From Owenweeksia sp. (GTDB taxonomy: Bacteria; Bacteroidota; Bacteroidia; Flavobacteriales; Schleiferiaceae), in NCBI GenBank assembly GCA_002695025.1, contig NZNV01000001.1, forward strand, positions 1 to 64,000: a stretch of 64,000 nucleotides of DNA, in the 5' to 3' direction. This document shows positions 1-64,000 of the stretch, one piece after another (within the stretch, counting starts at the first letter, position 1; each line of letters opens with the position of its first letter). The position numbers and the translations under genes were made by a program. Under the pieces are notes generated by a model, which searched no databases, had not been told where the DNA came from, and worked only from the letters and a program-made list of their open reading frames with translations.

Positions 1-152
1 ATACCATGGATGGCCGGAAAGTACTGGAGAAAACTCACACCTTAGAACAGCAAAACTACCTGGAAATGGGCCATCTTCCTCCCGGCCTCTATCTTATCCA
101 GGTTTTTCAATCCGGCAGATCGTTGGGTACGTTAAAGATCCAAAAGGAATAG
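1..152 (+). CDS. C-terminus of a T9SS-secreted protein (5' truncated)
   Basis: The window opens inside a reading frame (codons in phase with base 3) that ends at the TAG at 150-152. The visible ~49 residues read as a type A T9SS sorting domain: after a segment resembling the 'D..GR.V' strand comes L-P-P-G-L-Y-L-I-Q-V, then a glycine turn and a final strand ending K-I-Q-K-E. This module directs outer-membrane export through the Por/T9SS apparatus and is cleaved on export. The functional domain lies outside the window, so nothing can be said about the substrate or activity. A terminator-like hairpin pair follows the stop. Confidence 0.7.
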   Translation, partial: TMDGRKVLEKTHTLEQQNYLEMGHLPPGLYLIQVFQSGRSLGTLKIQKE

Positions 153-161
153 CCTAGCAAG

Positions 162-235
162 CCCTTCCAAAGTTTTGAACGTTGGAAGGGGTAATTGGAA
201 TGTAAGAAGCGGTATGCTCCCGGTGTACCGCTTTT
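162..235 (+). terminator. tandem hairpins, the second a likely intrinsic terminator
   Basis: Two inverted repeats follow the truncated gene. The first pairs CCCTTCCAA (162-170) with TTGGAAGGG (182-190). The second pairs AAGCGGTA (207-214) with TACCGCTT (226-233) and is followed by TT, giving a short U-run. The bases from 236 to 430 hold no other gene or structure that I can support. Confidence 0.5.
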
Positions 236-430
236 ATGCTTAGGGCTTTACCCGAGAGAGCTGACGATAGAATAAACGGAACTCAAGATGAGACCTTTTC
301 AAGGTTCTGACCGCTGGAAAGCTTAGTATCCTCTATAAGACGATCAACGGAATTCCGATCACCACCTGAATTGTGGCCCAAACCATAAAGCCGTAGATTA
401 GCGCGGAGAGTAACCAAACCAAAGCTATAC

Positions 431-1015
431 ATGGTAGTTGCACACGCTTTAAAGGCGGTTTTTATTCACGTACAGCGTACCGGGGGCACAGCCCTGATGA
501 ATTCCCTTCAAGAAGAGTCGGGTAACAATATTCACATTATTTCGCAGCATGACAATGCGCGTACCATCTCTCCTGATCTGCTGGACGGCTATCCTCACTA
601 CTTTACTTTTGGCTTTGTACGCAACCCCTGGAGCAGAGCCTTATCCTGGTACCTGCTCCTGAATAAATGGCACCGTAAACCCTGGGAGGAGGAGCAAAAG
701 GCTTTTGAAGAATTCCTGGAAACTACCCTGCCGGATATATCGGACAGCCGGTCCGGCCATTTCTTTAACCTGAACCAGCTGGATCATTTTATTGACAGCC
801 GGGGTGCTAACCGGGCGGATTTTATAGGGCGTTTTGAGAATTACGAGCAGGATTGCCGCATGGTATGGCGCAAGCTGGGATTGGGTACTCCGAATATACC
901 GGTGGTGAATGAAAGCATAGCCATAGACTACCGTAGCTTTTATACCGATAGGGCCCGGGAAATAGTGACCGAATTATGTAAGCGGGATATTAGCTATTTT
1001 GATTACCGTTTCTGA
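431..1015 (+). CDS. Sulfotransferase family protein
   Basis: The 194-residue protein has the two PAPS-binding signatures of the Sulfotransfer_2-type family. The 5'-phosphosulfate loop lies in VFIHVQRTGGTAL (about residues 10-22) and the 3'-phosphate loop in FGFVRNPWSRALSWY (about 60-74), with R63 and S68 as the expected phosphate contacts. It would transfer sulfate from PAPS to a carbohydrate or other hydroxyl acceptor; the acceptor cannot be told from sequence. There is no signal peptide, so it is cytosolic. It is shorter than most members (about 230-280 residues) and lacks much of the C-terminal cap. The ATG at 431 was chosen because the P-loop strand begins eight residues later. It is a single gene with no PAPS-synthesis genes nearby, and converges on the GIY-YIG gene. 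Confidence 0.75.
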   Translation: MVVAHALKAVFIHVQRTGGTALMNSLQEESGNNIHIISQHDNARTISPDLLDGYPHYFTFGFVRNPWSRALSWYLLLNKWHRKPWEEEQKAFEEFLETTLPDISDSRSGHFFNLNQLDHFIDSRGANRADFIGRFENYEQDCRMVWRKLGLGTPNIPVVNESIAIDYRSFYTDRAREIVTELCKRDISYFDYRF

Positions 1016-1032
1016 AGATCTCAGTAGAAACG
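1007..1032. terminator. possible bidirectional terminator between convergent genes
   Basis: CGTTTCT (1007-1013) pairs with AGAAACG (1026-1032) across the five bases separating the two stop codons. The stem is short and lacks a strong U-run on either strand, so this is only a tentative call. Confidence 0.25.
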
Positions 1033-1254
1033 CTTTAACACAATACTCCCTGCGCGGGTCTTCAAAAAACGCAGAAAGGCATGGGCCGGTCCGCTATGGG
1101 GGAAGGCGGTATAGGCTCCCAGGGTAAAAGGACTTTTTCCGCGGGTATCATCCAGTTCACCGTTGTAATGTTTCACCAACTCACTCTCCAAACAGGTGGT
1201 TTGTCCCACGTACCGGGACTTATCTCCACACTTTAAAACATATACGTAAACCAT
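1021..1254 (-). CDS. GIY-YIG domain protein, small
   Basis: The 77-residue protein begins with YVYVLKCGDKSRYVGQT, the first two strands of a GIY-YIG fold (VYVLK and YVGQT stand for GIY and YIG), followed by a helix with an E and H near the usual R/H position. The canonical members of the UvrC/YhbQ-type group bind and nick DNA. Here the region after residue 30 diverges, and the usual catalytic arginine (R in '..LERRL..H') is not clear: the helix reads LESELVKHYNG. It may be a decayed or non-catalytic member. The gene is monocistronic and converges on the sulfotransferase. The ATG at 1254 fits the fold boundary exactly. Confidence 0.6.
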   Translation of the reverse strand: MVYVYVLKCGDKSRYVGQTTCLESELVKHYNGELDDTRGKSPFTLGAYTAFPHSGPAHAFLRFLKTRAGSIVLKRFY

Positions 1255-1401
1255 GACTTTGATCTTTCCATTACAAAACAGCCTAAGCTAAAAAGCGGTT
1301 CGCACCATCACCAAAAAAAATCGGATCAGGGCGGCAAAACTAAGGCAGTAATTATGCCTGAAAAAAGCAGCTGTGTTAAGCGTATGTGAAGTCGTGGGGA
1401 G

Positions 1402-2406
1402 CTAATCCAGGTATACCTTACAATGGGGCAGTGCCTTGCGGATGCGTTCCTTTTCGGGCTCTGAAAAGTTGTTCTTCAGCGCAATCAGGGTTTTGAGTTG
1501 GGCAAGCTTTTCAAGATCATCGGGTAGTTTTTCCAATTGGTTATCCGAAACAATGAGCAGTTCCAGGTGCTTTAAGCGGGTGAGCGACTCCGGGAGTTCC
1601 TTCAGTTTGTTGTTGTTGATGATAAGTGCTTTAAGCTGCTTCAGCTGATCCATATCATCCGGCAGCTTTTGCATGAAATTGAACTCCAGGTTGAGTTTTT
1701 CCAGTTTCTTAAGGTGTAGCCACCCGGCCTCGAAGGCATGGAACTGGTTGTATCCTAAGTCCAGCTCCCGTAATCTTTTAAGGCGTGAAATACCGTGGGG
1801 CAAATGGCTCAGCTGGTTGTGTTGCAACTCCAGTACTTCCAGTTTTTTACATGCCTCAATCTCGGGAGAAATACCGGTGAGGTAGTTCAGGGAGAAGTGC
1901 AGGAAACGCAGGTTACGCAGTTCTCCGATGGCATCAGGGAGATGGGTGATATCATTCTTAGCGGCATCCAGGCGGATAAGCTGATCCAGCTTGCCAATAT
2001 CATCCGGTAGTAGCTTAAGCTTGTTGCTCCGTACGTTCAATACCTCCAAATGGGTCAGTTCAAACACTTCCTCTGGCCATTCTTCCAAATGGTTGCGCAT
2101 CAGGTTGAGGAAGGTGAGCGCTTTCAGGTGACTCAACGAATCGTTAAGCTCAAACAATTGCAGGTCACGCAGATTCAGCTGGGTGGGCTCCTCAGGAGCC
2201 TGCAAAGCCTGGCGTACATCTACGTACACCGCTTTGGTGAGGTCAGCATTTTGCCCGGAAACTACCGGAGCAGTGGCTAAAAGGGTGGCCAGTGGCCCAA
2301 ACCAAAGCCAGAAAGCCTGGGGTGCAAAACGCACCCCAGGCTCCTGGTTTGTAGAATGGAGAAGACTACTTAATAAACTGTACCACACGTTGGGTAAACT
2401 TGTCAT
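1402..2406 (-). CDS. Secreted leucine-rich-repeat protein
   Basis: From about residue 75 to 325 the protein is a run of about eleven 23-residue leucine-rich repeats of the bacterial/Ras-suppressor type (LxxLxxLxLxxNxLxxLPxx), predicting a solenoid used for protein-protein binding. A hydrophobic stretch at residues 32-47 followed by VVSGQ looks like a signal peptide. If so, the natural start is not obvious. The ATG at 2406 lies 41 bases inside the preceding phoX-like gene and puts 30 residues before the hydrophobic core, while the in-frame GTG at 2334 gives a normal signal peptide but sits inside a perfect hairpin. No T9SS sorting domain or lipobox is visible, and the C-terminus ends right after the last repeat. 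Confidence 0.75.
   Translation of the reverse strand: MTSLPNVWYSLLSSLLHSTNQEPGVRFAPQAFWLWFGPLATLLATAPVVSGQNADLTKAVYVDVRQALQAPEEPTQLNLRDLQLFELNDSLSHLKALTFLNLMRNHLEEWPEEVFELTHLEVLNVRSNKLKLLPDDIGKLDQLIRLDAAKNDITHLPDAIGELRNLRFLHFSLNYLTGISPEIEACKKLEVLELQHNQLSHLPHGISRLKRLRELDLGYNQFHAFEAGWLHLKKLEKLNLEFNFMQKLPDDMDQLKQLKALIINNNKLKELPESLTRLKHLELLIVSDNQLEKLPDDLEKLAQLKTLIALKNNFSEPEKERIRKALPHCKVYLD
2314..2342 (-). terminator. perfect 12-bp hairpin after the phoX-like gene
   Basis: AGCCTGGGGTGC (2314-2325) and GCACCCCAGGCT (2331-2342) form an uninterrupted 12-bp stem with a 5-base loop, 24 bases downstream of the phoX-like stop codon. The minus-strand bases after it are T-rich but not a pure U-run. It lies inside the 5' part of the leucine-rich-repeat reading frame. 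Confidence 0.6.
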
Positions 2407-5400
2407 CAGCGGTTACTTTAATGATCAACATCTGGGAGTTCTGTACAAAATCGCCCAGGTTAAAAGTGCGGCTTTCCATACCGCCACTGGCTTTCATGTT
2501 AAGGGGTTTGCCCAGCAAACGGCCGGTCATATCAAATACTTCCACTTTTACATTTTCACCACCCTGCAGATCCAGGTCCAGCGTGAGCTTACCGTTGGTA
2601 GGGTTGGGGTATAGCTTCAGACCGTCAGCCAATGCCTGTTCTGCCAAATCGGTATTGTCATACACCTCAATGTATTGTGTATACACGGCTGTATCGGAAC
2701 CTACTGCGTTGGAAACGCTCAGTTGTACGGTATATATACCAGCATTGTTATAGGTTACGGTTTCCACTTTTTTGGTAGAAACTGCGGGTATACCCCCGTT
2801 GAAGATCCAGTTGCGGCTGGTAGGGTTGTTGGCGCTGGTGTCTGTGAAGGTTACCATACCACCCATAGCTACCTTTTGGGTATCGGCTTCAAAACCAGCT
2901 ATCGGAGCCTGGGCGCCCAGGAATTTTTCACGGGAGAACACCAGGGTAGCGGAAGCATTAAAGGTTACGTTGGTACCGGTAGCATCCATCTGTGGATTGT
3001 TGCTGCTGCTGGGGTGTTGTATGGATACAAAACCAAAGCGGTAATCCGGGGAGAAGGTTAGCCCGGTAGGCTCAGAACCAGCAGGAGCTGAAGCAAAAAG
3101 CTCTACCATGGGAGCAGACTGGGTATGATTGGGACGTACTACCCAGATGTAGTTATTACCACCATCCTGCAGCACCCAAAGGTTTCCTTCATCGTCAAAC
3201 GTAAGGTTATCGTTACCACCGCCCCAGGGCTCGGTAAACACACCCTGATCTGTATTCAGCACATAGGTCATACCACCTACAAAGGTTTCAAAGCTGGAAA
3301 CGGTAGTACCGTTATCTGTAAAGCGGTACACCCGGCCATTACCTTTAGAGGTAAAATACATCTTGTGGTCTATCGGGTTCACTTCAATATCTTCCACACC
3401 ACTGAAGTTGGTAGCACCAAGTGAAATGGCCAGGGCACGTGTGGTATTGCGCTCCAGTTGGGTAGTATTGGGGATCTGTATCCAGCTTCCGGTAGAAACG
3501 GTAGGATCACCACCGGCAAGCGGACCGTCCAGTTGCAAAGCGTACAGGGTTCCGGAGCTAAGGTCAGTTTTGTTATCGGCTATAAACTTGAATACGGCAC
3601 TGGAACCACCGTCTTCACCCGTGTACAGGGTAATTGAGTCATTGAGTACCACCGCATTTTCATGGGAAATATTGCCGGCTCCCCATACTTTTTCCTGTTT
3701 GCCGTTGCCGTAATCCATTACGGAGGCGGTTAAGGGATCAATTTCCACCAACCAGCCCACATCGGTATAACCATCGTTATTCACGTCACCGCTGTTGCCA
3801 CTTTCTTCAGCTGTAAGGATGGTACCCCAGGGTGTTACCCCACCGGAGCAGTTGCGGGTAGTGGTTTCCAGGTCGTTATTGTAAAGATCCACGGCCTGGG
3901 TAGTGTCTACCATCCACAGGCGGGGGCTATCTACATAGTGCAGGTCCAGGATGGAAACCCCACCAGGTGTATTCTCATGGTTTACGGAAAGGTGACCGAT
4001 CTCACTGCTTCCGTTTAGGGGCACATAACCGGTAAAGTCATGGTTGCCGGGCACGTTTCCACCACCTTTGGTGTAGGCCTCACCTTGTTTAAAGATCATC
4101 TGGAAACGGTGTGAACCGCTTGGGATGAGCAGGTTAGGGGTTTGTGAGGTAGGGGCAATGGACGTAAAGCAGGCAATGTGATCCAGCTTTCCATTGGAAC
4201 AACCCAGGGCGGGAGGATTTACTACGGGTGCATCATCCATAAAAAGATCAAAGCCAAGGTCAGAGCTGAATACGTCACGGTTATGTATTTCCACGGCAAT
4301 GGCGTTGCGGCCGTTGTGGAACACGCTTTTGTGTACTATCGTAGAATAATAGGTGGTTTCATCCCCTCCGGAAATAGTGGTAGGAGCCAGGGTAGAGCAA
4401 TTTACGGTACCACCAGGCAGGTTGTCGCGGATCACTTCCACACCATTAATATATACAATGGCTCCATCATCCCTGCGCAAACCGATGAGTACGGAATCCG
4501 GCATGGTAGCCATGTTGATCATCAGGTCCCTGCGGAAGTAATAGGTGATGTGCTTATTGTTGGGGTCATTGCCAAAAGAGATGGTGGTGTTCATGGGGTC
4601 ACCGTAGCCGAGGGGTCCCTGGCCTTGCGCCCAGTTGTCATCGTTAAAGGTGGTATCCTGCCAGTTTACGGCATCCAGACAGCTTCCGTCATCCAGGTAA
4701 TGCCAGTGCGAATTTTTAGCCAGTGGATACGAAGCTGGTGTTAACGGGGGTAATTCAAAACCTACGGCCATGTCAAAGCTAAGGTCGGAGCTGTTAGCGG
4801 AAGACTGGTGTAATTCCACGGCTATTACGTTAGTACCGTTCTGTAAGAGGTTCCCGGTTTTAGCCTGGAAGTATTTGGTTTCATCAGCACCTCCCACAGC
4901 AGTGGTAGCCAGGGTGTTGTAGGCGGGTGTTCCAGCGGGCATATTCATGCGGAAGGCTTCGGTACCGTTTACATAAACGATCACACCATCATCGCGAAGC
5001 ACATCAAACACCAGTGAATCGTAAATAGCGGCATTGGCTACATCAAAGGTGTGACGGAGGTAATAGGTGGGGTGTTTGGCCGAGCTGTTGCTGCCAAAGT
5101 CAAGGGTGGTAACTTCATTACTGTTGCCATAACCCAAAATGGCATTCCCGAAAGCCCAGCTGGAATCGTTGTAGTTCAGAGCTGTCCAGTTGGTGCCGTG
5201 GAGGTCGGTGCCGCTATCTTCGTATTTCCAGGAGCCACCGGCTGCAATGGGGAATACACCGTTCTGGTAAGTATCCGGAGGAAGGTAGGAAACGATGAGT
5301 TTAGGGGCATCTGCACTACTTCCGTTGCGCGATTCAGCGGTTCTTTTACCGGTATTACCGGTATAACCGGGAAGGCTTACTACGGCCGGATCCACCATAC

Positions 5401-6484
5401 CTATTAACAGGGCATTCCCGGAAGCCCAGGAAGTCTGATTGATGGCTGCCTGCACCAGCGCAGCAATGTTAGGGGTGCGTTGATCATTGGTAGCGTCACC
5501 CACGTTGGGCCAGGGAGCCACGTTCCAGATCACGGTATCACCAAAAACATAATTACGACCGGAAAGGTTACCGGAGGTACCGGTAATAGCGGGTGCGTTG
5601 CCCACATCTTCAATACCTATCAATACATCGGTATTGCCGGAGGCGGTAGACTCATCCACGGTAAACTGAATATAAGCGTTGAGGATGGTAGAGCCTTTAG
5701 GGATGTTTACACCGGTATAGCGCATACCTACTACCTGGATGCTGGAACCATCGTTGGTGAGTTCGAGGTCCGAACTTCCCAGGTCCATGCCACCGTTGGT
5801 AACATCTTCCTCGGCATCATCATCATTGGTCATAATGTCAAAACTGGCCTGTACGGGCAGTACGTATTCGATGATCAACACGGCTGCATCTGAAGAAGAG
5901 CCATCGTAAGCTTCAGCCGTACGCTCACCGGTACCGTGAAGGATAAAGTTGAGGGCGTTTCCACTGGCCCATCCATTGCGGTTTACAATGGTTTGTACCA
6001 GGGTGCTTAAGTCCGGAGTTTGCTGATCAGGACCAGCAGCACCTACAGTATTCCACTGCGGAATATTGCTCCATAGTACACTGTCATTTACCACAGTGCG
6101 GCTGGAAATATCAAAGGCGGTTCCGCTGAAAGTGGTTGAATTATCCACATCCTCCACCTGGAAAACCACAGTGCCGGGGCCGGCATCGGTCTCATCTACG
6201 GTAAACTGGATGTACGAGGATAAGATGACCGCGCCCTGGGGAATGGTGAGATTGGTAAAACGCAAGCCGATGTACTGATCTCCATCGTTTCCGTCAGCTA
6301 CCAGCTCAATATCGGAACTGGTTAAGTCAATAGTGCCGGTGCCGGAAGTGGCGTTGGTGCCACGTTCTTCCGCATCATCACTGGAAGAATTGATCTGAAC
6401 TTGTAAGGTCTGGATCTGGGCTTTACCCGGTTTTGCCAGCAAAAGCGACAAGACCATAAGCAAGCCTGAAGTAATTTTTTTCAT
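2366..6484 (-). CDS. Giant secreted PhoX-like (DUF839) phosphatase with T9SS signal
   Basis: The 1372-residue secreted protein has a signal peptide (1-22), two tandem copies of a ~185-residue beta domain (about 25-208 and 212-400), two tandem jelly-roll-like domains with shared motifs 'W..L.YNDSSWA.G...LGYG' and 'DDG.IVYVNG.E' (about 410-580 and 585-750), a PhoX/DUF839 domain (about 755-1190), one PKD domain (about 1194-1275) and a type A T9SS sorting domain (YPNPTNGK to the end). PhoX landmarks are intact: SVNHEN, TPWGTILTAEES, ISHENAV, YTGEDGG, GVEDIEVNP, DNLTFDDEGNLW and FSPD-IQHP. These match the acidic Ca/Fe ligands known for PhoX, so phosphomonoesterase activity is likely. It probably acts at the cell surface in phosphate scavenging. 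The di-heme peroxidase gene lies 221 bases upstream on the same strand. Confidence 0.8.
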   Translation of the reverse strand: MKKITSGLLMVLSLLLAKPGKAQIQTLQVQINSSSDDAEERGTNATSGTGTIDLTSSDIELVADGNDGDQYIGLRFTNLTIPQGAVILSSYIQFTVDETDAGPGTVVFQVEDVDNSTTFSGTAFDISSRTVVNDSVLWSNIPQWNTVGAAGPDQQTPDLSTLVQTIVNRNGWASGNALNFILHGTGERTAEAYDGSSSDAAVLIIEYVLPVQASFDIMTNDDDAEEDVTNGGMDLGSSDLELTNDGSSIQVVGMRYTGVNIPKGSTILNAYIQFTVDESTASGNTDVLIGIEDVGNAPAITGTSGNLSGRNYVFGDTVIWNVAPWPNVGDATNDQRTPNIAALVQAAINQTSWASGNALLIGMVDPAVVSLPGYTGNTGKRTAESRNGSSADAPKLIVSYLPPDTYQNGVFPIAAGGSWKYEDSGTDLHGTNWTALNYNDSSWAFGNAILGYGNSNEVTTLDFGSNSSAKHPTYYLRHTFDVANAAIYDSLVFDVLRDDGVIVYVNGTEAFRMNMPAGTPAYNTLATTAVGGADETKYFQAKTGNLLQNGTNVIAVELHQSSANSSDLSFDMAVGFELPPLTPASYPLAKNSHWHYLDDGSCLDAVNWQDTTFNDDNWAQGQGPLGYGDPMNTTISFGNDPNNKHITYYFRRDLMINMATMPDSVLIGLRRDDGAIVYINGVEVIRDNLPGGTVNCSTLAPTTISGGDETTYYSTIVHKSVFHNGRNAIAVEIHNRDVFSSDLGFDLFMDDAPVVNPPALGCSNGKLDHIACFTSIAPTSQTPNLLIPSGSHRFQMIFKQGEAYTKGGGNVPGNHDFTGYVPLNGSSEIGHLSVNHENTPGGVSILDLHYVDSPRLWMVDTTQAVDLYNNDLETTTRNCSGGVTPWGTILTAEESGNSGDVNNDGYTDVGWLVEIDPLTASVMDYGNGKQEKVWGAGNISHENAVVLNDSITLYTGEDGGSSAVFKFIADNKTDLSSGTLYALQLDGPLAGGDPTVSTGSWIQIPNTTQLERNTTRALAISLGATNFSGVEDIEVNPIDHKMYFTSKGNGRVYRFTDNGTTVSSFETFVGGMTYVLNTDQGVFTEPWGGGNDNLTFDDEGNLWVLQDGGNNYIWVVRPNHTQSAPMVELFASAPAGSEPTGLTFSPDYRFGFVSIQHPSSSNNPQMDATGTNVTFNASATLVFSREKFLGAQAPIAGFEADTQKVAMGGMVTFTDTSANNPTSRNWIFNGGIPAVSTKKVETVTYNNAGIYTVQLSVSNAVGSDTAVYTQYIEVYDNTDLAEQALADGLKLYPNPTNGKLTLDLDLQGGENVKVEVFDMTGRLLGKPLNMKASGGMESRTFNLGDFVQNSQMLIIKVTADDKFTQRVVQFIK

Positions 6485-6705
6485 GAATAGTTTTTTTGTG
6501 AATTTTCCTGCGGCTAAATTGGTAAGATGGTGTAGTGCCAGTCTTTAGATTACTTTAATTCTCAATTAAGTTTAGCCGGGGAGAATTTCGGCAGGCTTTA
6601 GCGTTGAGCGCTGCTATGTAGGGAGTTGAGGTTTTGAACCGTAGCTGTAGCCTCCGGAAAAAGGTAATCTACATTTAAAATTTGGGTAATGGTAAAACCT
6701 GCGGT

Positions 6706-8568
6706 TTAGTAGTGCGGGGTTTTGGCTATTGCAGTATCCGTAAGCGACCGCATAAAAGCGATGAGCGCTTCTTTTTCAGCGGGCGTGAGTTTGAGGGAAT
6801 CTGCCGGCAGGGTTTGGTTTTTTACCTCCAGGCCCAATCCGGCCCCGCCACCATGGTCGTAAAAGTCGATGACCTGTTCCAGTGTTTTATAGGCTCCATT
6901 GTGAAAGTAGGGAGCGGTAAGTTCACTGTTACGCACGGTAGAGGTTTTAAAGGATCGTTCATAAATCCAGGCTTGCTCACTGTGAATGGCATTGGCGATG
7001 CGCCCCCTGTCTTTATCCAGTTCGGGTTCCTCTTCAGGCGATTCCAGCACGCCCAGTATCTCGCTTTCATTTTTGGTGTAAAAGGGTGGCACCAAACCTG
7101 CAAAGGTGGGGGCAAAGTGACAGGTGCCACAGGCTGCCTTGCCCATGAACAGGTTGAAACCCTGTTGGGCTTTTTCGGGCAAGGCCTGGGATTCACCACG
7201 GGCATAGCGGTCAAAAGGGCTGTTAAAAGAACTCAAGGACAAAACATAGGAGGCCAGGGCTTTAGAGACGCCTTCTCTTTGAATGTGCCTGTTGCCAAAG
7301 GCCTGTTGGTAAAGGGAGCGGTATTGTGCATCACCGGAAAGTTTAGTGGCAATATCCTCATAGGCGGTGTTGAACTCGGCATGGTTAAAGATCACATGCT
7401 CGGCCTGTTGCTCTAAAGAGAAGGCCCTCAGATCGTAAAAATACCGGTCGGCATACACTGCATTGAGCAGGGTGGGAGAGTTGCGCTGTACGCTTTTACC
7501 GGCTACGCTGCTTTCTGACTTTGCTCTACCATCGGTAAAGGCGAGGCGGGGATTGTGACAGGAGGCACAGCTCAGCTTGCCATTGCGACTGATGCGGGCA
7601 TCGTAAAAGAGTTTTTCACCCAGTTGGTGTAATGCGGGACTGTCTTCTTTTTCGGTTAGTTCGGTATAGAAATAGGGATCCAGGAACCGGCTAGAAAAGA
7701 AATGGCGGCTGGCCGGGTTCCAGGCGGTTATTCTTGAGGTTTTTCCATTTCCTCCCAGCCGTTGCTGCACATCGTAAAGCCGGGCGTAGAGTGGCTGTAT
7801 ACAGGACCGGTAAAAGTGCAGGCGGTCCAGGGTGTTAAAATCTCCGTTTTGGTGCAGGAACTGCCTTGCTGCGTACAACAAAGTGTTTATAGCCTCCAGT
7901 TGGTGCTTATCCGTTTTGTTTAGCAATTGCTGAAGGCACTTTTGCATGGAGGCCAGGGCGTATTGCGCTTCCGGAATGGCGTTGGCGGAACCGGGCGTAT
8001 CAAAGCCGGTAAGCCCGAGGGTAAAGATGCGCACCAGCTCCATGCGCATGGCTTCCACAATTTGGTGGTCCTGGAGTTTACGTTCCAGGAAGCCGCTGGC
8101 CAGTATGTGGCTTTCTGAAGAGAGTTTCCGGGCGAGGATGGCAATCTGCAGTTTTTCGGCAGTGGCCTGGGGGCTATAGGCCAGTTCATCCAGCACCTGC
8201 AAGCCTTCCGGGGGTACTACAAAAGGAGTTCCGGAACGCTCAATATGCAAGAGGGGTGCCCCGTTGATATGCTCTTCTACAAAAGCGGGGTAGAGGTATT
8301 CCAGGATGAACTCCGCTTTTTTGTAGGCGCCACGGGTACTGTCCAGGCTTTTTCTCAATGCGGCTTCTGAAAGTTTACCCAATTTGAATTTTTCCGCACT
8401 TTCCTGCAGGCTTAAAGCTGAGTGGTAAAATTCTTCCACCGTTTCATCCAGGAAAGGGTTTCGCGGGCCATGGTCATAGATTTGTGAAAAGCGGAGGCCA
8501 GGGATAAGGGCACCTATAAGAAGCAGGATGTAAAGGGGGCGTGGGTTTTTGATGCGGATCATGGCCAT
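6706..8568 (-). CDS. Di-heme cytochrome c peroxidase family protein with N-terminal helical domain
   Basis: The 620-residue protein starts with an uncleaved or cleaved signal-anchor (PLYILLLIGALIPGL). A largely helical N-terminal region (about 40-290) resembles the imelysin-like extension found on some Bacteroidota peroxidases, and the C-terminal half is MauG/CcpA-like. The two c-type heme sites are CASCH (334-338) and CGTCH (480-484). The conserved segments 'RNSPTLLNA' and 'FKTSTVRN..LTAPYFHNG' of the family are present. It would act in the periplasm on peroxide or an oxidisable partner. It stands upstream of the PhoX-like gene on the same strand with a 221-base gap, so co-transcription is possible but unproven. 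In several Bacteroidota similar peroxidases accompany imelysin/iron genes, but no such gene is seen here. Confidence 0.75.
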   Translation of the reverse strand: MAMIRIKNPRPLYILLLIGALIPGLRFSQIYDHGPRNPFLDETVEEFYHSALSLQESAEKFKLGKLSEAALRKSLDSTRGAYKKAEFILEYLYPAFVEEHINGAPLLHIERSGTPFVVPPEGLQVLDELAYSPQATAEKLQIAILARKLSSESHILASGFLERKLQDHQIVEAMRMELVRIFTLGLTGFDTPGSANAIPEAQYALASMQKCLQQLLNKTDKHQLEAINTLLYAARQFLHQNGDFNTLDRLHFYRSCIQPLYARLYDVQQRLGGNGKTSRITAWNPASRHFFSSRFLDPYFYTELTEKEDSPALHQLGEKLFYDARISRNGKLSCASCHNPRLAFTDGRAKSESSVAGKSVQRNSPTLLNAVYADRYFYDLRAFSLEQQAEHVIFNHAEFNTAYEDIATKLSGDAQYRSLYQQAFGNRHIQREGVSKALASYVLSLSSFNSPFDRYARGESQALPEKAQQGFNLFMGKAACGTCHFAPTFAGLVPPFYTKNESEILGVLESPEEEPELDKDRGRIANAIHSEQAWIYERSFKTSTVRNSELTAPYFHNGAYKTLEQVIDFYDHGGGAGLGLEVKNQTLPADSLKLTPAEKEALIAFMRSLTDTAIAKTPHY

Positions 8569-8670
8569 AGTACTTCAGCGGGCTGCGAAATTCAGCACCG
8601 GGTATATAAAGACCGTTATCCCAGAATTAAGGCTTTGTTAATGCATTGGTAGAAACTGTACCTAAAAGCT

Positions 8671-8701
8671 TTTGAAGATGTGATTTACTGCTTTAGATTT
8701 G
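8671..8701 (+). promoter_or_regulatory. Bacteroidota-type promoter for tRNA-Pro
   Basis: TTTG (8671-8674) is followed, after exactly 19 bases, by TAGATTTG (8694-8701), matching the Bacteroidota consensus TTTG-N19-TAnnTTTG. Transcription should begin near 8708, upstream of a partial copy of the tRNA 5' end and then the tRNA itself. Confidence 0.7.
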
Positions 8702-8709
8702 CATTGGTC

Positions 8710-8836
8710 AACGGGGTGTAGCCCTTCCTTCGTCAGGACAGGCTCCGCCCGGTTCCCGGTCTGCTGAAGTTGGTGGTGCTTGGTTAGGGCACTTCCTGCG
8801 GAGAGCAGTATGTAATGAAAGTAAACGGGGTGTAGC
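8710..8836. repeat. 13-bp direct repeat bracketing a ~100-bp insertion at the tRNA 5' end
   Basis: AACGGGGTGTAGC occurs at 8710-8722 and again at 8824-8836, where it spans the base before the tRNA and its first 11 bases. The first copy sits where the tRNA would start after its promoter, so the 101 bases between the copies look like an insertion or partial duplication. The insert carries CCGGTTCCCGG, similar to the REP-like elements at 10.0-10.5 kb. Confidence 0.6.
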
Positions 8837-8902
8837 GCAGCCCGGTAGCGCGCTGCGTTCGGGACGCAGAGGCCGTGGGTTCGAATCCCGCCACCCCGAC
8901 CA
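8826..8902 (+). tRNA. tRNA-Pro(CGG)
   Basis: This is a complete 77-base cloverleaf with acceptor arms CGGGGTG (8826-8832) and CACCCCG (8892-8898), an A discriminator and an encoded CCA. The anticodon stem CTGCG/CGCAG closes the loop TTCGGGA, giving anticodon CGG, which reads CCG proline codons. The T-arm has the standard GGTTCGAATCC core. A strong terminator follows six bases after the CCA. Confidence 0.95.
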
Positions 8903-8907
8903 AAAGG

Positions 8908-8940
8908 AGATCCGCCAGGCTGGCCTGCGCGGATCTTTTT
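8908..8940 (+). terminator. intrinsic terminator of tRNA-Pro
   Basis: AGATCCGC (8908-8915) pairs with GCGGATCT (8929-8936), and an inner CAGGC/GCCTG stem extends the hairpin. It is followed by TTTT. This is a canonical Rho-independent terminator. Confidence 0.85.
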
Positions 8941-9116
8941 ATGCTTATCCGGTAAGCCGGATACACGGAAATTCTTCTTTTGACTCCTTATCCTTTTCCC
9001 TTGCGGAGAGATGCTTTGCCAGAGCAGGGATTATCCCTGGCTGCACGGGGTTGTGATAATGGAAGGCTAAGCTTTGCCGGGGCTATGGCTGAACCAGCCT
9101 TTACCCATGGCGTACC

Positions 9117-9160
9117 CTCGTGTCAAGCTCGTATCAATCTCGTGCCAAGCTCGTTTTAAG
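9117..9160. repeat. four tandem 11-bp repeats, CTCGTnnCAAG type
   Basis: Four consecutive 11-base units (starting at 9117, 9128, 9139 and 9150) read CTCGTGTCAAG, CTCGTATCAAT, CTCGTGCCAAG and CTCGTTTTAAG. They lie 57 bases before the start of the unknown gene at 9218. One unit per helical turn suggests a multimeric binding site, but the function is unknown. Confidence 0.75.
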
Positions 9161-9217
9161 GTGGTATTAAGGGGAGGGAGATTATAAGAAGAGGGGCCGG
9201 GAAGCCGTTATTTTTCT

Positions 9218-9949
9218 ATGAAACGGAAAACCAAAAGGAGTGCCTCTCCCGAGTTAAACGGTAAATCAGAGAAAATGGTATACTACCACCTGAACGGCCG
9301 TTACGTGGGCCGCAGAATAGGGAAGGTGGCGCCTGAGGATTACCGGGAAGGGGCCAATTTTGAGGGGTTGCGCAAGCAACAAAGTGAATTTGGCATGGCC
9401 AGCCGGTACAGCAAGGTGCTGCGGCAGGCTTTGGGTGAGCACCAAAGGTTATTTCAGGGGCCGGAATGCAGCGGGCGCCTGACGGGGGTGTTGCGGGAAT
9501 GCCTGAAGAGGGGGGAAGGGGCCACGGGCCAAAGGGTATTTTCCAAACAATGCCTGAAGGGGCTGGAGGGTTTTGCGTTTGACCAGCGCTATGCGCTGGG
9601 CCGGCACTTCAGTGTAGTACGGGCACCGGCCGTGAAACGTCAGGGGGAAGGTTTGCAACTGTATTTTAAGGCGGAGGATACGATCTTCGGGATACGGCCC
9701 CCACGGGCTACTCATCTTATATGGAGGCTGCTGCTGTTGAGCCCGGTGGAATACCAGGATGGTTACGGGGTGAAATACCCGGAATGGCACGGCCAGGGGC
9801 TTTTATTTAAATACGCTGCGGAGGGTTTACGCGAAGCGTGGACGGAGGAGATAGCATTACCGGATTTGCCGGAGGATGTTGTACTGCTGTGGGTGATCGG
9901 GCACCAAAGTGCGGGGAGGGCCAAGGGATGGATGATCCACGTTTCCTAA
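9218..9949 (+). CDS. Unknown protein, Bacteroidota-type family
   Basis: The 243-residue basic protein has no signal peptide or membrane segment. I do not recognise a characterised domain. The N-terminal layout (basic start, KMVYYHLNGRYVGRR, then a gap, then NFEGLRKQQSEFGMASRYSKVLRQAL, with GFAF about 50 residues later) resembles, from memory, a family of uncharacterised flavobacterial proteins that begin 'GTIGG..FYKS.DG..VR' and continue with 'R.N..EFG.A.KAGKLLR'. The C-terminal half is predicted to be beta-rich. The coding sequence is purine-rich and contrasts with the AT-rich island that follows. An 11-bp repeat array precedes it and REP-like hairpins follow it, suggesting a mobile or rapidly evolving locus. 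The ATG at 9218 is supported by the basic N-terminus typical of such starts. HUH and other transposase motifs are absent. Confidence 0.55.
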   Translation: MKRKTKRSASPELNGKSEKMVYYHLNGRYVGRRIGKVAPEDYREGANFEGLRKQQSEFGMASRYSKVLRQALGEHQRLFQGPECSGRLTGVLRECLKRGEGATGQRVFSKQCLKGLEGFAFDQRYALGRHFSVVRAPAVKRQGEGLQLYFKAEDTIFGIRPPRATHLIWRLLLLSPVEYQDGYGVKYPEWHGQGLLFKYAAEGLREAWTEEIALPDLPEDVVLLWVIGHQSAGRAKGWMIHVS

Positions 9950-9999
9950 AGTTTGGGTAAGCGCCTGCAGGTGGGGCAAGGGTGGGTAAGTTTTCTACC

Positions 10000-10057
10000 G
10001 GGAGCCGGTGCTTCGATACAGCACGCTAAGGCGTGCCACTCAGCACGACCGGTTCCC
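10000..10057. repeat. REP-like structured element, copy 1
   Basis: GGGAGCCGGTGCT (10000-10012) pairs with the stretch AGCAC-G-ACCGGTTCCC (10042-10057), leaving one bulged base and one G-T pair. Inside it a second hairpin is formed by GCACGC (10021-10026) and GCGTGC (10031-10036). The nested, Y-shaped folding is typical of REP/BIME elements. Confidence 0.55.
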
Positions 10058-10131
10058 TAAAGCTTCGGTGAACGAGGACTGAGACCTTGTGGATTGCCAT
10101 TAGAGACAGGTTGGTCTATATTTTTAGTTAC

Positions 10132-10157
10132 GTTCTTTTCTCTTGACAGAAAAGAAC
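10132..10157. repeat. perfect 10-bp hairpin with CTTGAC loop
   Basis: GTTCTTTTCT (10132-10141), loop CTTGAC, AGAAAAGAAC (10148-10157). It lies in non-coding DNA with no gene ending just upstream, so it is more likely an interspersed repeat than a terminator. Confidence 0.5.
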
Positions 10158-10408
10158 CAAAAGGTCAAGCCTGCCTTCCCTGTCCTTAAAAACTACGCCC
10201 GTTATTCCATTCGAAGTCCAAGCCGTGCGCTTTGCTTACTTGGGGACTTCTCCTGTGGACTAGCGGGCTTGTTTTATTAATTTATTAGTGGTATTGGTGA
10301 GCTGAGGGCTGTGCCCTTCGGTTTGAACGGACATGGAAGGAGGGCGGGGCTCTTGGCTATGCCAAGAAAGGTTTGCTTTGATACGATCCCGTGCCGAGTT
10401 CTAGGGAG

Positions 10409-10469
10409 GGACGGGGCACTACGCTATCGCTGAAGCTAAAGCGTAAGCGATCAGCATGACCGGGTCCCT
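10409..10469. repeat. REP-like structured element, degenerate copy 2
   Basis: The 19 bases TCAGCATGACCGGGTCCCT (10451-10469) match the right arm of copy 1 (10040-10058) at 17 of 19 positions. Upstream, TACGCTATCGCT faces AGCGTAAGCGAT, giving alternative internal stems similar in layout to copy 1. Confidence 0.45.
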
Positions 10470-10521
10470 TATGCTCCAGTGCGGATGATGGCAGGAAAAG
10501 GGGGTGGAGGGGCTAACCTCA

Positions 10522-10860
10522 CTAAAGCTGTCCTCTGTGTTGTTCCGCTTCTCTAACCTTTTGCTCCACTTGCAGACAGGCGGCCAGATGGTTGTAGCAA
10601 TCTTCGGCAACGGGCAAAAGATTGTCGCCTCTATCCTCCACCTGATAGTTGTAGGAATGCTCCATGTAGCTATCGTAAATAGTAAACCACTGATCGGACT
10701 TTTCACCTTCGATGCCCATGAGTTGCGCGACTATCTCCACAAGATTTATAAAGTACATACCGGCTGTATCGAGATGGATGCTTTCCAGAGCGGAAATGAG
10801 CTGGTTATGCTTTAGATAGGCCTGGATGAGCCGAATGGTGAGGTCTTTGTTTGCTTTCAT
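10522..10860 (-). CDS. Hypothetical protein
   Basis: The 112-residue acidic helical protein begins MKANKDLTIRLIQAYLKHNQLISALESI and shows no signal peptide, membrane segment or catalytic motif. I do not recognise the family. The helical, Leu-rich N-terminus followed by a Tyr/Glu-rich middle suggests a small soluble binding protein. It is transcribed away from the defence cassette, and the 166-base AT-rich divergent region between them (10861-11026) would hold both promoters. Its position at the edge of the AT-rich island leaves open whether it belongs to the island or to the host backbone. Confidence 0.55.
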   Translation of the reverse strand: MKANKDLTIRLIQAYLKHNQLISALESIHLDTAGMYFINLVEIVAQLMGIEGEKSDQWFTIYDSYMEHSYNYQVEDRGDNLLPVAEDCYNHLAACLQVEQKVREAEQHRGQL

Positions 10861-11026
10861 AATTTTTCAACTGTTTTTATAAAAGTTTAACCGATATATA
10901 TGTTAATTTTATTTGGATAATTCAAAATTAAACATACGATAAAATTTTAATTTGTCAAAATGAAGTTTGAAATAATCAAAGTAAAACCGAGACTTATAGC
11001 GGGAACAGCGATATATTGCCGATTAA

Positions 11027-11236
11027 ATGACAGAAGAGCGAATCAATCGAATCAAGGAAATCCTGGTCATTCAGGGAAAAACTCAAAAGTGGTTAGCGGA
11101 AAGAATGAGTAAAACGCCAACCACCATTGCTGCTATGTGCAACAACAAATCGCAGCCGCACCTGAAGGACTTGAAGCGAATAGCAGCTATTCTTGATGTG
11201 GATATCAGAGAGTTACTTGTTCCCACAAAGGAGTGA
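11027..11236 (+). CDS. XRE-family regulator (C-protein-like) of the defence cassette
   Basis: The 69-residue protein is a single helix-turn-helix domain: RINRIKEILVIQGKTQKWLAE forms helices 1-2 and the recognition region is SKTPTTIAAMCNNKSQPHL, with the usual LKRIAAILDVDIRELL tail. Size and position match controller (C) proteins that time expression of restriction-modification genes. Small regulators of this kind are common in front of PstI/BsuBI-like systems in Bacteroidota. Its TGA stop overlaps the ATG of the methyltransferase gene by one base (TGATG), so the two are translationally coupled. The upstream region is strongly AT-rich. I infer that it represses or balances the operon; no operator could be pinned down. 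Confidence 0.8.
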   Translation: MTEERINRIKEILVIQGKTQKWLAERMSKTPTTIAAMCNNKSQPHLKDLKRIAAILDVDIRELLVPTKE

Positions 11237-12855
11237 TGATTACTTCAATTGATACAGAGAAGTTTGAAAAGAATAGAATGATGAGGACCGTGGAAGCAGA
11301 AATAATTACAATGCCTAGAGAGACACCAATTGTGTTATCTGAGGGGGTTGCTAATAGCTACTCTGAGACCATCGATAAGCAACATAAAAAGGAACGAGGT
11401 CAATTCTTCACCCCAATGAAATGGGCTTCGTTTATGGCTTCCTTTGCCTGTGTAAATACGGAATTAAAGAGACTGAAAATTCTTGATCCGGGATGCGGTA
11501 CCCTCATACTTACCTGTGCTCTTTTAGAACGAATAGTAAAGGTAAATCCAAATATAAGTCTAATCGAAGTTGATGCCTATGACACTGACGCTTCTTTAGA
11601 GGAGCTCAACGCAGAAATTATTAATTCTGTAACAAGATGGGGAGATGAATTAGGAGTTAAGATTAGAATTAACTTCATGACAGCAGACTTCATTCTGGCC
11701 AATCGCGAGATGCCTCAAGAAGGGAAATTTGGTAATTATGACTATGTCATTTCTAATCCTCCATATTTCAAAATTGGAAAGCAAGATCCACGACTAAGCG
11801 TTTTCAAAGGCAAACTTCAAGGTCAGCAAAACATCTACGGGCTTTTTTTATTAGTTTCATCATATCTGCTCAAGCAAGGAGGCCAATTGATCTATTTAAT
11901 ACCAAGAAGTTTCACTTCTGGACTTTATTTTCAAAGTTTTCGGGAACATTTTTTATCGATTGCCACATTAGAGTATATTCACATCTTTGGTTCAAGAGCC
12001 GAAGGCTTTAAAAAGGATGATGTTCTTCAGGAAAATATAATTCTTACCGCATCCAGGAATCCATCCAATACTTCTAACCTTGTTAGTATTTCTTACTCAA
12101 AAGGAATAGCTGATATCGAGAATGATTTGATACGTCAGTATCATAAAAGTACTATCATTCAAGATCATGGGAAGTTTAAGATTATCCATTTACCGATAAA
12201 TGATCAGGAAGAATTTGCTATTAATGTCTTTGGTAGATGGAAAAATACACTTGAATGTTATGGAATGAAGGTATCTACAGGGCCGGTAGTTCCATTTCGT
12301 TCTAAGGAGTTTCTCAGGTTTGAAAAGCGTTCAAAGCACAAGTTTGCACCACTGGTTTGGATGCATAACTGCTTAAAGATGAGATTAGACTTGTCCATCA
12401 CTAAAAGTGATAAGCAACGCTGGGTTTTGGACAATAATAGGTCAAACTCAAAGACACTGGCAAATAAAAACTATGTGCTTTTGAGGCGGTTCAGTTCTAA
12501 AGATGATGAGTATAAATTGGTGGCAACTCCAGTTTTTGCAGATAAATTAAAGTACCCACGTATTGGTATAGAAAACCACCTAAACTACTTACATAGACCA
12601 GATGGGGAGTTAGGCGCAATCGAGGCATTGGGACTCGCAGTTTTATACAACAGCAGTCTATTTGAGGCATACTTCAGATCATTTAGCGGTAATACTCAAA
12701 TAAGTGCCACTGAATTAAATAAAACCCCAATGCCACCTCTCGAATCGATTGTTGAAATAGGCAGAGAATATGAACGTTTGTCTTTGGAAGGTATTGAAGG
12801 AATAGATGATATTGTCGGGAGAGTTTTAGGACTTGAGGAAATTAGAGCAATATAG
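11236..12855 (+). CDS. Adenine-specific DNA methyltransferase, PstI/BsuBI-like
   Basis: The 539-residue N6-adenine methyltransferase (numbering here is one residue higher, from the alternative GTG at 11233) has a region GQFFTP near residue 58, SAM-binding motif I DPGCG (about 85-89) and catalytic motif IV NPPYFK (about 175-180). The stretch NPPYFKIGKQDPRL is what I recall for the M.PstI/M.BsuBI group, which methylates CTGCAG; the C-terminal half would be the target recognition domain. The ATG at 11236 overlaps the regulator stop. The next gene starts at the base immediately after this stop (TAG-ATG), so expression is tightly coupled. Its expected role is to mark self DNA. Base composition is clearly more AT-rich than the neighbouring host genes, indicating transfer. 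Confidence 0.85.
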   Translation: MITSIDTEKFEKNRMMRTVEAEIITMPRETPIVLSEGVANSYSETIDKQHKKERGQFFTPMKWASFMASFACVNTELKRLKILDPGCGTLILTCALLERIVKVNPNISLIEVDAYDTDASLEELNAEIINSVTRWGDELGVKIRINFMTADFILANREMPQEGKFGNYDYVISNPPYFKIGKQDPRLSVFKGKLQGQQNIYGLFLLVSSYLLKQGGQLIYLIPRSFTSGLYFQSFREHFLSIATLEYIHIFGSRAEGFKKDDVLQENIILTASRNPSNTSNLVSISYSKGIADIENDLIRQYHKSTIIQDHGKFKIIHLPINDQEEFAINVFGRWKNTLECYGMKVSTGPVVPFRSKEFLRFEKRSKHKFAPLVWMHNCLKMRLDLSITKSDKQRWVLDNNRSNSKTLANKNYVLLRRFSSKDDEYKLVATPVFADKLKYPRIGIENHLNYLHRPDGELGAIEALGLAVLYNSSLFEAYFRSFSGNTQISATELNKTPMPPLESIVEIGREYERLSLEGIEGIDDIVGRVLGLEEIRAI

Positions 12856-14466
12856 ATGAACAAGATAGAACAAGCACAACAGATTCTTTATGACCTTGGC
12901 TTGCCTGAGGCACAGCAGAATAAAATTGCAGCACTATCCTTTTTAGCATTATGTGGGATCAAGCAGAATTCCTCATGGAAAGATGCGAAAAGACAGAGTC
13001 TAACTTTGTCGAAGGGGATCATGGAATTTGCAAATCACAATTATGGTCAAGAATATAAGCCAAACACGAGGGAGTCTTTTAGAAAAGGTGCGCTCAATCC
13101 ATTCATTGATCAGCAAATAATTGACCTTAATCCAGATGACCCTTCTTTACCACCTCAAAGCTCAAAGACTCATTATGCTATTAAGCCATTGACATTAGAG
13201 ACAGTCAGAACCTATGAATCTGAAAAATGGCCAGAAATGATTGATCGGTTCAAGAGGTTGCAATTTGTTGAAAATCTTGAAGAAACTGCGCTAATAACCC
13301 AGATCAACATACTTAACTATAAGTCCATCGAGAGCATGGATCTTGAGCTTGGTCGGTTCAATGTTTTGATTGGAGCCAATGGTTCTGGCAAGTCAAATAT
13401 TCTTGAAGCCATTGCCATGTTTGGCGCTTCCAAAGGAAATGACCTTGATGTAGATGGATTGATGAGCAGAGGCGTTAGAGTAGCAAAACCTACTTTGACA
13501 TTGAGTTCTTTTCTTGGGAAGCAACTGAAAAAGGAAATTCAAATCAATGCACAGTTCTCGGATGAAGGAACGTTTCATACTGTTCTGTCGACTTTTCAAA
13601 GTTCGGACTTGAACGACCTTTATGCGAAATGGATCGATAAAGAGCAAGAAGAGCAAATCCCAGATGTGATCATGGATTATTTCCGTGAGATCACAAGTGG
13701 AAAAAAGCTTGTGCCTGATAAAATACTTGAAGAGATCAATTCATTGATAGGCCAAAGGGGAGTGAATGTATCGAACAAATACACAAAAATCCTATCCGAC
13801 TTTTTAATTTTTAACCTTTCAACACAAACCTTACGAGGATTAGATGCGACAAGTAGAAAAGTTCCATTAGGAATTCATGGAGAAGGCTTAGATGTACTAA
13901 TAAGCAATTTCAATAGCTATGAGACATCCAAGTTATTGACCTGTAAACTATTTTTTAATTGGCTTGATAAAATCGCTTTTGATAGGCAGGATGAATTGAA
14001 GTTGTCTGGATATAAACTCGGAAAAAGTTCATCTACGCTTTACTTTCATGATAGGTTTATGCAACGAAGCAATAACCTATTCTCGGCTGAAAATGCGAAT
14101 GAGGGCATATTGCATGTAATCTTTTACCTCGCACTCTTCATAAGCAATAAAACACCAGATTTCTTTGCTATTGACAATATTGAGACCGCTCTCAACCCTA
14201 AGCTATGTCGATCACTAATTAAGGAATTGACACACTTGTCAAAGGAAAGAGGAAAGCAGGCCATTGTTACAACGCATAATCCAGCCATATTAGACGGTCT
14301 CAACCTTCATGATGATTCACAGCGTTTGTTTGAGGTTTACAGGACAGATGAGGGCGCGACTAGAGTTAGGCGGATCAAGTTTAAAAAGGGGAGTTCGGAC
14401 AAAAAACTGAAACTTTCCGAAATGTGGATGGAAGGGCTACTAGGTGCTGTTCCAAATAGTTTTTAG
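12856..14466 (+). CDS. PstI/BsuBI recognition domain fused to an AAA (SMC/OLD-like) ATPase
   Basis: This 536-residue protein is a fusion. Residues 1-130 match what I know of the N-terminal domain of R.BsuBI/R.PstI: QAQQILYDLGLPEAQQN, LALCGIK, then KPNTRESFRKGAL and NPDDPSLPPQSSKTHY. That domain is a winged-helix-like DNA-binding module. The usual catalytic C-terminal domain is absent. Instead residues 145-500 form an AAA_15/AAA_21-type ATPase: Walker A GANGSGKS (173-180), a signature-like ANEGILHV, Walker B FFAIDNIE (436-443) and the H-switch TTHNP (472-476). This ATPase class works with TOPRIM nucleases in OLD, Gabija and PARIS-type defence. It probably senses unmethylated sites and drives the downstream TOPRIM protein. 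I do not know of a described system with this arrangement. Confidence 0.8.
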   Translation: MNKIEQAQQILYDLGLPEAQQNKIAALSFLALCGIKQNSSWKDAKRQSLTLSKGIMEFANHNYGQEYKPNTRESFRKGALNPFIDQQIIDLNPDDPSLPPQSSKTHYAIKPLTLETVRTYESEKWPEMIDRFKRLQFVENLEETALITQINILNYKSIESMDLELGRFNVLIGANGSGKSNILEAIAMFGASKGNDLDVDGLMSRGVRVAKPTLTLSSFLGKQLKKEIQINAQFSDEGTFHTVLSTFQSSDLNDLYAKWIDKEQEEQIPDVIMDYFREITSGKKLVPDKILEEINSLIGQRGVNVSNKYTKILSDFLIFNLSTQTLRGLDATSRKVPLGIHGEGLDVLISNFNSYETSKLLTCKLFFNWLDKIAFDRQDELKLSGYKLGKSSSTLYFHDRFMQRSNNLFSAENANEGILHVIFYLALFISNKTPDFFAIDNIETALNPKLCRSLIKELTHLSKERGKQAIVTTHNPAILDGLNLHDDSQRLFEVYRTDEGATRVRRIKFKKGSSDKKLKLSEMWMEGLLGAVPNSF

Positions 14467-14468
14467 AA

Positions 14469-15113
14469 ATGAAGGTTGGCGTTATTTGCGAAGGGCATAC
14501 CGATAGAGCGGTTATTGCAAAGATTTTGAAAGGGCTTAAGGGAATTGATTCTTCTCAAATTGTGCCTTTGAGGCCAGATTATAGCAAGGATGAAACAGAC
14601 CTTGCTGTAAATCCAATAGATTCCTTTGGTAGTTGGACAAATGTTAGAGAGGAATGCCGAAATCGTGAGAAAATCACTCGTTTTTTGAGTATTGAAGATC
14701 AGGGTATGATCATTATTCAGCTTGATTCTGCCGAATCTCACGATTTCGGAATTACAAAACCAGCTAAGGACAAGAACTATTCTACCGTTTTACGTGAAAG
14801 AATTATTGAGAAAATCAATGAGTGGCTTGATAATGAATTCCTTGAGGAAACAATTTATGCTGTAGCAATAGAAGAAACTGAAGCTTGGGTCTTAACAATC
14901 TATGAAAAGAGAAACTCAACGGCTAGTGCAGATCCTAAAGCTCGGCTGAAAAGAGTATTGGGTAAGAAGGGAGTAAAATACACTCACAATTTGGAAGGGT
15001 TTTCAGATATATCAGACAAGTTCTCTAAGCGAAAAAACTTTGTAAAGGAGAAGTATCTCACCTTTAACCAAAGTCTAGCCGATTTTTGCCAGGAGGTTGA
15101 AGATAAGCTATGA
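14469..15113 (+). CDS. TOPRIM-like nuclease (DUF4276/OLD-type), effector of the cassette
   Basis: The 214-residue protein starts VGVICEGHTDRAVIAKIL, the glutamate-bearing first strand of a TOPRIM fold. A second strand GMIIIQLDSAE (about 79-90) supplies the acidic metal ligands, and EETEAW (about 135-140) matches the acidic-aromatic motif of DUF4276-like proteins. Such small TOPRIM proteins are encoded directly after AAA ATPases in anti-phage modules and supply the nuclease. The gene begins two bases after the ATPase stop, so it belongs to the same operon. It is AT-rich like its neighbours. The exact family (DUF4276 or another OLD-type TOPRIM) is uncertain, and activity is inferred from the retained acidic residues. 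Confidence 0.7.
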   Translation: MKVGVICEGHTDRAVIAKILKGLKGIDSSQIVPLRPDYSKDETDLAVNPIDSFGSWTNVREECRNREKITRFLSIEDQGMIIIQLDSAESHDFGITKPAKDKNYSTVLRERIIEKINEWLDNEFLEETIYAVAIEETEAWVLTIYEKRNSTASADPKARLKRVLGKKGVKYTHNLEGFSDISDKFSKRKNFVKEKYLTFNQSLADFCQEVEDKL

Positions 15114-15386
15114 TCAATGCTTCTGTAAGTTCGCAACCCTTCCTTATCCCGCTCTTCTTTGCCCACCTGTCCCGAACATCGGAATTTCTAAAAAAGAGCC
15201 TGCTGCTGATACCGGAAAATCCAAGGACTCAAAGGCGTGCTTTAAGGTGAACCCTGGCACAATCCAAACGTACATATTTAAAAGTATTATCCTTCTTAAT
15301 TCCAGTTGCTTAGCTTATTTTACGCCCCGTGCTAAAAATTCCGCTTAACGCTCCTTCAGGGCAAGTGATCCCACTCTAAATAGGTC

Positions 15387-15394
15387 TACCTTTG
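15387..15394 (+). promoter_or_regulatory. -7 box of the isoaspartyl peptidase gene
   Basis: TACCTTTG matches TAnnTTTG and ends three bases before the ATG at 15398, implying an almost leaderless message. No TTTG was found at the expected distance upstream, so the promoter is only partly supported. Confidence 0.45.
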
Positions 15395-15397
15395 CTT

Positions 15398-16378
15398 ATG
15401 ACTACAAGGGAAAAAAATGGGCCTGGCTACTGCCTGGTAATCCACGGAGGGGTAGGTACCATACTCCAAGAGAACATGAGTGCCGAAAAGGAAAAGGCTT
15501 ACGAGCTAAGCCTTGAAGCCGCCTTAAAAGCCGGGGAAGAAATCCTTGAAAGGAAGGGCTCCGCTTTGCAGGCCGTGGAAGCGGCTCTGAGAGTGATGGA
15601 AGATTCTCCACTTTTTAATGCCGGGAAAGGGTCGGTTTTTACACACGATGGCACCATAGAAATGGATGCCTCCATAATGGATGGGCGGACCGGGGCGGCA
15701 GGTGCAGTGGCAGCGGTAAGCGGTATCAAAAATCCCATTTCCTTAGCTTTAAAAGTATTGCAACACTCCGATCATGTCATGTTAATGGGAAAAGGAGCGG
15801 AGCAGTTTGCGCGTATGCACGGCTGCGTTTTTGAGACGGAGGCTTATTTTCATACGGATGCACGGTACGAGCAGCTACAGATGGCCCAACAGCAGGATAA
15901 AGTAGTGCTGGACCATAGTGGTGCCAATACGGTAATGGCCGGTAATGTGGAGAATGGAGGCCGAAAGCTGGGTACTATTGGGGCGGTGGCCCGGGATGCG
16001 GCCGGTAACCTTGCCGCAGCTACCTCTACCGGAGGGATGACCAATAAACGCTTTGGACGAATAGGGGATACACCCCTAATTGGTGCCGGTACTTATGCCA
16101 GTAACCAGAACTGTGCGGTATCGTGCACCGGGCACGGTGAGTATTTTATTAAGAACGTAGTGGCCTATGATGTGGCGGCTTTGATGGCATACAAAGGATG
16201 GTCCTTACAAAAAGCTGCGGATTACGTGATCAATAAAAAACTGAAGGCGCAGCAGGCCGAAGGCGGATTGATTGCGATAGACCGATGGGGGAACTACATT
16301 TTCACGTTTAATACTGAAGGTATGTACCGGGGGGTGGTTGAGCAAGGTAAAGCTATAGAAACCCGGATCTACCAATAG
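15398..16378 (+). CDS. iaaA: Isoaspartyl peptidase / plant-type L-asparaginase
   Basis: The 326-residue Ntn-hydrolase opens with LVIHGGVGTI. It has the autocleavage site G|TIGAVARD with the catalytic threonine at about residue 193, followed by AATSTGGMTNKRFGRIGDTP and GAGTYA, the full active-site signature of the EcAIII/IaaA family. The proenzyme cleaves itself into alpha and beta chains and hydrolyses beta-aspartyl dipeptides. It lacks a signal peptide and is cytosolic. The ATG at 15398 is preferred over the TTG two codons earlier because it sits just after a -7 box. It converges on cyanophycinase (7-base gap) beside cyanophycin synthetase, so its expected substrate is the beta-Asp-Arg dipeptide released from cyanophycin. 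Confidence 0.9.
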   Translation: MTTREKNGPGYCLVIHGGVGTILQENMSAEKEKAYELSLEAALKAGEEILERKGSALQAVEAALRVMEDSPLFNAGKGSVFTHDGTIEMDASIMDGRTGAAGAVAAVSGIKNPISLALKVLQHSDHVMLMGKGAEQFARMHGCVFETEAYFHTDARYEQLQMAQQQDKVVLDHSGANTVMAGNVENGGRKLGTIGAVARDAAGNLAAATSTGGMTNKRFGRIGDTPLIGAGTYASNQNCAVSCTGHGEYFIKNVVAYDVAALMAYKGWSLQKAADYVINKKLKAQQAEGGLIAIDRWGNYIFTFNTEGMYRGVVEQGKAIETRIYQ

Positions 16379-16385
16379 TTTGGTT

Positions 16386-17246
16386 TCAGGCCATCTTTCT
16401 GGCGGATAACAAATAATTATGGCCTTTGGAGAGCACGTGTACGTGCAGGTTTTCAATGGATATGGGATCCCCGTCTTCAATCTCCGCGATATTGGTGTAC
16501 TCAATGTGGTTTCCTTCTACTATAACCACGAGCCCGGAGCCGATGGCTTCCATGTGATCGCCTTCGGTAATCAAAAGGCCGGTATCCTCTCCCAGCCCAA
16601 TGCCCAAAATGGAAGGGTTGGCCGCAACGGTTTGAAACAATCGCCCGAACCTGCCGCGTTTGATAAAATGAGAATCAAAAGTAACCTCATGGATAAAATT
16701 CAAGCCCCGGGTGGTTTTTATAGTTCCCTTCAGGAGTGCTTCTGAACTGCTCCCGCCCAGGATCATTAAGGAGGACATGGCCATAGCCCCCGCGCTGGTG
16801 CCGGCCAGCACAAAGTGTTCTTTTTGGTACCGCTTGTGCATGATCTCCAATATTTCAGAGTTTGTAAAAATGGAGGTTAAGCGCGACTGATCGCCCCCGG
16901 TCATCAAAACACCTTCGGCCCGTTGGATACGTTGTATATATTCCGGATTATTTACATCTTCTTTTTCGCGAATGTGAATAACATCTATATTGGTATTACC
17001 AAGCCTGTGGAAAGCATCAATGTAATGCTGTCCGGTTTCTTCCGGGATCATGGAAGCGGTGGTGAGGATCTCAATGCGGTTGGTTTTGCCCGGTAATTCC
17101 TGAATCATCCTTTTCAGGATACCAATCTCCAGAAATGCGGCTGAAAGATTCTCAGCATTCTCATTTTCAGGTGGAGTACCCGCATCAACAGCCCCTCCAA
17201 TGGCAATTAAAACTCCTTTTGGTTTTGTATTATTTATAGCTTGCAT
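16386..17246 (-). CDS. cphB: Cyanophycinase
   Basis: The 286-residue protein of the S51 serine peptidase fold has the nucleophile elbow AGTSAGA (Ser151), the GGDQSRL loop (117-123) that lines the substrate channel, and a conserved H in EVTFDSHFIKRGR. Length and motifs match CphB, which cuts cyanophycin into beta-Asp-Arg dipeptides exolytically. There is no signal peptide, so it is the intracellular type used to mobilise the store rather than the secreted scavenging type. It is divergent from cphA (154-base intergenic region up to the cphA ATG) and convergent with iaaA, placing synthesis and two-step degradation side by side. Confidence 0.92.
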   Translation of the reverse strand: MQAINNTKPKGVLIAIGGAVDAGTPPENENAENLSAAFLEIGILKRMIQELPGKTNRIEILTTASMIPEETGQHYIDAFHRLGNTNIDVIHIREKEDVNNPEYIQRIQRAEGVLMTGGDQSRLTSIFTNSEILEIMHKRYQKEHFVLAGTSAGAMAMSSLMILGGSSSEALLKGTIKTTRGLNFIHEVTFDSHFIKRGRFGRLFQTVAANPSILGIGLGEDTGLLITEGDHMEAIGSGLVVIVEGNHIEYTNIAEIEDGDPISIENLHVHVLSKGHNYLLSARKMA

Positions 17247-17400
17247 TCACTTTATCAGGTTACTTGCGTAAGTAGTTTTTGAAAAGCTAAAGTTAGTGTT
17301 TGACCTTCCTTTTTCTCACCTATTAATTTTTTCTTTCGAACATTATCTATACCCGGGTGCTATAAGTCTATAGGCCTTGATAAAACGAAAAAAAATCAGC

Positions 17401-20049
17401 ATGAAGGTATTAGATATTAAAGTCCTTCGGGGGCCTAATTATTGGTCCAATAAGAGACATAAGCTCATTGTTATGCAATTGGACCTGGAGGAAATGGAAG
17501 AAATTCCCTCCAATAAGATCGAAGGATTTTATGAACGGCTCATCCAATTGATGCCTACCTTATACGAACATCATTGCTCGGAAGGCCATGAAGGTGGTTT
17601 TTTTGAAAGGGTAAAGGATGGTACCTGGATGGGGCATATTGCCGAACACATTGCCATTGAGATCCAGGCTCTGGCGGGTATGGACTGTGTATTTGGCCGG
17701 ACGCGTGGAACGGGTGATACGGGTGTATACAATGTGGTATTTGACTATACCCAGGAAAACGCAGGTATTTACGCTGCCAAGTCATCCATACGGATTGTAG
17801 AAGCACTGATTAAGGGCGAGGATTATGCTTTGGAGGAGGATATACAGGCTCTTAAAGAGATCCGTGAGGATGATAAGCTGGGCCCCAGTACATCATCTAT
17901 TGTAGAAGAGGCCATTAAAAGAGGCATTCCGTACATGCGGCTGAATGAAGATTCACTGGTTCAACTCGGCTACGGTATGTACCAGAAGAGGATCATGGCC
18001 ACCATGACCAGCCAGACGAGTGGCATTGGCGTTGAACTGGCGGGAGATAAGGAAGAAACCAAATATCTTTTAGCCCGGGCCGGTATCCCGGTGCCCAAAG
18101 GCAGCGTTTGCCGCAGCGAGGATGAACTACTAAACGCATTGGATAGCATCGGTTACCCGGTGGTGGTAAAACCAATTGATGGAAACCACGGAAGGGGTGC
18201 CACTACCAATATTAAAACCAAAAGAGAAGCTGTCATTGCCTTTAACCTGGCCAAAAACCACGGCTATAGAGTCATCGTGGAGAGGATGATCCAGGGTTTT
18301 GATTTCAGGCTCCTGGTAATAGATTACCAACTGGTGGCAGCCGCCAAGCGGACACCTGCACACGTTACCGGGAATGGAAAATCCACCATCGGGCAATTGA
18401 TCAAAAAAGTGAATGCAGACCCCAGGAGAGGATTTGGGCATGAAAACATGCTGACGGAAATCAGCGTTGACAAAATGACCCGCCATATCCTTGAAACCAG
18501 GAAATTGACGCTCCGTTCAGTTCTTCCCAAAGGGAAGACCCTGTACCTGAAAACCACTGCCAACCTCAGTACCGGGGGTACGGCCACGGATGTTACGGAC
18601 CTGGTACACCCGTACAACCGCTTTATGGCGGAGCGTATTGCACGCATCATAGGGCTGGATATTTGTGGGATAGATATAATGGCCCAGGATCTGGAACACC
18701 CGGTTTCAGAAATTGACGGGGCGGTTCTGGAGGTGAATGCCGCTCCCGGCTTTCGCATGCATCTTGACCCTACGGAAGGCCTGGCCCGGAACGTGGCTGA
18801 ACCCGTAATGAATATGTTGTACCCGGAGGGCGAACAATTCAAAATCCCCATTATAGCTATTACCGGCACCAATGGAAAAACCACTACCACACGATTAACG
18901 GCCCATATTTTTAAAAATGCAGGGTTTAAAGTTGGTTATACCACTTCCGATGGTATTTACATTCAAAACAAGCTATTGGAACAGGGAGATTGTACGGGGC
19001 CTAAAAGTGCCCGCTTTGTATTAAGTGATCCCTCGGTGAACTTTGCGGTGCTGGAAACCGCCCGTGGGGGCATATTAAGGGAAGGTTTGGGATTCAGCCA
19101 ATGTGATATTGGTATTGTTACCAATATCACTTCCGATCACCTGGGTTTGAAAGGAATTCATTCCATCGAACAACTGGCCAGGGTAAAATCGGTAGTAGTG
19201 GAAAATGTAATGCCTGAGGGCTATGCTATTTTGAATGCGGACGATGACCTGATCTACGGTATGATCCAGGATATTAGCTCTAAAATAGCTTTGTTCAGCA
19301 TGGATGAGCATAATGAAAGAGTGGTTGAACATTGCCAAAACGGGGGTATTGCCGCGATCTATGAGAATGGCTATATCTCCATCAACAAGGCAGGGTGGAA
19401 GATCAGGATAGAAAAGGTGGTGAATATCCCCCTGACATTTTCCGGCAGGGCCATCTTTAACATTCAGAATGTGCTGCCAGCTGTTTTGGCCGCCTTCCTG
19501 CGATCGGTACACCTGGAAGATATCCGGGAGGCTCTGAGCACATTTATTCCTTCACCGGGACAGACCCCGGGTAGAATGAATCTCTTCGAGTTCAAGGATT
19601 TTTCCATTTTACTGGACTATGCCCACAATCCTTCGGGCCTGGAAGCGATCGGGAAGTTCCTTGAAAAAACCCAGGGATCGCCCAAAATAGGGATCATTTC
19701 CGGTACCGGGGACCGCAGGGATGAAGATATTATTGAACTCGGAAAGATCAGTGCACACATCTTTGATGAGATCATTATCAGAAGGGATGCCGAATTAAGG
19801 GGGCGGAGTGAACAGGATATTATCAACCTGCTTAGCCAGGGAATCCGGGTGGTGTCCAAAAAGAAAAAGATAGAGATTGTAGAAACGGAGTCGAAGGCTA
19901 TAGATAAAGTAGTTTCGGAAGCAAAAAAAGGAGCTTTTATTACGTTGCTGTGTGATTCTATTTCTGAGTCTATCCAACAGGTGAGAGCCTTGAAGGAAAA
20001 GGAAGAAAAATTTTCAATATCCAGGAACGATATTCCCAATATAGATTGA
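17401..20049 (+). CDS. cphA: Cyanophycin synthetase
   Basis: The 882-residue protein is a three-domain CphA. The N-terminal domain starts MKVLDIKVLRGPNYW, the ATP-grasp domain (about 200-480) adds Asp to the chain, and the Mur-ligase-like domain carries P-loop GTNGKTTTT (about residue 488) plus the C-terminal DYAHNPSGLEA segment that adds Arg to the Asp side chain. Length matches the family (about 870-900). The ATG at 17401 is preferred to the upstream TTG at 17377 because the family starts there. The polymer of Asp and Arg is a cytosolic nitrogen and carbon store. The gene is divergent from cphB, so the shared intergenic region is where coordinated control would act; no clear operator was seen. 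Confidence 0.93.
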   Translation: MKVLDIKVLRGPNYWSNKRHKLIVMQLDLEEMEEIPSNKIEGFYERLIQLMPTLYEHHCSEGHEGGFFERVKDGTWMGHIAEHIAIEIQALAGMDCVFGRTRGTGDTGVYNVVFDYTQENAGIYAAKSSIRIVEALIKGEDYALEEDIQALKEIREDDKLGPSTSSIVEEAIKRGIPYMRLNEDSLVQLGYGMYQKRIMATMTSQTSGIGVELAGDKEETKYLLARAGIPVPKGSVCRSEDELLNALDSIGYPVVVKPIDGNHGRGATTNIKTKREAVIAFNLAKNHGYRVIVERMIQGFDFRLLVIDYQLVAAAKRTPAHVTGNGKSTIGQLIKKVNADPRRGFGHENMLTEISVDKMTRHILETRKLTLRSVLPKGKTLYLKTTANLSTGGTATDVTDLVHPYNRFMAERIARIIGLDICGIDIMAQDLEHPVSEIDGAVLEVNAAPGFRMHLDPTEGLARNVAEPVMNMLYPEGEQFKIPIIAITGTNGKTTTTRLTAHIFKNAGFKVGYTTSDGIYIQNKLLEQGDCTGPKSARFVLSDPSVNFAVLETARGGILREGLGFSQCDIGIVTNITSDHLGLKGIHSIEQLARVKSVVVENVMPEGYAILNADDDLIYGMIQDISSKIALFSMDEHNERVVEHCQNGGIAAIYENGYISINKAGWKIRIEKVVNIPLTFSGRAIFNIQNVLPAVLAAFLRSVHLEDIREALSTFIPSPGQTPGRMNLFEFKDFSILLDYAHNPSGLEAIGKFLEKTQGSPKIGIISGTGDRRDEDIIELGKISAHIFDEIIIRRDAELRGRSEQDIINLLSQGIRVVSKKKKIEIVETESKAIDKVVSEAKKGAFITLLCDSISESIQQVRALKEKEEKFSISRNDIPNID

Positions 20050-20080
20050 CCCCTGCAGGCAGGTTTTGCCGGGCGGTTGT

Positions 20081-20536
20081 TTATTTGGAGAGCTTTTTCA
20101 TATTAAACTCTTCCTTCCGCTCCTTCCCCTTTTCCATGCCGGATACATTAGCGCTCAAGGTGCCGTCTTCCTTTAACTGGTATTCAATACGTTGTGGAAA
20201 ATCATGTTCGGGGTTTTCAAATACCATGTGGCCGGCTTCCATAAGCGTGTGGTAAAAGAGCACGGGCTTTCCTTTATGCACGGTGGCTATATAGCACCAG
20301 TAGTTCCCGATCTTTTGCAGGCGTAGTTCTTCAAACACTACGGTATCCGTTTGCTGCATGAAATAGCCTTTACCGGCAAAGGTGTTTTCATCCAGCTGCT
20401 GCCAACTTTCAAAAGCGGGGTTGGAGCCGGAAGTGAGCTGCCAGGTGCCGCTGAGCCATGCCGGGGTGGAGGATTGGGCATAAAGCGGATGGTAGGTAAA
20501 GGCCAAAAGGGCCAGCAGGAACAGGAGTTTTTTCAT
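20081..20536 (-). CDS. DUF6265-type secreted protein
   Basis: The 151-residue protein has a clear signal peptide (MKKLLFLLALLAFTYHPLYAQ) followed by a lipocalin-like small beta domain: WLSGTWQL near the start, then FENPEHDFPQRIEYQL near the end. These motifs match DUF6265 as I know it, a family of unknown function. No lipobox or T9SS domain is seen, so it should be periplasmic. It is monocistronic and converges on cphA with 31 bases between stops. Confidence 0.7.
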   Translation of the reverse strand: MKKLLFLLALLAFTYHPLYAQSSTPAWLSGTWQLTSGSNPAFESWQQLDENTFAGKGYFMQQTDTVVFEELRLQKIGNYWCYIATVHKGKPVLFYHTLMEAGHMVFENPEHDFPQRIEYQLKEDGTLSANVSGMEKGKERKEEFNMKKLSK

Positions 20537-20586
20537 AGGTATACTATAGGTAAGGGAAAGGTAGGTAAATAGGGGATAGGTTGCAT

Positions 20587-20612
20587 AAAAAAGCCGCCCC
20601 GGAGGGCGGCTT
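20587..20612 (-). terminator. intrinsic terminator of the PKD-repeat gene
   Basis: GCCGCCC (20593-20599) and GGGCGGC (20604-20610) close a 4-base loop, and the minus strand continues into six T residues (20592-20587). It lies 24 bases after the stop codon of the gene at 20637. Confidence 0.85.
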
Positions 20613-20636
20613 ATTCACATTTTATACAGAAGAAGA

Positions 20637-23033
20637 TTACTTCACTACCACTTTTTCAAGTCGGGTGGTTTCACCGGAGCGTACCATTATAAAATAGGTT
20701 CCGGGAACTACTTCTGAGGCATTGGTATCCCACTGCAGCTTGGAGGTTCCTTCGCTTGTATACTCACTGATAAGAACCTTCACCAGCTTCATGGAAGCAT
20801 CGTGTACGGATACTTCCAGGTTACCAGGCTTGCTGGTGGTGAGGTCGATATTCAGTACATCGGAAGTGGGGTTAGGGTATACTTCGTAATCCACAGGTCC
20901 ATTCAGGGTGGTACCGGAGGAAGATGATCCTACACGTCCGGCTGCACCAACTGGAGTGACCACATCCGGATTATCACAGGGATGAGGCTGGCAATTGGTG
21001 ATGACCACCGTTTTGCAAATGGTTTCGCGGCATTCTTCACCATCAGCCGTGTTGGTTACAATGGTAAAGCAAACGGTATACACGCCATTATAGGAGTAGA
21101 AGTGGGGCACATTAGGAGCTCCGGAAGAAGAATTACCATCACCGAAATCCCAGAAGAAATCCACTATATCACAGCCTGTATCAGGGTTGTACCAACCGTT
21201 GAAGTTGATGAAGCATCCGTCCTGGTCAAAGTTGAAGTCCGGTTGAACATCACAGCACATACAGCCTTCGGATACGTCAATCTGATTACAGAAGGTTTCC
21301 GTACAGCATACACCCTGGTCATCAATAAAGGTTACGGTTAAACAAACCTGGTAACCCCCTGGGTTTTTGTAGTAGTGAATGGGGTTGGACAGGCTGGAGG
21401 ATTGACCATCACCGAAATCCCATTGCATGGAAATAATCTCGCAGTTGCTATTGATATTCTCGAAGAACTCAAAGCGACAACGGTCTTCAGACCAATCAAA
21501 GTTTATATCAATGTCACATTCACAACCGTCACAGTCGGTTATGGTCACATTCATACAGATAGTTTCGTTGCATTCCTTACCGTTGGCATCGACAAAGGTA
21601 ATGGTGAGGCAAACGGTATATACACCGTTGGAAGTATAGGTATGGGAGGTGTTTTGTCCGTTACCGGAGGTACCGTCACCAAAATCCCAGGTCCATTTAA
21701 CCACCTGGCATTTACCGTTGGCTACGCCAAAGAAGTTAGCATGACACTTGTCAATGCTGTAGTCAAACCCAAAATCCAGGTCGCACTCACAATCCTTGAT
21801 ACAGTCTATTGGAATATCCACACAAATCTTATCGGTACAGGTAGTGCCATCTGCATGGGTACCGGTAACGGTAAGGCATACGGTATAGTTTCCGTTGGAG
21901 GCATACATATGCAGAGGGTTTTGTGAGGTAGAAGTGGTACCATCACCAAAATCCCAGAACCAGGAGGTAATATTGGTACACTCGTTCCCAAATGATTTGT
22001 CAGTAAAACTCACTGTACATTCAATGGGGTCAAATCCGTAGGTGAAATCAGCCGTAACATCACATACACAAGGCGTACAATTGGGTGTTACGGTGTAACA
22101 AACTTCATCGGTGCAGCACTCACCATTTACGGTAAGTCCTACGGTAGTAAGGCATACGGTATAGGTTCCGGATGCGGTATAGGTATGGGAGGGATTAGGA
22201 TCTGTGCTGGTGGTACCATCACCAAAATCCCACTGGTATCCTACTACCTGGGTACAGCAGTTGCCGGAAGCGGCTTCACTGAACTTTACTTCACAGGAAT
22301 CTTCAATGCTATAGGTGAATCCAGCGGTAATATCACATACGCACTCATCGGGATTGGCAAGTGGGGTGACGGTGATATTGTCGATCTGCATTTCGGCCTG
22401 CGCGGGATTACCCTGGGGTGCCGGGGTACCGGTTTGGGTTATACCACTCCAGAAAGGATAGATCCACAACTGAGAATAGTTGTTGGAAGGTGTATATACA
22501 AAGCTTACCGTGGTCCAGCTGTTGTAGCTGTAATTGGCGGTAAGGTCTGACCACATGGGATCACTGGCAAAGGAGGGAAAGGTGGTAGAGCCGGCTCCGG
22601 TGGTCACACTATTGGAGGCTCTTACCTGTACCGTGGCTCCATCGGCTTTTCCGTTGGTTTTAAGGTCAAAGCATACCAGGTAGGATTGGCCGGCCTGGAA
22701 GTTGTAGCAGTTGTATATACCTTCACCTTTTTGAGTTCCTGATGTGCTCTTATAGGACCACATCCAAACCGAACGGGGTGGAAGAGAGGAGGTAGAGGGG
22801 TGACCATGGGATACCCTCCAGCCCGGCATGTTGTTGTTGATGTTGCCGGGTTCACTGTTGCCAATGGCAGTTGAAGGTTGCTCAAAATTACCGTTTACCA
22901 GTACGGATGGCGGGTTAGGACAGGTTTGAGCGTTGAGAGAAGAGTTGAGGGCTGGGATCATACACACAGCCATGAGAAGAACAAGGATGCGGTTGTACCA
23001 ACAGCCTCCTTCTCCAAGAGTAGAACATTTCAT
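20637..23033 (-). CDS. Secreted multi-PKD protein with T9SS signal
   Basis: The 798-residue protein has an N-terminal hydrophobic signal (about residues 15-36), a beta-jelly-roll-like carbohydrate-binding module (about 40-230, with N-G-N-F-E-Q-P near its start), five PKD domains each bearing WDFGDG, and a type A T9SS sorting domain (YEVYPNPTSD to the end). The PKD domains are unusually cysteine-rich: paired cysteines occur at the start of each unit (CECD, CECDID, CMCCD and similar), suggesting disulfide-stiffened stalks. No catalytic domain is present, so it is likely a surface adhesin or matrix protein. The LytTR/propeller two-component genes lie directly upstream on the same strand. Confidence 0.8.
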   Translation of the reverse strand: MKCSTLGEGGCWYNRILVLLMAVCMIPALNSSLNAQTCPNPPSVLVNGNFEQPSTAIGNSEPGNINNNMPGWRVSHGHPSTSSLPPRSVWMWSYKSTSGTQKGEGIYNCYNFQAGQSYLVCFDLKTNGKADGATVQVRASNSVTTGAGSTTFPSFASDPMWSDLTANYSYNSWTTVSFVYTPSNNYSQLWIYPFWSGITQTGTPAPQGNPAQAEMQIDNITVTPLANPDECVCDITAGFTYSIEDSCEVKFSEAASGNCCTQVVGYQWDFGDGTTSTDPNPSHTYTASGTYTVCLTTVGLTVNGECCTDEVCYTVTPNCTPCVCDVTADFTYGFDPIECTVSFTDKSFGNECTNITSWFWDFGDGTTSTSQNPLHMYASNGNYTVCLTVTGTHADGTTCTDKICVDIPIDCIKDCECDLDFGFDYSIDKCHANFFGVANGKCQVVKWTWDFGDGTSGNGQNTSHTYTSNGVYTVCLTITFVDANGKECNETICMNVTITDCDGCECDIDINFDWSEDRCRFEFFENINSNCEIISMQWDFGDGQSSSLSNPIHYYKNPGGYQVCLTVTFIDDQGVCCTETFCNQIDVSEGCMCCDVQPDFNFDQDGCFINFNGWYNPDTGCDIVDFFWDFGDGNSSSGAPNVPHFYSYNGVYTVCFTIVTNTADGEECRETICKTVVITNCQPHPCDNPDVVTPVGAAGRVGSSSSGTTLNGPVDYEVYPNPTSDVLNIDLTTSKPGNLEVSVHDASMKLVKVLISEYTSEGTSKLQWDTNASEVVPGTYFIMVRSGETTRLEKVVVK

Positions 23034-23202
23034 AACATTTGAAATTTTAGTTGTTAAAAATGAGAGTAGAGCAGACCATAACCGGTAAGGGCATCATTTA
23101 TACCTTACTGGAATATGGCCAGGATCCGCGTTTCAGCGGTAGGAGTGCCTGTAAAAAATCAATTGAGATAGTGTTTCATGACCAGCCTTGTTGAGTAGGT
23201 TT

Positions 23203-23220
23203 AATTCCACCGGTGGAATT
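23203..23220. promoter_or_regulatory. 18-bp perfect palindrome upstream of the PKD gene
   Basis: AATTCCACC (23203-23211) is followed directly by its complement GGTGGAATT (23212-23220), with no loop. It lies between the response-regulator stop and the PKD gene start. A protein-binding site is more likely than a terminator; the rest of this 274-base gap shows nothing else. Confidence 0.45.
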
Positions 23221-23307
23221 CGTTTCACTCAATATTAAGGAGTTGGGCGGTTTTATGAAAGCACTATTGAGCAGGTGTAGCGGAAATCAAGATAAGTGTA
23301 AAAATGC

Positions 23308-24039
23308 TTATCCCTGCAATGCAAAAGCCCGGAACAGCTCCGGTTTTTTACGGACTGAAACAGGAATGCTGCACTGGTTGCTCAATACTACTGATCCACC
23401 GCCCTTGCCTTTATGATAGGTTTTTACATGGTTGAGGTTGATCAGGTATTTATGGTGGACGCGGAGAAAACCGAAAGAATTGAGATCTTCCTCAAACTGG
23501 CCGAGCGTGCGGCAAACCACTTCTTTTTTGTCCTCCCAATGCAATACGGTGTAATTGCTGTCTGCCTCGGCATACAGGATATCATCCACTCCCACAAAAC
23601 TAAGTCCGCTGAGGCTGGGCAGGGCTATTTTCCGTACTCCGCTGGTGGAATGTTCCGCCTCTTCATTCATGGCCAAACCGCAAAGCAGGCGTTCTACCAC
23701 CTCCCGGAATTCATTACGGTTAAGGGGTTTGAGGATGTAATCTTCTGCTGAGGCCCGGATGGCGCGGATGGCGTACCCATCATGGGCGGTAATGAATACG
23801 GTAGTGGGCTTAAAGGGTAATTTTTCCAGGAGCTCAAAACCGTTGCCTCCCGGCATTTCCACGTCCAGGAAGAGCAGGTGAGGTTTGTGGCGGCTTATTT
23901 CCAGCAGGGCCTCGCGGAAGTTACCGGTATCACACACAACATCCAGCTCCGGGAAGTATTCCTTCAACATGAGCTGTACCATGCCCCGGGCATCTTTTTC
24001 ATCATCTACAATAGCTACTTTAAACCTTGATCTTTTCAT
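23308..24039 (-). CDS. LytTR response regulator
   Basis: The 243-residue protein has an N-terminal receiver (VAIVDDEKDA at 8-17, phospho-acceptor Asp in LFLDVEMPG near 58, conserved Thr in FITAH and Lys in ILKP) and a C-terminal LytTR DNA-binding domain (about 135-240) with ILYAEADSNYTVLH and FLRVHHKYLINLNHVK. It is the output half of a LytS/LytR-like two-component pair. Its start overlaps the kinase gene by 20 bases. The PKD-repeat gene that follows could be a target, since LytTR regulators often control surface proteins, but this is inference. Confidence 0.9.
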   Translation of the reverse strand: MKRSRFKVAIVDDEKDARGMVQLMLKEYFPELDVVCDTGNFREALLEISRHKPHLLFLDVEMPGGNGFELLEKLPFKPTTVFITAHDGYAIRAIRASAEDYILKPLNRNEFREVVERLLCGLAMNEEAEHSTSGVRKIALPSLSGLSFVGVDDILYAEADSNYTVLHWEDKKEVVCRTLGQFEEDLNSFGFLRVHHKYLINLNHVKTYHKGKGGGSVVLSNQCSIPVSVRKKPELFRAFALQG

Positions 24040-26968
24040 GTGAAATGCTTGGTATTAAGATTTGTATCAACGTTCCTAGAGCCGGGTAACCGGCCAATCG
24101 GGGTGGTGACTGGATATCCATGCGGATATCGAGGTTGAAGAGTTCATTATAGGTATGTATCCGGCTTCCGGATAAGCGCATACCGAGGCTGTTCGCCTTT
24201 TTTTCGGTTTGGGGTTGAAAGCCGGGCCCGTTGTCATGTATAGTAACTTCCAGCCATTCATCTTCTCTTTCCCGGAGGGAGAGTGTGAGTCTTCCAGATT
24301 TGGAAAGAGGGGCAATACCATGCTTAATGGCATTTTCAAGATAAGGCTGCAACAACATGGCGGGGATAATGCGCAGGGGGTTGATGTTTTCCTGGATGTG
24401 AAGGGTGTACTCCAGTTTTTCTTTGAACCGCATCTGTTCCAGCTTCAGGTAATTGGTGAGATAACGGATCTCATCTTCCAGGGTGGTGAATATTTGCTGG
24501 GAAAGGCGCATGGTTTGGCGGATCAGTAATGAAAAGCAATCCAGATACTGCTGTGCGTCTTCAATATTGCCCTGGTAAGTGAGGTACTGTATGGAATTGA
24601 GGCAGTTGAATATAAAGTGAGGGTTGATCTGGGCTTTGATGGCCTCCAGTTCCAGTTCTGCCAGCTTTCGTTTTTGCTGCAGGCGCAGATAGGCCCTTTG
24701 TTTTTGCCGGAACATGACCAGATAGAGCAAACCGATAAGGAAGCCCGTAACCGCAAGTCCCATAATTAAACGGAAGGTGATAGTTTGCCAGAAGGTAGGT
24801 CTCTTTACCAGGGGAATGGAAACAGGCGCCCCTTCATTTTCTCCGTTTGGCCCGATGGGGCGCACTTTAAACAGGTATTTGCCGGGGGGCAGGTCCGTAA
24901 ACTGTATCCACTGGCTGGGCGAATTGTACCAGCGGTCGTAATAATCTTCCAGCGTATAGCGGTAGCTGGTCTTTCCGAGGTTTTCATAATTGAAGCTGCT
25001 CAGGCGGAGGTAAATATTGGAAGCTGAAGCTTCAAAATCCAATTGGTGCGGGTTATAGAAGCTTTGCTTTTCCGAACCGGCTTTGAGCACGGCTACCGTG
25101 GAATGGGAGGTTTTGATGAGGGTTTCCCGGGGGATGATGCCAAGGCCCGAAGAGGTGGTTGCATAAATGTGTTCCTGATTGCACCAGACCGAAGTTACGT
25201 GATTGGAAGGCAAACCATTCCTGAAAGTATACTGACGTACCTGGTCTATACGCTCTCCTTTCAGGCTGAGGTTAAAAACACCCTGGTCCGTAGCCAGCCA
25301 TACCTGTTGTTTACTTTCCGTATAGACCTGGTTTATGGTACCCATGTAAAGCTTAGGGCGCTTAAGGGCAAAGGCCGAATCCAGGTGAGGATCATACATA
25401 AACAGGCCATCCGATCCGGTGGCTATTAAAACCTTCTGATCATCAAATTTCACCATATCGCTGATGTTGGCGCGCGCCAGAACGGGGTGACAGGACAGGA
25501 GGTAGTTTTGCTTAGTGCCATGATAAAGACCGTTGGGGGTGCCGATGATCACCTGATCCTTATACGCCAGTACACAGGTGGTACGCAAGGAAAAATGTTC
25601 GGCCGGTATACCACCTTTTACTGGAATGGAATACATACCCATGCTGGATGCTATAAGGAGTTGTTTCCCACCTGCATCTATGGAGATATCCTTGATCACT
25701 CCTGCAGAGGCAGAGGTTTTGACATCCAATAAAGGTTGTGCCAGCTTATCCGAAACCTGGTGATACACCTGTGTGTTGCTGAAGGTATACAGCTGATCCT
25801 GGTAACCGTTAAGTCCTTTTAGCTCTTCACCGGGGGTACCGGCCATAGTCTTAAAGTAGCCCTGGCAGATGTAACCGGGAGCGCCCTGGCCTTCATAAAT
25901 CATATACAGGCGGTCATTGCCGTTGCTGTAAAGGCTTAGGGGAGTATATTCCGGGAGCCCGGTTTTTTTGCAGCGCAGGTGATTGGCCCACTGCGAAGCC
26001 GGGATAAAATACAGGCCTTTCCGCTGGGTGGTAAACCACAGGTTCTCATCCCGGTCGGAAAATACATCGTTGACCACGGTGTTTTCCAAAAGGCGGATGG
26101 GACGGGTGTTGGCGGTAATCATGGGAACGGGTCCCCAGTACAGAAGGCCTTCGTGGAGGTAGGTAAACCACAGGCGATTTTTGTGGTCCAGTATCATCTG
26201 TTTGGGCATTTCACCAGCGGGCACAGCGGCTATAAACTCCAGGTGGGCAGGATCCCGGAAACGGTATACTCCCATAAGACGGGTATTGGGCTGGTAAGCT
26301 ACCACGTAACTATGGTCATGGGTAAAACGCAGGGTACCATCTCTGAAGAAGGAGGGATCACCCTCAATATGGAAGTGCTGTAAACTGCCCTCATCGGCCC
26401 GGTAGAGAAGGGGAGTATCCCCGTCCGATAGTACCAGGGTGTTTTTCCAGGCCGAATGGATGGAAAAAGGCTTATTAAGTGGAATGTCCACCCATTGTAG
26501 CTTAGCCTTCCTGAAACGGAATAGCCCACCGGTATTCCAGCTGTCCCCGATCCAGCAGGATTGGTCTGCCTCGTCCTTTTCCATCCGGTTTCGGGTCTTG
26601 TTGTTGATCAGGGCCAGGGATGAATCGGAGTTTTCGTTGATCACACGACCATTCCGGTAATAACAAATGTGGTTTACAAGGGGATTTATAAGTACCGTTT
26701 CACGGCTCACCGGTATTGCTTCAATAATCTCCTTGTCCGGGAGCCCGTCACGGTCATCGAGCACCTCAAAGGAATGGCCGTCATAACGGATAACGCCATT
26801 GTTGCTGCCAACCCATATAAAACCCGTGCTATCCTGGGTGATGATATAGCCGATATTGGCCGGGTACCCGTCTGATACACCAAACACTTTCATACCCGGT
26901 ATCTGGGCATGAAGGGATATATAGGCAAACAGGCAAGGTATGGTTAACAATAAACCTGTACGCGTCAT
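24020..26968 (-). CDS. Beta-propeller sensor histidine kinase (LytS/YehU-type)
   Basis: The 982-residue sensor has a signal peptide, a large periplasmic two-component-regulator propeller (about 25-640, with 'GFIWVGSNNGVIRYDG' and further W.AT..G blades), a Y_Y_Y domain (about 665-745), one transmembrane helix (about 755-775), a short linker and a His_kinase-type catalytic region. That region has INPHFIFNCLNS (phospho-accepting His near residue 785) and a HATPase domain with NAIKHGI and IHDNGPG. In Bacteroidota such sensors commonly detect glycans or envelope signals. It precedes and overlaps the LytTR gene, so the two act as a pair. Confidence 0.88.
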   Translation of the reverse strand: MTRTGLLLTIPCLFAYISLHAQIPGMKVFGVSDGYPANIGYIITQDSTGFIWVGSNNGVIRYDGHSFEVLDDRDGLPDKEIIEAIPVSRETVLINPLVNHICYYRNGRVINENSDSSLALINNKTRNRMEKDEADQSCWIGDSWNTGGLFRFRKAKLQWVDIPLNKPFSIHSAWKNTLVLSDGDTPLLYRADEGSLQHFHIEGDPSFFRDGTLRFTHDHSYVVAYQPNTRLMGVYRFRDPAHLEFIAAVPAGEMPKQMILDHKNRLWFTYLHEGLLYWGPVPMITANTRPIRLLENTVVNDVFSDRDENLWFTTQRKGLYFIPASQWANHLRCKKTGLPEYTPLSLYSNGNDRLYMIYEGQGAPGYICQGYFKTMAGTPGEELKGLNGYQDQLYTFSNTQVYHQVSDKLAQPLLDVKTSASAGVIKDISIDAGGKQLLIASSMGMYSIPVKGGIPAEHFSLRTTCVLAYKDQVIIGTPNGLYHGTKQNYLLSCHPVLARANISDMVKFDDQKVLIATGSDGLFMYDPHLDSAFALKRPKLYMGTINQVYTESKQQVWLATDQGVFNLSLKGERIDQVRQYTFRNGLPSNHVTSVWCNQEHIYATTSSGLGIIPRETLIKTSHSTVAVLKAGSEKQSFYNPHQLDFEASASNIYLRLSSFNYENLGKTSYRYTLEDYYDRWYNSPSQWIQFTDLPPGKYLFKVRPIGPNGENEGAPVSIPLVKRPTFWQTITFRLIMGLAVTGFLIGLLYLVMFRQKQRAYLRLQQKRKLAELELEAIKAQINPHFIFNCLNSIQYLTYQGNIEDAQQYLDCFSLLIRQTMRLSQQIFTTLEDEIRYLTNYLKLEQMRFKEKLEYTLHIQENINPLRIIPAMLLQPYLENAIKHGIAPLSKSGRLTLSLREREDEWLEVTIHDNGPGFQPQTEKKANSLGMRLSGSRIHTYNELFNLDIRMDIQSPPRLAGYPALGTLIQILIPSISHEKIKV

Positions 26969-27073
26969 TAATAAAGTAGAGTTTCACCTATAAAAATACA
27001 AGAACTATCGAAATAATCTTACAAGCAGATTAAGAGAATGTGGGATAATGTTGGGATGGAGTATTTTTAGGGC

Positions 27074-27550
27074 ATGTCTATGAACTTTAAAATAAGGAGG
27101 GCAACCGCATCGGATATTGATCTGGTGCAGGAGCTTTTCAGGCTTACTGTAAGCACCCTTTGCCAAAAGGATTATACCGATGACCAGATAGCTGCGTGGT
27201 TGGCTGCGGCACAGGGTAACCTTCCGCAATGGATACGAAAGCTGGATCAACAGTATTTTTTATTGGCCACGGACGGCCCTCAACTGTTGGGTTTCGGTTC
27301 CGTGGATGAGGGCTATATTGACTTTATGTACGCCCATGCTGATTATGCCGGAAGGGGAGTAGCCTCCGGTATACTGCGGGAGCTGGAAAGTGAAGCTAGC
27401 AGGAACGGGCATCAAGTACTGCATTCGGATGTAAGTATTACGGCACGCCCTTTTTTTGAGAAAAAAGGCTTTAAAGTACTGCATGCCAACGAGAATATAA
27501 GAGGGGAGGAAAACCTGGTCAACTATCGCATGGAAAAGCACCTTTCCTGA
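27074..27550 (+). CDS. GNAT family N-acetyltransferase
   Basis: The 158-residue protein covers one complete GNAT fold: IRRATASDIDLVQELF (helix 1 region), central strands with LLGFGSVDEGYIDFMYAH, and the acetyl-CoA-binding motif A in YAGRGVASGILRELE (residues about 92-106). Its closest relatives in style are the YafP-like acetyltransferases. The substrate is unknown. The cytosolic gene stands alone, divergent from the sensor-kinase gene and convergent with the cysteine-rich protein gene, from which it is separated by a strong bidirectional terminator. Confidence 0.85.
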   Translation: MSMNFKIRRATASDIDLVQELFRLTVSTLCQKDYTDDQIAAWLAAAQGNLPQWIRKLDQQYFLLATDGPQLLGFGSVDEGYIDFMYAHADYAGRGVASGILRELESEASRNGHQVLHSDVSITARPFFEKKGFKVLHANENIRGEENLVNYRMEKHLS

Positions 27551-27554
27551 AATA

Positions 27555-27584
27555 AAAGATCCCCGGAATTTTCCGGGGATCTTT
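27555..27584. terminator. bidirectional intrinsic terminator
   Basis: AAAGATCCCCGGAA (27555-27568) and TTCCGGGGATCTTT (27571-27584) form a perfect 14-bp stem with A and T tails on either side. It separates two convergent genes and can work on both strands. Confidence 0.85.
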
Positions 27585-27602
27585 GTTAAGCGAGGTTTTT
27601 GT

Positions 27603-28001
27603 TTAGAAGATCTTAAGCACCCCGGGATTATTCCAATCCAGGTTATAGGGGCCGCAACCTGCACAATGCATATAGGTGCCGGAGCTTGGTACGTTGTTGC
27701 AAGGGTTGGCTGCATTGTACACCTTCACGTAGTTTGAAGTACAGGGTGTACAGGGCTTCTTGGCCGGAGTAACCAAGCCTACCAGCCATACGCAACTGGA
27801 ACAACAAGGAGGAACGTTTACGCTGCTGTTGGCCTTCACGCAAATTTTCACGGTACAAACTTCCCGGCAGGTATTGGGGTCTTGTTGTATAAGTTCCACT
27901 ATGTATTCACAGGAAGTGGAATTGTCAACAAGAAGGGGTTGAGACCAGGAGGTAAAAGAGCAGAGAGCCACAAAAAGGCAAGCAAAAAATGCTTTTTTCA
28001 T
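27603..28001 (-). CDS. Small secreted cysteine-rich protein
   Basis: The 132-residue protein starts at the ATG at 28001, ten codons inside the longest frame, because MKKAFFACLFVALCSFTSWSQ is a textbook signal peptide. The mature part carries about a dozen cysteines, several in pairs (CC, C..C), and lacks any domain I recognise. No T9SS sorting domain or lipobox is present, so it should be periplasmic or released. The spacing suggests a disulfide-rich fold of Bacteroidota-specific type. It is monocistronic, with a strong terminator just downstream. Confidence 0.6.
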   Translation of the reverse strand: MKKAFFACLFVALCSFTSWSQPLLVDNSTSCEYIVELIQQDPNTCREVCTVKICVKANSSVNVPPCCSSCVWLVGLVTPAKKPCTPCTSNYVKVYNAANPCNNVPSSGTYMHCAGCGPYNLDWNNPGVLKIF

Positions 28002-28229
28002 AACATTGGTTTTTTGGTTAAACATGCTCAATGTTACAAATAAAATATTGAATTACAATTGTTTAATTAAATGATGGAAAGGCAATACGGAAAAAGTTAT
28101 ATCACTTTTATGAAGTGTTAATCTCAGGAACGCACTTTATATCAATGGGCATTCAATCTACTTTTTTTAGTTAGTGGGGATCTCAGATTTTTTTTTGTGA
28201 TAGGAAGGAATTAATGTTTAATATAAAAA

Positions 28230-28241
28230 GGATAATTATCC
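28230..28241. promoter_or_regulatory. 12-bp perfect palindrome upstream of a -7 box
   Basis: GGATAATTATCC lies 19 bases upstream of TATATTTG (28261-28268), that is, over the expected -33 region. It could be an operator controlling the transcript that starts near 28275. Confidence 0.4.
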
Positions 28242-28260
28242 AATGTGTTTAATTTTTGTG

Positions 28261-28268
28261 TATATTTG
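28261..28268 (+). promoter_or_regulatory. -7 box TATATTTG of a possible small RNA
   Basis: This is an exact match to TAnnTTTG on the plus strand with no open reading frame downstream before the hairpin at 28334. It implies a start near 28275. Confidence 0.5.
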
Positions 28269-28274
28269 CCTAGC

Positions 28275-28360
28275 AGAGTGAAGCAGAGGCTTTTATTTTC
28301 TGCAGCAACCGAGTTAGGTTAATTGGTGAAGGTAAAGCCCCGGTACTGCCGGGGCTTTCT
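28275..28360 (+). ncRNA. Candidate small RNA (about 85 nt)
   Basis: The stretch runs from the predicted start below the TATATTTG box to a strong terminator. It contains a 5' hairpin (GCAGA 28283-28287 with TCTGC 28299-28303) and a 30-base single-stranded middle, and has no start codon leading to a plausible protein. It matches no RNA family I know. The terminator could serve only the convergent araC-type gene, so the RNA is a hypothesis from the promoter-hairpin arrangement. Positions 28032-28229 upstream hold only AT-rich sequence with no gene. Confidence 0.35.
28334..28358. terminator. intrinsic terminator, both strands
   Basis: AAAGCCCCGG (28334-28343) pairs with CCGGGGCTTT (28349-28358) around a 5-base loop. 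It lies 7 bases after the AraC-type gene's stop on the minus strand and ends the candidate small RNA on the plus strand. Confidence 0.8.
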
Positions 28361-28365
28361 CATGA

Positions 28366-29358
28366 TCAGCGCAAAGAGCTGGGTAATATGCCAAACCTCT
28401 TCTTAAAGGCTACCGTAAAATGTTGCGGATTTTTATAACCTACCACATGGGCCGTTTCGCTTACGGTTTTTCCCTCTTCTTTAAGGAGCTTCAGAGCCTT
28501 TTGCATGCGTAGTTCGGTAACGTAGCCAAATACCGTATGGCCCCAGGTTTTTTTGAAATTGCGTTTCAGGTCGTATTCGTTGGTTCCTACCCTCTTTGCG
28601 AGCTCCGGTATGCGTGGAGGGTTTATAAGCTCTTCTTCCAGTATTTGCCGGGCCTGTAGCAAGGGCTTCATGCGGGCCATTTCACAGTCATCCCGGAACT
28701 GGCGGCAAAAGGATCGTTCCACCTGGTCCAGCTGCTGCATTAATATTTCCAGCACGCGTGATCGGAAGAACAGATACTGCAGGACGGGATCAGCAGGGGG
28801 GTGGCTGAGGTTTTCCAGTAATTGCAACAGTGCAGGCAGTATGGGCAGGTTTTCATCCAGTAGAAAACCACTTTGTTTATCCTCAAGCTTTTGGATGAGG
28901 TTGTTATGACTGTCATAACCCGGTTGCAGCAGCTCCCGGAAATCATCCAGCGGCAATAGCACCGAAAGCATCTTAAAGGATGAAGATCCTGTTTTGAGTT
29001 CCAGGTCCTGCTCAAGGGTATCCGCGCGATAGATGTTGTGTTCTCCGTTGCGGAGCTGTGCTTTCCAGGTATTTCCGGCATCCATACCTTCAAGCTTTCC
29101 ATCCAGCATAAATACCAGTACCACGGCTTCACGGGTATAGGAGGTGCGCAATGAGGCCGGGGAGTCACCCCGCAGGTCCATGTGCAGGCAAAGCAAGTCC
29201 TTACTATCCCAGCAATGCAGCTTGCAGGAGGTGGTTGCGGGGCATGAACTCCTGATCTCCTGGCCGAAGGCCGGAAAACGGATGGTTTGATCACCCGGAG
29301 TGGTGATCTCATAAAGGTATTCTGTCAGTTTGGTGGTCATTCGTTCAGTGCCTGTCAA
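28366..29358 (-). CDS. AraC-family transcriptional regulator
   Basis: The 330-residue protein has a C-terminal double helix-turn-helix of the AraC/XylS type: IPELAKRVGTNEYDLKRNFK (HTH 1) and TVSETAHVVGYKNPQHFTVAFKKRFG (HTH 2), ending LPSSLR. The N-terminal ~220 residues are an unclassified ligand or sensing domain. This arrangement resembles PchR/YbtA-type regulators of iron-uptake genes. It is divergent from the heme-uptake operon, with 110 bases between start codons, and I infer that it activates that operon, sharing the region with a Fur-like site. Confidence 0.85.
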   Translation of the reverse strand: MTGTERMTTKLTEYLYEITTPGDQTIRFPAFGQEIRSSCPATTSCKLHCWDSKDLLCLHMDLRGDSPASLRTSYTREAVVLVFMLDGKLEGMDAGNTWKAQLRNGEHNIYRADTLEQDLELKTGSSSFKMLSVLLPLDDFRELLQPGYDSHNNLIQKLEDKQSGFLLDENLPILPALLQLLENLSHPPADPVLQYLFFRSRVLEILMQQLDQVERSFCRQFRDDCEMARMKPLLQARQILEEELINPPRIPELAKRVGTNEYDLKRNFKKTWGHTVFGYVTELRMQKALKLLKEEGKTVSETAHVVGYKNPQHFTVAFKKRFGILPSSLR

Positions 29359-29439
29359 TTACTCCCTTTTGCGTTGGAGGAACTCCCGATGGCGTTAACC
29401 CTGCATGGAATAGGTCCCCGATTTTTGCGGCATCAAAAC

Positions 29440-29460
29440 TATTTAAAATTAGTCTAAATA
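29440..29460. promoter_or_regulatory. Candidate Fur-like operator
   Basis: A 21-base imperfect palindrome has outer arms TATTTA (29440-29445) and TAAATA (29455-29460), with the right arm extended to GTCTAAATA. Fur boxes of Bacteroidota have, as I recall, the same TTTAGA..TCTAAA outline. It ends 8 bases before the first gene of the heme locus. Confidence 0.45.
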
Positions 29461-29468
29461 ATAATAAG

Positions 29469-30437
29469 ATGCGGAAAATAAGCAGGACCCTCTTTTCTCT
29501 TATTGCTTTTTCAGGTGTTCTCCACGCCCAGAATACAGAGGCTGACAAGGCTTCTATAAAGGAAATGTGCGGTTGTTATAAAGTGGACTTTGAGTATGCC
29601 GAGACCTTTTCGGATGCCAGGGACTACGAGTTTCATGATCGGTATTCGGCTCACGGCCTGGAGTGGATCTTTGTGGATGAGGAGGAAGACGATAAACTGG
29701 TGCTCCAGCATCTGCTGGTGGCCTATGATACCATGGTGATCAAACACTGGCGCCAGGATTGGCTCTATGAAAATCGCGATCTGCTGGAGTATAACAAGAA
29801 CCTGGAATGGAAAAAGCGGGAGCTTTCTGCCGATGAGGCCGCAGGTACCTGGACCCAGAAAGTATACCAGGTGGATGACAGCCCCCGTTACCAGGGGCAT
29901 GCTACCTGGGTACATGTAGACGGCAAGGACTACTGGGAGTCACAGGTGCTGGCTCCGCTTCCGCGCAGGGAGTTCACCAAACGCTCTGACTATAACGTGA
30001 TGTTGCGTACCAATAAACATAAGATCACCTCTTACGGCCATGTGCATGAACTGGACAATGCCAAGATCATTCGCAGTGAAAACAAGGATAGTACGCTGGT
30101 TTGGGAAAAAGGACTGAACACCTATACCCGTGTAGATGATTCCAAGTGTGAGGCAGCCCGCCAATGGTGGCAAACCAACCGTGATTATTGGGTGGATGTA
30201 CGCCATGTATGGGACGAGCTCATTGCTGAGAACGACTACATCAACCTGGAATGGAAGGTGGAAGACCAAAAGTTATGGCAACGTCTTTTTGCCCTGGGCG
30301 AGGAGTACCAGCAAAAGGATCCTTACAGTTCTGCCAAAGCCAGAAAAGCGATCAAAGCTACCATTACCGATTACCTGTCATACAAACCCACCCCCTGGAC
30401 CACCGCGTCATCGGGTGAAAACAAGACAAAATACTAA
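29469..30437 (+). CDS. DUF6607 family protein
   Basis: The 322-residue secreted protein has a signal peptide (to about residue 21) and a soluble domain with many conserved Trp, Tyr and Asp residues: GCYKVDFEYAETF, HGLEWIFVDEE, VIKHWRQDWLYENR, TQKVYQVDDSPRY. These correspond to DUF6607 as I know it, whose function is undetermined but which is repeatedly found beside TonB-dependent and heme-uptake genes in Bacteroidota. It is the first gene of a plus-strand operon, 20 bases before the HmuY-like gene, and follows a Fur-like site. I infer an accessory envelope role in iron or heme acquisition. Confidence 0.7.
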   Translation: MRKISRTLFSLIAFSGVLHAQNTEADKASIKEMCGCYKVDFEYAETFSDARDYEFHDRYSAHGLEWIFVDEEEDDKLVLQHLLVAYDTMVIKHWRQDWLYENRDLLEYNKNLEWKKRELSADEAAGTWTQKVYQVDDSPRYQGHATWVHVDGKDYWESQVLAPLPRREFTKRSDYNVMLRTNKHKITSYGHVHELDNAKIIRSENKDSTLVWEKGLNTYTRVDDSKCEAARQWWQTNRDYWVDVRHVWDELIAENDYINLEWKVEDQKLWQRLFALGEEYQQKDPYSSAKARKAIKATITDYLSYKPTPWTTASSGENKTKY

Positions 30438-30457
30438 ACCCTCAAAACAATCCTGAT

Positions 30458-31702
30458 ATGAAGAAAATATACACCCTTTTAGCCGCCTGTACCCTGATGG
30501 GGACGGCCCAGGCCCAGCTTTTTGATACTACCGGTATGGCGCAGTGGCCCTTATTGATCAACTCCTACGAAACCTGGATGGAAGGAGCCTTTGAAAGAAA
30601 TCGCGATGTTAATGATGCTACAGACTTTGGCTGGGGTAACTATGACATCAGCACCCACCTGATTAGCGGGGATAGTATTTACATTATCAAAACCCTGGCA
30701 GGTAACCACAAAGCCATTTCCATTGACCAGATATCCGGTGGCGTATATACCGTTTCGTACAGTAACCTGGATGGTAGCCAGTATGTGACCAAAACACTCG
30801 ATCGTTCGGCCTTCAACAACCGCAATTTCTTTTATTACAATATGGACCAGGAGGTAACCAAAGACCTGGAACCGGCTTCCCAGGACTGGGATATTGTTTT
30901 TACCAAATTCCTTACGTATTTCCCGGGCTTTGGAGGTTACCCGGTAGCGGGTGTGCTGCACAACCGGGGCGTGGAAGTTTCCCAGGTTGAAGTACAGGCC
31001 GGGGCCACCGCTACGGTAAATGATACCGTACAGTTCCCGATGAGCGCCAATATTTCCACCATAGGATATGACTGGAAAGACGCTTTTGCCGGTGTTATTT
31101 ATGATACGCTGGTGTACTACGTGAAAGACCAGGCTGGTAACGTAAACGAGCTGAAGCTGACCGCTTACGGTGGATCAGGGTCCGGGAAAATGGTGTTTGA
31201 AGTAAATGGCCAGGCAGATTCCATCAGCCTGGGGTCCGGTAATGCGGCACAGGCCTACTATTCCTTACAGGCCGGCCAGCAAATAGCTACCAATACCGAT
31301 AATGACTGGGACCTCGCCTTTTTTGCACAATCCAGCTTTAGCGCCATACCGATTCGTATCAATGATGTAAATGGAGTGGAACTGTACGTATATCCCAAGG
31401 CCGATATTACCCATTGGAATACCATTGGCCTGGAAGATGAGCATACGGACCGGCTGATATCGGCCTACCCCAACCCGGCCCATGACCATATCACTCTCAG
31501 CCTTTACACGGCCGCAGGTGATGATTATACCGTCCGTTTGATCCATACCAACGGACAGGTGGTAAAATCGGTGTCTTATGATTCTCTGAATGGTGTGCAA
31601 GAAGTAAAGGTTCCCACCCATGATATGGCTGCGGGGATCTATATCCTCTCTGTTCAGGGAGAGCATTTAAAAGCCTCTACTCGCATAATGGTTCAACCCT
31701 AG
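30458..31702 (+). CDS. HmuY-like heme-binding protein with T9SS sorting domain
   Basis: The 414-residue protein has a signal peptide, then an HmuY-like fold with two copies of the family's W-D motif: DWDIVFTKF (about residue 147) and DWDLAFFA (about 283), plus an N-terminal half similar to HmuY (GDSIYIIKTL, KAISIDQISGGVYTVSY). It ends in a T9SS sorting domain (YPNPAHDHITLSL to IMVQP). HmuY captures heme and hands it to the TonB receptor. The usual HmuY is a lipoprotein; this one is instead routed by T9SS to the surface or medium, making a second, released hemophore plausible. Heme ligands (two His in HmuY) are not obviously conserved. Confidence 0.65.
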   Translation: MKKIYTLLAACTLMGTAQAQLFDTTGMAQWPLLINSYETWMEGAFERNRDVNDATDFGWGNYDISTHLISGDSIYIIKTLAGNHKAISIDQISGGVYTVSYSNLDGSQYVTKTLDRSAFNNRNFFYYNMDQEVTKDLEPASQDWDIVFTKFLTYFPGFGGYPVAGVLHNRGVEVSQVEVQAGATATVNDTVQFPMSANISTIGYDWKDAFAGVIYDTLVYYVKDQAGNVNELKLTAYGGSGSGKMVFEVNGQADSISLGSGNAAQAYYSLQAGQQIATNTDNDWDLAFFAQSSFSAIPIRINDVNGVELYVYPKADITHWNTIGLEDEHTDRLISAYPNPAHDHITLSLYTAAGDDYTVRLIHTNGQVVKSVSYDSLNGVQEVKVPTHDMAAGIYILSVQGEHLKASTRIMVQP

Positions 31703-31726
31703 GTTGAAGTTTTGTGATTAAACGTA

Positions 31727-31757
31727 AGCGGGTAGCAGGTAACTACCCGCTTTTTTT
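31727..31757 (+). terminator. terminator/attenuator directly before the TonB receptor gene
   Basis: AGCGGGTAG (31727-31735) pairs with CTACCCGCT (31743-31751), followed by a run of Ts to 31757. The receptor start codon (31764) lies only six bases further on, leaving no room for a separate promoter after the hairpin. Confidence 0.8.
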
Positions 31758-31763
31758 CCTTCC

Positions 31764-34031
31764 ATGAAGAAATTATTTTTCACATACTGCTGTTTTGCCT
31801 TAGTCACGCAATTGCATGGCCAGGGCTTAAGTTTACGCATTGGTGATGAGCATACCGGTTTACCGGTGGAAGGGGCGCATGTGACGCTGCTAGGCGAGGC
31901 CGATACTACCGGGACCATCAGTGGATTGGACGGGCAGGTGAAGTTTGAAGCAGTACGGCCGGGTGATAAGGTAAGAGTGACGCACGTTGCTTATCGTACC
32001 CAGGAGGTGGTAATCCACAACGAAAGGAAAACCATGCAGCTTTTCCTTCAGCCTTTGCAAAATGAATTGAATGAGGTAGTGGTTACCGGCCAGACCATGC
32101 CTGTGCAGGCCCGTGATGCCGTGCAATCCATCCGGGTTATAGATGCCCGGCACATTGAAGAGCAGGCAGCTGTGAACCTGCGAGATCTGCTTTCCAATGA
32201 CCTGAGCATTCGCGTTTCTGAAGATGCTATACTGGGAAGTGGTATTAACCTGCAGGGGCTGGGCGGCTCTAAAGTAAAGATCCTTATTGACGGGGTGCCT
32301 GTTATTGGTCGCCTGGATGGAGAAATAGACCTGAGCCAGATCAACCTGAATGATATTGAAAGAGTGGAGATAGTGGAGGGTCCTATGTCCGTTCCCTACG
32401 GTACGGATGCGGTGGCCGGCACCCTTAACCTGATCACGAAGAAAAAAGCCACCAGCCGTGTAAAAGCCAAATTAAACGCTTACTACGAAACAGCCGGCCG
32501 CTACAATGTGGATGGAACCATCAGTATTCCCATCCGCAAAACCCAAACCCGCTTAAGCCTGGGGCGTAATTTCTTTGGTGGTTATGATCCCGATCCGGGA
32601 AAAAGGAATCTGCAATGGAATCCCAAAGAACAGTATATGGCTTCGCTGGATGTGCAACATCGCTTTACCAGGCTGTTGCTCCGCTATCGTAGCGATTTTT
32701 TTGATGAGGAGATCCGCAACCTGGGGGATGTGAACTACGAAACGGTTTTTGAAGATAGCGTCAACTATACGCATGCCATTGCCAAGGACGACTATTATTT
32801 TACCAGGCGGTTCAATAACACTTTATCAGCCCACTATTACGTGGCTGATGATATCAAGGTGAGGGCTTTTTTGGCGTATAACGATTACCGCAGGGAAAAG
32901 AACACGCTGCGCAAAGACCTTACAAGCGGAGAAGAAACTCCTGCTTCCGGTGATGATCTACAGGATACCACCCGCTTTTCAAGCCTGAGTTCACGTTTGT
33001 TCTTCCAGCACGACTGGAAGCCGGGCTTGCTCAACTACCAGTTCGGTTACGATGTGAACTACGAAGAGAACCGCGGGCAGCGCCTGGCCGGAGATTATCA
33101 GAACATAACGGATGCAGCTCTTTTTACCATCTGGGAATACCAGCCTTTTCTGGGGCTTAAAGTTCAACCGGGTTTGCGGTATGCGTATAACAGCCGTTTT
33201 GAAGCTCCCCTCATCAGTTCCCTGGCTCTTCGTTATGCGGTGGATTCGCTTTGGGTGCTCAGGGCTTCCTACGGACAAGGTTTCCGGGCGCCCAGCCTTA
33301 AGGAACTTTATTTCCTGTTTGTGGATGAGAACCATAATATTCTGGGTAATGAAGATCTTAAGGCTGAAACCTCCAACAATTTCCAGGCGGGGGTTCACTA
33401 TACACCTCTGCTGACTGATGTTAGCATTGAGGCCGGTTTGTCCGGTTTTTTCAATGACATTCGCAATGAGATCAGGCTGATGTCAGTTATTGCACCCGGC
33501 ACCGACAATGATTCCAGGGGGCTTTTTCGCAATGCCAATATAGCGCGTAGCCAAACCACCGGTGGGCGGTTGAGCCTTAAAGCCCAGTACAAAGGCTGGC
33601 GGTTGGAAACCGGCCTCAACGCCATTGGCGTGCGTAACAACCTTGCTTTTTCAGAAGAGGCCCGCCAGGTGAGCCAGAATAACTTCAATTTTTATCCCCA
33701 ACTGCAGCTGAACCTGCATTACACCTGGAAAAGGCCGGGTCTTACGGCTTCTTTCTTTCTCAACCACATCGGCCGGAGATCGGATCTGATCCTTAACACC
33801 GAAGATAAACTGGTCACCACCACTTTTAGCCCTTACACCATCCATGATGTTAACCTTAAAAAGAACTTTTGGTCAGACCGGATCAGCCTTAGCCTGGGGG
33901 TAAAGAACCTGTGGGACGTTACCCAGGTGAACTCTACCCGGGTGGAAGCCGGAGGCGCGCACAGCCCCGGAGGGTCTTTATTGGTGGGTTACGGGCGTAC
34001 CTGGTTTACACGTTTACAATTCAATTTCTAG
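31764..34031 (+). CDS. TonB-dependent receptor (HmuR-like, heme)
   Basis: The 755-residue outer-membrane receptor has a signal peptide, a carboxypeptidase-like regulatory domain (about 20-105, LPVEGAHVTLLGE), a plug domain (about 125-230, IRVIDARHIEEQAAVNLRDLL, IEIVEGPMSVPYG) and a C-terminal 22-strand barrel ending in an aromatic strand (WFTRLQFNF). The segment FRAPSLKELY with a His-containing stretch and GNEDL resembles the FRAP and NPDL boxes of heme receptors such as HmuR. Substrate assignment rests mainly on the HmuY-like neighbours on both sides. Energised by TonB-ExbBD, it would move heme into the periplasm. Confidence 0.8.
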   Translation: MKKLFFTYCCFALVTQLHGQGLSLRIGDEHTGLPVEGAHVTLLGEADTTGTISGLDGQVKFEAVRPGDKVRVTHVAYRTQEVVIHNERKTMQLFLQPLQNELNEVVVTGQTMPVQARDAVQSIRVIDARHIEEQAAVNLRDLLSNDLSIRVSEDAILGSGINLQGLGGSKVKILIDGVPVIGRLDGEIDLSQINLNDIERVEIVEGPMSVPYGTDAVAGTLNLITKKKATSRVKAKLNAYYETAGRYNVDGTISIPIRKTQTRLSLGRNFFGGYDPDPGKRNLQWNPKEQYMASLDVQHRFTRLLLRYRSDFFDEEIRNLGDVNYETVFEDSVNYTHAIAKDDYYFTRRFNNTLSAHYYVADDIKVRAFLAYNDYRREKNTLRKDLTSGEETPASGDDLQDTTRFSSLSSRLFFQHDWKPGLLNYQFGYDVNYEENRGQRLAGDYQNITDAALFTIWEYQPFLGLKVQPGLRYAYNSRFEAPLISSLALRYAVDSLWVLRASYGQGFRAPSLKELYFLFVDENHNILGNEDLKAETSNNFQAGVHYTPLLTDVSIEAGLSGFFNDIRNEIRLMSVIAPGTDNDSRGLFRNANIARSQTTGGRLSLKAQYKGWRLETGLNAIGVRNNLAFSEEARQVSQNNFNFYPQLQLNLHYTWKRPGLTASFFLNHIGRRSDLILNTEDKLVTTTFSPYTIHDVNLKKNFWSDRISLSLGVKNLWDVTQVNSTRVEAGGAHSPGGSLLVGYGRTWFTRLQFNF

Positions 34032-34033
34032 AT

Positions 34034-35026
34034 ATGAAGAAGATCCTCAGCTTGTTGATCATCGGTTTCCTGGTTACTTCCTGTTTTAAGGAAGACAAGT
34101 TGATTGGCCGGCAATTGGTTAAGGAAGAAGTGGGCAGGGTGGATATGGTAGCTGAAGACGGAGTGGATTATCCCCGGCAAATCTATTTTGACCTGAGTAC
34201 CAACCAGGCACGGGCCTTTAATTACCGGGACAGTTGGGACCTTGCTTTTGGTTGCCAGCCTGAAAATCCGAATATATCTACCAACCCCTCCTTGCTGATG
34301 CAGGTGGCTGCTACCGGAAGTTCGGAATGGGGAAAAAATTTCAATACGGCCGTTTATAGGTTCAGCTATGAACGGGCAGACCGTTTTCTGCACGAAGCAC
34401 ACCTGGCGGCAGACTTTGAAGGTACGGTTCCGAAAGGAGAAGTCTTTATCCTGGATATGGGGCGAAACCTAAAGAACCAGGCCCGTGGTTTCAAACTTCT
34501 TCAGATCACTTCGTATGATGGTAAAGCATACCAGGTGCGGGTAGCCAACCTGGATCATTCATCGGAGCTAAGCTTCACGGTTCCGCTGGATGAGACCTAT
34601 AATTTTGTGTACCTCTCCTTATCCGATCCGGATCAGGTGATGAAGCTGGAGCCGCCCAAGGAGGAATGGGACCTGTGGTTTACCAAATACATGGAACGCC
34701 TTTATGACGGCAGTGATACCCTGGACTATTCCGTTACCGGCTGCCTCATCAACCCCTACCGGACCAGCGCTGCCCTGTATACCGATAGCCTGCCTTTTGA
34801 ACAGGTCACCTTGCAGAATGCCGATCTTTCCCTGTTGTCAGGCCGTAGCAGTGGAATTGGCCACGACTGGAAATTTTACGACCTGGAAGAAGGCTATAAG
34901 GTGCTGGATAAGCGAGTTTACCTGGTACAGGACCCAGCCGGGGTCAATTATAAAATGTCCTTTACCGGCTTTCATGATGAAGCCTCCAGGAAAGGGGCTG
35001 TCACTTTTAAATTCATACCCCTTTAA
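34034..35026 (+). CDS. HmuY-family lipoprotein
   Basis: The ATG at 34034 begins a type II signal peptide (LLIIGFLVTSC), so the mature protein starts at Cys16. CFKEDK carries acidic residues at +4/+5, a feature of surface-exported lipoproteins in Bacteroidota. The mature part follows HmuY: IYFDLSTNQARAFNYRDSWDLAF early, then a second DLWFTKY motif (about residue 215), ending in a beta-rich domain. It would bind heme outside the cell for the adjacent receptor. The start two bases after the receptor stop indicates translational coupling. Confidence 0.75.
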   Translation: MKKILSLLIIGFLVTSCFKEDKLIGRQLVKEEVGRVDMVAEDGVDYPRQIYFDLSTNQARAFNYRDSWDLAFGCQPENPNISTNPSLLMQVAATGSSEWGKNFNTAVYRFSYERADRFLHEAHLAADFEGTVPKGEVFILDMGRNLKNQARGFKLLQITSYDGKAYQVRVANLDHSSELSFTVPLDETYNFVYLSLSDPDQVMKLEPPKEEWDLWFTKYMERLYDGSDTLDYSVTGCLINPYRTSAALYTDSLPFEQVTLQNADLSLLSGRSSGIGHDWKFYDLEEGYKVLDKRVYLVQDPAGVNYKMSFTGFHDEASRKGAVTFKFIPL

Positions 35027-35038
35027 AACCAACTGAAT

Positions 35039-35446
35039 ATGAAAAAAGAACTGATAGGAAGGCTGGTGATCATGGCCTTAAAGATTACCGTAGGACTCAT
35101 CTTTATTGGTGAGGGATTGGAAAAGTTTGAAGGCATAGAGCGCTTTGGTGATCGCCAAAGTCCCTTCCTGGATTTTTACCGGGCCATGTTCTCCACCGGT
35201 TATATGTTGCCTTTTCTGGGTATTGCCGAGATTGTTGGTGGAGTACTTATCGCTACCATCCGCTTTTCACTGGTAGGGGTGATATGGACCATTCCCCTGG
35301 CGCTCAACGTGTTTTTGGCACACCTGAACCTTATTCAAAGCCCTAAAGGTATTGCCTATACGTTGACCATCAACTTATTGCTGATCTTTTTCCTGTGGCT
35401 GGACCGTAAAAAGCTAAAGCCACTCTTTGCTGCGAAAGCGGTTTAG
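35039..35446 (+). CDS. DoxX-like membrane protein
   Basis: The 135-residue protein has four predicted transmembrane helices (about 8-27, 55-73, 78-98, 104-123). The early motif LIFIGEGLEKFEG resembles the DoxX/DoxD family's GxxxxxxGxxK opening. It probably sits in the inner membrane; DoxX-like proteins have been linked to redox or quinone chemistry. As last gene of the heme operon it begins 12 bases after the HmuY-lipoprotein stop. A role in heme or iron handling is possible but not shown. Confidence 0.65.
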   Translation: MKKELIGRLVIMALKITVGLIFIGEGLEKFEGIERFGDRQSPFLDFYRAMFSTGYMLPFLGIAEIVGGVLIATIRFSLVGVIWTIPLALNVFLAHLNLIQSPKGIAYTLTINLLLIFFLWLDRKKLKPLFAAKAV

Positions 35447-35524
35447 TATTTAGCTGTTGGGTAGGCAGGAATTCCTGGCGCATTTTTCCGCGCTTAAGTA
35501 GAGCGGTGATTGTATATTCACAGC

Positions 35525-36694
35525 ATGAAAAAGGTTTTCTGCATCCTTCTTTTGTGGCCGTTTTTAGCCCAGGCGCAATGGAATCTTTCGCCAGAGGCAC
35601 AAATTCACGTGCTTACCTGCGGGCCTTACCAGGGTGAACTCTACTCTGCTTTCGGGCATAGTGCTATTCGGGTTCATGATCCTGCCATTGGCCTGGATTT
35701 CATCTACAACTACGGGGTATTTGACTATGATCAGCCTAATTTTTACCTGAATTTTGCCCGGGGTTATCTGTATTATCAACTGGATGTTTCTGCCTACGAG
35801 CGGTTTAAGATGTTGTACATCCAGGAAGACCGTTATATCCACGAACAGGTGCTCAACCTTACAGCAGCGGAAAAACAGAAGTTCTTTGATTTCCTGCAGT
35901 GGAACGCCAGGGAAGAGAATAAATATTATTACTACGATTATTTCTACGACAATTGCGCCACCCGCATCCGCGATGCGTTGGCGCATGTTTTTGGTGACCG
36001 CGTACAATTTGAAGGTGACTATATCACCACGGATTATACCATCCGCGACCTCTGTGATATTTACCTGCAGTACCAGCCGTGGGGCGACCTTGGGATAGAC
36101 CTGTGTTTGGGCCTGCCCATGGATAAACGCGCCACGCCCTATGAATACATGTTTTTGCCGGATTACCTGGAGAGCGGGCTGAACCATGCCTATATCACCC
36201 GGAATGGGGAGCGGGCGCCTTTGGTGAAAGAAACCATCCACACTTATGAAAGCCGTGATCCGGTTAAGCCGGATACATTCTTTACACCTTTGGTCCTGAC
36301 CAGCCTACTCTTACTGATCGGCTTGCTGATCACCTTCCGGGCTTTACGTAAAAAGAAAAACGCCTTTTGGTGGGATGCTATTCTCATGAGCCTGGTGGGG
36401 CTGGTAGGCTGGCTGCTGGTGATCTTGTGGTTTGCTACAGACCATAAGGCGGCTGCCCAGAATTTCAACCTGTTGTGGGCCATACCCTTTTATTTTCCAA
36501 TGGCTTTGCTGTTACTTAAAAAAAGGAAGTCGTCATTTTTGCGGCTCTTCTTTATACTTACGCTCATCACCCATGTGCTGGCTTTGGTTCTTTGGCCCTG
36601 GTGGCCCCAGGATCTGCATGAAGCATGGATTCCGCTTACCCTTTTATTAGCCGTACGCTCGTATGTAATCCAGCGAAAACTGGCAGCTGTATAA
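35525..36694 (+). CDS. DUF4105 (Lnb-like) membrane protein
   Basis: The 389-residue protein starts at the ATG at 35525 (signal peptide MKKVFCILLLWPFLAQAQ). The N-terminal domain (about 20-230) bears the DUF4105 motifs HVLTCGPYQGELYSAFGHSA and YYYDYFYDNCATRIRD; the conserved His and Cys suit a papain-like acyl or amide transferase. The C-terminal third has about five transmembrane helices. This family has been connected to lipoprotein N-acylation (Lnb), which would fit a Bacteroidota cell lacking other options; this is family knowledge, not proof. It follows the heme operon with a 78-base gap and probably has its own promoter. Confidence 0.7.
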   Translation: MKKVFCILLLWPFLAQAQWNLSPEAQIHVLTCGPYQGELYSAFGHSAIRVHDPAIGLDFIYNYGVFDYDQPNFYLNFARGYLYYQLDVSAYERFKMLYIQEDRYIHEQVLNLTAAEKQKFFDFLQWNAREENKYYYYDYFYDNCATRIRDALAHVFGDRVQFEGDYITTDYTIRDLCDIYLQYQPWGDLGIDLCLGLPMDKRATPYEYMFLPDYLESGLNHAYITRNGERAPLVKETIHTYESRDPVKPDTFFTPLVLTSLLLLIGLLITFRALRKKKNAFWWDAILMSLVGLVGWLLVILWFATDHKAAAQNFNLLWAIPFYFPMALLLLKKRKSSFLRLFFILTLITHVLALVLWPWWPQDLHEAWIPLTLLLAVRSYVIQRKLAAV

Positions 36695-36876
36695 TTGGAA
36701 ACGGGAGCAGGGAGTGCAGCGGTTAGTCCCCGACATCAGCCTTAGACGAATAGGTTTGGCCAGTTCTGTCCTATAATTTCCGGTTGTCAGAATGGCCTTT
36801 TACACCCTTTGCCGGCAGGGGGCTTTTTCTTTAGGTGACATTACATATCCTGTTCCCATAATAGGCAGGCTCTTTA

Positions 36877-36884
36877 TACCTTCG
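36877..36884 (+). promoter_or_regulatory. -7-like box upstream of gap
   Basis: TACCTTCG differs from TAnnTTTG by one base and ends six bases before the ATG, implying a nearly leaderless message. The upstream half-site is not clear. Confidence 0.35.
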
Positions 36885-36890
36885 CAACCT

Positions 36891-37895
36891 ATGGAAAAGA
36901 TCAGAATAGGTATCAATGGTTTCGGGCGCATCGGGCGCTCGCTTACCCGTGTTATCCGTAAATATCCTCATATAGAACTGGTAGCCATAAACGATCTGGC
37001 TTCTTTACAAAACCTGGCGCATTTACTGAAGTACGATACGGTACATGGTCATTTTCCGGATGACATCGGTATAGATGGCAACGAACTAGTGGTGGGGAAC
37101 CAACGGATAAGCGTATGGCATGAAAAAGAGCCGGCCCTTATACCCTGGAGGGATAAAGAGGTGGATGTGGTTATTGAAGCGACCGGTCGCTTTAAAAGCC
37201 GTAAGCTGGCTATGCCGCATATAGAAAGGGGAGGTGCCCGTAAAGTTATTATTTCGGCTCCTCCTACCGATGATACCAAGACGATTGTGCTCGGGGCTAA
37301 CGATGATCAGCTTACAGCAGGTGATCTCATAGTTTCCAATGCTTCCTGTACTACCAATTCGGTAGCGCCCTTGCTTAAAGTGATAGACGATGTGTGTGGT
37401 GTGGAACACGCCTATATTACCACCGTGCACAGTTATACCACGGACCAGCAATTACAGGATGGCCCGCATAAGGATTTCCGCAGGGGGCGTGCTGCAGCCG
37501 AAAGCATAGTGCCTACCACTACCGGTGCGGCTAAAGCCATTACCCGCATTTATCCTGAACTGGAAGGCCGTATCGGAGGAGCGGGCATTAGGGTGCCGGT
37601 ACCGGATGGAAGCCTTACGGATATGACCATTACGGTAAAGGAAAAGACCACGGTGGAAGCTATCAATAAGGCCTTTAAGAGGGCTTCGGAAGAAGGGCCT
37701 TTTAAAGGATACCTGGGGTATACTTCAGACCCCATTGTATCCCGCGATGTGATCGGTAGCCCGTACTCCTGTTTATTTGATGAAGAACTGACCTCCGTAT
37801 TGGGAAGAATGGTAAAAGTGGTAGGCTGGTACGATAATGAAATGGGCTATAGCCACCGCCTGGCCGACCTCATCGGTAAGATGATGTTAGCTTAG
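36891..37895 (+). CDS. gap: Glyceraldehyde-3-phosphate dehydrogenase
   Basis: The 334-residue enzyme has the NAD-binding start IRIGINGFGRIGRSLTR, the catalytic cysteine in SNASCTTNSVAP (about residue 150), the HSYTTDQ histidine segment and the closing YDNEMGYSHR. It is a standard phosphorylating GAPDH of glycolysis and gluconeogenesis, cytosolic and tetrameric. The ATG at 36891 is chosen over the longer frame because the Rossmann strand begins four residues in. Asp in AINDLA points to NAD rather than NADP preference. Its last nine bases overlap the end of the convergent hypothetical gene. Confidence 0.95.
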   Translation: MEKIRIGINGFGRIGRSLTRVIRKYPHIELVAINDLASLQNLAHLLKYDTVHGHFPDDIGIDGNELVVGNQRISVWHEKEPALIPWRDKEVDVVIEATGRFKSRKLAMPHIERGGARKVIISAPPTDDTKTIVLGANDDQLTAGDLIVSNASCTTNSVAPLLKVIDDVCGVEHAYITTVHSYTTDQQLQDGPHKDFRRGRAAAESIVPTTTGAAKAITRIYPELEGRIGGAGIRVPVPDGSLTDMTITVKEKTTVEAINKAFKRASEEGPFKGYLGYTSDPIVSRDVIGSPYSCLFDEELTSVLGRMVKVVGWYDNEMGYSHRLADLIGKMMLA

Positions 37896-38267
37896 TTGAA
37901 GGAGCTTTTCAATGTCTTTAATCCGCATAATTCTATACAGAAGTTCCTTAGCAAGAAGTTCATAACATTTATTTTCTTTTAACGTATTGGACGTCAGATG
38001 ATCAAGCCTTGATTCTTCATTTAAGGGATTATTTGGATAGTACTTCAAGCAAGGAAGGTAGCCTTTAACTTTTCCACTTTTTTGATCAGTAACTTCAATT
38101 GCCTGGATACTTATACCAAGCCGATAAGCAAAATCATCAAATATGAAGTAGTAATCACCACTTTGAGAACTGTACTTCTCAATCCATTCAATCATTTTGG
38201 TAGCATTTGAAGCTGGGTCTTTTTTTAGCTCTCTTATAGATTTATTAAAACTATCTTTTGGATTCAT
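37887..38267 (-). CDS. Hypothetical protein
   Basis: The 126-residue protein has no signal peptide or membrane segment. It begins with a charged helical part (SFNKSIRELKKDPASNATKMIEWIEKY), has a short beta region with YYFIFDDFAYRLGISI, and ends in a helical segment. I do not recognise the family. It lies one base downstream of the DUF3307 gene on the same strand, so it may be the third gene of the SatD operon. It is somewhat more AT-rich than its neighbours, suggesting later acquisition. Confidence 0.6.
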   Translation of the reverse strand: MNPKDSFNKSIRELKKDPASNATKMIEWIEKYSSQSGDYYFIFDDFAYRLGISIQAIEVTDQKSGKVKGYLPCLKYYPNNPLNEESRLDHLTSNTLKENKCYELLAKELLYRIMRIKDIEKLLQLS

Positions 38268-38268
38268 C

Positions 38269-38997
38269 TCATTTTAAGTTTAAAAGATTTTCAGCCAGCA
38301 AAGCCACAGCTGCTGCGGTGCCAAAACTCAACAGGCTGCCAATAAGGATGTATTCGGTAAGCTTTCGGTCATGGGCCTGCCGCAGGTCCCCAAAGCGGAA
38401 TACCGATTTGGCGGCCAGTAAAAAACCGATTCCGGACCAGTTCCCGGTCATGATCAACCCGTAGGCAAATACTCTTTCCAGCATGCCAATGTACATGCCT
38501 GCCTTAGGGAGGGCTTTGGTGCTGGCCGCATCATCAATGTAAGGTATCCACTTATCCATCAGTTTGGCAATAATGATGGATAGGGGCTGGGTAAGAAAGA
38601 AAACAGCGGTGATGTGGATAAGGAAATAATCGGACTTCAGGAAACTCAGGACTCTCATTACCTGTCCGGTTACCAGGGCCCAGGCCGTGATGATCAAAAG
38701 CAGGTGTAGTAATTGGTCGGCTATGAACCAACGGATGTGGTTGGTTTGATCCTGCCTATACAGTTTGAGAAGATCAATACCCAGGTGACCCAGGGTGATG
38801 ATGAGTACCAGAGGCCAGTATTCCGTTTGCCCGGCAATGATCAGGGCCAGTGTGGCCAAAACCCCGTGTATGGCCACATGCAGGTATAAATAAGGGGAAC
38901 GTGCCTTGTTGATCTTTTTATCAGCTACCCATTTTCCGGCTTGGGCAGGGAAATCTCCGATCAGATGAGCGAGTATGAGTAGTACCAGGAGTTTCAT
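38269..38997 (-). CDS. DUF3307 membrane protein
   Basis: The 242-residue integral membrane protein has six or seven predicted helices. The DUF3307 signature is visible at the N-terminus: LLILAHLIGDFPAQAGKWVADKK, with conserved H/D residues, then LHVAIHGVLATLAL and TLGHLGIDLLK. The function of the family is unknown; it almost always accompanies a SatD-like protein. Here it overlaps the satD stop by four bases, so both proteins are co-produced. The conserved polar residues inside membrane helices suggest transport or enzyme activity at the membrane. Confidence 0.75.
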   Translation of the reverse strand: MKLLVLLILAHLIGDFPAQAGKWVADKKINKARSPYLYLHVAIHGVLATLALIIAGQTEYWPLVLIITLGHLGIDLLKLYRQDQTNHIRWFIADQLLHLLLIITAWALVTGQVMRVLSFLKSDYFLIHITAVFFLTQPLSIIIAKLMDKWIPYIDDAASTKALPKAGMYIGMLERVFAYGLIMTGNWSGIGFLLAAKSVFRFGDLRQAHDRKLTEYILIGSLLSFGTAAAVALLAENLLNLK

Positions 38998-39638
38998 TTC
39001 AAGTGTTTTTGCAGTTTTTCGCGGAACAGTTGATCCAGCTCCAGTATATCTTCAATGTGAGCTCTCCGGAGGCGGTCACTCACCGTATTTTGTTTGATAC
39101 CCAGTTGCTGGCCAATTTTCGATTGGGTTTGATCCGGTTTTTCAAAAACAAGGTTTACAATTTCTCCTGAGGAAATGGTCCAGCTATCCATAAGGATGGA
39201 GGCCAGCCGCAGGAAGAGGTTCATTTCACGGTTCAGGTCTTCCCAGGGTGTTTGTATGGCCAGGGTTATCTTTTCTTTTTTCAGTTTTTCCAGCCGTTCA
39301 CCGGATTGAATAAAAACCGGCCCGTTGCTTTCCGCAATGCCGGCTCCTTCGTAGTTTTTTTCGCCAATACCAATGGCCAGGCGTACATCGATCTCTGAGA
39401 TACGTTCCTGTTCTTTTTCCGGGCTGAGGCTTTTGATCAGTGCCTTGATGCGAATGGCGGCTTTTAAAGCTTCAGCGGGATCTTCCAGAGCCAGTTGAAA
39501 ACTGTCGCCACGGTATATGTCCCACTGCTGAGGTGAGGTGCCCCATTGCCCCAGCAGGCTTTTCAAAGGCTGGAGCCAGATATCCTGGCTGGGCAGTTTA
39601 CGGGAATCTATTATGTCTCCTGTGAGTACGGCTATCAT
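38994..39638 (-). CDS. SatD-family protein with C-terminal HTH
   Basis: The 214-residue protein begins MIAVLTGDIIDSRKLP and contains WDIYRGDSFQL and DVRLAIGIGEK, the SatD core seen in streptococcal acid-tolerance loci. A helix-turn-helix occupies the C-terminus: QSKIGQQLGIKQNTVSDRLRRA (about 174-195). The core recalls nucleotide cyclase-like folds (GDSFQL), which may bind a nucleotide. It heads a DUF3307 operon and lies 8 bases from a striking five-fold palindrome array, which I infer is its own operator set. The mechanism and the signal remain unknown. Confidence 0.75.
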   Translation of the reverse strand: MIAVLTGDIIDSRKLPSQDIWLQPLKSLLGQWGTSPQQWDIYRGDSFQLALEDPAEALKAAIRIKALIKSLSPEKEQERISEIDVRLAIGIGEKNYEGAGIAESNGPVFIQSGERLEKLKKEKITLAIQTPWEDLNREMNLFLRLASILMDSWTISSGEIVNLVFEKPDQTQSKIGQQLGIKQNTVSDRLRRAHIEDILELDQLFREKLQKHLK

Positions 39639-39646
39639 GATTGCAA

Positions 39647-39778
39647 TATCGGTATTTAAAGCGATAATTTCAAATATCGCTTTTTAAAACGATAAATAAT
39701 TGTATCGGTATTTAAAGCGATACTCCCGGCTATCGCTTCTTAAGAAGATACTAGCTGATATCGTGCTTTAAGGCGATA
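39647..39778. promoter_or_regulatory. Five 20-bp palindromes at exact 28-bp spacing (SatD operator array)
   Basis: Copies start at 39647, 39675, 39703, 39731 and 39759. Copies 1 and 3 are identical (TATCGGTATTTAAAGCGATA); all fit TATCG-N10-CGATA with a central TTTAA or TCTTAA-like core, and only copy 4 departs in its right arm. Eight-base spacers differ. The array occupies the whole promoter region of the SatD operon. Confidence 0.85.
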
Positions 39779-39790
39779 GCACTGAGCCAT

Positions 39791-39819
39791 AAAAAAAGCC
39801 GGTGGTTACACCGGCTTTT
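39791..39819 (-). terminator. intrinsic terminator of the tlpA-like gene
   Basis: AAAAGCCGGTG (39794-39804) pairs with CACCGGCTTTT (39809-39819), and the minus strand continues into Ts down to 39791. It lies 20 bases after the stop of the thioredoxin-like gene and so insulates the SatD array. Confidence 0.85.
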
Positions 39820-39839
39820 CAATCTTTTAATCTGTCAGC

Positions 39840-41030
39840 TTAGGAGCCCAGAACTTCCTTCAGCTTAGCTTCCAGCTGGGGACCGCGTAATTCAGTGGCA
39901 ATAATATTACCGTCACGATCTACCAATACGGTAAAGGGAATTCCTGTAAACCCAAACTGGCGCACTACCGCGCTGTTCCATCCTTGCAGGTCACTCACGT
40001 GGTTTTCCCAGCTAAGGCCGTCATCGCTGATGGCTTTGGTCCAGTCTTCCTTGGGGTTAGGCTGTTGGGGAAGTCCATCCAGGGAAACACTGAATACATC
40101 GAAGCCTTTGCCTTTATACTCGTTGTACATGCGTACGAGGTTGGGATTTTCTGCACGGCAGGGACGACACCATGCGGCCCAAAAGTCAACCAGTACTACT
40201 TTTCCTTTAAGATCGGCCAGGCTGTGCATATTTCCATCAGGGCCGGTCATTTCAATGTTGGGTACCGGGTTACCGGGTTTCAGGCTTTCCCGCACTTTTT
40301 CCATTTCCCTGCTTAAGGCAGCGTTCTCCCTGATTTGTGCCATTCTCTCCTCAAAGTTGAGCACGTGCTCATTATCGGGATGTTTTTCCTTGAGGTCGGC
40401 CAATACTTTTTCAAAATACTCCAGGTCATCCTGGGGCGTAAAAATGTTGGTGCGTCCCATTATCTGGGCAAAAACAAAGAGGTTGGGCACGCTGTACGGA
40501 TCTTCTTCCACAAAGTCCTTTAGCTGCTGTTTGGTATCCATGGCCACTGCATTGCGAATAGAGTCTGATTTTTTGCGTACCTCCATGAAATTGGTACTGT
40601 CCATAGCGCTGCGGTTTATGGAGTCCAGTTCATCCACGCGGTCAAAGGCATCCCTCATAATGTGGTTGATCTTCAGGATACGTTCAGATTCCTTGCTGCC
40701 GCTAACGGTATACTCACGGTTGCCCTTCTCACCCGTAACTTCAATTTCCACGTTTTCACCGGGTTGAATGTAAGTTAACACCCTGTAATGATCATCGCTG
40801 GTTTCCACCACCACAAAATTGGCGGTACTGTCCCTTTCCAGGGTATAGCTAAACTTAGAATCAGTAAGCGCAATGGTGTCCACCGGCTTAATACCCTCCG
40901 GCTTTAAAAAAGATATGATCACTTCCTCACCTTCACCGGCAACAGAGCCTTGGATGCGGGTTTTTCCACCGCCTGAACAGGCCACTGCGGATAGTAAGGG
41001 TAGAGCTATAAATAAGTGTTTGAATTTCAT
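39840..41030 (-). CDS. TlpA-like thioredoxin lipoprotein with DUF4369 domain
   Basis: The 396-residue protein has a lipobox (LLSAVAC, acylated Cys18), a DUF4369-like N-terminal beta domain (about 25-115), a helical linker and a C-terminal AhpC/TSA-thioredoxin domain with the active site WCRPC in VDFWAAWCRPCRAENPNL (about 280-297). Such proteins act as periplasmic disulfide reductases or in cytochrome maturation. CSGGG lacks acidic residues, suggesting retention in the periplasm. The start is four bases after gatB's stop, so it is the last gene of a long operon and ends in a strong terminator. Confidence 0.8.
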   Translation of the reverse strand: MKFKHLFIALPLLSAVACSGGGKTRIQGSVAGEGEEVIISFLKPEGIKPVDTIALTDSKFSYTLERDSTANFVVVETSDDHYRVLTYIQPGENVEIEVTGEKGNREYTVSGSKESERILKINHIMRDAFDRVDELDSINRSAMDSTNFMEVRKKSDSIRNAVAMDTKQQLKDFVEEDPYSVPNLFVFAQIMGRTNIFTPQDDLEYFEKVLADLKEKHPDNEHVLNFEERMAQIRENAALSREMEKVRESLKPGNPVPNIEMTGPDGNMHSLADLKGKVVLVDFWAAWCRPCRAENPNLVRMYNEYKGKGFDVFSVSLDGLPQQPNPKEDWTKAISDDGLSWENHVSDLQGWNSAVVRQFGFTGIPFTVLVDRDGNIIATELRGPQLEAKLKEVLGS

Positions 41031-41034
41031 GTGG

Positions 41035-42492
41035 TTATTGTTGTTTTTCTAATTCTTGTTGTACCAGTTTGCTGGCAACTTTGGGATCAGCCTTGCCACC
41101 GGAAAGCTTCATAACCTCTCCCATAAAAAGACCCAGCAGGCCTTTTTTTCCGGCTTTGTATTCTTCTACCTTTTCAGGGTATTTTGCCAATGCTGCGTGT
41201 ACGTGCTCCATCAAGGCCCCGGCATCGCTTTCCTGTATGAGGTTCATTTCTTTGGCCAGGGTAGCCGGATCCTGGTCCGGGTTTTCAATGAGCGCCCTGA
41301 ACATTTCCCCGGAAGCCGCAGAATTGCTCACTTTACCGGCATCCACCATTTCTATAAGTTGCGCAATCTTCTCCGCAGTAATGGGAAAGGCCTCAATGTG
41401 CATGGCCTTATCATTGAGATAGGATTTTACCGGACCCATGATCCAGTTGGCGGCAGCTTTATAATTGCCGGTATGGGAGATCAGGTTCTCAAAATAAAGT
41501 GCTACCTCTTTACTTTCCGTAAGCAGGGAAGCATCGTATTCATTAAGCCCCAGTTCACGGTATTTATTAAAAAGCTCTTTAGGCAGGGGAGGGAGGTTAT
41601 CCTTAACCCTGCTTATGTAATCCTCGCGAACGATGACCGGCTGCAGGTCGGGTTCCGGAAAATAACGATAGTCATGGGCATCTTCCTTGGCCCTGAGTAC
41701 CATGGTGCTTCCACGGGCAGCGTCAAAAGTGCGGGTTTGCTGAACAACCTCGCCACCACTTTCAATAAGCTCTACCTGGCGTTTGATCTCATAGTCAATG
41801 GCTTTTTGCACGTTGCGGAAGGAGTTCATGTTCTTGACCTCCACCTTGGTACCGAATTTTTCCCGGCCCACCGGGCGCACAGAAATATTGACGTCACAGC
41901 GCAGGCTACCTTCTTCCATGTTGCCATCGGAAATATCAAGGTAACGTACCAGTTTACGCATTTCAGCCAGGTAATTGTAGGCTTCCTGTCCATTGCGGAA
42001 TTCCGGTTCACTTACAATTTCAAGCAGCGGAACACCGGCACGGTTCAGGTCTATAAGGGTATTAAAAGGATCAATATCATGAATGCTCTTTCCCGAGTCT
42101 TCTTCCATGTGAATGCGGGTAAGGTGGATCTTTTTATCCTTACCATCCGCGTCTTTGATCTCTACGTATCCACCGTTGCAAATGGGTGTGGTGTCCTGCG
42201 TGATCTGGTATCCCTTGGGAAGGTCAGCGTAGAAGTAATTCTTGCGGGCGTACTCATTGCGCTCCCGTATGGTGCAGTTGCAGGCAATGCCCAGGCGCAC
42301 CGCGTATTCGATCACTTTTTCATTTACCCGTGGCAAGGTGCCCGGATGGCCCAGTGAGATCATGTTTACCTGGGTGTTGGGCATGGCCCCGTATTCCGTA
42401 GCATCACTACTGTAGGCCTTACTCAGCGTATTGAGCTGAACGTGTATTTCAAGACCGATGACCGGTTCGTAATTTTTAAGGATATCTTCCAT
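41035..42492 (-). CDS. gatB: Asp-tRNA(Asn)/Glu-tRNA(Gln) amidotransferase subunit B
   Basis: The 485-residue GatB starts at the ATG at 42492 (MEDILKNYEPVIGLEIHVQL). Conserved segments include LGHPGTLPRVN, RKNYFYADLPKGYQI, LTRIHMEEDSGKS, DLNRAGVPLLEIVSEPE and a C-terminal YqeY-like tail (GKADPKVASKLV). It transfers ammonia-derived amide to misacylated Glu-tRNA(Gln) or Asp-tRNA(Asn); GatA and GatC are not in the window. The longer frame to 42531 adds an unrelated N-terminus. It lies four bases before tlpA, and 69 bases after lpxK. Confidence 0.95.
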   Translation of the reverse strand: MEDILKNYEPVIGLEIHVQLNTLSKAYSSDATEYGAMPNTQVNMISLGHPGTLPRVNEKVIEYAVRLGIACNCTIRERNEYARKNYFYADLPKGYQITQDTTPICNGGYVEIKDADGKDKKIHLTRIHMEEDSGKSIHDIDPFNTLIDLNRAGVPLLEIVSEPEFRNGQEAYNYLAEMRKLVRYLDISDGNMEEGSLRCDVNISVRPVGREKFGTKVEVKNMNSFRNVQKAIDYEIKRQVELIESGGEVVQQTRTFDAARGSTMVLRAKEDAHDYRYFPEPDLQPVIVREDYISRVKDNLPPLPKELFNKYRELGLNEYDASLLTESKEVALYFENLISHTGNYKAAANWIMGPVKSYLNDKAMHIEAFPITAEKIAQLIEMVDAGKVSNSAASGEMFRALIENPDQDPATLAKEMNLIQESDAGALMEHVHAALAKYPEKVEEYKAGKKGLLGLFMGEVMKLSGGKADPKVASKLVQQELEKQQ

Positions 42493-42561
42493 GCCGCCTT
42501 TTACATTGGCTTGCAAAGAAACAAAATACACAGCGGATTACCTTGAGCCGTTTTTCTGCTT

Positions 42562-43584
42562 TTATACGGGTGATCCTGAAATGAAACCGGTGATGCGTTG
42601 CATAAACGTATTTTCCTCTTCAAACAGGAATCTCACGCGGATGGGAAGACTGAATATCCTTGGCTTCAGTTTATCGGAAAGCAGGGGTAGCAGCCGCACC
42701 AGGTCTTTTTCCGTAGTAATTACCGGGCATTCCGGGTGTTGTTCCAGATAAGTTTCTATTTGCCGGATATCGGCTTCACTGAAATGGTGGTGATCTTCAA
42801 AATTCAAGTGTTTTGCTACGGTAAAACCCTTACTCAGGTGGTCGGTAAAAGGTTGGGGAGAAGCAATGCCGGTTATGGCCAGTACATCGGCACCATGAGG
42901 CAGGGTAATACCATGAGCGTTTACAGGTTCTCCATACTCCAGGCTGGTAAAGAATACCGCCTGGTCTTTACGGGGGCGTATCCTGCTACGGTAAAGGTCA
43001 GCTGTGCCGGTATTCATATCCGGTGGACATTTGGTAACCAGTATCACATCAGCCCTTTCTTTACCTCGGGAGCTTTCACGCAGGTTACCGGCCGGTAACA
43101 CAAAGTCCTTGAAAAAAGGATCCTGGAAGGTGGTCAACAATACCTGGAACCCGGGTTTTACGTAGCGATGCTGGAAGGCATCGTCCAGGATCACCACTTC
43201 GGGAGGGTTTTCCTGTAGCGCTTCCAGTCCCAGCACCCGCTTTTCGCTAAGCACCATCTGAATATCCGGGAACTTACGATACATCTGTAAAGGTTCATCC
43301 CCGATCTGGGCCGCTGTATGTTGCGGGTTGGCTATAAGAAGACCGGAGGCTTTACGTCCGTAACCACGGCTTACCACCGCTCGCTTATAACTTTTCAGAC
43401 GGTCCAGCAGGAATTCAACCATAGGGGTTTTACCGGTCCCCCCAGTGCTGAGGTTCCCTACGGCAATTACCGGAAGGTCAAAGGAGCGGGAGGCGAGTAT
43501 CCCCTGGTCAAAAGCAGTGTTGCGGATACGTGTAATGGAATCGTAGATCAGCGAAAAAGGCCAAAGTAAACGTCTCCATTGCAT
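42562..43584 (-). CDS. lpxK: Tetraacyldisaccharide 4'-kinase
   Basis: The 340-residue membrane-associated kinase has a P-loop in AVGNLSTGGTGKTPMVEFL (about 41-59), the SRGYGRK motif and the conserved DDAFQHRYV motif of LpxK. It adds the 4'-phosphate to the lipid A precursor DSMP, the sixth step of the Raetz pathway. The N-terminal helix (WPFSLIYDSITRIRN) is typical. It shows that the organism makes lipopolysaccharide. It lies in the operon between miaA (49 bases upstream) and gatB. Confidence 0.92.
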   Translation of the reverse strand: MQWRRLLWPFSLIYDSITRIRNTAFDQGILASRSFDLPVIAVGNLSTGGTGKTPMVEFLLDRLKSYKRAVVSRGYGRKASGLLIANPQHTAAQIGDEPLQMYRKFPDIQMVLSEKRVLGLEALQENPPEVVILDDAFQHRYVKPGFQVLLTTFQDPFFKDFVLPAGNLRESSRGKERADVILVTKCPPDMNTGTADLYRSRIRPRKDQAVFFTSLEYGEPVNAHGITLPHGADVLAITGIASPQPFTDHLSKGFTVAKHLNFEDHHHFSEADIRQIETYLEQHPECPVITTEKDLVRLLPLLSDKLKPRIFSLPIRVRFLFEEENTFMQRITGFISGSPV

Positions 43585-43633
43585 AGTGCTTATTTAAGTA
43601 ACAAATATAGAGGGAGTGTTGGTATGGACAAGT

Positions 43634-44542
43634 TCAGTCCTGGTCCCATATCCGTACAAGGTGTGAGTGTATAGCAGCCATGTTGTGAGGAGAAAACCAG
43701 CTTATCTCCGGGTCGCGTTTAAACCAGGTCATTTGTCTTTTGGCGTACCTGCGGGTGTTTTTCTGGATCTCGCTCACGGCTTCTTCGCGTTTCAATTCTC
43801 CATCAAAATATTGGAAAAACTCCTTATAACCAACGGTTTGCAACGAATTTGTGTTACGGTGTTTGAGCAGTGAACGGGCTTCATCTTCCAGCCCCCGGGC
43901 TACCATGACCTCCACCCTTTTATTGATGCGCTGGTAGAGTTCAGGACGGGGTAATTCCAGGCCTATCTTAATGGAGCGAAAAGGCCTTTCAGCCTTGTAA
44001 CTTTTACGGAAACTACTGTAGGGCTTGCCGGTGCTGCGTATTACTTCCAGGGCGCGGATAAGCCGTTGTGGATTTTTACGGTCCACCTTGGCATAATAGT
44101 CGGGATCTTTTTCCAATAATTCCTCCTGCAAGGGTTGCAAACCCTTATGCAGGTATTGCTGGTTCAAAGCGGTCCTCAGTTCTACATCGGTATCCGGCAT
44201 GTGGTCAAAACCTTCGGTAAGGGCTTTCATATAAAAGCCGCTTCCGCCCACCAGGATAATGGAATCATGTTTTTGGAACAAGTTTTCCATCCGCTGCAGG
44301 GCCTCCTGTTCAAAATCTCCGGCATTGTAATCTTTTTCTACCGAAAGGTGACCGATGAGGTGGTGAGGAATACGTTGCTGCTCTTCAATAGAAGGAGGTG
44401 CAGCCCCTATTTTCAGTTCTTTGAAAAACTGGCGGCTGTCAAAAGAAATGATCTCGGTATTAAGCCATTCCGCAAGCTTAATGGCAACTTCGGTTTTGCC
44501 TACCGCTGTAGGCCCACAAAGGAAAATGGCTTTTTTACTCAA
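43634..44542 (-). CDS. miaA: tRNA dimethylallyltransferase
   Basis: The 302-residue MiaA has P-loop GPTAVGKTEVA (10-20), DSRQFFKEL at the DSxQ motif, the AGDFEQEA segment and VGGSGFYMKAL. It transfers dimethylallyl from DMAPP to A37 of tRNAs reading UNN codons. Length is standard. The ATG at 44542 overlaps the upstream ion-channel stop by four bases, and lpxK follows after 49 bases, so the gene belongs to the long operon. Confidence 0.95.
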   Translation of the reverse strand: MSKKAIFLCGPTAVGKTEVAIKLAEWLNTEIISFDSRQFFKELKIGAAPPSIEEQQRIPHHLIGHLSVEKDYNAGDFEQEALQRMENLFQKHDSIILVGGSGFYMKALTEGFDHMPDTDVELRTALNQQYLHKGLQPLQEELLEKDPDYYAKVDRKNPQRLIRALEVIRSTGKPYSSFRKSYKAERPFRSIKIGLELPRPELYQRINKRVEVMVARGLEDEARSLLKHRNTNSLQTVGYKEFFQYFDGELKREEAVSEIQKNTRRYAKRQMTWFKRDPEISWFSPHNMAAIHSHLVRIWDQD

Positions 44543-45387
44543 AGTTTGGATCCGCAGTTTCTACAGTATAAAGCGTTTGAAGCGTGACCTTGTTCACCGC
44601 AGGTGCTGCATTCGCGAAGGGCCTCAACGGTTAGGTTGGCTTTGCCCATCTCCGCAGTTACTATACCGGTGGGTACGGCAATAATGCCGTAACCGAGTAT
44701 CATAATAATGGATGCGATGACCTGCCCGAGGGGTGTTTGCGGTGAAATATCGCCATAGCCCACGGTGGTAAGTGTAACAATGCACCAGTATATACTTACC
44801 GGTATACTGGTAAAGCCGTTCTCTTTGCCTTCTACCATATACATGACGGTCCCCATGATGAAGATCACGCACATTACGGCTACCAGGAATACGGTGATCT
44901 TAATACGGCTGGCCCGAAGTGCCGAGGACAGGACCTTAGCCTCTCCCAGGAAACGTACCATTTTCAATACCCGGAACACCCGTATGAGCCGGAGGCTGCG
45001 GATGGCCATAAAGTAGTGAGCACCAAGGAAAATCATGGATAAATAAGTAGGCAGGATAGACAGCAGGTCAATAATGCCGTAGAAACTGAAAATATAATGG
45101 CGCTTGCGATGTACTACCAGCAGGCGCAAGATGTATTCTGCGGTAAATATGGCGGTAAAGAACCACTCCAGGTAGCGGAAGGTGGTGCGGTATTCTTCCG
45201 AAATGGACTGTACTGACTCCAGCATAATGGCCGCCAGGCTACCCAGGATGGCCACCAGCAATACAATGTCAAAATTCCTTCCGGCCGGGGTATCCGCTTC
45301 AAAAATAATGTCATGCCAGCGGGCGCGCCAGCTCGTATTATCCCGATAGCGGTTGCTCACAGGTCTCTGCGTTTTAGTATCCACCAA
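44539..45387 (-). CDS. Voltage-gated-type potassium ion channel with C-terminal zinc ribbon
   Basis: The 282-residue protein has six transmembrane helices of the Kv-like ion-transport fold. The S4-like segment RSLRLIRVFRVLKMVRFL has regularly spaced Arg/Lys, and the pore carries TLTTVGYGD, the K+ selectivity filter. The C-terminus ends in a four-cysteine ribbon (CSTC and CRNC, about residues 262-279), which is unusual. The protein is cytosol-facing at both ends and should gate K+ efflux. It overlaps the ABC permease gene by 31 bases and miaA by four. Confidence 0.88.
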   Translation of the reverse strand: MVDTKTQRPVSNRYRDNTSWRARWHDIIFEADTPAGRNFDIVLLVAILGSLAAIMLESVQSISEEYRTTFRYLEWFFTAIFTAEYILRLLVVHRKRHYIFSFYGIIDLLSILPTYLSMIFLGAHYFMAIRSLRLIRVFRVLKMVRFLGEAKVLSSALRASRIKITVFLVAVMCVIFIMGTVMYMVEGKENGFTSIPVSIYWCIVTLTTVGYGDISPQTPLGQVIASIIMILGYGIIAVPTGIVTAEMGKANLTVEALRECSTCGEQGHASNALYCRNCGSKL

Positions 45388-46172
45388 CCGCCAAATCCAA
45401 GTATAACTGTATAGAGGAAGGTCAGCAGGAGAAAGTGGTAGGAGAAAGTCTCAGGAGATTTGATCTTAAAGGCTACATCAAGACGTAGCATACGCGTAAA
45501 AGGCTGTGTGATCATTTCCCTGGAAGGGCGGGTGGGCAGGTAATCGGAAATGGGGTCACCTATGGCCAGTCCCGCCAGGGGTTCTACAATAAAATAATAC
45601 AGTAAGATGATGATAACCGTAATGGTGCTTCTCTTAAACAGGAAAGTGAGGAATAGGGCCAGCAACATCAGGAACAATACTTCTGCAAAATAGGCGAGTA
45701 GGTAATCCATATTCTGAAAATAATCGGCAGCAGAAGCACTTTCATTGTAGAGTATGGCCATAATCCCGGCATTCACACCAATAATAAGCACGCTGATTAC
45801 GCTGAATATAAAGGCGGATATAAGCTTGGATGTGTAGAATTCCCCAATACTCAGCCCATCGATTATATTCTGACGATACGTTCTGTACTGGTATTCGTTG
45901 GATACAAAAAAGATCAACAGAAAGGCCGGGATGAATTTAAAATATCCGGCCAGGTAGGTTACATTTTGCCAGATGTAAGGCAGTTTATAAAAACCGGCTT
46001 CTCCAAAGTTCAGGAGCTTTTGACCGGCCTCATTATCCGGATCATCCACCCGCCACTCTATACCTCCGGCTTTGGAAACCAATAGTATCATACATGCAGC
46101 ATACAATCCCAACCCGATCCAGAAAAAAGGATGGCCTTTGAGCTTGAGCCATTCAATTTTAAGCAGTTTCAT
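45357..46172 (-). CDS. ABC-2 type permease
   Basis: The 271-residue protein has six predicted membrane helices, with a large loop after helix 1 (about 35-75). This matches ABC-2 family permeases of exporter type. The start codon overlaps the ATPase gene by 14 bases, and its end overlaps the ion-channel gene by 31 bases, so all are translated together. Exported substrate unknown; gliding (GldF-like) or bacitracin-type export are possible. Confidence 0.82.
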   Translation of the reverse strand: MKLLKIEWLKLKGHPFFWIGLGLYAACMILLVSKAGGIEWRVDDPDNEAGQKLLNFGEAGFYKLPYIWQNVTYLAGYFKFIPAFLLIFFVSNEYQYRTYRQNIIDGLSIGEFYTSKLISAFIFSVISVLIIGVNAGIMAILYNESASAADYFQNMDYLLAYFAEVLFLMLLALFLTFLFKRSTITVIIILLYYFIVEPLAGLAIGDPISDYLPTRPSREMITQPFTRMLRLDVAFKIKSPETFSYHFLLLTFLYTVILGFGGWWILKRRDL

Positions 46173-47067
46173 TCTCGGTGGTTTTTATAAGGTTCAGGAA
46201 TTGCTTTTCAAGACTGTTCTTACGGAAGTGCAGGTGGCTCACATAAATACCTTTTTCCGCCAGGGAGCGGTTTATTTCTTCCGGTGATATTTGCTGTTGA
46301 AGGGCCAGAACCAGCAGCCCATCTTTTTTGCGGATATTTTCAATGCCGGCCATACTTTGCAGGACTGTTTCCAGCTTGTTCATATCCGCAGCCTTAATCT
46401 CAATAAAGCCATCGTGGCCGGTCAATTCATCCACTTTACCCTGAAAGATGAGGTGGCCCTTACGCAGAACAACCACATGAGTGCAAACCTTTTCAATTTC
46501 ATAGAGCAGGTGGCTGGCCAGGATCACCGTGATACCCCGTTTGGCGATATCCAGGATCATGCTTCGTATTTCCGCAATCCCCTCCGGATCCAGGCCATTG
46601 GTAGGTTCATCCAGTACCAGCACTTCCGGGTGGCTGAGCAGAGCGGCTGCAATAGCCAGTCTTTGTTTCATACCCAGGCTGTAGGTCTTGAATTTACTAC
46701 TGGCGCGCTGGGCCAGGTTTACCGTTTGCAATACACCTTCAATATCAGGATCCTTTACCTCCTTGATGGTAGCAATGATCTTCAGGTTATCAATAGCCGA
46801 GAGGTAGGGGTAGAAGTTGGGTGTTTCCAGCAGGGCTCCTACCTTTTGTTTTACTTCAAAGGATGGTTTCCCTCCAAACCATTCAAAATTTCCGGAGGTG
46901 GGCCGGGTTACGCCCAGTACCATTCCCAGGGTAGTGGTTTTTCCACTTCCATTGGGGCCAAGTATTCCGAAAACGCTGCCTTTAGGCACTTCCAATTCCA
47001 ACTCATTTACTGCGGTGAGAGATCCGTAGCGTTTAGTAAGAGCTTGGGTTTTAAGTACTTTTTCCAA
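46159..47067 (-). CDS. ABC transporter ATP-binding protein
   Basis: The 302-residue ATPase has Walker A GPNGSGKTT (about 37-45), a Q-loop, signature YSLGMKQRLAIA (ABC 'LSGGQ' variant), Walker B LVLDEPTNGLDPEG and H-switch ASHLLYE. The C-terminal ~90 residues are the extra domain common to ABC-2 ATPases. It partners with the permease in the same operon. It is the first gene of the run of minus-strand genes that ends at the tlpA-like gene. Confidence 0.9.
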   Translation of the reverse strand: MEKVLKTQALTKRYGSLTAVNELELEVPKGSVFGILGPNGSGKTTTLGMVLGVTRPTSGNFEWFGGKPSFEVKQKVGALLETPNFYPYLSAIDNLKIIATIKEVKDPDIEGVLQTVNLAQRASSKFKTYSLGMKQRLAIAAALLSHPEVLVLDEPTNGLDPEGIAEIRSMILDIAKRGITVILASHLLYEIEKVCTHVVVLRKGHLIFQGKVDELTGHDGFIEIKAADMNKLETVLQSMAGIENIRKKDGLLVLALQQQISPEEINRSLAEKGIYVSHLHFRKNSLEKQFLNLIKTTENETA

Positions 47068-47110
47068 GTTTGTTAATATCTCAGATTACGTTTAAACGGC
47101 TAATTTTAAT

Positions 47111-47118
47111 TAAATTTG
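47111..47118 (+). promoter_or_regulatory. -7 box upstream of the 47170 gene
   Basis: TAAATTTG matches TAnnTTTG exactly and lies 51 bases before the ATG. Its -33 partner is not clear. Confidence 0.45.
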
Positions 47119-47169
47119 AGAAACTATCCTCTTGATATCCGAATAATATTCACAAAAAATCTTTTGCCT

Positions 47170-47466
47170 ATGCAGATGAACTACAGGGAAGTTCCCACGA
47201 TCGAGAAGGAAACCATCAATGAACTTATTTTTCCGGCACAGGAGGTACTAAGCAACAGGGAATCCATTCGTGAAAGGCTGTTCAGTCTTCACCGAGCTAC
47301 AAGTTTGGGTAATCTGGATAAACACAAGGTTACCATCATATTTGAAGATAGTGAAGGGCTCAAAAAGGTATGCACCACCATCTGGGCTATGACCGACCGT
47401 AAAATTTTGCTGAAAGCCGGCCGGTCCATACCCGTATCACGAATACATTCGGTTATTATTTATTGA
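47170..47466 (+). CDS. Conserved hypothetical protein
   Basis: The 98-residue protein starts at the ATG at 47170 (MQMNYREVPTIEKETI). It has a small alpha-beta layout with KVTIIFEDSEGLKKVCTTIWAMTD and closing VSRIHSVIIY, which resembles a one-domain protein that I believe recurs in Bacteroidota without known function. It is soluble and cytosolic. The gene is divergent from the ABC operon and overlaps the last seven bases of the convergent pRiA4b-type gene. Confidence 0.6.
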   Translation: MQMNYREVPTIEKETINELIFPAQEVLSNRESIRERLFSLHRATSLGNLDKHKVTIIFEDSEGLKKVCTTIWAMTDRKILLKAGRSIPVSRIHSVIIY

Positions 47467-47969
47467 TCCTCCTGGAAGTCGTCCCAATTGGTCTCATCGC
47501 CAAATGATCCGGGATCCTCGAGGTAAACATCATCGGAAAGATTAACGCTCTCCATCACCTTTGCCGGTGCCTCCTGGGGGCGAACCCCTTTTAAAATATG
47601 AATGAGCGGGGTCTCCGGTGCCGGGGTATCATCAATAGCTATTACTTCCAGGAAGAAGGTCCAAAGATTCAGGAAATCATATACATAGATCATACGGTCT
47701 CCTTTTTCAGGTATCACATCAGCAATGCATTTACTGGCCATAAGGTCAGCGTCATCCGTATTGCCAAAATTCACCAGGCTGATCTCCGCACCTTGTTCCC
47801 AATCCTCATTACTTAAAAAGAAGGAGGCCATTTCACCGGTGTACAGGTCAAAGGCACTTAGAATACTCTCGTGGAGTACATTCAGTTTTTCCTTTCCGTT
47901 CAGCTCAATGTCGCGTATTACGTCCTCATCCGTATCCAGTACTATCCGTACGCGATAATTCATACTCAT
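47460..47969 (-). CDS. pRiA4b ORF-3 family protein
   Basis: The 169-residue protein begins YRVRIVLDTDEDVIRDIELN with the immediately following LHESILSAFD helix, the pattern of the PRiA4_ORF3 family (also called 'IS1096 passenger'). The family includes plasmid and chromosomal members of unknown function. It has an acidic tail (DETNWDDFQEDQ). The start overlaps the cca stop by four bases, indicating co-translation with the tRNA nucleotidyltransferase in an operon common to Bacteroidota. Confidence 0.75.
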   Translation of the reverse strand: MSMNYRVRIVLDTDEDVIRDIELNGKEKLNVLHESILSAFDLYTGEMASFFLSNEDWEQGAEISLVNFGNTDDADLMASKCIADVIPEKGDRMIYVYDFLNLWTFFLEVIAIDDTPAPETPLIHILKGVRPQEAPAKVMESVNLSDDVYLEDPGSFGDETNWDDFQEDQ

Positions 47970-49390
47970 TCTGTTTTTCTCTCTTTGTCTGGTATTAATC
48001 CTAATTCACTTCCTTTTTGCAGCATAAATGCTCTTGCGGCAGCAGGGGTGTTCTCAATATCACCTTCCAGTATAGCCTCTTTAATGGCTTCCTTGATGAT
48101 CCCTATTTCAGGACCCGGTGCCAGTTTGAAGGTCTGCATGATCTCCGTACCGTCAATAGGCGGTTGCCAGTTGCGTACATGATCTTTTTCTTCTACTTCC
48201 TTCAGTTTTTCCCGTACACTCAGGAAATTGCGGAGAAAGCGTTTTTTCTTTTTCTCGTTTTGAGTGGTAATGTCTGCCTCGCACATCAGCATCAGATCCT
48301 CTATATCGTCACCGGCATCAAATAAAAGCCTCCGTGCCGCGCTGTCTGTAGCTTCTTCATTGGTAACGGCTATGGGGCGGCTACTCATCTTCACGATCTT
48401 CTGCACATAGCGAAGCTCTTTACCCAGGGGTAACTTAAGCCGCTGAAATATTTTTTTCACCATTTTAGCGCCCACAAACTCGTGATGATGAAAGGTCCAG
48501 CCGGTTTTAGGCAGGAACTTCTTGGTAACGGGTTTGCCAATATCGTGGAAGAGGGCGGCATAGCGGAGGTAAAGCTTATCCGTGTTTTCAGAAATATTAT
48601 CCACCACCTGTAAGGTGTGGTAAAAATTGTCTTTATGTAATTGACCGTCCACTTCTTCTACTCCCTGAAGATCGGTTACTTCAGGTAAAAAGCGGTGCAG
48701 CAAGCCTGTTTCAAATAACAAACGCAGCCCTATGGAAGGCTTGGGGCTCAGCATGATCTTGTTCAGTTCTTCGGCAATACGTTCTGCGCTGATGATTTCT
48801 ATCCTTTGATTTTGTTCCTGGATGGCCGCAAAGCTGCGGTTTTCGATCCGGAAACCGAGCTGTGCCGCAAAGCGTATGGCGCGCATCATGCGCAGTGGGT
48901 CGTCAGAGTAGGTAACCGAAGGATCCAGGGGCGTGCGGATAATCCCTTTTTCAAGGTCTTCCACACCGTTAAAGGGGTCCAGGAGTTTTCCGAAGTTATG
49001 TTGGTTAAGACCAATAGCCAGGGCATTGATAGTAAAGTCCCTACGGTTTTGATCGTCTTCCAGGCTGCCGTCTTCCACAATCGGCTTGCGGCTTTCCTTG
49101 CGGTAGGATTCTTTACGGGCACCCACAAACTCCAGTTCAAAATCCCGATAGAGCACCTGGGCGGTACCGAAGTTCCTGAACACAGTTACTTTACTATGTC
49201 CCAGCTTGTCCGCAACCTTTTGCGCCAGGTCAATACCGCGTCCAATAGCCACAATGTCAATATCCTTCGGGTCTTTACGTTTCAGTATGTGATCACGTAC
49301 GTAGCCGCCAATAACGTAGGCGTCTACGCCCAACTCATCTGCGGCAGCTCCGATGGTCTCGAATATTTTCCCTGCAACAAGTTCTTTCAT
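47966..49390 (-). CDS. cca: CCA tRNA nucleotidyltransferase
   Basis: The 474-residue protein combines a poly(A)-polymerase-type head, with GGYVRDHILKR and KDIDIVAIG (catalytic DxD near residues 43-45) and RRDFTINALAI, a central neck, and an HD phosphohydrolase domain: LFHDIGKPVTKK. It adds or repairs the 3'-CCA of tRNA. tRNA-Pro in this window encodes CCA, so repair is the likely main role. It overlaps the next gene by four bases. Confidence 0.9.
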   Translation of the reverse strand: MKELVAGKIFETIGAAADELGVDAYVIGGYVRDHILKRKDPKDIDIVAIGRGIDLAQKVADKLGHSKVTVFRNFGTAQVLYRDFELEFVGARKESYRKESRKPIVEDGSLEDDQNRRDFTINALAIGLNQHNFGKLLDPFNGVEDLEKGIIRTPLDPSVTYSDDPLRMMRAIRFAAQLGFRIENRSFAAIQEQNQRIEIISAERIAEELNKIMLSPKPSIGLRLLFETGLLHRFLPEVTDLQGVEEVDGQLHKDNFYHTLQVVDNISENTDKLYLRYAALFHDIGKPVTKKFLPKTGWTFHHHEFVGAKMVKKIFQRLKLPLGKELRYVQKIVKMSSRPIAVTNEEATDSAARRLLFDAGDDIEDLMLMCEADITTQNEKKKKRFLRNFLSVREKLKEVEEKDHVRNWQPPIDGTEIMQTFKLAPGPEIGIIKEAIKEAILEGDIENTPAAARAFMLQKGSELGLIPDKERKTE

Positions 49391-49398
49391 CCGGGCTT

Positions 49399-49749
49399 TT
49401 ACACAAAAACTTTTTCGGAATACACTCCCATTATGATCAACAGAATAAGGAGGATATAGATGGTGATGTGAATGCGTTTTACGGATCGTTTAAGATGGTT
49501 GAGTTCTTCCTTATCCTCATCCAGCACAATGGCATACATCAGGGGGAACATGAGAAAAGCTTCCCAGCGCAGCGCGCGTTCTCCGGCATCTGTATAGTCA
49601 AATTGTACAAAATCGCTGATATGGCCTTTTTTCTTTTTACGGCTGATACGCAGGTATTGTAGTTGAATACCGGCTTTTACAATAAAGAGGACAATGATCG
49701 CCAGCATCAAGATTATGGCGAAAAAAATGAAGATAAATTGCAACAGCAT
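49399..49749 (-). CDS. Small membrane protein, unknown
   Basis: The 116-residue protein has two membrane helices, near residues 5-25 and 95-113, with a charged cytosolic middle (KKKKGHISDF, DEDKEELNHL). I recognise no family. The ATG at 49749 is preferred because the longer frame to 49797 adds a charged non-hydrophobic start. It lies 8 bases upstream of cca in the same operon and could be an envelope assembly accessory; this is speculation. Confidence 0.55.
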   Translation of the reverse strand: MLLQFIFIFFAIILMLAIIVLFIVKAGIQLQYLRISRKKKKGHISDFVQFDYTDAGERALRWEAFLMFPLMYAIVLDEDKEELNHLKRSVKRIHITIYILLILLIIMGVYSEKVFV

Positions 49750-49829
49750 CTGGCTCCTTTCTCTGACGGCCGGCAAAAGTACGGCTATCTGTGGCAATAG
49801 GCAAGCAATTTACCACTTTGAAAACCAGC

Positions 49830-50597
49830 TCATTCCTTTTTGATGTCCTCACCTTCGTGAATACGCCATATTTTAAGCGACCGCAGGAAAATGTAGTAGG
49901 AGGAATGTACAGCCAGGATAAAACCCACCTTGCCATCCAGGATACCCAGTTGCAGAAAATACTTTTTAAAGAAGGTAAAGGCAGGCTTTACAAAAAGGTG
50001 AAAGGCTCCCACCTTCTGCACTTTATTTACGCGATCATAAGCGCCCCAGCTGGTGTAACGATCGGCCTTGAACATCATGTGTTCCAGGCTTTTGTAGGTA
50101 TAATGCTGGAGCTTGTTCCTGAGGTAACCTACGCTGCCGTTCACTATGACCTCAGCGTGTACGTGCTTGTCTTCGTAACGGCATTTACTTTTCCGGAAAA
50201 GGCGGATCACTTTATCACCCTGCCAGCCGCTGTAATTTACCTTACGGCCCATAAGGTGATTTTGGCGGTATATCCAGTAAGCGTCTTCAGGGTTTTCACT
50301 GGAAAGTATCTTTTCGATCTCGGCCTGTAATTCAGGAGTAACCCGTTCATCCGCATCTACCAGAAGTATCCATTCATGTTCGGCCTGGGGGATGGCCCAG
50401 TTCTTTTGCGAAGCGGAGTTTCCGTATTCACGTTGTAGCAGCCGGATGTCAAATTGTTGCGCCAGTTCCACGGTACGGTCGGTAGAGTAGGAGTCTACCA
50501 CCATTACTTCATCGGCAAAGCTCACGGAGCGGATCACCGCTTCAATGTTGTGTTCTTCGTTACCGGTGGGTATTATGGCCGTAAGCTTCTGCTTCAT
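49830..50597 (-). CDS. Family 2 glycosyltransferase (WaaE/KdtX-like)
   Basis: The 255-residue protein has the GT-A start KLTAIIPTGNEEHNIEAVI, then VDSYSTDRT and the DxD-bearing LLVDADERVTPEL (about residues 85-97). The later segment QGDKVIRLFRK and CRYEDKHVHAEV match WaaE-like family-2 transferases that add sugar to LPS core. It has no signal peptide and would be membrane-associated. The ATG at 50597 overlaps the upstream GT4 stop by four bases. Sugar donor unknown. Confidence 0.85.
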   Translation of the reverse strand: MKQKLTAIIPTGNEEHNIEAVIRSVSFADEVMVVDSYSTDRTVELAQQFDIRLLQREYGNSASQKNWAIPQAEHEWILLVDADERVTPELQAEIEKILSSENPEDAYWIYRQNHLMGRKVNYSGWQGDKVIRLFRKSKCRYEDKHVHAEVIVNGSVGYLRNKLQHYTYKSLEHMMFKADRYTSWGAYDRVNKVQKVGAFHLFVKPAFTFFKKYFLQLGILDGKVGFILAVHSSYYIFLRSLKIWRIHEGEDIKKE

Positions 50598-51694
50598 ACT
50601 AAACTGGTGTACAGGTTGTGCCATTGCCTGGCAATTACATCATCTTTAAAATGCTGTGCAAAGGTATAACCACTTTCCATCATTTGCTTTTGCAGTTCTT
50701 CGGAACGCCATACCCGGTCTATAGCCGTGGTAAGATCTTCCTGGCTTTTAGGGTCCACCAACAGGCTGGAAGGGCCCGCTACTTCCGGAAGTGAGCTGGT
50801 GTTTGAGGTGATGACCGGTGTTTTGCTTACCAGGGCTTCCAATACCGGAATACCGAAACCTTCAAAGGTGGAAGGGTACACAAAAAGGGTGGCACCCTGG
50901 TACAAAGCGGCCAGGTGTTGATTGTCCATTACCGATGGGGTATACACCAACTTGTGATTCAGGCCTGGTTCTACGTGCTTTTTCCAGTATTTGGTGGCTC
51001 TGCCGATCATCACCAGGGGTATTTCCAGCTTCTGGGTAGCTTTGACTACCTGGGCTACGTTCTTGCGCTTTTCCAGTGTCCCCACAAAAAGAACGTACTT
51101 TTCCGGCAAGCCGTAGACTTGCTTTATCCTTTCAATTTCCGTAGCACTTTGTTCCTCCCTAAAAAGCGGGTCGCAACCCTGGTAGATCACTTTTATGTTT
51201 TCAGCCGGTATCTTAAGGAATTCCTCCAGGTCCCTGCGGGTTTGTTCACTGATGGCCACAATGCTGGTAGCCTGTTGGCAGGCAAGTTTGAGTTTGCGGG
51301 TGTAGATCTTCCGGTCAATGGGTTTGTAAAGCTGTGGGTTCCGCATAAAGATCAGGTCGTGAACCGTAAGTACGGAGGGGATGCCACGTTTACGTAAACC
51401 GGTTGGCAGCTCCTGGCTGAGACCATGGAAAATATCTACCTGGTCTTTTTTGGCCCGGTCCGCCAGCAGCCGTTGCCGCCAGATGTTTACAAACAGTGGG
51501 TTGCTGATGCTGGGGCGTAGCTCTTTTACCGGGGGAAGATCTTCCCCAAAGGGAACTTTGGGCTTTTTAGGATTGTAGAGATAATATTCATCATCCGGAT
51601 AGGAAGTGGCCAGGGCACGCACCAGGTTCCGGCTGAAATTACCGAGACCACTACGGTTATGAAAAACCCTTTTTGCTTCGTAGCCGATGCGCAT
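50594..51694 (-). CDS. Family 4 glycosyltransferase
   Basis: The 366-residue GT-B enzyme starts MRIGYEAKRVFHNRSGLGNF. It carries the N-terminal nucleotide-independent half and the C-terminal donor-binding signature FEGFGIPVLEALVSKTPVITS (E...G.P..EA..), typical of GT4. It likely builds LPS core or O-antigen with the neighbouring GT2. The ATG at 51694 fits the fold; the longer frame to 51715 has seven added residues. The stop of the dihydroorotase-like gene lies two bases upstream of its start. Confidence 0.87.
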   Translation of the reverse strand: MRIGYEAKRVFHNRSGLGNFSRNLVRALATSYPDDEYYLYNPKKPKVPFGEDLPPVKELRPSISNPLFVNIWRQRLLADRAKKDQVDIFHGLSQELPTGLRKRGIPSVLTVHDLIFMRNPQLYKPIDRKIYTRKLKLACQQATSIVAISEQTRRDLEEFLKIPAENIKVIYQGCDPLFREEQSATEIERIKQVYGLPEKYVLFVGTLEKRKNVAQVVKATQKLEIPLVMIGRATKYWKKHVEPGLNHKLVYTPSVMDNQHLAALYQGATLFVYPSTFEGFGIPVLEALVSKTPVITSNTSSLPEVAGPSSLLVDPKSQEDLTTAIDRVWRSEELQKQMMESGYTFAQHFKDDVIARQWHNLYTSLV

Positions 51695-51696
51695 GT

Positions 51697-52980
51697 TTAC
51701 ATATCCGCGAGCCACACCATGGTGCCCTTGTTGAAGATTCCCAGCGATTTACCTTTAAGCGGCTTGCCGATAAAGGGTGAGTTGGCCGATTTGCTCTGTA
51801 TGTGTTTCTTTTCAAAAGTCCATTCCAGGGCGGGGTTGAAAAAGGTAAGTTCGGCCCAGTTGCCTTCTTCAATGGAAGGTATTTCCAGGTTGAGTATCCT
51901 GCGAGGATTGATGCTGATCAGTTCAATGATCCGCTCCCAGCTTACCTTACCTTCCAGCGACTTTCCAATGGCCCCGATAAAACTTTCCAGGGCGATGATA
52001 CCAAAGGCTGCGTGATCAAATTCACATTTTTTATTTTCAATATCCTGGGGTAGGTGATCAGAGGCTATGGCGGAAATAAGGTCATCGTTGAGTGCCTGTA
52101 TCAGGGCTTCGTTGTCCTTTTTACTGCGGAAGGGAGGCATGGCCTTCAGGCGGGTGTCGTAACTCTCCAGGTCCTCATCCGTAAAGTAGAGGTTGCCCAC
52201 GGCTACATCAGCGGTAAAATCCTTACCCTCTTTTCGAGCCTGGCTCAAAATGCCCAAAGTACTCTCTGCGGAAATACCCATAAAGTGTACGCCTGTTTCC
52301 GCGTATTGCGCAAGGTGCAGGTCGCGCTGTACGCTTACTTCCTCCGCCAGTGCGGGAATACCTTTTAACCCGAGGTAAATACTTTTCTCACCTTCGTGGA
52401 TCTGGCCACCCTTGGCAAGGTCATGGTCCAGAGGCATTAAGTGCAGGGGTGGTGAAAAACTGCGGTGATACTGCAATGCCAGTTTAAGTAACGCGCTGTT
52501 GGCTAATGGGCTTTTTCCCTGGCTGAAACCCACAGCTCCGGCCTGGTACATATCGTACATTTCGCTGAGTTCCTCTCCTTTCTGACCTTTGGTGATCGCT
52601 CCATAGGGGTACACACCCACCGGGAATTCCTCGGCTTTCTTGTATACATATTCCACATCAGCTTTAGAGTCAATGGGCGGATTGGTATCAGGAGATACAG
52701 CCACCCCGGTGAACCCTCCGAAGATGGCGGCATTGATACCGCTTTCAATGTCTTCTTTTTCTTCGTGACCCGGATCCCAGAAATGGGCCCGCAGGTCAAA
52801 CCAGCCCGGGCTTACATGCAGGTTGTCGGCTTCAAATACTTCAGCATCATCTATATCCAGCTTATTGCCGATCTCCTTAATGGTGTCATCTTCAATGCAA
52901 ATGTCCATTACCTTACCATGATGACCGGAGGTTGGGTCAATGATCTTGGCGTTGCGGATCAGTATGCGGTTTGCGTTCAT
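51697..52980 (-). CDS. Dihydroorotase-like amidohydrolase, predicted inactive
   Basis: The 427-residue protein aligns by eye with class-I dihydroorotase along its length (NAKIIDPTSG, GFTGVAVSPDTNPPID, IASDHLP). Key metal and substrate residues are missing. The canonical D-x-H-x-H-x-R becomes D62-L-R64-A-H66-F-W68; the metal His before S-T ('H.ST') is Gly235 in GISAES; the usual HH before LLLTDED is GN. Asp308 remains. It would not hydrolyse dihydroorotate, but could support aspartate transcarbamoylase, as described for pseudo-DHOases, or serve another role. It lies between the BatA-like and GT4 genes with 2-4-base gaps. Confidence 0.8.
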   Translation of the reverse strand: MNANRILIRNAKIIDPTSGHHGKVMDICIEDDTIKEIGNKLDIDDAEVFEADNLHVSPGWFDLRAHFWDPGHEEKEDIESGINAAIFGGFTGVAVSPDTNPPIDSKADVEYVYKKAEEFPVGVYPYGAITKGQKGEELSEMYDMYQAGAVGFSQGKSPLANSALLKLALQYHRSFSPPLHLMPLDHDLAKGGQIHEGEKSIYLGLKGIPALAEEVSVQRDLHLAQYAETGVHFMGISAESTLGILSQARKEGKDFTADVAVGNLYFTDEDLESYDTRLKAMPPFRSKKDNEALIQALNDDLISAIASDHLPQDIENKKCEFDHAAFGIIALESFIGAIGKSLEGKVSWERIIELISINPRRILNLEIPSIEEGNWAELTFFNPALEWTFEKKHIQSKSANSPFIGKPLKGKSLGIFNKGTMVWLADM

Positions 52981-52984
52981 GGGT

Positions 52985-54994
52985 CTACTTCCAGAGTTTT
53001 AACAAAAGCATTTCGAGCAGTAAAAACAAAAGGGCTCCGGCCAAAAACCAGCGCCATAATGGGTAACCATTGTATAAAGTATGAATGCGTTCACCGAGTA
53101 GGGTAGCGTTTCCTTCCAACACTTCCGGAGCCTGGTTCATACTGGTGTTTTCCAGTTCAGCAGCCGAGCGGAATTTCCAGTCGCTCTCACGGGGATCTAC
53201 ATTTACGGCCAGTAGGCCAAGGTTGTTGCCTTCTTTTTGTACCGGGTAAATTCCGGGTTCCACTTCCACGGGCAGGCTGTGGATCTCCACTTTTCTGCCC
53301 CGGTTGCGCTGGGGCGGGATGAGGCTTTGACCGTTCATTTCCACAGCCAGTGGTATTTCATTGTTGCCAACCTGTTCAAACTGCTGTCCGCTGTTGCGGC
53401 CGGCTGCGTTATAGAGCGGGGAGCGGGTGCTGCTGTACAGGGCAGCGTTCAGCATGATGGGTACCAAGATTGGGTGACGGGCCAGCGAGCTGGTTTCAGC
53501 GTCCAGGGAAGTAGTCCATGCCACCACCTGGCCGTTCTCGCGGGGATATCGCATCAGCAAGGGATCACCATTCTCAAAGCCGATCACCCGGAAACCACCG
53601 GAATTGCTCAGGCGCAGATAGCTGCTGGCGTAAGGTAATTGTAAATTACGGGAGCGCTCCGTGAAAACGTTTTCGAATAAGAGATCATTGTAGGCTACTT
53701 CTGCTCCCTTGCGTTCGGTATTTTCCAAACCGTTAAAGCCTCCTATGCCCAGGCCTTGCAGTACGGGTTGATCATTTTCAGGATTCAGCGATGGTATAAC
53801 CACCACGTTTCCACCATCTGCAAGCTTACCTTCCAGGGCAGACTGTAAGCCGGAGGGGAAACTGTTGAGACCATCCAGGATGATAAGTTTATAGGAACTT
53901 AATTCTCCATAATTGATCTGGTTGAGAGGAGTGGTGGTCAAATGATATACAGCATCCTGGTAGAGGCGCTCCAGGGTTTCTTTATGTTTTTCACCAATGG
54001 CCAGTACACGCAGGGGTTCCCTGATGCTAAAGGTGAAGTAGAACTCATTGTCAAAATAAGGTTCACCCGCATCCAGTGATACTTTACCGCGATAGTTACC
54101 GCGTTCAGCAGGGCGAATGGTAAAGCTGATCACATCTTTAGAGTCCGGTTGCAATTCAAATTCGCGGGCGGCCACCAGTTCGTCATTGATCTCCAGCTTT
54201 ATAGAGAGGCCGTGTAAGGCTGATGAGCCGTAATTACTCAATTGAACCTGTACTTCCTGGTCAAAGCCGGGTTGCAATACGGGCTGATCAAACCACACGG
54301 AATCAATTGCTACGTTGGACAGTTCATTGGCGGATTCAAAACGGATAAAGTGGGTGTTCCAGTTCTCCCGGTCAAATGATTGCAGGTCCTCAAACTGTGA
54401 GGTCTGGAAATCGGAAAGCACAAATACCTGCAATTTACCTTTCTCGGTGTTTACATCCTGCCAGGGGCCTGCCAGGCGGCTTTGTATTTCTTCGGCTGTA
54501 CGGTATGCCTGTGAGGGTTGCAGCTCATCCACCATCTGTATGGCTTCGTTAGGCGTGTAATAGCGCTGCTCCCGCCCTTCAAAGTTGTTACTTACTAGCT
54601 GTACGTTAAAGTTTTCGGGTAACGATTTCAGCAGTTCCACGGCCTGGCTTCGTGCTTCGTCCAGCAAGGGGCCGTTCGGGCCCTTGGTTTTCATGCTCAG
54701 GCTGTTGTCCAGGTACAGTGCAGCGTAGTTGGAGGTTCCTGCACTACTTTCCTCGGCAGGGATATAAGGTTGGGTAAAGGCAATGACCAAAAGGGCCAGG
54801 GCCAGTAAACGGCAGCAAAGGACAATAAGGTGGCGAAGCCGGTTAAAGGATTGCGATTTTTTTTGAATAGCCTGTAAAAAGCGGTTGTTACTGAAGTAAA
54901 CCGTTTTATAACGCCTGAAATTAAAAAGGTGAACGATGACCGGAATGGCCAGCGCTAGCATTGCCCAGAAGAATTGCGGGTACAGGAAATTCAT
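52985..54994 (-). CDS. BatA-like von Willebrand A domain membrane protein
   Basis: The 669-residue protein begins with the BatA N-terminal double-membrane motif (FLYPQFFWAMLALAIPVIVHLFNFRRYK), followed by a second helix (VLCCRLLALALLVIAFTQPYIP) and a VWA domain (about 90-210) with YLDNSLSMKTKG as a MIDAS-like D-x-S-x-S. Large beta domains and a final membrane helix (WFLAGALLFLLLEMLLL) follow. Bat proteins are associated with oxidative stress tolerance and complex assembly at the membrane. The gene stands next to the dihydroorotase homologue, four bases from it, an order common in Bacteroidota as I recall. Confidence 0.8.
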   Translation of the reverse strand: MNFLYPQFFWAMLALAIPVIVHLFNFRRYKTVYFSNNRFLQAIQKKSQSFNRLRHLIVLCCRLLALALLVIAFTQPYIPAEESSAGTSNYAALYLDNSLSMKTKGPNGPLLDEARSQAVELLKSLPENFNVQLVSNNFEGREQRYYTPNEAIQMVDELQPSQAYRTAEEIQSRLAGPWQDVNTEKGKLQVFVLSDFQTSQFEDLQSFDRENWNTHFIRFESANELSNVAIDSVWFDQPVLQPGFDQEVQVQLSNYGSSALHGLSIKLEINDELVAAREFELQPDSKDVISFTIRPAERGNYRGKVSLDAGEPYFDNEFYFTFSIREPLRVLAIGEKHKETLERLYQDAVYHLTTTPLNQINYGELSSYKLIILDGLNSFPSGLQSALEGKLADGGNVVVIPSLNPENDQPVLQGLGIGGFNGLENTERKGAEVAYNDLLFENVFTERSRNLQLPYASSYLRLSNSGGFRVIGFENGDPLLMRYPRENGQVVAWTTSLDAETSSLARHPILVPIMLNAALYSSTRSPLYNAAGRNSGQQFEQVGNNEIPLAVEMNGQSLIPPQRNRGRKVEIHSLPVEVEPGIYPVQKEGNNLGLLAVNVDPRESDWKFRSAAELENTSMNQAPEVLEGNATLLGERIHTLYNGYPLWRWFLAGALLFLLLEMLLLKLWK

Positions 54995-55041
54995 TAAAGC
55001 GCAAAGATATACAAAGCTGCCATCCTGTACTTATAAATTAG

Positions 55042-56055
55042 TTAAAGAATTGCCTGCTGTGTGGATATCTTAACCGGCATTCCGATCACATCGCGGCAAA
55101 AGGCCTTCACTTCTTTTTCCACTACCTGGTAATCCGCTGATTTAATGGAGGAACCAATCACGTGATCACCAGGAGTGGGGAGAGGAACGTATTTTTTCTC
55201 ACTGTCCGGTGTGCCTAGTGCTTTGTGCATTTCCGGTATCACCGAAACGTCCACCACTTCATCCTGGTGTTGTTCATCCTTGTAATAGTAAAGAGTAAGC
55301 ACCGGGCATTTTACTTTGGCATAGAGGGTATCGTACATAGTGGTTTCCAGCAACTCTTCCAGGGCTACCAGGGCGGAGGGAGTATGCAAGGTATCCCAGT
55401 ACTTTGAGGCTTCTTGCTGGTGGTGGTGGATAACGCGGCCCTTGCCGTATAACAGGCGTGCAATCTGTTCTCCCCAGGGATCATTGAGAATACGGGCGGC
55501 TGCGTTACGGATGCGAAGGTTGGGGGAAAGGTTTACCAGTCCGGCTACCTTATCGGGATAATCGGCAGCCAGCTTAAGGGCCAGGGGGCTCCCGGTGGAA
55601 GTGCTTATGATCACTACTTTGTTTCCCAGGCTGTGTGCTATCATCAAAGCTTCCTGGGCTGATTCCCATGCTGATTCAGGAGTAAAACCACTAAGCGCAA
55701 GCGTATCCATAAGGCCGTGTCCGGCAAGACGTGCCATATAGGTGTTGACCCCAAAGTATTTAGCCACATTGCGATTTACGGGATCACCCTCCATCCAGCT
55801 GGCCGAAAAGCCGTGCAGGTACAGCAATACATAGTCTGTAGGTTTCCCGGTACTATCAGCCCAGATGATCTGGGCGTGGTTATCCTTGCGAAGATGGTAT
55901 TGAGCTTCGTGCTGTGCCACGTAATCATCAATATGTTCAATGGGTGGAACGGAAGGAAGCTGTTGGGTATACACCGGGGTTTCAGGGGTAGGACCCATAA
56001 GGTAGACCACCACTAGTATCGCCAAAATGGCGAGTGCGATAAGCAGTTTTTTCAT
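55042..56055 (-). CDS. Alpha/beta hydrolase
   Basis: The 337-residue protein has an N-terminal membrane anchor (LLIALAILAILVVVYLMGP) and an alpha/beta hydrolase domain: YLHGFSAS as the oxyanion segment, the nucleophile elbow STSTGSP (Ser near residue 145), the Asp in TLYYYKDEQHQDEVVD and a late His in PGDHVIGSS. A lipase or esterase role on the periplasmic side is likely, but substrate cannot be called. It starts directly after the CFFCG protein gene's stop, suggesting the two are translationally coupled. Confidence 0.8.
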   Translation of the reverse strand: MKKLLIALAILAILVVVYLMGPTPETPVYTQQLPSVPPIEHIDDYVAQHEAQYHLRKDNHAQIIWADSTGKPTDYVLLYLHGFSASWMEGDPVNRNVAKYFGVNTYMARLAGHGLMDTLALSGFTPESAWESAQEALMIAHSLGNKVVIISTSTGSPLALKLAADYPDKVAGLVNLSPNLRIRNAAARILNDPWGEQIARLLYGKGRVIHHHQQEASKYWDTLHTPSALVALEELLETTMYDTLYAKVKCPVLTLYYYKDEQHQDEVVDVSVIPEMHKALGTPDSEKKYVPLPTPGDHVIGSSIKSADYQVVEKEVKAFCRDVIGMPVKISTQQAIL

Positions 56056-56508
56056 TTAATCGATCTCTTCGGCTTTCTGCAAGATATAACTAAATTCATC
56101 TACGTTAGAGTCGTTGAGCTTTAAGAATCCGCTTAAGGTAACCACGTCATCGGTCTTGAACCTGCGGGGTGTTTCCTTGAATTTAAGACTCATAACGGAT
56201 TCCGGTCCGGCTCCTCCGCAAAAGAAACAAGCACTGAAGGGATAAGCGGAGAGTGCATACACGCCACCTTCCACATCGAGGGGTATGATGTAACCTTTGA
56301 TGATCACCCGTTTGCCATCCAGTTTTTGAATGCTTTCCGGGAATACAGGCTTTACATACCATGCCTCCAGGTCGGGGTAATACTTATCTTTAAAAGTCAC
56401 CTTGGCCAGGAATTTCCAATCAATAAGGCGCGCAGTGTTTTCCTGGGCGTATAAACCGGAAGTGGTGATAATCAGGATGAGGGCCGTATTTCGGAAGAGT
56501 TTAAGCAT
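56056..56508 (-). CDS. CFFCG-motif secreted protein (DUF3299-like), copy B
   Basis: The 150-residue protein has a signal peptide (to about residue 21) and a domain with GYIIPLDVEGGVYALS and PFSACFFCGGAGPESV, ending in VVTLSGFLKLN. It is a tandem paralogue of the next gene upstream. The fold resembles DUF3299 as I recall it, seen in zinc-regulated ABC transporter loci. The CxxC pair could bind metal. The stop overlaps the start of the hydrolase gene region, and its own start overlaps copy A by one base. No heme motif is present. Confidence 0.7.
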   Translation of the reverse strand: MLKLFRNTALILIITTSGLYAQENTARLIDWKFLAKVTFKDKYYPDLEAWYVKPVFPESIQKLDGKRVIIKGYIIPLDVEGGVYALSAYPFSACFFCGGAGPESVMSLKFKETPRRFKTDDVVTLSGFLKLNDSNVDEFSYILQKAEEID

Positions 56509-56933
56509 TATCCGTGTAAACTTGCGTGGGTAAGGGTAAAGAATAAGGCGTTGCCATGGCGGTTCAATTTCAATACGCCTTTGATCATAACGTAGGTATC
56601 CGTGGCAAAGCGCCCCGGTGATTTATCAAATTTCAATTCTATAACCGTTTCCGGACCGGCATTTCCACAAAAGAAACAGGAGGTGAACGGATTCTTGGAG
56701 AGGGCGTAGGTATTGGCTTCCACATCAATCGGTATCAGGTAGCCGGAAATGGTCACTTCCTGCCCTTCGTATTGGGATTCCAGGATAGGGGGGAATTTAG
56801 GGATCAGGGTACCACCTGCTTCAAAATCATTGGTATAGGTGGTCATGCCCAGTACTTCCCACACCAGTGGTTTTTGAGCCCAGGCTGAAATGGATATAAG
56901 AAGTAATAAGCTTAATAAAGTACTACGCATCAC
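56508..56933 (-). CDS. CFFCG-motif secreted protein (DUF3299-like), copy A
   Basis: The 141-residue protein has a signal peptide (MMRSTLLSLLLLISISAWAQ) and shares with copy B the motifs GYLIPIDVEANTYALS and PFTSCFFCGNAGPETV, then LKFDKSPGRF and GVLKLN. About half of the residues of the two mature domains match, indicating gene duplication. The start overlaps the FtsX-like permease gene by 11 bases, so it is coupled to the transporter. Likely a periplasmic partner. Confidence 0.7.
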   Translation of the reverse strand: MMRSTLLSLLLLISISAWAQKPLVWEVLGMTTYTNDFEAGGTLIPKFPPILESQYEGQEVTISGYLIPIDVEANTYALSKNPFTSCFFCGNAGPETVIELKFDKSPGRFATDTYVMIKGVLKLNRHGNALFFTLTHASLHG

Positions 56934-58131
56934 TGAGGGTTTTGGAAATGTTCAACCGGAACGCTTGTACAGACGGCAACAATGAAGCCAGGAATCCGAT
57001 ACCTAAAATAGCGCCTGAAAGATAAACCTCCTGGATGGTAAGGATGGGAATGTGCAGGGAATAGCTGTATTCCTGGCTGGCCAGTTGGGATAATGCCCAG
57101 AGTCCCAGTTTGCCCAGGCCAATTCCAATAATATACCCGATCACCGAAATAATAAGCCCTTCCAGGATCACCAGGGTAAAAAGCTGTATACGCGATGCAC
57201 CCATAGAGCGTAACAGGGCCAGTTCAAATTTGCGGTCTTTCAGGCTTTGGTACAGGGAAACAAAAACACTGATGCCGGAAAGGATCACGATGAGTATAGC
57301 TAGTGCGCGTAAGGTTTCAATACCGTTGCCCATTAAGGCAAATAAACGGTTGATCTCAATAGCCGGCAATGCCGCTTGCATGGATGTTTGTTGGTTCACA
57401 ATACGGGGCACGGTAAGGTTGCCCATAGGACTGCCAAACTGAATGAGGGCAGCCGTTATTTCGCGGGGCTTTTCGGGCTGGTGATGCTCCGTTTCCTCAT
57501 GATGTTCTTCATGGCCTTCATCGTGCACGGACCATACACTTTCTATAGGGGTTAAAATGAGCTTGTCCACTACGGTGCCCGTGGGTTCCAGGATACCAGT
57601 CACCTTGTAGGCAAAGTGGTCATGCTCATCCATGTTATTCTGAAGACCATGGCTGCCGTTAAAAGTGTCTCCCAGGGAAAGACCGGTGAGGCGTGCTGCC
57701 CGGGCTCCCAGAACCACTTCACCCGGGGCAGACCACAATTGGCCTTCGGCAAATGAAGTATGGTAATGTTCCAGGTACGAGAATTCCGTTCCCACAATAC
57801 GGTAGCCTTCATAGTTATCACCATATGCTAGCGGAATACCTTTTTTCACCATCGGGTTCCGTACAAGTTGCTGGTATTCCTTCATCGGAATGTTGCCGGT
57901 GGGCGCATCCATCTGGTATACACTGCTCAGGATGAGCTGTAACGGACTTCCCTTGGCGCCCACCACCATATCAATGCCTTTGATGTTTTTGGTAAACTGG
58001 TCCTCTATCTGTTTGGAGGCGGACATCAACAAAGAGATAATCCCCGTTCCAAAGGCCAGAAGCAACACACTTAAAAAGGTGGCGAGTGGCCTCTGGCGGC
58101 TGTTCTTCCAACTGATGCTTAGCCAGGTCAT
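56923..58131 (-). CDS. FtsX/LolC-type ABC permease with histidine-rich loop
   Basis: The 402-residue permease has four membrane helices in the FtsX layout: one N-terminal (about 17-37), a long periplasmic loop (about 40-280), then three (about 285-395) with FELALLRSMGAS as the coupling motif. The loop holds two His/Glu clusters, DEHDHF (168-173) and HDEGHEEHHEETEHH (203-217), which should bind a transition metal, probably zinc. Its start overlaps the ATPase stop by four bases. With the CFFCG proteins this suggests a metal-linked membrane transporter. Confidence 0.82.
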   Translation of the reverse strand: MTWLSISWKNSRQRPLATFLSVLLLAFGTGIISLLMSASKQIEDQFTKNIKGIDMVVGAKGSPLQLILSSVYQMDAPTGNIPMKEYQQLVRNPMVKKGIPLAYGDNYEGYRIVGTEFSYLEHYHTSFAEGQLWSAPGEVVLGARAARLTGLSLGDTFNGSHGLQNNMDEHDHFAYKVTGILEPTGTVVDKLILTPIESVWSVHDEGHEEHHEETEHHQPEKPREITAALIQFGSPMGNLTVPRIVNQQTSMQAALPAIEINRLFALMGNGIETLRALAILIVILSGISVFVSLYQSLKDRKFELALLRSMGASRIQLFTLVILEGLIISVIGYIIGIGLGKLGLWALSQLASQEYSYSLHIPILTIQEVYLSGAILGIGFLASLLPSVQAFRLNISKTLSDA

Positions 58132-58754
58132 AGTTCAATACGGTTTTGGAAGATACTTTTCAGGCGGTTGTCATGGGTTACGATCACCAGGGTGGAGTTG
58201 TTTTCCTGTGCCGTGCTTTGCAGCAATTCCGCTACACGCAGGGCATTTTCATCATCCAGGGCCGAAGTGGGTTCATCTGCCAGCAACAGCGCAGGCCTAT
58301 GTACTACTGCCCGGGCAATGGAGGCTCTTTGTTGTTCACCGATACTCAGGTTCTGTGGCTTTTGGGAGGACTTGTGTTCTATGTTCAGAAAAGCCAGAAC
58401 TTTCCGGATCTTTTCCGGGGACGGCTTTAAACCGGCCAGTTGCATAGCCAGCTTCAGGTTTTCTTCTACAGTAAGGGCCTTGAGAAAATAGGAACGTTGA
58501 AAGACGATACCGATATGCCTGCCGCGGAAGCGGTCCCGGCTTTTAGAACTTAAGCGGGTAAGGTCGGTTTCGTGTATATTAACAGAACCGGAATCGGGCA
58601 CCAGCAATCCTCCCAGCAGATGGAGAAAAGTGGTTTTACCTTTGCCGGAATTCCCCAAAACCAAAAGGGAAGAATCCTGTTTTAACTGAAGGTCCGGAAA
58701 GTGCATTTGCGCACCCCCGGGATAAGCATACGAAAGATTTTGTGTGCTGATCAA
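58128..58754 (-). CDS. ABC ATPase, LolD/MacB-type
   Basis: The 208-residue ATPase has Walker A LGNSGKGKTTFL (about 33-44), signature LSIGEQQRASIARA, Walker B LLADEPTSALD and the H-switch VTHD. It belongs with LolD/MacB/FtsE-type ATPases and serves the FtsX-like permease that overlaps it. It is the first gene of a minus-strand run of twelve genes down to 47460. Confidence 0.9.
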   Translation of the reverse strand: MISTQNLSYAYPGGAQMHFPDLQLKQDSSLLVLGNSGKGKTTFLHLLGGLLVPDSGSVNIHETDLTRLSSKSRDRFRGRHIGIVFQRSYFLKALTVEENLKLAMQLAGLKPSPEKIRKVLAFLNIEHKSSQKPQNLSIGEQQRASIARAVVHRPALLLADEPTSALDDENALRVAELLQSTAQENNSTLVIVTHDNRLKSIFQNRIEL

Positions 58755-58774
58755 AGACCTGAATTTTTAGGAAT

Positions 58775-58782
58775 TACAAAGC
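58775..58782 (-). promoter_or_regulatory. -7 box of the FtsX-transporter operon
   Basis: On the minus strand the bases read TAGCTTTG, matching TAnnTTTG, 20 bases before the ATPase start codon. No clear TTTG was found at the usual upstream distance. Confidence 0.4.
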
Positions 58783-58804
58783 TAAGCTTTAAAGAATAAT
58801 ATCT

Positions 58805-59161
58805 ATGAAAACCCTTGTAATAGGAGCCAGCCATAAACCAGAAAGATACAGTTACAAAGCCGTAAAGCTATTGCAGCAGTATGATCATGAAGTAATAGCA
58901 TTAGGCCGTAAAGCCCGTAAAGTAGAAGACTGGGAGATCATTGAAGGAAAACCAGACCTGAAAGATATTGATACCGTAACCTTGTACCTGAGTGCTGCCA
59001 ACCAAGAGGAATACTATGATTACCTGAAAGACATGCACCCCCGCAGGGTAATATTCAATCCTGGTGCTGAAAACCGTGAGTTGGCCAGGATACTAAAGGA
59101 GAATGGTATTAAGACCGAAGAATCCTGTACCTTGGTATTATTAGGTACCGGTCAGTTCTGA
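58805..59161 (+). CDS. CoA-binding domain protein
   Basis: The 118-residue single-domain protein begins TLVIGASHKPERYSYKAVKLL, with the Rossmann GxSxxPxxxS-like loop of CoA_binding_2, and continues VIFNPGAEN. It is similar in size to YccU-type proteins that bind CoA. Function unknown. It is divergent from the ABC ATPase operon with 50 bases between starts, and its 3' end overlaps the lipoprotein gene by ten bases. Confidence 0.85.
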   Translation: MKTLVIGASHKPERYSYKAVKLLQQYDHEVIALGRKARKVEDWEIIEGKPDLKDIDTVTLYLSAANQEEYYDYLKDMHPRRVIFNPGAENRELARILKENGIKTEESCTLVLLGTGQF

Positions 59162-59643
59162 GTTTTTACCATTACGTTCTCATTTTCGGTATTGATGCTT
59201 ACCAGCACATCATTACCCACCAGTTGCATCCGTTTCATGCTGAAACATTCATTGCCGGTAAGCAACTGGTCGCACAGCCCGGCTTCCCTTACCCAAAGGC
59301 TGGTCCTCACCTTGGGGAAGGTGGGTTCTTCAGTATTCTCTTCCCAAATGATCAATTCCGGTTTGCCTTCGGTACAGCCACTGTATTGGTAAGTAATACA
59401 CAGGCATCCTTCCTGTAGTTTATAATCCACAAGGGTAGTTTGGCTATACAAGGCGGAGTCCTTAACGTCTTTGGGCCGGGTAAGATCAAGGCAATAGCGT
59501 TCTTCCAGTTCCTTGTTACTAGTGTCTTGTGCCAGTTGGCCCAGGTCACTGTTATCAGATTTTTTGGCCAGGGGCTCGGGAGACGAGGATTTGCAGGCCA
59601 TCATTGCCAGCAGGGCCAGGCCCAGGAGTAATTTCTTTTTCAT
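59152..59643 (-). CDS. Lipoprotein, unknown
   Basis: The 163-residue protein has a lipobox signal (LLALLAMMAC; Cys17). CKSSSPEP lacks early acidic residues, so it is probably retained in the periplasm. The mature domain has several cysteines (CLCITYQYSGC and others) and no family that I recognise. It lies 10 bases after the serine-protease gene's stop on the same strand, so it might be its partner or an inhibitor; that is only inference. Confidence 0.65.
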   Translation of the reverse strand: MKKKLLLGLALLAMMACKSSSPEPLAKKSDNSDLGQLAQDTSNKELEERYCLDLTRPKDVKDSALYSQTTLVDYKLQEGCLCITYQYSGCTEGKPELIIWEENTEEPTFPKVRTSLWVREAGLCDQLLTGNECFSMKRMQLVGNDVLVSINTENENVMVKTQN

Positions 59644-59653
59644 AGATCATGTT

Positions 59654-61285
59654 CTAGTTTCGGATAAAAACCTTGCGTGTGATCACTTCGCTATTGCGAA
59701 GAACAATCACGATGTAGAGTCCATTGCGCCACTTACCCGTATCAATCTCCTTTCGGGACCCTGGTACGGCTACAGTTTTCTGGTTGTACACCACTTTGCC
59801 ACTGTAATCACTTACCAGCACCTGGAGATTGTCCGAAGGAGCGCCAAGGTTCTCTATCTTAAGAACACCGTCTGAAGCCGGATTGTTGACAATCTGGATA
59901 TCATTACGGGTAGAAGGTAGACTATCGCCAAAATAAGAACCGTTTACTGCCAGGAAACCAGTGTTGACTGGGTCCAGCCATTCACGAAGCCGTCTCTCCG
60001 GTACAGTGCCATTACTTTCCCAACTGTAACTGAACTTTCCGAAATAGTCCTCACCATTGGGAGAACTACAGCTGGCAGCACCTCCGGTAAGCACCCCGCG
60101 CAGCAAGCCATCTTCATCGTACAGGGGAGCGCCTGATGACCCTGCCTCTGTAGTGCCAAAACCATTGGCCGTACCAATCCAGTTCACCAGCCAGTGGGTT
60201 CCACTTACCGAACCATCGTAGGAACCGGAAGTTGCGGCACTGGTGTAGATGGATATCTTTTTAATATCTCCATTGGGATGGTGTATGGTAGCTCCTTTAA
60301 GTGGAATGTCATCACCCTTGCGGTTCCAACCTATATAATAAGCGTTGAAAGAAGGCGGGATGGAAGAGTTGAGCCGCAGCAGAAAGAAATCCGAACCAAA
60401 ATCGCCCCCATTGTCATTGCTATTGGCCAGTAACTGTGCTCCGGTGATCTGGTTGCCCCCCAGGTTACCTTCCGAAGGTGGTGTTTCACACGAAGGCGCT
60501 TCATAGTTAAAATAAAATGTCCAGCTGTTCAGATCTGCCGGGCTAACATAATTGCCTTGCGAGATAATGCCGCAGTGCTCTGCCGTAAGAAGGTATGGAA
60601 CATAGCTGTAATTGGTAGTACCTATTACGCTGCCCGTACAAAAACCCAGTGCAGGCCCGAGTTTTACCAGTATACGCACCACGGAGTTCTTGATGTCAGT
60701 ATAATCGGTGCCCTCCTGGCAATTTACATTCACCTGGCAGGGGCCGCTATCTCTAAAATCAAAACCCTTACTCTTTTTAGGGGATAGGGGTTCCAGGCTC
60801 AATCCGTATAAGGAAAGCCGCGCCCTGCTGTCCTTGTTTTTGCTTAGCTGAATGAACTGTTCACCGCTTACCGGGGAAAAAGTATGGCGATTGCCAATAA
60901 GGTTAGCGGTATGGCGTGCTTCCTGAAGCTTGCCGTTACGGTCATACACGTATAAAGTATCCTGGGGCGAAAGATCTTCAACAAATGCATAGATGCGGCT
61001 GCTTACGTGCGGATGGGAAATATGCCAGGCCAGCAATTCACGATTTCCCACCTGCGCGTAGTGGGCGTTATCATTGGAAAGATCCATTTCCTGAAAAATA
61101 CCGAAAACCCCGATGCGGGTGTAATCCTGAAGAGAATCTATTTTTTCCGAAAGCCGGGTGGTGGTAATGGAAAAGGTTTTTTGGGAAGGTTGATCCTTAA
61201 ATGAAAAGGAAGCTTTTTGAGCCCGCAAAGTTAAAGATGCTGTAAGCAGCAAGAGGTAAATGGCAAAGTGTGTACGAAAAGTCAC
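59654..61285 (-). CDS. Trypsin-fold serine endopeptidase with T9SS signal
   Basis: The 543-residue secreted protein has a signal peptide (1-23), an N-terminal pro-region with beta structure (to about 185), a chymotrypsin-like catalytic domain similar to lysyl endopeptidases (about 190-430) and a T9SS sorting domain at the end. The triad is visible: His237 in LTAEHCG, Asp299 in SDFFLLRL and Ser384 in AGSSGAPL. Cysteines in the catalytic domain suggest disulfides. It probably degrades extracellular proteins for nutrition. It starts three bases after the response-regulator stop. Confidence 0.87.
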   Translation of the reverse strand: MTFRTHFAIYLLLLTASLTLRAQKASFSFKDQPSQKTFSITTTRLSEKIDSLQDYTRIGVFGIFQEMDLSNDNAHYAQVGNRELLAWHISHPHVSSRIYAFVEDLSPQDTLYVYDRNGKLQEARHTANLIGNRHTFSPVSGEQFIQLSKNKDSRARLSLYGLSLEPLSPKKSKGFDFRDSGPCQVNVNCQEGTDYTDIKNSVVRILVKLGPALGFCTGSVIGTTNYSYVPYLLTAEHCGIISQGNYVSPADLNSWTFYFNYEAPSCETPPSEGNLGGNQITGAQLLANSNDNGGDFGSDFFLLRLNSSIPPSFNAYYIGWNRKGDDIPLKGATIHHPNGDIKKISIYTSAATSGSYDGSVSGTHWLVNWIGTANGFGTTEAGSSGAPLYDEDGLLRGVLTGGAASCSSPNGEDYFGKFSYSWESNGTVPERRLREWLDPVNTGFLAVNGSYFGDSLPSTRNDIQIVNNPASDGVLKIENLGAPSDNLQVLVSDYSGKVVYNQKTVAVPGSRKEIDTGKWRNGLYIVIVLRNSEVITRKVFIRN

Positions 61286-61288
61286 TGC

Positions 61289-61750
61289 TTAGGATAATAA
61301 TCTCTGACGTAACAAGAATTCAAGCTGTTCGTTTGCTCTTTCCAGTTTGGCAATGAGCTCCTTGTTTTCTCGTCTCAGGCGGAATACCTCGTAGGCGCTT
61401 TCAATGGTGGCACGCAGTTCTCCTTCCTGCCAGGGTTTATTGAGGTAACGATATACCTGACCTTTGTTAATAGCGTCAATTACCGCATTGATGTCCGAGT
61501 ATCCGGTGATCAGTATCCGCATGGGTTCCGGATTGATCTTCTGTACTTCCATAAGGAACTCTATACCGGTCATTTCGGGCATCCTCTGGTCGGTCAGAAT
61601 AATGTCCAGGGACTCCTTTTTGAATATTTCCAGAGCATCTATTCCTGATTCGGCAATGAATACGTTATATTCTCTTCTGAATGTGGCTTTGAATGCGTGA
61701 AGATTGTGCACTTCATCATCCACATACAGAATATTTATCTTGGAACTCAT
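61289..61750 (-). CDS. Receiver-domain response regulator
   Basis: The 153-residue protein starts at the ATG at 61750 (MSSKINILYVDDEVHN). It is a receiver domain with DDE (residues about 11-13), phospho-Asp in IILTDQRMPEM (about residue 53), a Thr in ILITGYS and Lys in YLNKPW. A C-terminal coiled coil (LRRENKELIAKLERANEQLEFLL) follows. No output domain is present, so it acts as a stand-alone signalling adaptor. It precedes the protease gene by three bases. The RpfG-like receiver type is common. Confidence 0.85.
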   Translation of the reverse strand: MSSKINILYVDDEVHNLHAFKATFRREYNVFIAESGIDALEIFKKESLDIILTDQRMPEMTGIEFLMEVQKINPEPMRILITGYSDINAVIDAINKGQVYRYLNKPWQEGELRATIESAYEVFRLRRENKELIAKLERANEQLEFLLRQRLLS

Positions 61751-61838
61751 TATAAATTCTGGAATAATAACGCGAGCCAAAGTAAATCATATTTTTAAAC
61801 AATATCTTATTTTGCCGCCCTAATCCAATCAAAAAAAT

Positions 61839-64000
61839 ATGGCACCAAACGGCCTTAAGGGTCTGAGGCAATCCTTTAAAGCTCTACAAAAAACTGACAA
61901 TCAGAATCATAACGCGATTATATTCAATTTATCCAAAAAGGATCATGTTGATCGCCTGCAAAACCTTGCTAGTGAAAAACCCTGGTTGGTTAAACATGAT
62001 AGCCTTGAAGGTCAGATTAAAGAACTCTATAAAATCAGACATCCGGAAGATCGTTTACGCGAAAAAGACCTGGATGCTGCCTATACAAACTGGCTTAAGG
62101 ATAATGATCCTTTTACGTATGGAGTTTGGGTATACTATCCGTGGAATAATGCGCTCGTTCACCTGGTAAACGAAGATGAATTTATTGAGTTAAGGACTTC
62201 GCGTAATAAATATAAAATTACCGATGACGAACAGCAGATTCTCTCCCAAAAAATTGTTGGGGTCATAGGTTTGTCCGTTGGTCAATCAGCTGCGGTTACC
62301 ATGGCCATTGAACGCATTTTTGGCACTGTACGCATTGCGGATTTTGACACCCTGGAGCTTACTAATCTTAACCGTATACGCAGGGGCGTGGATGCGCTCG
62401 GGCAGCCCAAGACCACTATGGTGGCCAGGGAGATTGCGGAGATAGATCCTTTCCTGAAAGTGGAAGTTTACGATGAAGGGATTAACGAAGATAATATTGA
62501 CCGTTTTCTTACCGAAGGAGGCCAACTGGATGCACTCATAGAGGAGTGTGATGGTTTGGATATTAAGGTGCTGGCACGTTTAAAGGCCAGGGACTATGGT
62601 ATTCCGGTTATCATGGATACCAGTGACCGCGGTCTGCTGGACATTGAGCGTTTTGACCTGGAGCCGGAGCGTCCCATCTTTCATGGATTGGTACCGGAAA
62701 GTAAACTGAAAAACCTCAAAGGCCTTACTACGGAGGAAAAGATCCCCTACATCCTGGATATGGTAAATGCGGAAGGCTTTTCTAAACGTTTTAAAGCTTC
62801 CATGCTGGAGGTAGACCAAAGCCTTACTACCTGGCCACAATTATCTACTTCTGTAACGATGGGTGGGGCCATGGCTGCAGATCTTTGCAGGCGTGTTCTC
62901 CTGGACCAGCTGCATGTTTCCGGTCGTTTTTATATAGATATAGAAGAGCTTATTTCGGATGAACCTGCTGATAAGGTAAAAAATCATGAAAAGTTACGGC
63001 CGGTTCCTTTGGATTTCAGTGAATTGGAGAAAGATTTTGAAAAATATGCGTTAAAACCTGATAATTATGTAAAACTATCAGAAAAAGCCGTCAAAGATTT
63101 GGTAGAGCATGCTACCTTTGCGCCTTCAGGAGGGAATGTCCAGCCATGGAAGTGGTACTACAGGGAAGGAGTATTGTATTTATTCCATGACAGGTCAAAG
63201 TCATATTCATTTCTTGACTACGCTGACCGTGGTTCCATGATTGCGTTGGGAGCTGCCTCTGAAAACATTGTGCAACGGGCCATACAATTGCAATTACATA
63301 CCAACATCCAAACATTTACCGGCAATTATAAGCCGCTGGTAGCAGCATTTACTTTTGAAGACCGCCAGGGCCGGCCTCCCGGCTCCTATGAGAATCTGGC
63401 TTTTATGATTAAAAAGCGTTTGACCAATCGTAAAATGGGAGATAGCAGCCAGCGCATTGATCCGCAGCATATGCAGGAAATCACGGAGCTGGTAGAAGCC
63501 AATGAAGGATATCACTTACACACCGTACAAGATGAAAATGCTATCCGCTCGCTGAGTGAGGTAATTGCCAGGATGGAACGATTGCGCATGCTGGACGAAT
63601 GGGGTCATGAGGACTTTATAAACGAAGCCCGGTGGACCCCGGCACAAGCCAAAGAAACCAGGGATGGTATTGACCTGGCCACGCTGGATCTCAGCCAATC
63701 GGATATTGCCGGTATGCGGCTGCTGAGAGATTCGGACGCCATTGGTTACCTCAGGGAGTGGGACAAGGGAATGGGCTTCCTTACCATGACCCGTAAGGCT
63801 CCGGTTAATTCATCAGCCTTATGTTTGCTTACAGCAGATGAACATTCAAAAAATGCCGTATTTAATGGCGGGCGAATTTTAGAAAGAGCCTGGCTTTACA
63901 TAAATTCGAAGCAGATTGCTATGCAACCGGTTTCCCCCTCTACATTTATGTTTTACAGGTTGGTTATGGACGATCCCGCTTTAAAGGGAAAAACCAGGGC
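61839..64000 (+). CDS. ThiF-nitroreductase fusion (Rv1355c-like), 3' truncated
   Basis: An open frame starts at the ATG at 61839 and runs to the window end, giving 720 codons without a stop. The N-terminal half is ThiF/E1-like: IVGVIGLSVGQSAAVTMAIE as nucleotide-binding loop, then ADFDTLELTNLNR and the RRGVDALGQPKT motif. The C-terminal half is nitroreductase-like, with ATFAPSGGNVQPWKWYY (flavin-binding) and ADRGSM. This combination matches the Rv1355c family, whose function is not known; adenylation of a peptide or small molecule followed by reduction is plausible. No typical Cys catalytic site of ubiquitin E1 is evident. Confidence 0.8.
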   Translation, partial: MAPNGLKGLRQSFKALQKTDNQNHNAIIFNLSKKDHVDRLQNLASEKPWLVKHDSLEGQIKELYKIRHPEDRLREKDLDAAYTNWLKDNDPFTYGVWVYYPWNNALVHLVNEDEFIELRTSRNKYKITDDEQQILSQKIVGVIGLSVGQSAAVTMAIERIFGTVRIADFDTLELTNLNRIRRGVDALGQPKTTMVAREIAEIDPFLKVEVYDEGINEDNIDRFLTEGGQLDALIEECDGLDIKVLARLKARDYGIPVIMDTSDRGLLDIERFDLEPERPIFHGLVPESKLKNLKGLTTEEKIPYILDMVNAEGFSKRFKASMLEVDQSLTTWPQLSTSVTMGGAMAADLCRRVLLDQLHVSGRFYIDIEELISDEPADKVKNHEKLRPVPLDFSELEKDFEKYALKPDNYVKLSEKAVKDLVEHATFAPSGGNVQPWKWYYREGVLYLFHDRSKSYSFLDYADRGSMIALGAASENIVQRAIQLQLHTNIQTFTGNYKPLVAAFTFEDRQGRPPGSYENLAFMIKKRLTNRKMGDSSQRIDPQHMQEITELVEANEGYHLHTVQDENAIRSLSEVIARMERLRMLDEWGHEDFINEARWTPAQAKETRDGIDLATLDLSQSDIAGMRLLRDSDAIGYLREWDKGMGFLTMTRKAPVNSSALCLLTADEHSKNAVFNGGRILERAWLYINSKQIAMQPVSPSTFMFYRLVMDDPALKGKTR

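Follow-up and report, generated by a model that had tools for sequence, protein, structure and literature searches.

Which protein reads the evenly spaced palindromes in front of the satD gene of Owenweeksia sp., and what do they control? We analysed the window, i.e. the whole 64,000-nucleotide stretch of contig NZNV01000001.1 (assembly GCA_002695025.1) that contains the locus. An original prediction, made from the letters alone, had described an array of five palindromic 20-mers upstream of satD and had proposed SatD itself as the binding protein. The five 20-bp palindromes were verified at 39647–39778, with starts at 39647, 39675, 39703, 39731 and 39759, exactly 28 bp apart and separated by 8-base spacers. 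Site 1 (39647..39666; TATCGGTATTTAAAGCGATA) is proximal to satD and lies 8 bp from its start codon (ATG at 39638, minus strand), as had been stated; site 2 (39675..39694) reads TATCGCTTTTTAAAACGATA, site 3 (39703..39722) is indeed identical to site 1, site 4 (39731..39750) reads TATCGCTTCTTAAGAAGATA and site 5 (39759..39778) is the distal one, no strand being assigned to any of them. The claim that every copy fits TATCG-N10-CGATA holds for four of them exactly, whereas copy 4 has one mismatch, AGATA for CGATA. The array sits between satD (38994..39638, minus strand) and a hairpin at about 39791–39819 (minus strand, read by eye) that serves as terminator for the next minus-strand gene upstream, so that the array stops short of this hairpin as described; by gene family assignment, the gene upstream of the array is thioredoxin-like (39840–41030, minus strand).

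The array is not a product of chance, since it scored 18.1 in the window, whereas 100 dinucleotide-shuffled versions of this region never exceeded 5.05. Across the whole assembly, TATC-N12-GATA-N8-TATC-N12-GATA with zero mismatches was found at this array only. Single sites with up to two mismatches numbered 34 in the window, compared with 17.0 expected, and the only exact single site elsewhere in the 4.46-Mb assembly was a lone one (C14:7663), compared with ten occurrences of the reversed control pattern; thus single sites per se are not enriched genome-wide. A relaxed double site with up to three mismatches showed no excess over the whole assembly (23 in total versus 23 for the control).

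Relatives of SatD were collected from the family (16 of 88 genomes with a match), from the class (68 of 396 genomes with a match; eight weak rows with E about 1e-4 were dropped) and from a genome collection, in which 572 places were confirmed and the best 80 used. The SatD frame was found at 159/159 loci, its start at 157 and enough upstream sequence at 154, leaving out L012 and L018 (no start) and three loci with short upstream sequence. Removal of proteins at least 75% identical to a kept one reduced the 154 loci to a non-redundant set of 114, which over-represents close relatives. Autocorrelation over 170 bp upstream of these 114 loci gave z 38.0 at lag 28 and z 21.6 at its multiple, lag 56, followed by lags 16 (z 7.1) and 29 (z 6.5); these z values are not strict probabilities, as the loci are related to one another. 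The coding sequences of the same loci, used as a control, gave z −5.9 at lag 28 and their own maximum of 6.8 at lag 15. The best lag was 28 at 74/114 loci and 29 at 16/114. A palindrome-chain caller, for which periods of 20–40 were tried, chose 28 at 88 loci, 29 at 20 and other periods at six; as it rewards palindromic outer positions, palindromy is partly built into its result, whereas the lag test is free of that. An array score above 6 was obtained for 96/114 real upstream regions, compared with 1/114 shuffled ones, 79 of the 96 having a 28-bp and 17 a 29-bp period, with two to eight copies per array and most commonly three (46 of the 96 loci). No array above the threshold was present at 18/114 loci. 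Similar palindromes at other satD loci, whose absence would have spoken against the original prediction, are thus commonly present, and such arrays are usual there. The 29-bp period was seen in a divergent set of SatD proteins (e.g. L063, L072 and L058), often with TATAAG, TATAGC or TATTAG half-sites; that these form a single clade was rejected, as the 29-bp loci were scattered over several places on a quick tree.

The gene pair is also carried on plasmids. Eighteen plasmid records had a DUF3307 match, and in the 11 examined, including two haloarchaeal ones and that of Segatella, originally detected through SatD, the gene before DUF3307 matched the SatD profile built in the present study (11/11; the weakest match was Fusobacterium, E 1e-6). 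The Pfam SatD model found 4/9 tested plasmid proteins at E 0.01. Under a strict test, in which sequence similarity was required, a similar palindrome pair 28 or 29 bp apart was detected in 6/11 plasmids (L166, L167, L169, L172, L173 and L175) compared with 0/1,100 shuffles, namely those of Segatella, Vibrio lentus, Pseudoalteromonas and Enterobacter kobei and two near-identical haloarchaeal loci. A laxer test of ten loci for a 28- or 29-bp step picked out L167, L169, L172, L173, L175 and L176, the Klebsiella plasmid (29 bp) passing this test only. No palindrome pair qualified in the Sphingomonas, Salinivibrio, Fusobacterium and E. coli pEC34A plasmids. The satD-like gene and DUF3307 make up much of two tiny plasmids, pEC34A (L170, 3.8 kb), in which the other annotated genes are Rop, MobA and one short ORF, and the Klebsiella plasmid (L176, 4.4 kb). 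On the Sphingomonas insulae plasmid (L171), the pair lies beside genes annotated as Pycsar effector and cysteine-rich protein, with an annotated adenylate/guanylate cyclase and an HTH-ImmA pair as further neighbours.

A scan made without reference to satD, with TATCG-N10-CGATA-N8-TATCG-N10-CGATA at up to two mismatches as the query, detected the double site in 20/396 genomes, whereas the reversed control pattern was present in one genome. Among the double-site places listed, 43/48 (18/20 genomes) were within 400 bp of satD. The remaining five listed places represent four orphan arrays distant from any detected satD. One of these (L199:1354–1518, genome G286) is flanked by what looks like a remnant of the start of a lost satD (tblastn E about 0.02, 80% over 15 residues, in its first codons), and the remainder of satD was not found at that locus. 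Another (L197:4039–4086; G163:C1:418038) consists of two TATCGG-type sites at 28 bp with the same half-site as the SatD array of that genome, situated approximately 20 bp before a short ORF (a small lipoprotein by eye) and near an ASCH-domain gene; going by its sequence, this pair is a possible second SatD target. The other two, L200:3979–4054 (G091) and L198:3963–4010 (G448), are 28-bp arrays with no satD detected alongside.

SatD of the window is a protein of 214 amino acids in which a nucleotide-cyclase/GGDEF-like fold at the N-terminus is followed by a C-terminal HTH. It matched the Pfam SatD family (PF16264) with 21.9 bits over positions 4–197 of 211, below the 29-bit cut-off, and its relatives G003, G107 and G025 exceeded that cut-off. 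In the structural model (mean pLDDT 96), residues 1 to about 150 resembled GGDEF domains, class III cyclases, GTP cyclohydrolase III and Cmr2. Foldseek aligned the model with a GGDEF protein at E 1.8e-4 and a TM-score of 0.43, and VIA gave Z 11.3 over 126 residues for GGDEF and 11.1 over 109 residues for GTP cyclohydrolase III. The N-terminal domain, as modelled, thus has the palm fold of nucleotide cyclases and GGDEF proteins. Conservation was nearly complete at Asp8, Asp45 and Arg86 (113/114 each) and complete at Gly44 (114/114). Asp8 and Asp45 lie in the model at strand 1 and at the strand 2–3 turn, the places of the cyclase metal ligands, to which they may be equivalent. The C-terminal HTH of the original prediction was present in the model at residues 172–192 (39063..39125, minus strand). 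A SatD profile searched against solved structures had a HipB antitoxin as its best match, which was weak (E 0.0019) and covered the HTH only. PADLOC gave a weak SatD match (E 0.0058) and no DUF3307 match, and a scan of viral contigs with SatD yielded 46 pattern matches, none of which was confirmed.

The sequence of the sites varied between loci in a manner that followed the HTH. Among 279 sites from arrays with a 28-bp period, conservation of the outer TAT was strong (T at −10 in 85%, A at −9 in 95% and T at −8 in 97%) and the centre was A/T-rich. The three positions inside the TAT differed between loci, with palindromic pairing of 88, 80 and 71% in the sites of the 96 loci, values that are partly built in because the caller rewards pairing. 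Half-site statistics were restricted to these 96 loci; TATCGT was found at 30/96 and TATCGG at 10/96, the others including TATTGC, TATCAC, TATAAG, TATTAC and TATTCC. What is conserved is the geometry, a 20-bp palindrome at a 28- or 29-bp period, together with the outer TAT, and TATCG/CGATA is one version only.

When the SatD columns were compared with the variable bases by mutual information, Asp188, Asn184 and Thr185 came at or near the top, with Trp39, Pro24 and Leu28 likewise high. We compared 714 pairs of proteins that were at least 55% identical across residues 1–150, of which 298 had the same triplet and 416 different ones. Between same-triplet and different-triplet pairs, the fraction in which the residue differed rose from 0.04 to 0.78 at Asn184, from 0.09 to 0.78 at Thr185, from 0.11 to 0.67 at Asp188 and from 0.14 to 0.50 at Lys182, the four largest shifts in SatD. 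A stratified test of all 4,560 pairs ranked Asp188 and Asn184 first, followed by Trp39, Arg192, Thr185 and Pro24; since Trp39 and Pro24 rank high and are outside the HTH, some shared ancestry remains in the covariation. With j counting bases outward from the palindrome centre, Asn184 went with C at j7 (37/38), Ser185 with G at j6 (39/43) and Asn185 with T (4/4), and at j5 Gly188 went with T (25/30), Glu188 with G (13/18) and Lys or Arg188 with C (18/20). In the predicted HTH, the recognition helix spans residues 183–192, which puts residues 184, 185 and 188 on the expected contact face. The half-site therefore changes with the recognition helix of the SatD encoded next to it, and on the strength of this covariation SatD is very probably the binder and the array its autoregulatory operator, in support of what had originally been proposed.

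The presumed operon has DUF3307 as its second gene (38269..38997, minus strand; PF11750, E=1.2e-26), which overlaps the satD stop in the window. DUF3307 was found downstream of satD on the same strand at 112/114 loci, with a gap within about 100 bp except at L107 (301 bp). Its model was all-helical, and eight residues were invariant in 73 aligned sequences (His11, Asp15, His40, His71, Asp75, Asp94, Gln95 and His98). Comparison with solved folds gave no convincing match (best E 0.47), and a profile search against them was also without a match. A PHROG family annotated as membrane protein matched the window DUF3307 at 1.2e-14, and DUF3307 is probably a membrane protein. This match, together with a gene annotated as DUF3307 in a published phage gene table, indicates that DUF3307 relatives exist in phages; tblastn of the window protein against phages gave none at 1e-5. 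A third shared gene was also sought. The two largest neighbour clusters (48 and 34 loci), both encoded on the opposite strand, are probably shadow frames, and the largest on the same strand were RmuC-like (15 loci) and thioesterase-like (14 loci), named from one Pfam example each. In the window, a 126-amino-acid ORF without a Pfam match lies 3′ of DUF3307 on the same strand (37887–38267).

Taken together, we put at approximately 0.86 the probability that the array is a SatD-bound, co-operative and autorepressive operator of the satD–DUF3307 operon, probably under nucleotide control. SatD, probably as a dimer, would use its C-terminal HTH to dock on each 20-bp palindrome, with one recognition helix per half-site, and its residues 184, 185 and 188 would recognize the variable triplet that adjoins the conserved TAT on the inner side. 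The 28-bp steps, which correspond to 2.67 helical turns of 10.5 bp each and would place neighbouring sites on rotated faces, may bring adjacent dimers into contact and so allow co-operative binding, and SatD would repress the operon because the array lies over or beside the promoter. A nucleotide ligand, probably sensed (or made) by the cyclase-fold domain, would loosen or tighten the assembly. The −7 promoter motif of Bacteroidota, TAnnTTTG, occurred 49 times upstream of the 79 28-bp loci, and 25 of these occurrences were in one register, with the TA at the edge of a site; it was not found upstream at 43/79 loci, which leaves the position of the promoter uncertain. The final good site ended exactly 8 bp before the ATG at 23/79 of these loci. 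Both the register and the 8-bp placement suit promoter occlusion, although they are not proof of it, and they fit less well with the opposite sign of regulation, in which SatD would act mainly as an activator, with distal copies recruiting RNA polymerase and nucleotide binding as the switch. Arrays of up to eight copies do extend well upstream of the start, and the evidence for binding is neutral on the sign; on balance, we regard activation as unlikely.

Other readings dispense with SatD as the regulator, or with regulation of transcription at the DNA, and all are considerably less likely than activation. That a different cellular HTH protein binds the array, with SatD merely its regulatory target, is conceivable for an Xre-type reader, given the HipB antitoxins at the top of the SatD-profile matches and the 28-bp step of hipBA; we consider it highly improbable, as the half-site changes together with the recognition helix of the neighbouring SatD and as satD on plasmids of distant hosts has similar palindrome pairs. 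Slightly less probable again are leader or attenuator hairpins formed by the palindromes in RNA. The satD-direction strand of the array does fold better than 200/200 shuffles (−40.7 kcal/mol, z −4.5), which is expected of any set of inverted repeats, whereas the exact 28-bp step, the A/T-rich centres, the proximity to the start codon and the covariation with a DNA-binding helix are unexpected for hairpins. We attach just as little weight to a partition or centromere-like site with SatD as a DNA-organizing protein: par loci have repeat arrays beside an autoregulator on plasmids, the present module can likewise be plasmid-borne, and in the Vibrio and Segatella plasmids a gene upstream of the module carries the annotation ‘AAA family ATPase’, but the satD loci come mostly from genome contigs, several of them chromosome-sized, and the constant partner gene is DUF3307.

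The autoregulatory operator proposed for SatD has its closest likeness in E. coli hipBA. Palindromes of both start with TATC, and O1–O2 and O3–O4 of hipBA are exactly 28 bp apart from start to start, the same as in the window. Unlike the uniform SatD array, hipBA has a 39-bp O2–O3 step and thus two pairs; its HipB site is TATCC-N8-GGATA (18 bp) compared with TATCG-N10-CGATA (20 bp) for SatD of the window, its partner is the HipA kinase rather than DUF3307, and SatD has a cyclase-fold domain in addition. The SatD array is therefore hipBA-like in geometry, and lies outside the hipBA type by site length and partner. According to two reports, HipB achieves co-operative autorepression at four operators with a DNA bend of 70 degrees (PMC3376134 and PMC3920265). 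Our literature search, from which subscription journals were mostly absent, found no paper on hipBA with ‘28 bp’ and no description of a satD operator array. NrdR also joins nucleotide-binding and DNA-binding domains on tandem palindromes, with a box spacing near three turns; SatD has this domain plan in common with it, but the folds differ and the SatD spacing is 2.67 turns. Lambda-type operators, at which co-operative dimers occupy adjacent palindromes of an autoregulated promoter, have three sites spaced near 24 bp, unlike the two to eight sites at 28 or 29 bp of the SatD arrays.

What the satD–DUF3307 pair does in the cell can be approached through its distribution. Streptococcal SatD of the sat operon has the same gene name and is presumably of the same Pfam family as SatD of the window. 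One study reports an accessory satD in S. pyogenes, present in 178/249 genomes, that was nonetheless essential in those strains that were tested (PMC11323703), and those parts of PMC10210942 and PMC12005413 that are accessible mention satD and no operator. The essential yet accessory nature of the S. pyogenes gene, together with plasmid carriage, makes an antitoxin-like or defence role possible, whereas the common RmuC-like and thioesterase-like neighbours suggest vertical retention and count against such a role. More speculatively, and with greater doubt than confidence, satD–DUF3307 could be an unrecognized two-gene conflict or stress module, widely exchanged among Bacteria and Archaea, in which a cyclase-fold repressor that coats its own 28-bp-phased array would free it on a nucleotide signal and unleash DUF3307 as a membrane effector, while diversification of the recognition code would insulate coexisting copies.

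The present analysis supplies a concrete and testable, if still putative, regulatory mechanism for two genes that have hardly been studied. With a geometry that stays constant and letters that co-evolve with the recognition helix, such an operator offers a natural dataset for the protein–DNA recognition code, and the 28-bp step common to hipBA and SatD suggests a shared rule for the packing of HTH dimers. Finally, the fusion of a cyclase-like domain to an HTH points to nucleotide control of a probable membrane protein.
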